Both the position numbers and the translations under genes were made by a program. 22,048 bases of DNA from a virus. Under the pieces are notes generated by a model, which saw only the letters and a program-made list of their open reading frames with translations, did no database searches and was not told the DNA's origin. Within the stretch, counting starts at the first letter, position 1, and each line of letters begins with the position of its first letter. Where the stretch lies: positions 1 to 22,048 of IMG/VR virus record IMGVR_UViG_3300021511_000028; one strand, 5' to 3'. Positions 1 to 22,048 of this stretch are shown here, one piece after another.

Positions 1-396
1 GACTCCGGATCTACTCCGGACAAGGTCCGGACGTTGCCGGCTGAAAGTAAAGTAAAGAAATGGAATGGAAAGAAACCTAATAGTGCGCGCACCAATTCGC
101 CGGTCGTTATGACGATCCCAACCAAAGGCAACCCGGCGCAATTCGAAGTAACCGAGGAAATGGTTTCCGATTGGATCGAGTCGTTCCCGGGAATCGACGT
201 CGCCGACCAGATCAGGCGGGCGCGGCAATGGTGTATTGATAACCCGACGAAACGAAAAACCGCCCGCGGTTGCCGTGCGTTCCTTGGCCGTTGGATAGGT
301 AACACGAACGACCGAGGCCGTTTGCCTCAACCGCCCTCCGATTTCGGACGGGCCGAACCCTCGACCGAGTTTGGCAATGGCGACCAATCAATTTGA
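1..396 (+). CDS. Replication-initiator-type protein, C-terminal part (5' truncated)
   Basis: The frame is open from base 1 to the stop at 394-396, so the gene begins upstream of the window; a TTG at 34 is only an internal codon. The visible 131 residues hold a Lys/Asn-rich linker and then a compact helical C-terminal domain. That domain contains the pattern W-I-x-x-F-P-G-I-D-V, then W-C-x-D-N-P-T-K-R-K-T-A-R-G and F-L-x-x-W. This is the usual tail of phage replisome-organiser proteins, where it is thought to contact the helicase loader or helicase; their N-terminus normally binds origin DNA and is missing here. The next gene, a DnaC-like loader, overlaps the 3' end by 20 bases, which fits a replication pair. 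The family assignment rests on the motif only. Confidence 0.75.
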   Translation, partial: DSGSTPDKVRTLPAESKVKKWNGKKPNSARTNSPVVMTIPTKGNPAQFEVTEEMVSDWIESFPGIDVADQIRRARQWCIDNPTKRKTARGCRAFLGRWIGNTNDRGRLPQPPSDFGRAEPSTEFGNGDQSI

Positions 397-1081
397 GGCG
401 GCGGCCCAAAACGCGATCGAATTGTCGCGGTCCCGGTCGCGAGCCGAGATCGACGAATTCGAGGCCGAGGCCGAACGGCAGGCGCACGCCGCGCGAATTG
501 GCGCAATGTCTAGGTTTGGCGTTCCGAAACGGATCCGCGGCATGATTCCGGACGGGATATCGGATACTCGAGCAATCAAACGCGTCGTCGAATGGCACGG
601 CGAACAACAACGCGACGAATCGAATTGGTGCCTTGTCTTGTCGGCCCAACCGGGAACGGGAAAGTCGACCGCCGCCGGTGTTTGGTTATGGTTGCGAACC
701 GCCGGCGTCGTTGGGTTCAACGCATGCGAACGCGTGACACGTCCCGACCTCGGAACGTCGGCGAATGCGCAACGTTGGTTCTCGGCGTCCGAGATTGCGG
801 CCGCCTCTGGTTTCGACGGGTCGGTTGATTCGCTTTGCGCCATGCGCGCCCTCGTATTCGACGACCTCGGGACCGAGTACACGGATCGCCGCGGATACGT
901 CAAAACACGCCTCGACGTGATCATTGACTCGAGATATCGGGAATTCCGGCCGACGTTGATCACGACAAACCTAAACGTCGGAAGCTTTCGCGAACGGTAC
1001 GGCGAACGAGTCGCCGATCGATTGCGCGAGGGCGGCGCGTGGTTCGAATTCCAGGCCGGATCAATGAGGTCGGGAAAATGA
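377..1081 (+). CDS. DnaC-like helicase loader, AAA+ ATPase
   Basis: This 234-residue protein has a charged helical N-terminus (about residues 1-45) and an AAA+ ATPase core. Walker A is A-Q-P-G-T-G-K-S at 90-97, Walker B is F-D-D-L-G at 161-165, and the sensor-like segment T-T-N-L is at 196-199. These are typical of DnaC/IstB-type loaders, which place the replicative helicase on DNA; that role is family knowledge. I chose ATG 377 over TTG 371 because it is the better codon and has GAG at 366-368 at suitable spacing. The gene overlaps the replication protein upstream and meets the nuclease downstream through an ATGA junction. IstB of a transposon is unlikely because no transposase is present. 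Confidence 0.88.
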   Translation: MATNQFEAAAQNAIELSRSRSRAEIDEFEAEAERQAHAARIGAMSRFGVPKRIRGMIPDGISDTRAIKRVVEWHGEQQRDESNWCLVLSAQPGTGKSTAAGVWLWLRTAGVVGFNACERVTRPDLGTSANAQRWFSASEIAAASGFDGSVDSLCAMRALVFDDLGTEYTDRRGYVKTRLDVIIDSRYREFRPTLITTNLNVGSFRERYGERVADRLREGGAWFEFQAGSMRSGK

Positions 1082-1635
1082 CGGCAGGGATCCCGCTACC
1101 AACCGAACACGACGAACAAGCCGTTTTCGTCGAATGGCTGCGCTTGCGACGGATCCCGCATTTTGCGGTAGACAACGAACAACACCGCGGCGACGCGTTC
1201 GCCCTCGACGCATGGCGACGAAAACAAGGGTTCCAAGAGGGCGCGCCGGATTTGGTGATCCTAGCGTTGTCGCCCAAAACAAAACGACCGGTCGTCGTCG
1301 AAATGAAACGATCCGACGGCGGTTCCGGAATGTCGGACGCGCAACAATACGTCGCGGCGATCTGTCGGCGCCAAGGGTTCCATTACGTTTTAGCCGACGG
1401 CGCCGACGCTGCGATTTGCGCAATGGTCGACCTCGGGTTTGCCGTTTCGCGCGGTCCAATGTGGGAGATTTCGGAAAATGACAAGGCAACGATCAAACTA
1501 TTCGAAATGCAAAAGATGCGCGGCCGATCTCCTTTGGGCAAAATCAAAGGCCGGCAAATGGGTTCCGCTGGACGCGCAAAAAAGAAAATCAATACTCGTC
1601 GAGGTCAAAGGAAGCCTAGAAACGGGAACGGTTGA
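1078..1635 (+). CDS. VRR-NUC family nuclease with overlapping C-terminal tail
   Basis: The 185-residue product is a PD-(D/E)xK nuclease of the VRR-NUC type. It has Glu13 in the first helix, G-A-P-D-L at 55-59 (catalytic Asp58) and V-E-M-K-R at 74-78 (Glu75 and Lys77). VRR-NUC enzymes cut branched or flapped DNA, and in phages they sit in replication and recombination blocks, as here. ATG 1078 is set by the ATGA overlap with the helicase loader. The nuclease fold should end near residue 125-134. The remaining 50 or so residues are basic, low in complexity and read in another frame through the next gene, so they may be a lost-stop extension (see findings). Nuclease call firm; C-terminus doubtful. 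Confidence 0.85.
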   Translation: MTAGIPLPTEHDEQAVFVEWLRLRRIPHFAVDNEQHRGDAFALDAWRRKQGFQEGAPDLVILALSPKTKRPVVVEMKRSDGGSGMSDAQQYVAAICRRQGFHYVLADGADAAICAMVDLGFAVSRGPMWEISENDKATIKLFEMQKMRGRSPLGKIKGRQMGSAGRAKKKINTRRGQRKPRNGNG

Positions 1636-1765
1636 GATTACCGGAATGATCGACGGGTACATTCCGCATTGGGCAACGTGTCCATATGCCGACGAATTCA
1701 GAAAAGAGAAAACGACCAACCAACAACGGAGAACGCAGAATGGAAAAACAACGGACAATATTTGA
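1478..1765 (+). CDS. Small zinc-ribbon phage protein
   Basis: This 95-residue protein has C-K-R-C at 11-14 and H-W-A-T-C at 64-68, a Cys2-His-Cys set expected to bind one zinc ion. Between them lies a beta-rich segment with W-A-K-S-K-A-G-K-W-V-P-L-D. I recognise this arrangement from many small phage proteins beside replication nucleases; none has a function known to me. The start is the ATG in a GGAAAATGAC context, the same context as the nuclease start at 1078. The first 158 bases overlap the nuclease frame. The motifs show that this frame is the coding one there. The C-terminus is polar and overlaps the next gene by 26 bases. Confidence 0.82.
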   Translation: MTRQRSNYSKCKRCAADLLWAKSKAGKWVPLDAQKRKSILVEVKGSLETGTVEITGMIDGYIPHWATCPYADEFRKEKTTNQQRRTQNGKTTDNI

Positions 1766-2159
1766 TCACCGCCCGGAGGTCGCGAAACAACGCGCGGCCG
1801 ACAAGGATTTGACGCGTTGCGAACAATGGGAACGGTTCCACAAAGGCAACCCCGAGGTTTTCGCCGAATGCGTGAGGTTCGCACGAATCGCCCTCGAGCG
1901 CGGTTGGCGCAACGTCGGGTTCGCCCTCGTTTGGGAACGAATGCGTTGGTCGCGCCTCGAGACGAATTCTGGATCCGGATTCAAACTGAACAACAATTTC
2001 CAAGGGCGGTTCGCCCGGATCGTCATGCGACAAAACCCCGATCTCGTCGGTGTTTTCTCGTTGCGTCGTTTGCATTTCGATTGCGAGCCGTCTTGCCGCG
2101 TTTGTCGCGAATACGGATTTCGCGAGGATCAACGCGCGATTTTGGGGGTTGCGATATGA
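1740..2159 (+). CDS. Conserved phage protein of unknown function
   Basis: The protein has 139 residues. It shows the pattern W-x-x-F-H-x-x-N-P-x-V-F followed by a helix, then E-R-M-R-W and G-F-K-L-N-N-N-F-x-x-R-F-A-R. This combination occurs in small conserved phage proteins of replication regions, but I know of no assigned activity. The Asn-rich G-x-K-L-N-N-N core with flanking Arg residues could contact nucleic acid; that is inference. ATG 1740 has an ideal GGAGA at 1728-1732, seven bases upstream, so the longer in-frame start at 1686 is unlikely. It ends in an ATGA overlap with the next gene. The end contains C-R-V-C, which alone does not make a zinc site. Confidence 0.8.
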   Translation: MEKQRTIFDHRPEVAKQRAADKDLTRCEQWERFHKGNPEVFAECVRFARIALERGWRNVGFALVWERMRWSRLETNSGSGFKLNNNFQGRFARIVMRQNPDLVGVFSLRRLHFDCEPSCRVCREYGFREDQRAILGVAI

Positions 2160-2596
2160 ACGCCAACGACTTGATCGAAAAACTCCGACCTATCGCGCGC
2201 GACCTCGACGACCTCGATCGATTGTTGGCGCATGCCTCGGCGGTCGTTTCGTCTTGCGGTGAACCCATGCCGGCGGAACATATCGCCCAAATGTCGCGAC
2301 GCGCCTCTGCCGCCCTCGATATGCTGATCCTCGACCTTGACCGACCGCAACGGGCCGGATCGATACACGACACGGTCGCGGATATTGTCGGCGATTACTT
2401 GAAGAAAAACGGATTCGACGGTCTCTATTGCGCCGGCGAATGCGCGTGCGAGGCCGACGACCTCGCGCCATGCGATCAATTAGGCTTGGATTGTTCGCCC
2501 GGGTTCAAGTCGCCATGCCTTGGCGGTGACGATTGCCCTCTTGATTGCGATTGCGGATTTCATATCGGCCCGGAAAAACGCGAGGTGTCGCCATGA
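2156..2596 (+). CDS. Cysteine-rich conserved phage protein
   Basis: The 146-residue protein has two halves. Residues 1-95 are helical and acidic, with heptad-like Leu/Ile/Asp spacing. The last 50 residues hold nine cysteines, beginning G-L-Y-C-A-G-E-C-A-C-E and ending D-C-P-L-D-C-D-C-G-F. That density suggests one or two bound metal ions or an iron-sulfur cluster, which is inference. Similar Y-C-x-x-E-C-x-C-E tails occur on small phage proteins of unknown role. The start is fixed by the ATGA overlap with the upstream gene, although this frame is open further upstream through the neighbour. The stop overlaps the next start in the same way, so the three genes are probably translationally coupled. 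Confidence 0.8.
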   Translation: MNANDLIEKLRPIARDLDDLDRLLAHASAVVSSCGEPMPAEHIAQMSRRASAALDMLILDLDRPQRAGSIHDTVADIVGDYLKKNGFDGLYCAGECACEADDLAPCDQLGLDCSPGFKSPCLGGDDCPLDCDCGFHIGPEKREVSP

Positions 2597-2946
2597 AAAA
2601 CGCCCTCGTGTATATCGCCGGGCCGTTCCGGGGCGCGAACGCCTGGGAGGTCGAAAACAACATTCGCGACGCCGAGTCGTACGGATTCAAAGTCGCCGAG
2701 ATTGGCGCGGTTCCGGTGATCCCGCATACCATGTACCGATTTTGGGACGGGACGTTGACCGACGAATTTTGGTTGGCCGCGACCCTCGAAACAATGCGCC
2801 GTTGTGACGCGGTGTTGTTGTTGCCGAATTGGAAACGGTCGACCGGCTCGAAAGCAGAAAAGGCCGAGGCGATACGACTCGGAATGCCGGTGTTTGAATC
2901 GCAACCATTCCTTGCGTTGCGTAAATGGTTGGAGGCGTTGCCATGA
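2593..2946 (+). CDS. DUF4406 / nucleoside 2-deoxyribosyltransferase-like protein
   Basis: The 117-residue product begins with a beta strand and the loop Y-I-A-G-P-F-R-G (residues 7-14). It continues with V-I-P-H-T-M-Y, D-A-V-L-L-L-P-N-W, then a Ser-Gly-Lys-Ala-Glu stretch and G-x-P-V-F. This is the Rossmann-like layout of DUF4406 and the nucleoside 2-deoxyribosyltransferase superfamily. Relatives cleave or transfer the sugar of (deoxy)nucleosides, but many DUF4406 phage proteins are untested, so the reaction here is open. ATG 2593 overlaps the previous stop (ATGA), and the gene ends in an ATGA overlap with the methyltransferase. Together with that neighbour it suggests nucleotide or DNA modification, which is inference. 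Confidence 0.82.
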   Translation: MKNALVYIAGPFRGANAWEVENNIRDAESYGFKVAEIGAVPVIPHTMYRFWDGTLTDEFWLAATLETMRRCDAVLLLPNWKRSTGSKAEKAEAIRLGMPVFESQPFLALRKWLEALP

Positions 2947-3749
2947 CCGCCGACAAATGGGTTTCGAAATGCGGCCTAATCGAGTTGCGGTTTGGTCGTT
3001 GGCAAGACGTGTTGAACCGCGGGCGCGCCTCGGCGATTCTCACCGATCCGCCATTCTCCGGGCGAACGCATGCCGGGCACAATGCCGGCCAAGCCAACGC
3101 GAAAAGGCAAGACGGCGGAAAACACGATCCGGATTGCGACATTGTGAGATTCGGCCCGGACGGTAACGAATTTCCTACATTGTGCACCTGTAGCCGCGGA
3201 AAAGAAAAACGCGATCTCGAGTATTCGGAATTTGACGCGGAAAAAATCGCCGAGTTTGTGTCGCATTGGTCGGCGCGTTGCGCTGGATGGATCGCGGCCA
3301 TGACGTCGCACGATTTGATCCCGTTTTGGGAGGAATCGTTGACCGAGGCGGAACGATACGTGTTCGCGCCGATTCCTTGCGTGATCCCTGGTATGACCTG
3401 TAGGCGAACGGGCGACGGTCCCTCGAATTGGTGCGTTTGGTTGAACGTGTCGAGACCGCGGAACGAGGAATTTGGACGCTGGGGCACATTGCCCGGCGTC
3501 TATTTCGGAGGCCGTGACCAAAACAAACACATAGGCGGAAAACCGGTCGACCTCGTGTCGGCAATCGTGCGCGACTATACGAGGCACGGCGATCTGATTT
3601 GTGATCCGTTTGCAGGGTTCGGAACGACCTTGATTGCCGCCGCCATGAATGGCCGACGCGCAATTGGGGCCGAGGCCGACCGCGAAACGTTCGAAAAGGC
3701 GATCGAGCGAATGTCGCGAGGGTACACGCCGGTAATGTTCGTCGAATGA
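2943..3749 (+). CDS. Beta-class DNA methyltransferase (N6-adenine or N4-cytosine)
   Basis: The 268-residue protein carries the catalytic motif D-P-P-F at 35-38 and, near the C-terminus, the S-adenosylmethionine-binding motif D-P-F-A-G-F-G-T-T at 221-229. Motif IV before motif I defines the beta group of amino-methyltransferases, which methylate adenine N6 or cytosine N4 in specific sites; the target cannot be read from sequence. The region just after motif IV (about residues 40-95) holds a Cys, then C-T-C, and many charges; it may be a small metal-binding or target-recognition insert. No restriction endonuclease is adjacent, so this is an orphan phage enzyme, probably protecting phage DNA from host restriction. 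It is joined to both neighbours by ATGA overlaps. Confidence 0.9.
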   Translation: MTADKWVSKCGLIELRFGRWQDVLNRGRASAILTDPPFSGRTHAGHNAGQANAKRQDGGKHDPDCDIVRFGPDGNEFPTLCTCSRGKEKRDLEYSEFDAEKIAEFVSHWSARCAGWIAAMTSHDLIPFWEESLTEAERYVFAPIPCVIPGMTCRRTGDGPSNWCVWLNVSRPRNEEFGRWGTLPGVYFGGRDQNKHIGGKPVDLVSAIVRDYTRHGDLICDPFAGFGTTLIAAAMNGRRAIGAEADRETFEKAIERMSRGYTPVMFVE

Positions 3750-4033
3750 AACGCGCCGGTTGGATACTCGGCGCCGGCGTGTTGATCGGATATTTGATCG
3801 GGTCATTCGCCGGCGCCCGCGCCGAACGCCTCGCATGCGACGCCCGCAACGCCGAGGTCGCGATCCTTGCGTTTCGATTGGAACGACGAGCCAACGCGAT
3901 CACGGAATCGATCAAAAAGGCCGAGTCGGTTGCGGTGATCTGGCATGACCGCGCCGCCTATTTTCAACAACTCTATGTCGAGGAATGGAACGCGCGCCGC
4001 GGTAGGACAACGCCGGCCGGTTTGCTACATTGA
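3746..4033 (+). CDS. Small membrane-anchored protein
   Basis: This 95-residue protein begins with two basic residues and then one hydrophobic, glycine-rich segment (about residues 5-24, with G-x-G-x-x-x-G spacing). A charged, probably helical region of about 65 residues follows. The layout predicts a single-pass inner-membrane protein with the C-terminal part on one side. It could resemble an inner spanin or a superinfection-exclusion protein, but no endolysin, holin or overlapping outer-spanin gene is near, so I do not assign either. ATG 3746 overlaps the methyltransferase stop, which makes the gene part of the same translational chain. It ends four bases before the small terminase. Confidence 0.7.
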   Translation: MKRAGWILGAGVLIGYLIGSFAGARAERLACDARNAEVAILAFRLERRANAITESIKKAESVAVIWHDRAAYFQQLYVEEWNARRGRTTPAGLLH

Positions 4034-4037
4034 CAAC

Positions 4038-4700
4038 ATGACAACACGAAAAAAGAAAACGCCAGCCAAACGGGCGCCGGCCAAGAAAAAGACGACTCGA
4101 AAAAAGGCCGCCAAAAAACCGACCCGCAAGAAAAAGGCGAAAGGCAAACAAGGCCCGAGGAAACGGCGCGAGGTTCCCAAAGGAATGTCGGCCGAGGAAA
4201 TGGCCGATTTGTTGGAGTCGAAACCGCCCGAGGAAAAACGGAGGTTCGGCGGTCCAATTGCCGCGTCGAAAATGACACCTAAAAAAAGGGCGGCATTCCT
4301 CGAGGCGTTGGCGGAATCGGGCAACGTGTCGGAGGCATGCGGGATCGCGGTCGTGTCGCGCGATTGCGTCTATCGGTTGCGAAAGGCCGACAAGGAATTT
4401 GCGGCAATGTGGGAAACCGCGATCGAGATCGCTTGCGACTCGTTGGAATTGGAGGCGAGGCGACGCGCAAAAGAGGGTTGGCTAGAACCGGTCCATTGGC
4501 AGGGTATCCCTATGTCGGTAGTCCGGAAATATTCCGACACGTTGTTGATCTTCCTATTGAAGGGGGCCAACCCGGAGAAATATCGAGAACGATTCGACGT
4601 CGCCGCGCGGCAACGAGTCGAGACCGAGGCAACGATCATATTCTACCCGTCAAACGGCCGCGAGGTCGGCGACGAAACAGAAACGGAGAACGCGAAATGA
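4038..4700 (+). CDS. Terminase small subunit with H1-like basic tail
   Basis: The 220-residue protein has an N-terminal tail (residues 3-47) made mostly of Lys, Arg, Ala, Pro and Thr, like histone H1 tails. The helical domain at about 86-125 carries the pattern F-L-x-A-L-A-E-S-G-N-V-S-E-A-C, then S-x-x-x-V-Y-R-L-R. That helix-turn-helix is typical of phage small terminase subunits, which recognise the packaging site and load the large subunit. The later N-P-E-K-Y-R-E-R is also usual for the family. ATG 4038 follows the previous stop; TGACAACA is directly repeated at 4031-4046 across the stop and start. A weak SD means expression may depend on coupling. The large subunit is separated by seven genes, which is unusual. 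Confidence 0.85.
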   Translation: MTTRKKKTPAKRAPAKKKTTRKKAAKKPTRKKKAKGKQGPRKRREVPKGMSAEEMADLLESKPPEEKRRFGGPIAASKMTPKKRAAFLEALAESGNVSEACGIAVVSRDCVYRLRKADKEFAAMWETAIEIACDSLELEARRRAKEGWLEPVHWQGIPMSVVRKYSDTLLIFLLKGANPEKYRERFDVAARQRVETEATIIFYPSNGREVGDETETENAK

Positions 4701-4870
4701 ACGACAAGAAACCGAAACCCGTATTCCTCGACGTGATCGAATTCTCGACCGGCGAGGTCGTTCACACCGTCAAAACAACGCGCGGCAAACAAGACAAGGT
4801 CGAGGCCGGATTGTTGCGAAACATGGATCTCGAACGGTTCACCGTGCGCGAACGCGAGGTGTCGGAATGA
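4697..4870 (+). CDS. Small conserved phage protein, 57 residues
   Basis: The protein has a short beta hairpin with S-T-G-E-V-V-H-T-V-K, then a helix with K-V-E-A-G-L-L-R-N-M-D, and a final strand F-T-V-R-E. I have seen this pattern in tiny phage proteins; no function is known to me. It starts in an ATGA overlap with the small terminase and has GGAGA upstream at 4686-4690, so it is well expressed in principle. It ends in another ATGA overlap. The compact alpha/beta fold with no extra tail suggests a single-domain binding protein, which is inference. Confidence 0.72.
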   Translation: MNDKKPKPVFLDVIEFSTGEVVHTVKTTRGKQDKVEAGLLRNMDLERFTVREREVSE

Positions 4871-5244
4871 AATTCCCGCGTCTAAGTAGCCGGGTCGAAA
4901 TGATCGAGGAAACAAAAAAGGCTATCGAGAAAATCCCGCGCGAATGGTTGCGGTCTGGATGGCATGGGCCGGCGGCCGTGTTCAATCGAGTTGACGGCCG
5001 ACGCGTTTTGTTCGGCGTCGAATTTCACGACGACGGAAAATGGCAACACCTCAGTTTGTCACGGCCGGACCGCAACCCGTCGTGGATAGAATTGCGTGAG
5101 GCAAAAAATGTATTCATGGGGCCCGAGGCGACCGCGATCCAGATTGCGCCGCCCGAGTCCGAATATGTGAACGAACACAGATTTTGCTTCCACCTTTGGC
5201 GGTATCTCGACGGTCCGTTGTGGCCGGTCGAGTTGCGAAAATAG
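4867..5244 (+). CDS. DUF7694-like phage protein
   Basis: This 125-residue protein is rich in aromatic residues and beta strands. It contains W-Q-H-L-S-L-S-R-P-D-R-N-P-S-W, then E-A-K-N-V-F-M-G, and near the end F-H-L-W. These match the general plan of the DUF7694 family of small phage proteins, which has no known biochemical role. The family name is from memory and is the uncertain part. ATG 4867 overlaps the previous stop (ATGA). The stop at 5242-5244 lies beside the Shine-Dalgarno sequence of the next gene. Its position between the two terminase genes is not explained by packaging. Confidence 0.68.
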   Translation: MKFPRLSSRVEMIEETKKAIEKIPREWLRSGWHGPAAVFNRVDGRRVLFGVEFHDDGKWQHLSLSRPDRNPSWIELREAKNVFMGPEATAIQIAPPESEYVNEHRFCFHLWRYLDGPLWPVELRK

Positions 5245-5255
5245 GAGAATGCGAA

Positions 5256-5528
5256 ATGAATCTTGAACGCGCGATTTTCTCGCGCCTTGGCGGGCCGTAC
5301 ATAACAAGGGGGATTCTCGCCGATTCGTGTGGGTTCCGCCGAAACCTCGTCGTCGGCGGTCGCAAGGTGTTGATCCAATGGCGCGACCCGCAAAACCCGC
5401 TTGGCCGTTTCGGCGGCGGTTGGCAATACGAGGCCGGGATTCAGATCGGCGGGTCGACGGTGATCGTCAACCTCGGCGTTTTCTCGGTCCGTATCGACAG
5501 ACGGAGGCGCAAAAATGGCAATTCTTGA
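5256..5528 (+). CDS. Hypothetical protein, 90 residues
   Basis: I do not recognise this protein. It appears mostly beta-stranded, with Arg, Gly and Val patches (G-G-R-K-V-L-I-Q-W and G-S-T-V-I-V-N-L-G-V-F-S-V-R-I) and a basic C-terminal R-R-R-R-K. There is no signal peptide or membrane segment. The start is supported by AGGAGA at 5243-5248, seven bases before ATG 5256; the longer in-frame start at 5184 would lie inside the previous gene. The last 14 bases overlap the next gene. It belongs to the row of small genes between the terminase subunits. Confidence 0.65.
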   Translation: MNLERAIFSRLGGPYITRGILADSCGFRRNLVVGGRKVLIQWRDPQNPLGRFGGGWQYEAGIQIGGSTVIVNLGVFSVRIDRRRRKNGNS

Positions 5529-5721
5529 CGGCGACGATTGCCGACGCCTTGCGAATTGGTATCGAGACGAATTGACGTTTTTACGTTGGTTCGGCGAGGC
5601 CGTCGCGGATCATGATTGGCGGCGCGCGCACGAGTTAATAAACGAACGCCGCGACGTTGTTGGCGCACAAATCAAGGTACTAGCCGACGCCGTCGGCGTC
5701 GAAACGGGACGGAGCAAATAA
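5515..5721 (+). CDS. Hypothetical helical protein, 68 residues
   Basis: This small protein is not recognised. It looks entirely helical: an acidic first helix with R-R-L-A-N-W-Y-R-D-E-L, a second with D-W-R-R-A-H-E-L-I-N-E-R-R, and a third at the C-terminus. Two or three amphipathic helices of this kind often dimerise; that is inference. ATG 5515 lies within the 3' end of the previous gene, with GGAGG at 5503-5507 upstream, which supports it. The TAA stop is followed one base later by the next start. Confidence 0.62.
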   Translation: MAILDGDDCRRLANWYRDELTFLRWFGEAVADHDWRRAHELINERRDVVGAQIKVLADAVGVETGRSK

Positions 5722-5722
5722 A

Positions 5723-6052
5723 ATGTCGAGATTCGTAATCGAATGGCAAAGAACAGCGGAGCGCGCACACGAAATATCCAGGCTACACGGATTTTGGGAG
5801 AACGAACGGAACGACGGCGAGGCGATCGCCTTGTGTCATTCCGAGTTATCCGAGGCGTTGGAGGCAATGCGACACGGCAACCCGAGATCGAAAGCGATCC
5901 CGTCGCATAGCCAAGTAACCGAGGAATTGGCCGACCTTGTGATCAGGGTAATGGATCTTTCGCACGCCAGAGGTTGGCTCGTTGGCGACGCGGTCGTTGC
6001 AAAAATGGCGGTCAACGAAACGCGCCCACACAAACACGACAAGGAATTTTGA
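5723..6052 (+). CDS. MazG-like nucleotide pyrophosphohydrolase
   Basis: The 109-residue protein has the all-alpha NTP-pyrophosphohydrolase pattern: F-W-E-N-E-R-N-D-G-E, then H-S-E-L-S-E-A-L-E-A, and later E-E-L-A-D-L-V-I-R-V-M-D. The ExxE and ExxD acidic pairs normally bind magnesium. The family hydrolyses nucleoside triphosphates or alarmones to monophosphate and pyrophosphate, and phage versions are thought to reset nucleotide pools or lower ppGpp-type signals. The substrate here is unknown. ATG 5723 has GGAG at 5711-5714, eight bases away. It is the clearest enzyme in the cassette that separates the two terminase genes and has no evident link to packaging. Confidence 0.82.
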   Translation: MSRFVIEWQRTAERAHEISRLHGFWENERNDGEAIALCHSELSEALEAMRHGNPRSKAIPSHSQVTEELADLVIRVMDLSHARGWLVGDAVVAKMAVNETRPHKHDKEF

Positions 6053-6054
6053 AA

Positions 6055-6201
6055 ATGAAGGCGAACAACAAACGCGCCGTTTGTTCGGAATGCGGCGACG
6101 GCAAGCCGAGGCATACACCCGAAAAGAAAACGACGGCGAAAGGATCTCGCGCACAAACACGCGAACGATTTTGCCGGCGTTGCTGGGAGAGCAGAAAATG
6201 A
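6055..6201 (+). CDS. Tiny CxxC...CxxC zinc-finger protein
   Basis: The 48-residue product has C-S-E-C at 10-13 and C-R-R-C at 40-43, separated by a 26-residue basic loop rich in Lys, Thr and Arg. This should form one zinc site. Its net positive charge suggests nucleic-acid binding or an adaptor role, which is inference. AAGGA at 6040-6044 lies upstream of ATG 6055, and the gene ends in an ATGA overlap with the next one. Longer reading into upstream codons in this frame would run through the pyrophosphohydrolase gene and is not supported. Confidence 0.72.
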   Translation: MKANNKRAVCSECGDGKPRHTPEKKTTAKGSRAQTRERFCRRCWESRK

Positions 6202-6488
6202 ACGACAGAGAAACAGACCCAAACGAAACCGCAAATGATGCAATGGCTATGGTTTGCGAATTCCTCGATTCGTTGTTGTTCCCGAATGAAACGGCGGGAA
6301 CGACCGACGAGCCGTTGATCGGTTTGTGGGCGCGATCGCCCGGTGATTCAGAGGTCAAATTGATTAACGCCGACGGCCTCGTTGAATTCGTCGCAATGCG
6401 ACTCGGCGAAAACGATTTGGTGCGCAAGGCCGTTACCGTTGCGGCAAGCCGTTGGACGGCCGACCAACGGAGAATCGCGACGCCATGA
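6198..6488 (+). CDS. Hypothetical protein, 96 residues
   Basis: I do not recognise this protein. It is acidic at the N-terminus (many Asp, Glu, Asn and Thr), has a short hydrophobic helix M-V-C-E-F-L-D-S-L-L-F, and ends with a helix-rich segment containing V-E-F-V-A-M-R-L and V-A-A-S-R-W. No catalytic motif is visible. ATG 6198 overlaps the previous stop (ATGA). It is the last small gene before the large terminase. Its stop, at 6486-6488, overlaps the ATG of a five-codon reading frame (6485-6502) that ends one base before the terminase start. Confidence 0.65.
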   Translation: MNDRETDPNETANDAMAMVCEFLDSLLFPNETAGTTDEPLIGLWARSPGDSEVKLINADGLVEFVAMRLGENDLVRKAVTVAASRWTADQRRIATP

Positions 6489-6503
6489 TCGGACCGGCCT
6501 AGC

Positions 6504-7865
6504 GTGCCAACATTCCGACCACAACCGGGACCACAAGAGGCGTTTTGCGCGTCGCCCGCCGACGTCGTGATCTATGGCGGCGCGCGAGGCGGCGGCAAAT
6601 CATGGGGCCTTTGTTTTGAGGCGGCAAGGAATTGCCGGGTCAGGGGTTACTCCGGGATCATATTCCGGCGCACGTCGCCCGAGCTGACCGGCGGCGGATC
6701 GATCTGGGAGGAATCGCAGAAAATCTATCCGTTCCTTGGAGGCCGCCCGCGCGAAAACGTGTTGGATTGGGTTTTTTCCTCTGGCGCACGGATCGAATTC
6801 TCACACCTCCAATATGCAAAAGACGCGGCCGCGCACCAATCCAAACAATACGCGTTTATTGGATTCGACGAGTTGACGCATTTTGAGGCGTCGCAATTCT
6901 GGTTTTTGCTTTCCTCGAACCGATCGACGTGCGGCGTCAAACCCTACATTCGCGCCGCGACCAATCCGGATCCAGATTCGTGGGTCCGCCATTTGATCGA
7001 TTGGTGGATCGGTCCCGACGGGTTCGCCATTCCTAGCCGGTCGGGCGTGATCCGTTGGTTCGTGAGGTCGGGCGACGAGTTGCATTGGTCAAGCAACCGC
7101 GAGGAATTACAGGCGCGCTATCCGGAGATCCCGTGTCTGTCGTTGACGTTCATTCCGGCGACGTTGGCCGACAACCCGGCATTGACCGAGGCCGATCCAA
7201 CGTATCGCGGGAAATTGCTGGCGTTGCCTCGAGTATTGCGCGAACGATTCCTAGGCGGGAATTGGGACGTTCGCCCGTCGGCCGGAATGTATTTCCAACG
7301 GTCGTTTTTCGAGGTCGTCGACGCGTGCCCGGCAGAGGTTGTTGCGCGCGTTCGCGGTTGGGACAAGGCCGCAACCAAGCCGAACGCCGAGAACCCCGAT
7401 CCGGATTGGACGGCAGGCATTCGATATGCGAAAACACCGGCGGGTTTGTTTTTCATTGAACATATTGAACGGTTCCGCGAGGGACCAGCCGGGACGGAGT
7501 CGAGAATCGTAAACACGACAAAAGGCGACGGCCCATTGGTTCACTCGGCCCATTGGCAGGATCCGGGCGCCGCCGGAAAAATGGAAATCGATCACTATGT
7601 TCGGCTTCTATCCGGGTACGTTGTCCATTCTCACCGCGCGTCAAAAGACAAGATCACGTTTTGCGAACCCGTGTCGGCGCAAGCGGAACATGGGAACGTG
7701 AAAGTCGTCCGCGGCAAATGGAACGAGGCGTTTTTTCGCGAGGCCGAGGCGTTCCCGCCGCCTCCAAACAAGGGACACGACGACCAGATTGACGGCCTAT
7801 CCGTTTCGCATTTAGATATCACAGGATCGGATCTCGATCGGGTCCGAATGTTGCTCGAGTATTGA
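6504..7865 (+). CDS. Terminase large subunit
   Basis: The 453-residue protein is the packaging motor and nuclease. Walker A is G-A-R-G-G-G-K-S at 26-33, the F-R-R-T segment is at 54-57, and Walker B I-G-F-D-E is at 119-123. The C-terminal RNase H-like nuclease shows G-W-D-K-A-A near residue 273 and G-H-D-D-Q-I-D-G-L-S at 424-433, with the expected metal-binding Asp residues. The length is normal. The start is GTG 6504: no upstream ATG in this frame is available and the Walker A position fits. A Shine-Dalgarno is weak, so coupling to the upstream short frame is possible. The portal follows after 11 bases. Confidence 0.95.
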   Translation: MPTFRPQPGPQEAFCASPADVVIYGGARGGGKSWGLCFEAARNCRVRGYSGIIFRRTSPELTGGGSIWEESQKIYPFLGGRPRENVLDWVFSSGARIEFSHLQYAKDAAAHQSKQYAFIGFDELTHFEASQFWFLLSSNRSTCGVKPYIRAATNPDPDSWVRHLIDWWIGPDGFAIPSRSGVIRWFVRSGDELHWSSNREELQARYPEIPCLSLTFIPATLADNPALTEADPTYRGKLLALPRVLRERFLGGNWDVRPSAGMYFQRSFFEVVDACPAEVVARVRGWDKAATKPNAENPDPDWTAGIRYAKTPAGLFFIEHIERFREGPAGTESRIVNTTKGDGPLVHSAHWQDPGAAGKMEIDHYVRLLSGYVVHSHRASKDKITFCEPVSAQAEHGNVKVVRGKWNEAFFREAEAFPPPPNKGHDDQIDGLSVSHLDITGSDLDRVRMLLEY

Positions 7866-7876
7866 AAGGGCGCGCC

Positions 7877-9634
7877 ATGACAGACACCGCAAAAAAGAAT
7901 GACGCCGTCAACGACGGTTGGGAAAACCTAGCGACCGGCCTCGGGCGCATGGGGCGCGACAAACGAACGGGCGCCGAGATCGTCCCGGCCGCGCCAAACA
8001 CACATTACAAACGATGGGAAAACCTGTACTCGGCCGACGATATCGCGGCAACGATCGCAGAATTGCCGGCGCGCGAAATGGTGCGCGAATGGATCAACGT
8101 CCAGACCGACGACGGCGACGCCGACGGCGACGGTTCACCTCGAGAACAAGAAACGGTCGAGGAAAGGATCACGGCAGGCAAACGAATGATCCAACGCCTC
8201 GAGGAATTGAACGCGCAACAAGCCGTGTTTGAGGCGATAGTTTGGGCTCGCGTGTTCGGCGGGTCGTTGATCTTGTTGGGCGCCGACGACGGCAAGGATA
8301 TGTCGGAACCTCTCGACGTGGATTCAATCCGAACCCTCGACACGTTGACCGTTCTTGACCGTTGGGACGTCCGGATCGTGAAATGGGACGGCGACATACA
8401 TTCGAAAAACGCGTTCGGCGGTTCCAATTTTGGCAAGCCGTTGACCTATTCGATCAACCAAGACGTCGGGCACGCCGGCGCGACCGCCGCGGTCAACGTC
8501 GGCGAGATCCACTATTCGCGGTTTATCCGATTCGACGGCCCGTTGACCTCCCGGCGTCGGATCAAAGAAAACGGCGGTTGGCATGATTCGATCTATGCGA
8601 GGGTAGAGGAGATATTGCGCGATTACGGTACGGCCTGGGGCGGCGTCGCCGCCGTTTTGCAGGATTTCGCGCAAGGCGTTTACAAGATCAAACACCTAGC
8701 GGAAATGCTGCGATCGGATACCGAAACCGGCGAAAACAAGGTGTTGGAACGCCTCAAGTATCTGGACATTTGTCGATCGGTTGTGCGCGCAATCCCTGTC
8801 GACGCCGACGCCGAGGATTTCGAACGCAAGGCGACGCCGTTAAGCGGGATTCCGGAAACGCTGGATCGGTTTTCGTTGCGTCTGTCGGCCGCGGCGCGAA
8901 TGCCTGTTTCGTTGCTACTCGGCCAATCGCCGGCCGGCCTACAGGCGACGGGCGATAGCGACATTCGCTTTTTTTACGACTCGATCAAATCCTACCAGCA
9001 AACCGGGTTGCGCCCTCGCCTCGAGTATCTATTGCGCCTGATCTTCAAATCCGCGGACGGCCCGACGCAAGGCAAGGAACCGGAAAATTGGTCGTTCGCG
9101 TTCAACGACCTATGGCAATCGACCGAGGAACAAAAGGCGACAACTCGCAAGACGCAAGCGGAAACCGACGCGTTGTATATGCAATGGGACGTCTTGTCGC
9201 CCGACGAGGTCGCGATCTCGAGGTTCGCCGGCGACGAATATTCGGCCGATACCGTGTTGGATATGGAAAAACGGATCGAGGATCGGTTGTCCGAGGAAAT
9301 GGACCCGGACCCGGACCCGGAACCGGCGCCGTTGTTCCCGCCGCCGCGACCTGGAGAACCGGAACCAACAACGCCGGACGGGTTGCAGGGATCCAACGCG
9401 GCGCAAGACGCCGCCGACGTCCAATCGTTGGTTTTTTCGAAAACCCATTTCGACGCGGCCTCGGCCGCGCGTTGGGCCGACGCGCAAGGGTTCAAATCCG
9501 ACAACGTCGAGGAAACCGACACGTCGATCCGGTTGCGCCAACGAGGCGCCGCCGAGTTTGACGACGACTCGTTGCGCGTCGCCAATTGTCGAGGCGTTCA
9601 AGGGGTTCAGGCGGTGATCGGTCGTCCCGTATGA
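7877..9634 (+). CDS. Portal protein (DUF1073 type) with extra C-terminal module
   Basis: This 585-residue protein follows the large terminase directly, as portals do. It has the DUF1073 pattern: E-L-P-A-R-E-M-V-R-E-W near residue 60, W-A-R-V-F-G-G-S-L-I-L-L in the first third, and A-A-R-M-P-V-S-L-L-L-G-Q-S-P-A-G-L in the middle. The portal forms the twelve-subunit ring through which DNA enters and leaves the head. After about residue 470 comes a D-P-D-P-D-P-E-P linker and Pro-rich stretch, then a separate module of about 70 residues (F-D-A-A-S-A-A-R-W, R-L-R-Q-R, V-Q-A-V-I-G-R-P). I prefer ATG 7877, with AAGGG seven bases before it, to TTG 7862. Confidence 0.9.
   Translation: MTDTAKKNDAVNDGWENLATGLGRMGRDKRTGAEIVPAAPNTHYKRWENLYSADDIAATIAELPAREMVREWINVQTDDGDADGDGSPREQETVEERITAGKRMIQRLEELNAQQAVFEAIVWARVFGGSLILLGADDGKDMSEPLDVDSIRTLDTLTVLDRWDVRIVKWDGDIHSKNAFGGSNFGKPLTYSINQDVGHAGATAAVNVGEIHYSRFIRFDGPLTSRRRIKENGGWHDSIYARVEEILRDYGTAWGGVAAVLQDFAQGVYKIKHLAEMLRSDTETGENKVLERLKYLDICRSVVRAIPVDADAEDFERKATPLSGIPETLDRFSLRLSAAARMPVSLLLGQSPAGLQATGDSDIRFFYDSIKSYQQTGLRPRLEYLLRLIFKSADGPTQGKEPENWSFAFNDLWQSTEEQKATTRKTQAETDALYMQWDVLSPDEVAISRFAGDEYSADTVLDMEKRIEDRLSEEMDPDPDPEPAPLFPPPRPGEPEPTTPDGLQGSNAAQDAADVQSLVFSKTHFDAASAARWADAQGFKSDNVEETDTSIRLRQRGAAEFDDDSLRVANCRGVQGVQAVIGRPV
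9301..9318 (+). repeat. Tandem hexamer GGACCC x3 in the portal linker
   Basis: Three perfect copies of GGACCC encode alternating Asp-Pro in the linker between the portal core and its C-terminal module, continued by Glu-Pro. Such short repeats can change length by slippage, so the linker length may differ among relatives. Confidence 0.75.
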
Positions 9635-10737
9635 CGTCGATTGTTGATCAGGTTTTGCGCGTCAAACAAACGCGCAATGGACGGCGCCCAAAAATACCGA
9701 GGGCGCCGAAACAGGCGACCGGGAAAACGATTGAACGGGAGTATTGGGCCAAGGTCCGGCATTTATTGCAACCCGCCCGCGCGTTGATCGACGAGTTGTT
9801 GGCGCCGCAACTCGAGCGAATCGGTCGAATGGCTGGCGTTGGCATGCGTCGCGACGTCGCGCAACTCGACGCCGAACCATGGGCCGACGTTGTCGCGTCA
9901 ATCATGGCCGAGGTGCGCAAGCAATACGACGCGGCGACGTCGACAGAGATCGAGTCGGTTGTTTCGGAATTCGGGTCGCAAACTGACGCGTTCAACATGG
10001 TAGAGGTTCGGCGTCAAATGAGATCCATGCTGGGGATCGATATCTGGACCGAGATTCCGGAGATCGGCCCAATGCTACAGGCTTGGGGCGTCGACAATGT
10101 CGGCCTGATCAAATCTATTCCTGAAACCTATTTTTCCCAGGTCGAGGGAATGGTTTTGCGTTCGTTCAACGCGGGAACGAGGGCCGAGGAATTGGCGCCA
10201 AGGATCGCAAAGCGTTTCGCCGTTTCCGAATCCCGCGGAATGTTGATCGCGCGCGACCAAATCTCGAAATTGACCGGCGACCTAACGAGGCAACGGCAAA
10301 CGTCCCTCGGGATCGAGAAATACCGTTGGCGAACCTCGCAAGACGAACGCGTTAGGGCGTCGCACCGTCGCCTGAACAACAAGGTTTTTTCTTGGGACAA
10401 ACCGCCGGTTACCAATTCAGCCGGCGATCGGAACCATCCCGGCGGCGATTACCAATGTCGTTGCACGGCCGAACCGGTGATCGGCGATTTGTTGGACGAC
10501 GACGAGGCCGCGGCGGCGCGGAAAAAAAGCAAAACGCCATGGGGTAAAGCCGGATTCACAAAGGAACAACGCGGCCTGTACAAGGCGACCGAGGGCCCCA
10601 ACGCCGGATTGGAGATCCGCGAGGGTCCAAATGGTTGGATGGTAAACGGCGGCGGATTCCGCGGGACGCAATTCCAATCGTTGCGCGAGGCCGTTTCGGG
10701 GATCGAGTATCACAGGAAACGCGGCGACGTCCCATAG
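9631..10737 (+). CDS. Mu F-like minor head protein (SPP1 gp7-type)
   Basis: The 368-residue protein is the minor head or head-morphogenesis protein that sits with the portal. The diagnostic part is at about residues 229-280: Y-R-W-R-T-S-Q-D-E-R-V-R-A-S-H, then V-F-S-W-D-K-P-P, and H-P-G-G-D-Y-Q-C-R-C. This is the conserved block of the Phage_Mu_F / SPP1 gp7 family. The N-terminal two thirds are helical and charged. The last 70 residues (from about T-P-W-G-K-A-G-F) form an extra segment with Gly-rich strands. It starts in an ATGA overlap with the portal. Family members go into the head in a few copies and in some phages are injected with DNA. Confidence 0.9.
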   Translation: MTSIVDQVLRVKQTRNGRRPKIPRAPKQATGKTIEREYWAKVRHLLQPARALIDELLAPQLERIGRMAGVGMRRDVAQLDAEPWADVVASIMAEVRKQYDAATSTEIESVVSEFGSQTDAFNMVEVRRQMRSMLGIDIWTEIPEIGPMLQAWGVDNVGLIKSIPETYFSQVEGMVLRSFNAGTRAEELAPRIAKRFAVSESRGMLIARDQISKLTGDLTRQRQTSLGIEKYRWRTSQDERVRASHRRLNNKVFSWDKPPVTNSAGDRNHPGGDYQCRCTAEPVIGDLLDDDEAAAARKKSKTPWGKAGFTKEQRGLYKATEGPNAGLEIREGPNGWMVNGGGFRGTQFQSLREAVSGIEYHRKRGDVP

Positions 10738-10743
10738 CCCAAT

Positions 10744-10777
10744 TTGACACCGCGCCCGGCGTTGGGTCATATTGACC
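10744..10777 (+). promoter_or_regulatory. Candidate sigma-70-type promoter before the protease/scaffold gene
   Basis: TTGACA at 10744-10749 is a perfect -35 match. CATATT at 10768-10773 (18-base spacing) matches four of six bases of a -10 element. The 68-base gap at 10738-10805 is the longest non-coding stretch in the window, which supports a regulatory role. Transcription from here would raise protease, scaffold, cement and capsid expression. The -10 element is imperfect and the host's consensus is unknown. Confidence 0.4.
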
Positions 10778-10778
10778 C
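10764..10778. promoter_or_regulatory. Perfect 6-bp dyad (operator candidate)
   Basis: GGGTCA, three bases TAT, then TGACCC form a perfect inverted repeat. It covers the candidate -10 element, where a bound dimeric regulator would block transcription. As RNA it would be only a short hairpin with a 3-base loop and no following T-run, so it is a poor terminator. No regulator gene is in the window to pair with it. Confidence 0.35.
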
Positions 10779-10805
10779 GGGATAGTTGTTGATCGAGGGT
10801 CACGA

Positions 10806-12056
10806 ATGCGCGTCAAACGATTTGATTTCGGATCCATTTCTAGCGTTGAACGACTCGACAACGGTTTTTTGCGTTGCCCGGGTCGAATCACCCGGACCGG
10901 CGTGTTCGCCTACCGCGACGCCGCCGGCAAGGTTCGAAACGAGTTGCGGTTACCCGTCGAGGTGTTTGACGCCGAATCGTTGCGTTCGTTCGGCCTCGCG
11001 CCGTTGACGAACAATCATCCTCCGGAAAACCTCGACGTTACCAACACGAGAAAATACCAGGTCGGAACCGTCGCCGAACCAAAGGCCGACGGCGGGTTTG
11101 TTGCCGCGACGGTACAAATCACCGACGCCGACGCGATCGCCGCGGTCGAATCAGGAAAACAGGAATTGTCCTGCGGCTATGTGTGCGACCTCGATTTTTC
11201 GCCCGGCGTTACTGCCGGAATCGAAGGGATTCCCGACGGTTTGCGTTTTGACGCAATCCAACGCCAGATCCGCGGGAATCATGTTGCCATTGTTGAAAAG
11301 GGGCGCGCCGGCGCCGAGGCGAGTTTGCGCCTCGATTCGGGCGACGCCATTTGCGACGACGCCGCCGGCGTTTTGCAATCTGAACAGAATCAGGATAAAA
11401 CGCCGCCAAACCTTGGAGGGTCGATAATGAAAATCACCGTCGACGGTATCACCTTGGATCTCGACGAGAACGCCGGCCAAAACGTGGCCAAGGCGATTTC
11501 GCGCCGGGACAACGAGATCGAAACCATGCAAAACGACGCAAAGGCGCAAGCCGAGTCGATTGCAAAAGAAAAGGCCCGCGCCGACAAGGCGACCGAGGAT
11601 TTGGAGGCGTTGCAAAAGAAGCATGACGACGCGACCTCGGCCGATTCCGTCCGCGAGGCGATCAATTCGCGCCTCGGCCTCGAGCGTTCCGCCCTCGAAA
11701 TCCTCGGCGAGAAAACCGACGACGGCAAGGATTGGAAATTGGACGTCATGACCGACGACGAGATCCGCAAAGACGTGATCGTCAAAACGTCGCCGACCGC
11801 CGCCGACAAACTCGACGACGCCGATCCGGTCTACATCGCCGCCCGTTTCGATCAAGCGATCGACACGTTCAAGGCGACCGCCGCCGACGACGACGACAAG
11901 GGCAAGACGAGAAATGACGGCCTCGACCGCGCCCGCGCCGCCGCGAACAATCCGGCCGGCCCAAAGAACGACGCCGCCGACGCCCGTTCCCGAATGGTCG
12001 TCGATCACTACAATGCCGGACGCCGACCAATCGGCGCCGCCGCCTCGGAGGGTTGA
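10806..12056 (+). CDS. DUF2213 head maturation protease fused to scaffold
   Basis: The 416-residue protein has an N-terminal protease of the DUF2213 type and a C-terminal scaffold. In the protease, L-T-N-N-H-P-P (His71), Q-E-L-S-C-G-Y (Ser122) and I-R-G-N-H-V-A-I-V (His159) are candidates for a Ser-His-His triad like that of herpesvirus assemblin-fold enzymes. From about residue 208 the protein becomes a charged coiled coil, then an acidic, Asp/Ala-rich tail, as in scaffolds. Such fusions control capsid assembly and then degrade the scaffold. ATG 10806 has GAGGG at 10795-10799. An internal start at 11427 likely makes scaffold alone. It lies between the minor head and cement genes. Triad assignments are inferred from motif position. 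Confidence 0.88.
   Translation: MRVKRFDFGSISSVERLDNGFLRCPGRITRTGVFAYRDAAGKVRNELRLPVEVFDAESLRSFGLAPLTNNHPPENLDVTNTRKYQVGTVAEPKADGGFVAATVQITDADAIAAVESGKQELSCGYVCDLDFSPGVTAGIEGIPDGLRFDAIQRQIRGNHVAIVEKGRAGAEASLRLDSGDAICDDAAGVLQSEQNQDKTPPNLGGSIMKITVDGITLDLDENAGQNVAKAISRRDNEIETMQNDAKAQAESIAKEKARADKATEDLEALQKKHDDATSADSVREAINSRLGLERSALEILGEKTDDGKDWKLDVMTDDEIRKDVIVKTSPTAADKLDDADPVYIAARFDQAIDTFKATAADDDDKGKTRNDGLDRARAAANNPAGPKNDAADARSRMVVDHYNAGRRPIGAAASEG
11427..12056 (+). CDS. Nested scaffold protein from an internal in-frame start
   Basis: Within the protease gene, GGAGGG at 11415-11420 stands six bases before an in-frame ATG at 11427. This is a stronger ribosome-binding site than the one at the start of the whole gene. 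Translation from here would give a 209-residue scaffold lacking the protease: about 15 N-terminal residues in a beta-like stretch, a coiled coil (E-I-E-T-M-Q-N-D-A-K through L-E-A-L-Q-K-K-H), then a mixed and finally Asp/Ala-rich tail. The same arrangement is known for lambda C and Nu3. No protein evidence is available here; the call rests on the site and the domain boundary. Confidence 0.72.
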   Translation: MKITVDGITLDLDENAGQNVAKAISRRDNEIETMQNDAKAQAESIAKEKARADKATEDLEALQKKHDDATSADSVREAINSRLGLERSALEILGEKTDDGKDWKLDVMTDDEIRKDVIVKTSPTAADKLDDADPVYIAARFDQAIDTFKATAADDDDKGKTRNDGLDRARAAANNPAGPKNDAADARSRMVVDHYNAGRRPIGAAASEG

Positions 12057-12059
12057 TCA

Positions 12060-12539
12060 ATGAGTCAAACCGTTTACAACACCGAATTCGCGCAAGCGTT
12101 CCCGGGCCTCATTGCCGACGCGGCAACACCGCCCGACATTCTGTCCCGTGCCAACGAGGAGTCGTCAAACGTCCCGTTCGGCCTCGCGGTCATTCCCGGA
12201 ACAGACGGGTTTGAGCAATTCCTTTTGCCCTCGGCGACGGGTCAGGTTTGCCTTGGCGTTCTCGCGCATGCGCACAACCGCGAGGATCCGGAGGCCGACG
12301 GGTTGAACGAGGGCGAGGTTGGCGACGTTCTCAAACGCGGCCGAATTTGGGTCGTGACCGAGGAAGCCGTTGACGTCGATTCGGACGTGTATTTTCGACA
12401 CACCGTCAACACAACCGAGCAAATCGGCGCATTCCGAACCGACGCCGACACCGACAAGGCGGACCAGATCACGAACGCCCGTTGGGTCGCCGCGACCTCG
12501 GCCGCCGGGATCGCACAACTCGATATCTCGTTGCCGTAA
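12060..12539 (+). CDS. Head cement/decoration-like structural protein
   Basis: The 159-residue protein has the pattern Y-N-T-E-F-A-Q-A-F-P-G-L-I-A-D, then S-R-A-N-E-E, N-V-P-F-G-L-A-V and later V-T-E-E-A-V-D-V-D-S-D-V-Y-F-R. That is the plan of the small beta-rich structural cement (Gp24-like) proteins placed just before the DUF2184 capsid gene. They bind the outside of the shell and stabilise it. No catalytic motif is present. ATG 12060 has GGAGGG at 12047-12052, a strong site, in keeping with high-level expression. A 25-base gap with another strong SD separates it from the capsid gene. Confidence 0.8.
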   Translation: MSQTVYNTEFAQAFPGLIADAATPPDILSRANEESSNVPFGLAVIPGTDGFEQFLLPSATGQVCLGVLAHAHNREDPEADGLNEGEVGDVLKRGRIWVVTEEAVDVDSDVYFRHTVNTTEQIGAFRTDADTDKADQITNARWVAATSAAGIAQLDISLP

Positions 12540-12564
12540 CGGCGGGAAAGGATAGGGGATCAAC

Positions 12565-13494
12565 ATGAAAACCAAATGGACGCACCTCGACGCCGCCGAA
12601 TCCGCGTTTTTCGAACGCGAATTGGAGCACGTCTATTCGCGAACCTATGACATTCGGTATCCGAATCTCAGGGCGCGCGAGTTTGTCCCGGTTTCCAACG
12701 AGGCCGGCGCCGGCGCGTTGACCGTCACCTATCGGCAATTCGATCAATTCGGTCGGGCCAAGGTGATTTCACACAACGCCAAGGATTTGCCGCGCGTTGA
12801 TATCTCCGGAAAAGAATTCCCGCGGCCGATTCGAGAGGTCGGCGACGCGTACGCCTGGAACCTGAAAGAATTGCGATCCGCAATGATGGCCGGGCGCCCG
12901 TTGAACGACCGCCGCGCCTCGACCGCACGTCGCGCGATCGAGGAATTGTTGGACTACATCGCATGTTTCGGTTCGCCGGATCATGGGATTGCCGACGGGT
13001 TCCTAAACAACGCGGCGATCACGCCAGAGGCGGCGAGTGATTCGTGGGCCGACTATGTCGCGGCCGACACAAAGAATCTGATTGTCGCCGAGGTTTCGGA
13101 CGCGATCCAGAGAATCGTTGACGGTACGAACGGCATTTTTATGCCGACGACCGTTTTGATTCCAATCGCCCAACACGCGTTGATCGCAACGACTCCGTTT
13201 GGCGACAACTCCGACAAAACGATCCTCGATTTCATGTTGGCGAATTTTGCCCGCGCCTATCCCGGGTTCTCGATCGAACCATGGTATCGGTGCAAGACGG
13301 CAGGCGCGGCAGGCGTGACCCGAATGGTCACCTATGCGCGTTCGCCCGAGGTCGTCCAACAAGAGATCGCAAACGAGTTTGAGCAATTGCCGGTCCAGGA
13401 ACAAGGCTTGGAATTCGTCGTGAATTGTTGGGCCTCGACCGGCGGAACGGCGATTTATTATCCCGGCGCGGTTGATTACGTCGACGGGATCTAA
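12565..13494 (+). CDS. Major capsid protein (DUF2184 family)
   Basis: This 309-residue protein is expected to form the shell with an HK97-type fold. It fits DUF2184 capsid proteins: aromatic, charged N-terminal helix (E-S-A-F-F-E-R-E-L-E), Y-R-Q-F-D-Q-F-G-R-A-K-V-I, then R-A-I-E-E-L-L-D-Y-I-A-C-F-G near the middle, P-T-T-V-L-I-P near residue 193, and a C-terminal Y-Y-P-G-A-V-D-Y-V-D-G-I. There is no long N-terminal scaffold-like extension, which agrees with a separate scaffold gene. GGATAGGGG before ATG 12565 is a good ribosome-binding site. Position after protease, scaffold and cement is the standard order. No other product in the window could be the shell protein. Confidence 0.92.
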   Translation: MKTKWTHLDAAESAFFERELEHVYSRTYDIRYPNLRAREFVPVSNEAGAGALTVTYRQFDQFGRAKVISHNAKDLPRVDISGKEFPRPIREVGDAYAWNLKELRSAMMAGRPLNDRRASTARRAIEELLDYIACFGSPDHGIADGFLNNAAITPEAASDSWADYVAADTKNLIVAEVSDAIQRIVDGTNGIFMPTTVLIPIAQHALIATTPFGDNSDKTILDFMLANFARAYPGFSIEPWYRCKTAGAAGVTRMVTYARSPEVVQQEIANEFEQLPVQEQGLEFVVNCWASTGGTAIYYPGAVDYVDGI

Positions 13495-13496
13495 CC

Positions 13497-13943
13497 GTGG
13501 TTCGCGTTTTGAACCACGGGAAAGGCGCCGTCGGCCTTGGCCGCGGGCGTTCGGTCAAGTTACGCCCGGGGATCAACGACGTCGACGCGGCCATTTGGAC
13601 GGCCGCCGAGTCGTCGCCAATGGTCAAGGCGTTACTGGGCCTCGGTAAAAACGGAGGGTTGACGGTTGGAGGCGCGGCGGAAACGCCGACGCCACAACCC
13701 CAACCGCCGACGCCGATCCTCGACGAGGTGACGGAACCGGAGATCGCCGACGAGGTTGACGACGAAACCGATCCGGTCACCGTTCCCGACCTTGGAGAAA
13801 TGAACGCCGCCGACGCAAAAGAAACCGTCGCCGAATGCGACGACCTCGAGGTTTTGGTGGAATGGTTGCGAATCGAGGGCCGCAAAACGGTTGTCGCGGC
13901 GATCGACAAACGATTGGCGACGTTGCAGAATGACGACGCCTAG
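13497..13943 (+). CDS. Small head-associated protein with Pro/acidic linker
   Basis: The 148-residue protein has three parts. An N-terminal basic region (about residues 1-50) has short beta strands. A linker (about 58-105) is rich in Pro, Thr, Gln, Glu and Asp. A C-terminal helical module (about 100-145) has the pattern A-A-D-A-K-E-T-V-A-E-C-D-D-L-E-V-L and E-G-R-K-T-V-V-A-A-I-D-K-R-L. Similar modules with paired Leu/Glu repeats occur in phage head or neck proteins; the role is unknown to me. GTG 13497 comes two bases after the capsid stop, so translation is likely coupled. No ATG in frame is better placed. Confidence 0.68.
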   Translation: MVRVLNHGKGAVGLGRGRSVKLRPGINDVDAAIWTAAESSPMVKALLGLGKNGGLTVGGAAETPTPQPQPPTPILDEVTEPEIADEVDDETDPVTVPDLGEMNAADAKETVAECDDLEVLVEWLRIEGRKTVVAAIDKRLATLQNDDA

Positions 13944-13958
13944 GAAAAAGGATCCGCA

Positions 13959-14309
13959 ATGGCCGTTACGCCGGCAACAATTCGCGAGGTTTTGACCGAA
14001 TTTGCCCAGGTATCAGCAACCCGGATCCAGATATTCCTAGATTTCGCAGAACAACAATTGAACGCGCAAGCTTGGGGCAACAAGGCCGATCAAGGGTTGA
14101 TCTACCTAACCGGGCACCTATTGAAGATCGACGCCGAGGCCGCGTCGGGCGGCGGCGCGGCCGGTCCTGTTTCCGCCGAGTCGGTCGGTCAAGTATCGGC
14201 CTCGTATCAGATCGGCGAGTCGTTCGCCGATTCCGAGTTTGGGTCAACGGTCTACGGGCGCCGATACCTCGAATTGGCGAAAACAGTTTTTGCCTGCCGG
14301 TGTTTGTGA
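13959..14309 (+). CDS. DUF4054 head-tail adaptor
   Basis: The 116-residue protein has the plan of DUF4054 connectors: an N-terminal helix I-R-E-V-L-T-E-F-A-Q-V, then W-G-N-K-A-D-Q-G-L-I-Y-L-T-G-H-L-L, a Gly/Ala/Ser-rich loop, and a C-terminal part with S-E-F-G-S-T-V-Y-G-R-R-Y-L-E-L-A. It belongs to the group of adaptor proteins that bind below the portal. The order after the capsid gene supports this. AGGAAAAAGGA lies upstream of ATG 13959. The stop at 14307-14309 touches the next start, which suggests translational coupling. Confidence 0.85.
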   Translation: MAVTPATIREVLTEFAQVSATRIQIFLDFAEQQLNAQAWGNKADQGLIYLTGHLLKIDAEAASGGGAAGPVSAESVGQVSASYQIGESFADSEFGSTVYGRRYLELAKTVFACRCL

Positions 14310-14963
14310 ATGCCGGCGCAACCCAAAGTGACCGACAAACGGCGCGAATGGAACAAGATCCTAAAAACGTTCGCCGGACCCGGGAACCCTGCCGTTAAGG
14401 TCGGGATTCAGGGAGCCGAGGCGCAAGCCGATCACGGTGGGATCACGAATGTCGGCCTGGGCGTTGTGCATGAATTCGGCGCCGAGATCGCACACCCCGG
14501 AGGGACGCCGTTTGTTGTCGCGTCAATGGGCGGGTCGTCGCGGTCCGGAGGCATGACCGGATCCGGTTCGGTTACATTCGTTCGAAAGGGAACGCCGGGC
14601 GCGATCGGTGTCACGCGACCGCACAAAATATCAATCCCGGAACGTTCGTTTGTTCGGGCGCCATTCATGGCCGGCCTGAAAAGATACGAACGAATGTTGC
14701 GAAAAGGGACCCGCAAGGTTTACGCCGGCCGAATGTCGACCCAACAATTGCTCGGAATCCTCGGCGAAACGATCAAGGGCGATATGCAAAAGGCGATCTC
14801 TCGAGGTATCGCACCTCCGATCAAGGCGTCAACGATTCGCGCGAGGCGCAAACGGTTCGGCAAGGCGTCGTCGAAACCATTGATTGCGACCGGCCAATTG
14901 AGGCAAGCGATCACTTGGGTCGTGGTCGGCGCCGGCGGCGGCGGGAAAAAGGCGGCGAAATGA
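14310..14963 (+). CDS. HK97 gp10-like / virion morphogenesis neck protein
   Basis: This 217-residue protein contains V-K-V-G-I-Q-G-A-E, G-V-V-H-E-F-G-A, I-P-E-R-S-F-V-R-A-P-F, and near the end K-P-L-I-A-T-G-Q-L-R-Q-A-I. This set is characteristic of phage gp10-like tail-completion or virion-morphogenesis proteins, in which V-H-E-F-G and I-P-E-R-S-F are the conserved landmarks. Between them is a Gly/Ser-rich insert (about residues 65-105). A C-terminal basic stretch ends in Gly and Lys. ATG 14310 directly follows the DUF4054 stop. The end overlaps the next gene by ATGA. Confidence 0.8.
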   Translation: MPAQPKVTDKRREWNKILKTFAGPGNPAVKVGIQGAEAQADHGGITNVGLGVVHEFGAEIAHPGGTPFVVASMGGSSRSGGMTGSGSVTFVRKGTPGAIGVTRPHKISIPERSFVRAPFMAGLKRYERMLRKGTRKVYAGRMSTQQLLGILGETIKGDMQKAISRGIAPPIKASTIRARRKRFGKASSKPLIATGQLRQAITWVVVGAGGGGKKAAK

Positions 14964-15316
14964 CAAACCGAATGGCCCAAGTCGTCGCCCGGTTCTCGCA
15001 TTGTTTCGTCGTGATCCGGCGCGAGCCCGGCGAATACATTCGCGGCCGATACAGTCAACCGGAACCCCGGGAATTCCAGACAAGGGGATCGATTCAACCC
15101 GCGACCGACGACGAGATCCAATTGTTGCCCGAGGGAACGCGATCCGACGGGGCGGTTTCGATCTGGACAGAATGCGACTTGAAAATAGGATCGTTGCGTG
15201 ATCAGGAACCCGATCACGTCTTGTTCAACGGGATCGAATACGAGGTTCGCGCCGAGGCCGATTGGTTTCACCATGGGGCGTTCCGCCGATACGTTGCCGG
15301 AAAGGCCGGTCAATGA
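14960..15316 (+). CDS. Putative head-closure (neck) protein
   Basis: The 118-residue protein is beta-rich with I-R-R-E-P-G-E-Y-I-R-G-R-Y, I-Q-P-A-T-D-D-E-I-Q-L-L-P-E-G, W-T-E-C-D-L-K, and D-H-V-L-F-N-G-I-E-Y-E-V. The I-x-P-x-x-x-x-E-L/I-x-x-L-P-E-G pattern followed by G-x-x-Y-x-V recurs in small neck proteins in this genome position. A head-closure or stopper function is inferred from order alone (adaptor, gp10-like, this gene, neck terminator). It is joined to both neighbours by ATGA overlaps. Longer upstream codons in frame are Arg-rich and inside the preceding gene. Confidence 0.7.
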   Translation: MTNRMAQVVARFSHCFVVIRREPGEYIRGRYSQPEPREFQTRGSIQPATDDEIQLLPEGTRSDGAVSIWTECDLKIGSLRDQEPDHVLFNGIEYEVRAEADWFHHGAFRRYVAGKAGQ

Positions 15317-15891
15317 AGCCGATAGTTGAGCCAACGCCTTGGCGCGATATAGACGACGCGATCCATGCGTGGTTTGCGGAATCAACCGGCTTGCAAGCGA
15401 TATGGGCGAACCAAGACGCGCCGCAACCCGATTGGCCGTATGGCATTCTGAATAGGATCGTCGGGTCAACAAAGGTCGGGCAAGACGGGGTGCGCTACTC
15501 GATCGAGGGCGACCGCGTCGACGCGACGTTTTGCGGTTTGCGTCAATTCACGGTAAGTTGCCAAATCGATCTTGGGCCGATCGGGCAATGTCGAGGGTTG
15601 GACGCCAACGCGGTTTTATCGGCCGCACAAATGGCGTTGAAATTCCCGGGAACGCTCGAGAGGTTCAGAGCCGTTGATATTGCTTGTTTTGGAGACAACA
15701 ACCCGATCAATCAATTCGACGTTGTCGTTGGCGACGTTTGGAATTCGCGGGCGCAAATGGATCTCGATTTTTACACGGCGGCGAATGTAACCGAAAAGGG
15801 CGTTGACGCGTTCGAGTCGGTCAACATATCGTCCGACATTCAAGGCTTGGATCCGTCGTTGAATCTCGACGACGAGAATTTTGGAGGGTAA
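15313..15891 (+). CDS. Neck terminator-like protein (LIC_12616 / gp12-like)
   Basis: The 192-residue protein precedes the sheath gene and fits the phage neck-terminator family, often labelled LIC_12616. It has an N-terminal helix with I-D-D-A-I-H-A-W, W-A-N-Q-D-A-P-Q-P-D-W-P-Y-G (the conserved Q-x-x-P-x-P-x-x-P-Y/Y-G region), then alternating beta strands with F-T-V-S-C-Q-I-D-L and A-Q-M-D-L-D-F-Y. Such proteins cap the top of the tail tube and join it to the neck. ATG 15313 overlaps the preceding stop. The stop is near GGAGGG, the strong site of the sheath gene. Assignment by motif and position. Confidence 0.8.
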   Translation: MKPIVEPTPWRDIDDAIHAWFAESTGLQAIWANQDAPQPDWPYGILNRIVGSTKVGQDGVRYSIEGDRVDATFCGLRQFTVSCQIDLGPIGQCRGLDANAVLSAAQMALKFPGTLERFRAVDIACFGDNNPINQFDVVVGDVWNSRAQMDLDFYTAANVTEKGVDAFESVNISSDIQGLDPSLNLDDENFGG

Positions 15892-15895
15892 CCGA

Positions 15896-17200
15896 ATGTC
15901 CCTTAACGATATCGTGACCGTCAATATTTCGACCGAAACAACCGCGCCAAGTCGCGTCGGATTCGGAACGCCTCTGATCATGGGGTATCATACCCTCTGG
16001 CCGGAACGCGCCCGAACCTATGCGTCGTATCAGGCGGTTCTCGACGACGGTTTTCCGTCGACCTCGGCGATCGCACGTTGCGCGCAATCCATTTTTTCGC
16101 AAAACCCAAAGGTTACCTCTGTCGTTGTTGGCCGCGCCGCGAACGCGCCGACACAAGTGATCACGGTTGACGTGATCGACGCCGTTGACGATACGGATTA
16201 CGCGATCACGATCAACGGGACCGAATTCGAGATCGACTCCGGGGCCGGCGCAACGCCAAATTCGATCGCGGTCGCCCTCGCCGCCGCGATCAATGCCGGC
16301 GCCGAACCGGTCACGGCCGGAACCCCAACCCTCGGCGAATTCACGTTGACGGCCGACGTCGCCGGCGACCTGTTCACTTGCGAGGTCGATCGCGCGCAAA
16401 TCACGAAACAAACAACGACCGCGGATCCGGGGATTGTCGCCGATATCACCGCCGTCCGGCAGGCGAACGACGATTGGTATTGCCTCGCCCTTACCTCGCT
16501 TGGCAAGGCCGAGATCAAGGCCGCCGCCGCGTATATTGAGGCCGCGATCAAAATCATGGCGGTTTCGTCGTCCGACGACGATATTCCGACAACCGCCGTC
16601 GACGACCTCGCCTCTGAAATGGCCGCGTTGAATTACGCGCGTACGGTGTTGCTGTATCACCCGGACGCCGAAACGTATTATCCGGCCGCCGGTTGGGCCG
16701 GAATCATGTTGCCCGGCGACCCGGGTTCGGCGACCTGGAAATTCAAAACGATCGCCGGTTCTCCGGTGACGGTGATCACCGAAACCGAGAAAACCAACCT
16801 CGAGAACAAGTCGTGCAACCATTACCGCGAGATCGCCGGCGTAGCGATCACGCAACAAGGCGTTACCTGTTCCGGGGAGTTTGCCGACGTGACCCGGTTT
16901 GTCGATTTCATTCGGGCACGCCTCCAAGAATATATTTATGGGGTATTGGTCAACCGACCAAAGGTCCCGTTTACGGATCCCGGAATCGGGTTGATCGAAA
17001 ATCAGGTTCGCGCCGTTATGTCGTTGGGGATCAACTCCGGCGGGTTCGCCGCGGATCCGGCGCCAACGGTCACCGTACCAAAGGCGGCCGACGTTCCATT
17101 TACCGACAAGGCAAGCCGGACATTGCCCGACGTCGAATTTGCCGCGACCCTAGCGGGCGCAATACATCAATTGACGGTCAACGGATCGGTGACGGTCTAA
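15896..17200 (+). CDS. Tail sheath protein (DUF3383)
   Basis: The 434-residue protein marks the phage as contractile-tailed. Its N-terminal part has S-L-N-D-I-V-T-V-N-I and F-G-T-P-L-I-M-G-Y, its middle W-Y-C-L-A-L-T-S-L and A-A-W-type segments with Y-A-R-T-V-L-L-Y-H, and its end I-H-Q-L-T-V-N-G-S-V-T-V. These match DUF3383 sheath-like proteins. Residues about 83-180 form an inserted beta-rich domain of Val, Thr and Asp repeats, common on the outer surface of sheath subunits. The sheath contracts and drives the tube through the envelope. GGAGGG at 15883-15888 stands seven bases before ATG 15896. The tube gene follows after 16 bases. Confidence 0.9.
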   Translation: MSLNDIVTVNISTETTAPSRVGFGTPLIMGYHTLWPERARTYASYQAVLDDGFPSTSAIARCAQSIFSQNPKVTSVVVGRAANAPTQVITVDVIDAVDDTDYAITINGTEFEIDSGAGATPNSIAVALAAAINAGAEPVTAGTPTLGEFTLTADVAGDLFTCEVDRAQITKQTTTADPGIVADITAVRQANDDWYCLALTSLGKAEIKAAAAYIEAAIKIMAVSSSDDDIPTTAVDDLASEMAALNYARTVLLYHPDAETYYPAAGWAGIMLPGDPGSATWKFKTIAGSPVTVITETEKTNLENKSCNHYREIAGVAITQQGVTCSGEFADVTRFVDFIRARLQEYIYGVLVNRPKVPFTDPGIGLIENQVRAVMSLGINSGGFAADPAPTVTVPKAADVPFTDKASRTLPDVEFAATLAGAIHQLTVNGSVTV

Positions 17201-17216
17201 ACGGAGGGTTTGAACA

Positions 17217-17648
17217 ATGGGAGTCAAAACGTACGACGCTAGCCAAGTCGCAATGTTGTTCGGTCCAATCGAGATCACCGACGGCTTGGCCGACGGGACG
17301 TTTGTTTCGGTTGAGCAAAACGAGGATTCGTTCGCGTTGACCGTCGGCGCCGACGGCGAGGCGTGCAGATCGAAAACAAACAACAAGTCGGGTCGCGTGA
17401 CATTCACGGTTTTGCAATCGTCACTCGCAAACGACCTATTGTCGGCCGCGCATAACCTCGACGTAGCGTCGCCAAACGGTGACGGGATCGCGCCGTTAAT
17501 GGTCAAGGATAACTCCGGACGAACAATCGTCGCCGCCGAAAAGGCTTGGATCGTTCGGCAACCGACGACCGAGTTTGCGCGCGAGGTGTCGAGTCGAGAA
17601 TGGATCATAGAAACCGACGCCTTGAATTCCCAGGTTGGCGGAAACTAG
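17217..17648 (+). CDS. Tail tube protein (DUF3277)
   Basis: The 143-residue protein has the typical DUF3277 line-up: Y-D-A-S-Q-V near the N-terminus, then G-L-A-D-G-T-F-V-S-V, E-Q-N-E-D-S-F-A-L-T-V-G-A-D-G-E, R-S-K-T-N-N-K-S-G-R-V-T, Q-S-S-L-A-N-D, and later I-V-A-A-E-K-A-W-I. DUF3277 proteins form the inner tube of contractile tails, and the position directly after the sheath gene agrees. GGAGGG at 17202-17207 lies upstream of ATG 17217. A 33-base gap with no obvious terminator follows. Confidence 0.9.
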   Translation: MGVKTYDASQVAMLFGPIEITDGLADGTFVSVEQNEDSFALTVGADGEACRSKTNNKSGRVTFTVLQSSLANDLLSAAHNLDVASPNGDGIAPLMVKDNSGRTIVAAEKAWIVRQPTTEFAREVSSREWIIETDALNSQVGGN

Positions 17649-17681
17649 GCGCATTGAAGACCAACCAACGGAGAACGCGCA

Positions 17682-18122
17682 ATGAGTCAAGCGAGGGTTT
17701 TCACCGAAACAATTGACGGCGTCGAATACCGAATGCGGCCATTGCCGCCGCGGGTTGCGTTGCATTTCTTGCGGCGCGTTCTGCAAATCGTCGCGCCCGG
17801 TGTCGGGACAACGATCGACAATGTCGAGGGCGGTTTGTCCGAGATTTTGGATATGTCGGCAAAGGAAATCGGCCTAGGCGGTCTGATCTCCGGTGCAATG
17901 GCCGAGTTGTCTGACAAGGATTTGGATTGGGCAAACGATTTGCTCGCGAAACAATGCGAGGTCGTGAAAGGCCCGAACGAGGCGCCGCGGTTGTCGGACA
18001 TTTTCGACGTTCATTTTCAGGGCCGGATCAAACATTGGTTTTCGTGGGTCACATGGGCGGCGAAAACTCAATATTCGGATTTTTTCGACGACTCGGCGCC
18101 CAACGACGGCCCGCCGAGTTGA
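17682..18122 (+). CDS. Tail assembly chaperone, zero-frame product
   Basis: This 146-residue protein lies between the tube and tape-measure genes, the place of tail assembly chaperones, and is helical throughout: R-P-L-P-P-R-V-A-L-H-F-L-R-R near residue 18, a central hydrophobic Gly/Met segment, then W-A-N-D-L-L-A-K-Q. Chaperones of this type keep the tape measure soluble and help the tube assemble; they are not in the mature virion in lambda-like systems. GGAGA at 17670-17674 is seven bases before ATG 17682. Close to the 3' end is a slippery heptamer, at codons 134-135, and a continuing -1 frame. Most ribosomes should stop at 18120-18122; a fraction is likely to shift and make a longer protein. 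Confidence 0.85.
   Translation: MSQARVFTETIDGVEYRMRPLPPRVALHFLRRVLQIVAPGVGTTIDNVEGGLSEILDMSAKEIGLGGLISGAMAELSDKDLDWANDLLAKQCEVVKGPNEAPRLSDIFDVHFQGRIKHWFSWVTWAAKTQYSDFFDDSAPNDGPPS
18080..18121 (+). promoter_or_regulatory. Programmed -1 ribosomal frameshift signal
   Basis: T TTT TTC at 18080-18086 is a perfect X XXY YYZ heptamer aligned with the chaperone frame. Bases 18089-18098 pair with 18112-18121 over ten base pairs (one G-U), with a 13-base loop at 18099-18111. The stem includes most of the zero-frame UGA. The spacer of 2-4 bases is shorter than the usual 5-9, so only part of the stem may be in place at the shift. Confidence 0.78.
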
Positions 18123-18316
18123 AACAAGGCGGCGGCGGTGTTCCCGTCCCGCAACATTTGGATTGGATCGTTTGGCGCGTCGTTGGGAATCGGATCGCGA
18201 CATTGGAGGAAATAGATCAGCATTATTGCTTGATCGATCTGCTAGACGCGAACGATACTCTTGACCTATTGGCCGAGGCGGAACGGGCAACGACTCCCAA
18301 CACGCCGAGGCGTTGA
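18086..18316 (+). CDS. Tail assembly chaperone frameshift extension (G-T type)
   Basis: Reading after a -1 shift gives a 76-residue extension, for a fusion of about 211 residues. The extension has L-D-W-I-V-W-R, L-E-E-I-D-Q-H-Y-C-L-I-D-L-L-D-A-N-D-T-L-D and a helical, acidic end. That W-I-V-W-R ... D-L-L-D-A-N-x-x-L-D pattern is familiar from the second part of tail chaperones, or from small genes behind them. It corresponds in position to lambda gpT, which recruits tail proteins to the tape measure. The alternative is separate translation from a TTG at 18119 that overlaps the zero-frame stop (65 residues), but no clear SD precedes it. The tape-measure gene starts nine bases after the stop. 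Confidence 0.78.
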   Translation, partial: RRLGAQRRPAELKQGGGGVPVPQHLDWIVWRVVGNRIATLEEIDQHYCLIDLLDANDTLDLLAEAERATTPNTPRR

Positions 18317-18325
18317 GGTGTCGAA

Positions 18326-19960
18326 ATGGTCGTTCGTGAGTTGATCGCAAAACTCGGCCTGAAAATCGACAAAGGCTCGTTCCAAAAAGCCGATTCCGGA
18401 ATCAGCAAGATCAAAGGCGCCGTTGCACGACTCGCCGCCGGGTTGGCTGCCGGCCTCGCGGTCAAACGAATCAAGGATATTACCGAGGAAACCGCGCGCC
18501 TCGGCGACCAGATCGCCAAGACGTCGGAAAAACTCGGCGTCGGCGCGGCCGCATTGCAGGAATTGAGGCACGCCGCCGAGTTGACCGGGATCCCAACGCG
18601 AACGATGGATATGGCGTTGCAACGGTTTACCCGTCGCGCCGCCGAGGCCGCCAAGGGAACCGGCGAGGCAAAGGACGCCCTCAAACAAATGGGCGTGCGT
18701 CTGAAAGATAGCCAAGGGCAACTCCGGCCGACCGAGGAATTGTTGGGCGACGTCGCCGACGCAATGGCGAAAACCAAAGGCGACGGCGACCGGTTGCGCC
18801 TCGCGTTCAAATTGTTCGATTCAGAGGGCGCCGCGTTGGTCAACACGCTAAAAGGCGGAAAGGCCGCCCTCGAGGAAATGCGTCAAGAGGCGCGCGACCT
18901 CGGCGGCATTATGGACGACGAGTTGATCGCGTTGTCGGTCGAATATACCGACGAATCGTTGCGCGCGACAAAGGCATTGCGCGGCGTCAAGAACATGATC
19001 GCGCGAAACCTATTGCCCGTTCTGATCAAGGGCAAACAAGGGATCGTCGAATGGATCAAGGTGAACCGGGAATGGTTGCGGTCGAATATCACCGGCGCAA
19101 TCGACAAAACGGTTCGCGTTGTTTCCGCCCTCGCGCGAGGGATCCGCGTCATAGTGATCGGGTTGCGCGAGGCATGGCGGAACGCCGATCCGGTGACAAA
19201 GGCGTTGTTGAAAATGTCGGCCGCGGCCGCCGTTCTCGCGGTGATCCTCACCTCGCCGATCCTAACCTTGTTGGCGATCGGGTTGGCGGTCGGCCTCGTG
19301 TTGGAAGATTTCGAGAGGTGGCAAACCGGCGGCGTTTCCGTGATCGGCGCCCTGGACAAAAAATTGGGCGGTTTCTTGTCGGCCATTCGCGACGGAGAAA
19401 CCGACCTATTCAACCTCGGGGTTGCTTGGGATTGGTGGACCGACCGAGGGATCGAGGCGTTGAATGTCGTCGGCGAGGCGATCGGCGTTGCCGTCAAATG
19501 GTGGGGCCAACAATTCAAATGGCTATTTTGGGATCTACCGGTGAAGACCGTTGATCGTTTCCTGAAATGGTTTATTGCCAAACTCGAGGGAACAAAGGTC
19601 GGTCAAACAATCGCACGTCTTGCCGGCGCGGCCGGTTCGATTGCGGGCGGCGGCGGTGTCGGCGAGGCGATCGACGTGTTGCGAGGCAAGGGCAAAACGG
19701 CGTTCGCGGCGGCCGGGAATGTCGCCGGCAATCTGCAAGGGCAAGTCGCGACCGCGCCGGTTGGTTCCGTTTCCAAGGGCGCCGGCGCCCCGTCGATAAC
19801 AATGGCGCCGACAACGAACCTCGCGATCCACAACGCGCAAAACCTCGACGAAACGCAATTGGCTGATAAGGTCGGCCAACGGATCGGGGAGGAAAACGAT
19901 CGCATGTTGCGGAACGCGGCCGCCGCCTATTCGACGGCGCCGGAACCGGTCGGAGGTTAG
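18326..19960 (+). CDS. Tape measure protein
   Basis: At 544 residues this is the longest tail protein here except none of the others, and it sits after the chaperone. It begins with an amphipathic N-terminus, then long Ala/Lys/Arg/Glu-rich helices (I-S-K-I-K-G-A-V-A-R-L-A-A-G-L), a region with K-T-S-E-K-L-G-V, common to tape measures of the TP901-like type, and a hydrophobic segment (about residues 300-330) that could enter the membrane. It ends with a low-complexity Gly/Ala/Ser/Thr-rich part. Tape measures set tail length and are ejected ahead of the DNA. At about 0.15 nm per residue the tail would be near 80 nm, a short contractile tail; that is inference. ATG 18326 has GAGGTG just upstream. 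Confidence 0.88.
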   Translation: MVVRELIAKLGLKIDKGSFQKADSGISKIKGAVARLAAGLAAGLAVKRIKDITEETARLGDQIAKTSEKLGVGAAALQELRHAAELTGIPTRTMDMALQRFTRRAAEAAKGTGEAKDALKQMGVRLKDSQGQLRPTEELLGDVADAMAKTKGDGDRLRLAFKLFDSEGAALVNTLKGGKAALEEMRQEARDLGGIMDDELIALSVEYTDESLRATKALRGVKNMIARNLLPVLIKGKQGIVEWIKVNREWLRSNITGAIDKTVRVVSALARGIRVIVIGLREAWRNADPVTKALLKMSAAAAVLAVILTSPILTLLAIGLAVGLVLEDFERWQTGGVSVIGALDKKLGGFLSAIRDGETDLFNLGVAWDWWTDRGIEALNVVGEAIGVAVKWWGQQFKWLFWDLPVKTVDRFLKWFIAKLEGTKVGQTIARLAGAAGSIAGGGGVGEAIDVLRGKGKTAFAAAGNVAGNLQGQVATAPVGSVSKGAGAPSITMAPTTNLAIHNAQNLDETQLADKVGQRIGEENDRMLRNAAAAYSTAPEPVGG

Positions 19961-19963
19961 GCA

Positions 19964-20551
19964 ATGGGTTTGCTCGAGGTCGTGTTTGGCGACAAAAAGA
20001 AAATGAAAATCGGCCTCGTTAAATTCGACGCGTCGGTTTCCGAAACGCACACCAAACGCAATTCTGTTCCGCAACACCCCGTCGAGGTCGGCAAAAACGT
20101 GTCGGACCATATCCGGCAGGAACCCGACGAGATCACGATCAACGGAATCGTGACCGACAACCCGATCATTTTCTTGGCGTCGATTCAGGCCGAATCCCCG
20201 TTGACCGGCGATCTAACGGCAGTCAACGACCGCGCCGATCTCGCCTATGCTGAATTACAACGCGTAATGAATGACGGCGAATTGGTCTCGATCATAACGA
20301 CGTTGCGCGAATATCAAAATATGGCGCTAACCGAAATGGCGATCCAGCGGGACGCGGCGAACGGTAACCAAATGAACGCAACGATCTCGGCCCGCGAGGT
20401 TCGGATCGTGACAACGGAAACAACCGCGGCGCCCGAACCGGCAAACCCTGCAAACACGCCGCCGGTCGAGGCCGGAAAGAAACCCGCGCCGCCGGCGCCG
20501 ACCGGATCGCAATCGTCGGTGTTGTCGTCGTTAACGGGAGTAGGGGCGTAA
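19964..20551 (+). CDS. Dit-like distal tail / baseplate protein
   Basis: The 195-residue protein has F-D-A-S-V-S-E-T, then H-P-V-E-V-G-K-N-V-S-D-H-I, P-D-E-I-T-I-N-G-I-V-T-D-N and, later, L-R-E-Y-Q-N-M-A-L-T-E-M. This is the N-terminal Dit-like domain found behind the tape measure in contractile-tailed phages. It joins the last tube ring to the baseplate. Residues after about 145 form a Pro/Ala/Thr-rich tail that is probably flexible. ATG 19964 comes three bases after the tape-measure stop, with GGAGG at 19952-19956 upstream. The start could not be much earlier because the upstream codons are in the tape measure. Confidence 0.85.
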   Translation: MGLLEVVFGDKKKMKIGLVKFDASVSETHTKRNSVPQHPVEVGKNVSDHIRQEPDEITINGIVTDNPIIFLASIQAESPLTGDLTAVNDRADLAYAELQRVMNDGELVSIITTLREYQNMALTEMAIQRDAANGNQMNATISAREVRIVTTETTAAPEPANPANTPPVEAGKKPAPPAPTGSQSSVLSSLTGVGA

Positions 20552-20552
20552 A

Positions 20553-20885
20553 ATGTCGGTTCTCGAGATCCAAACACGCAACGACCTCGGCGCCTGGAAT
20601 CAACAAACCGACCTAGAACAAACGACGTTCGGGTTTCAATTCCGTTGGAACGATCGAGATCAAGCGTACTATTTCAACATTCTAAACGAGTCGGGCGACG
20701 TGATCCGCGCCGGCGTTCGCGTGATCGTCAATTTCGAATTGCTCCGACAACTCGTCGACGAGGGCCGGCCGTTGGGGAAATTCCTTGCGTGGGATCCGCG
20801 TTCCGATCCGCAACCTCCGGTGTTCGGCGAAATCGGCGACGCGGTGATCCTCACCTATACAGAATCGACAACTCCGGGCCTTTGA
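20553..20885 (+). CDS. Baseplate plug-like protein (Pam3 gp18 type)
   Basis: The 110-residue protein is beta-rich, with F-G-F-Q-F-R-W-N-D-R-D-Q-A-Y-Y-F-N-I, then D-V-I-R-A-G-V-R-V and F-L-A-W-D-P. It ends in V-I-L-T-Y-T. These features and the position between the Dit-like protein and hub match the small plug domain described in the Pam3 cyanophage baseplate, which helps to close the tail channel. ATG 20553 overlaps nothing but begins one base after the upstream stop. Its stop is two bases from the hub start. Recognition is from motif and order. Confidence 0.78.
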   Translation: MSVLEIQTRNDLGAWNQQTDLEQTTFGFQFRWNDRDQAYYFNILNESGDVIRAGVRVIVNFELLRQLVDEGRPLGKFLAWDPRSDPQPPVFGEIGDAVILTYTESTTPGL

Positions 20886-20886
20886 A

Positions 20887-21771
20887 ATGGGAGCCGAGCA
20901 ATTCAATCGTGATTTTTCGGTCACCGTTGGATCGATCCTGATCAACGCCCGAACGACCGAAACATTCAAAACGGGGGAGAGTGCAACGACAACGACATTC
21001 GTTGCGCGCCCGACGTTGCGTTGCCAATTCCAGATCGAGAAAACGAACGAGCCGAAACCAAACAAGGCGACCGTTTCAATCTGGAACCTCGACGAAACCT
21101 CGAGAACGTCGATCCAGACCGCCCGCGTTCCCGTCGAGGTCGAGGCGGGATATGTAGACAACACCGCGATCCTTTTCCTCGGAAAATTGCTAGTAGCAAA
21201 ACACGTTCGCAACGGGCCCGATTGGGTTTCCAATTTCGAGTCGGGCGACGGTTCGGTTGAGTATTCGGCCAAGCGGATCCGCGAGTCATTCAAGCCGGGC
21301 GCCAAGGTTCAGCAGATAATGAAAACGGTCGCCAATCAAATGGGCCTCGGCCTTGGCAACGCGTTTTCGAAAATAAACGAGGGCAATTTTCGAGGCGGGA
21401 TCGAGGAATTCAAAAAAGGGATCTCGTTGAACGGCCGCGCCGCCGATATGTTCGATAACCTAATGTCGACCGCGGGTTTCGAATGGTCGATCCAAGACGA
21501 ACAATTGTTGGTCTTGCGCCCCGACGAAACGACCGAGGATCAGGCGTTCAAGGTGAATCCGGAAACCGGGTTGATCGGGTCGCCCGTCGTCGGCGAAAAA
21601 GGCGTATTGACCGGCAAAACGCTATTGAACCCGAACGCCAACCCCGGGCGCAAAATCGAGGTTTTGACGTCGGAGGTCGACGGGTTCTATAAGATCACAA
21701 AGGTCAAACACGTCGGCGACACCGCCGCCGATCAACCGTGGTATTCGGAGTTTGAGGCAAAGCCGATATGA
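20887..21771 (+). CDS. Baseplate hub protein
   Basis: This 294-residue protein occupies the hub position before the spike. It contains an N-terminal beta-barrel region with K-A-T-V-S-I-W-N-L, A-G-Y-V-D-N-T-A-I-L-F-L-G-K-L, S-G-D-G-S-V-E-Y, then a helical A-K-V-Q-Q-I-M-K-T-V-A part, and a second beta domain with V-L-R-P and Y-K-I-T-K-V-K-H. The plan resembles hub proteins related to T4 gp27 and Mu gp44, which form a trimer that holds the spike. ATG 20887 follows the previous stop by one base. The stop overlaps the spike start (ATGA). No lysozyme or peptidase motif is seen. Confidence 0.82.
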   Translation: MGAEQFNRDFSVTVGSILINARTTETFKTGESATTTTFVARPTLRCQFQIEKTNEPKPNKATVSIWNLDETSRTSIQTARVPVEVEAGYVDNTAILFLGKLLVAKHVRNGPDWVSNFESGDGSVEYSAKRIRESFKPGAKVQQIMKTVANQMGLGLGNAFSKINEGNFRGGIEEFKKGISLNGRAADMFDNLMSTAGFEWSIQDEQLLVLRPDETTEDQAFKVNPETGLIGSPVVGEKGVLTGKTLLNPNANPGRKIEVLTSEVDGFYKITKVKHVGDTAADQPWYSEFEAKPI

Positions 21772-22048
21772 CAGACGGGCGCGAGAAAATCAGAACGCCA
21801 ACCCTAGAACAGGTTTTGGACGTCGCGTTGCAACACGCGCGAACGACGTTGCGCGTCGCAATGCCTGGACGTGTCGAGGCGTACAACGCCGAACAACAAT
21901 CGGCCGACATTCAACCATTGATCCAAGACACGTTCCTAGACGACGACGGAAACAACGTCGTTGAATCATTGCCGATCGTTCCCGACGTCCCGATCGTGTT
22001 CCCTCGAGCCGGCGCCTTTTATTTGACGTTTCCGATCGCAAAGGGCGA
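21768..22048 (+). CDS. Gp138-type membrane-puncturing spike, N-terminal part (3' truncated)
   Basis: The open frame from ATG 21768 runs off the window after 93 codons. It has a short helix (L-E-Q-V-L-D-V-A-L), then R-V-A-M-P-G-R-V-E-A-Y, A-D-I-Q-P-L-I-Q-D, E-S-L-P-I-V-P-D-V-P-I-V-F-P-R-A-G and F-Y-L-T-F-P-I-A-K-G. This is the OB-fold N-terminal domain of the Gp138/P2 GpV-like family. The missing C-terminal part should form the trimeric beta-helical needle that pierces the outer membrane, so a Gram-negative host is likely (inference). The ATGA overlap ties it to the hub. Confidence 0.9.
   Translation, partial: MTDGREKIRTPTLEQVLDVALQHARTTLRVAMPGRVEAYNAEQQSADIQPLIQDTFLDDDGNNVVESLPIVPDVPIVFPRAGAFYLTFPIAKG

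Follow-up and report, generated by a model that had tools for sequence, protein, structure and literature searches.

The window analyzed here is a stretch of 22,048 bases from an IMG/VR virus record. Gene matches identify in it the structural module of a phage with a contractile tail, with genes for terminase, portal, capsid, neck, a DUF3383-type sheath, a tube-like protein, chaperone, tape measure and baseplate hub. Chaperone-family matches and the neighbouring genes give the order sheath-tube-chaperone-tape measure and, as in loci of the lambda G/GT type, two overlapping ORFs lie between the tail tube (17217-17648) and tape measure (start at 18326) genes. The features of the locus are the following:

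17217..17648, plus strand: tail tube-like structural protein, the 5' neighbour (phrog_280; Pfam KPP10_Orf10)
17682..18122, plus strand: tail assembly chaperone, zero-frame product of 146 aa (TAC-N, putative lambda gpG-like role), from Pfam/PHROG matches, ORF and Shine-Dalgarno sequence
18080..18086, plus strand: slippery heptamer T TTT TTC in slip phase, from the sequence, with a counterpart in-phase heptamer in 43 of 53 related contigs
18080..18316, plus strand: -1 frame ORF, predicted C-terminal domain of the fusion (putative gpT-like role), conserved in relatives
18089..18121, plus strand: hairpin of 10 bp, likely stimulator, with a stable 7-bp core (18092-18098 / 18112-18118), from the predicted fold and a z-score minimum in relatives
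18120..18122, plus strand: zero-frame stop UGA, beginning inside the 3' arm of the stem
18326..19960, plus strand: tail length tape measure protein, the 3' neighbour (phrog_8125, E 5e-46)

The 17682-18122 ORF matched Pfam family PF21822 (Phage_TAC_15) with 58.1 bits against a cut-off of 22, residues 12-137 aligning with profile positions 1-122 of 127, and the tail assembly chaperone family phrog_1613 with an E value of 6e-11; PF10876 scored 25.1 bits at a cut-off of 25. The Shine-Dalgarno pairing at its start amounts to -6.6 kcal/mol. No relatives of the chaperone were found by tblastn among isolated phages or by a pattern search in viral contigs. The AlphaFold2 model of the chaperone (pLDDT 77) had no PDB match with an E value below 0.001, the top one being the weak match 5ir0 (E 0.35, probability 0.87). 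This entry is an unknown protein from a PICI-like element in Vibrio cholerae, and the weak fold match could hint at a chaperone-like protein there.

As proposed in the initial annotation, the heptamer lies in slip phase: read from the start at 17682, positions 18081-83 and 18084-86 are zero-frame codons, which makes the site, GGATTTTTTC in the window, a perfect X XXY YYZ sequence. From the heptamer onwards the -1 frame meets no stop before the one at 18314-18316, which gives 78 codons counted from 18080 or 76 after the slip, and it ends ten bases 5' of the tape measure start. The predicted fusion would thus have 135 + 76 = 211 residues, which agrees with the length given in the initial annotation; its predicted tryptic junction peptide is TQYSDFFR and the zero-frame end is TQYSDFFDDSAPNDGPPS. 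The motif is not rare by itself, as the window holds 10 TTTTTTC sites (13.7 expected) and its 16 main genes contain 18 in-phase XXXYYYZ motifs, the chaperone site among them. For this reason the case is built on a combination of features and on the relatives; at the sequence level, it is the coincidence of phase, place, open and conserved -1 frame and hairpin, together with the conservation in relatives, that stands above chance. The window's heptamer is included in the motif classes that are most efficient in E. coli, V_VV.A_AA.R and H_HH.U_UU.Y (PMC4066793). Most motifs at the relatives' sites fall into these top classes too, and T TTT TTA, present at 8 of 41 loci, lies outside them. Elsewhere in the window an in-phase TTTTTTG occurs at 10865-10871, inside ORF 10806-12056, with 34 open -1 codons; it is probably a chance occurrence.

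A first set of relatives was collected with the neighbouring tube protein, a search blind to the frameshift, and comprised nine contigs. Each of the nine has a heptamer in phase, overlapped by a -1 ORF of 79-87 aa that ends near the tape measure gene. The heptamers were T TTT TTC (four contigs), G GGA AAG (three) and G GGA AAA (two). The -1 domain of the window is 38-54% identical to those of these relatives, with 13 invariant positions in the ten sequences, around WxxWRLV and DANEALDL, whereas the chaperone parts share only 21-38% identity. By tblastn, the -1 domain reached locus L012 with an E value of 3e-26, and a search for its relatives in cellular genomes found none.

A wider search with the alignment of the -1 domain yielded 53 related viral contigs, and this comparison, which the initial annotation had asked for, showed that 43 of them, including the 20 most similar to the window, have a slippery heptamer in phase where one is expected. 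In-phase T6 heptamers were present in the finished genomes of phages RHEph04, ctsHD2, Erebus and E. coli phage pEC-M719-6WT.1. Relatives lacking both the heptamer and the open -1 frame, which had been named beforehand as evidence against a frameshift, did not turn up. Eight contigs (L032, L040, L042, L043, L044, L058, L060 and L061, several of them very GC-rich) have the -1 domain and no in-phase XXXYYYZ, and in two more no such motif was judged credible. The eight may use single-tetramer or other slip sites; for L032, the first exception, where a perfect heptamer is missing, slippage on the single tetramer A_AAA is a possibility. In the overlaps where both frames are open, 41 distinct loci had 54 in-phase XXXYYYZ motifs, and the two other phases had 8 and 5. 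This contrast is overstated because the loci were chosen for an in-phase site; a fair chance expectation is about 6-7 per phase, which the observed number still exceeds by a wide margin.

Concerning the downstream structure, the 10-bp stem described earlier was recovered, 18089-18098 pairing with 18112-18121 at -19.1 kcal/mol with a z-score of -3.4 (a single one of 200 shuffles did as well), and the zero-frame UGA begins within its 3' arm. The three basal pairs (C-G, G-U and A-U) are weak. Leaving them aside, the 7-bp core begins 5 nt past the heptamer and keeps -14.2 kcal/mol with these 5 nt held open, which is a usual spacing and not the unusually short spacer that had been suggested. The stop inside the stem is no peculiarity of the window either, as that of locus L055 is also inside its predicted stem. 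With a 5-nt core spacer in the window, predicted stems that begin about 0-9 nt past the heptamer in the relatives and the case of L055, we rejected the idea that a short spacer or the position of the stop makes this site special; a distinct shift rate set by them is not supported. A longer fold of the region (104 nt) favours a different structure, and an Rfam search of the region gave no family match.

The relatives suggest that the hairpin is a consistent part of the signal in this uncultivated myovirus group. When a 45-nt sliding window was folded at offsets from -300 to +190, the mean z-score directly behind the heptamer (offset 0) was -3.12 for the 18 close loci and -1.90 for all 41 loci; at the other offsets it stayed between about +0.5 and -0.85, and was near 0 at most of them. 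Several distant relatives have weak hairpins. In the stem that accompanies T-type heptamers, 89% of the cells are paired, against 37-52% in slid controls, and compensatory changes occur at two base pairs (C-G/U-A and G-C/C-G). In the stem of G-type loci, 97% of the cells pair, against 27-51% in slid controls; this stem had zero double changes and is uninformative with regard to covariation.

We are confident that these features are best explained by a programmed -1 ribosomal frameshift of the lambda G/GT type in the tail assembly chaperone gene; judging from the sequence, the phage very probably makes two versions of its tail chaperone through a -1 slip at a fixed spot. The lambda-like layout recognized in the initial annotation is supported by the relatives, which keep a heptamer in phase and a -1 domain without stops and, within the close clade, a hairpin as well. 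The DNA itself shows the heptamer and its phase, a -1 domain that is open and conserved, the gene order and, by prediction, the hairpin; from these we infer that slippage occurs, and its rate and the roles of the two products would be as follows. The majority of ribosomes would stay in the zero frame and stop at the UGA at 18120, giving the 146-aa chaperone, and a minority would pause on T TTT TTC against the hairpin. There the P- and A-site tRNAs would slip one base back (UUU UUC to UUU UUU), and translation would run on to 18316 to produce the 211-aa fusion. By analogy with lambda G and GT, the chaperone part would coat the tape measure protein and the extra domain would recruit tail tube subunits.

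Three other explanations were weighed against the frameshift. Ribosomes that stop at the UGA at 18120 could restart at the TTG at 18119, which overlaps the stop (TTGA) and lies in the -1 frame, and would then make a separate -1 protein of 65 aa. This re-initiation, put forward earlier as the alternative, is disfavoured and we regard it as very improbable: the Shine-Dalgarno pairing at the TTG is only -2.1 kcal/mol, against -6.6 to -10.0 kcal/mol at the chaperone, tube, tape measure, sheath and capsid starts, and in 32 of the 36 loci scored the -1 frame offers no start codon ahead of the conserved domain. Moreover, in most close relatives the zero-frame stop is near the WxxWR motif, too late for re-initiation to give the whole -1 domain, and the heptamers would be left unexplained.

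The run of six T at the site, and runs of seven T in three distinct loci and of seven A in two, would also be compatible with an RNA polymerase that drops or adds bases on the run, the shifted frame being read from an altered mRNA. At the A AAA AAA slip sites of L049 (1474) and L059 (1480) such transcriptional slippage is possible too. However, the runs are only six long in most loci, and the GGGAAAG and GGGAAAA loci do the same job without them. Transcriptional slippage would also make the codon phase of the motif irrelevant, yet the phase is kept and the hairpin is placed where a ribosome needs it, so that this mechanism seems to us slightly less credible still than re-initiation. The abundance of TTTTTTC in this genome leaves some room for a reading in which no shift is programmed and the two frames reflect a common gene overlap or an indel from sequencing. 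But dozens of independent contigs, and the four finished genomes mentioned above, show this frame offset again together with a heptamer, and we give this explanation the least credit of all.

The probable programmed frameshift at this locus is a further case of a known kind. A review (PMC5009743, which cites Levin 1993 and Xu 2004, 2013 and 2014 for the lambda chaperone frameshift) covers the G/GT shift of lambda, how widely it is conserved among tailed phages and the higher rate seen in P2. With lambda, the window shares a heptamer for a -1 shift close to the 3' end of the chaperone gene, between the tube and tape measure genes, and, as predicted from its sequence, a minor fusion with a C-terminal domain. 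The two differ in the heptamer, T TTT TTC in the window and G GGA AAG in lambda, although close relatives of the window do use G GGA AAG. Unlike lambda, the window has a strong hairpin just downstream, belongs to a contractile-tail phage and encodes a chaperone of a different family (Phage_TAC_15). With this locus, the reach of the lambda-type frameshift in chaperone genes is extended to a group of uncultivated myoviruses.

A -1 frameshift has already been reported in 2025 for related phage families: the paper on phage Adele (PMC12846349, December 2025) argues that Vandenendeviridae and Andersonviridae have a conserved one at the same locus, its motif being GTTTTT. The DUF3383 sheath lineage, the gene order and a -1 ORF before the tape measure gene, often annotated there as a separate hypothetical gene, are common to these families and the window. 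However, the window does not have the GTTTTT motif, and phage JG004 reads G GTT TTT, its TTTTTTC being out of phase. The window clade differs from that site in its perfect X XXY YYZ heptamers and its hairpin; the terms 'hairpin', 'stem-loop' and 'secondary structure' are absent from the text of PMC12846349. RHEph04 and Erebus resemble the window in their in-phase TTTTTTC / TTTTTTT and in a -1 ORF with a DAHEALDL motif, but they are distant in sequence, and the -1 ORF is unannotated in RHEph04 and represented only by a short fragment in Erebus. What the present locus adds to the known systems is the hairpin and the turnover of the heptamer, with a G-type site two codons upstream of the T-type one.

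The identity of the heptamer varies among relatives (T6C/A/T, GGGAAAG/A and A7), and its phase, its place and the -1 domain persist. On protein alignments the G GGA AAG/A site is located two codons upstream of T TTT TTN and the stem stays in place; one identical codon for all heptamers was therefore rejected. In these alignments QWGKSL of the chaperone and GKVLERLG of the -1 frame mark the G-type site, and QYSDFF and FFRRLG the T-type site; the G-type loci compared were L013, L014, L015, L019, L027 and L030, and the T-type ones the window, L012, L016, L022 and L024. L024, with T TTT TTC, adjoins the six G-type loci in the tree (98/93) and has the same stem sequence as theirs. On the tree, the G label requires two separate changes and the four heptamer classes require five; it is rooted at the midpoint only, so the direction of change is not given. 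We consider it reasonably likely that the heptamer turned over within one orthologous chaperone gene, with a clade of six distinct G GGA AAG/A loci among T TTT TTN relatives and the stimulating hairpin fixed, in which case the signal would be modular, its hairpin and slip-site positions evolving independently. If so, the clade would offer a natural series in which the influence of spacer and heptamer on the fusion ratio could be measured; as a natural experiment on frameshift signals, the turnover is small but usable.

The frameshift would also correct the annotation of such loci, giving a 211-aa fusion in a region that gene callers leave empty or fill with a truncated ORF. In the public records of ctsHD2, RHEph04, Erebus and JG004, the -1 domain is either unannotated or appears as a truncated ORF from an internal start. 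The positions concerned are 2585-2704 in L065, 2529-2746 in L066, 1564-1677 in L069 and 662-814 in L070.
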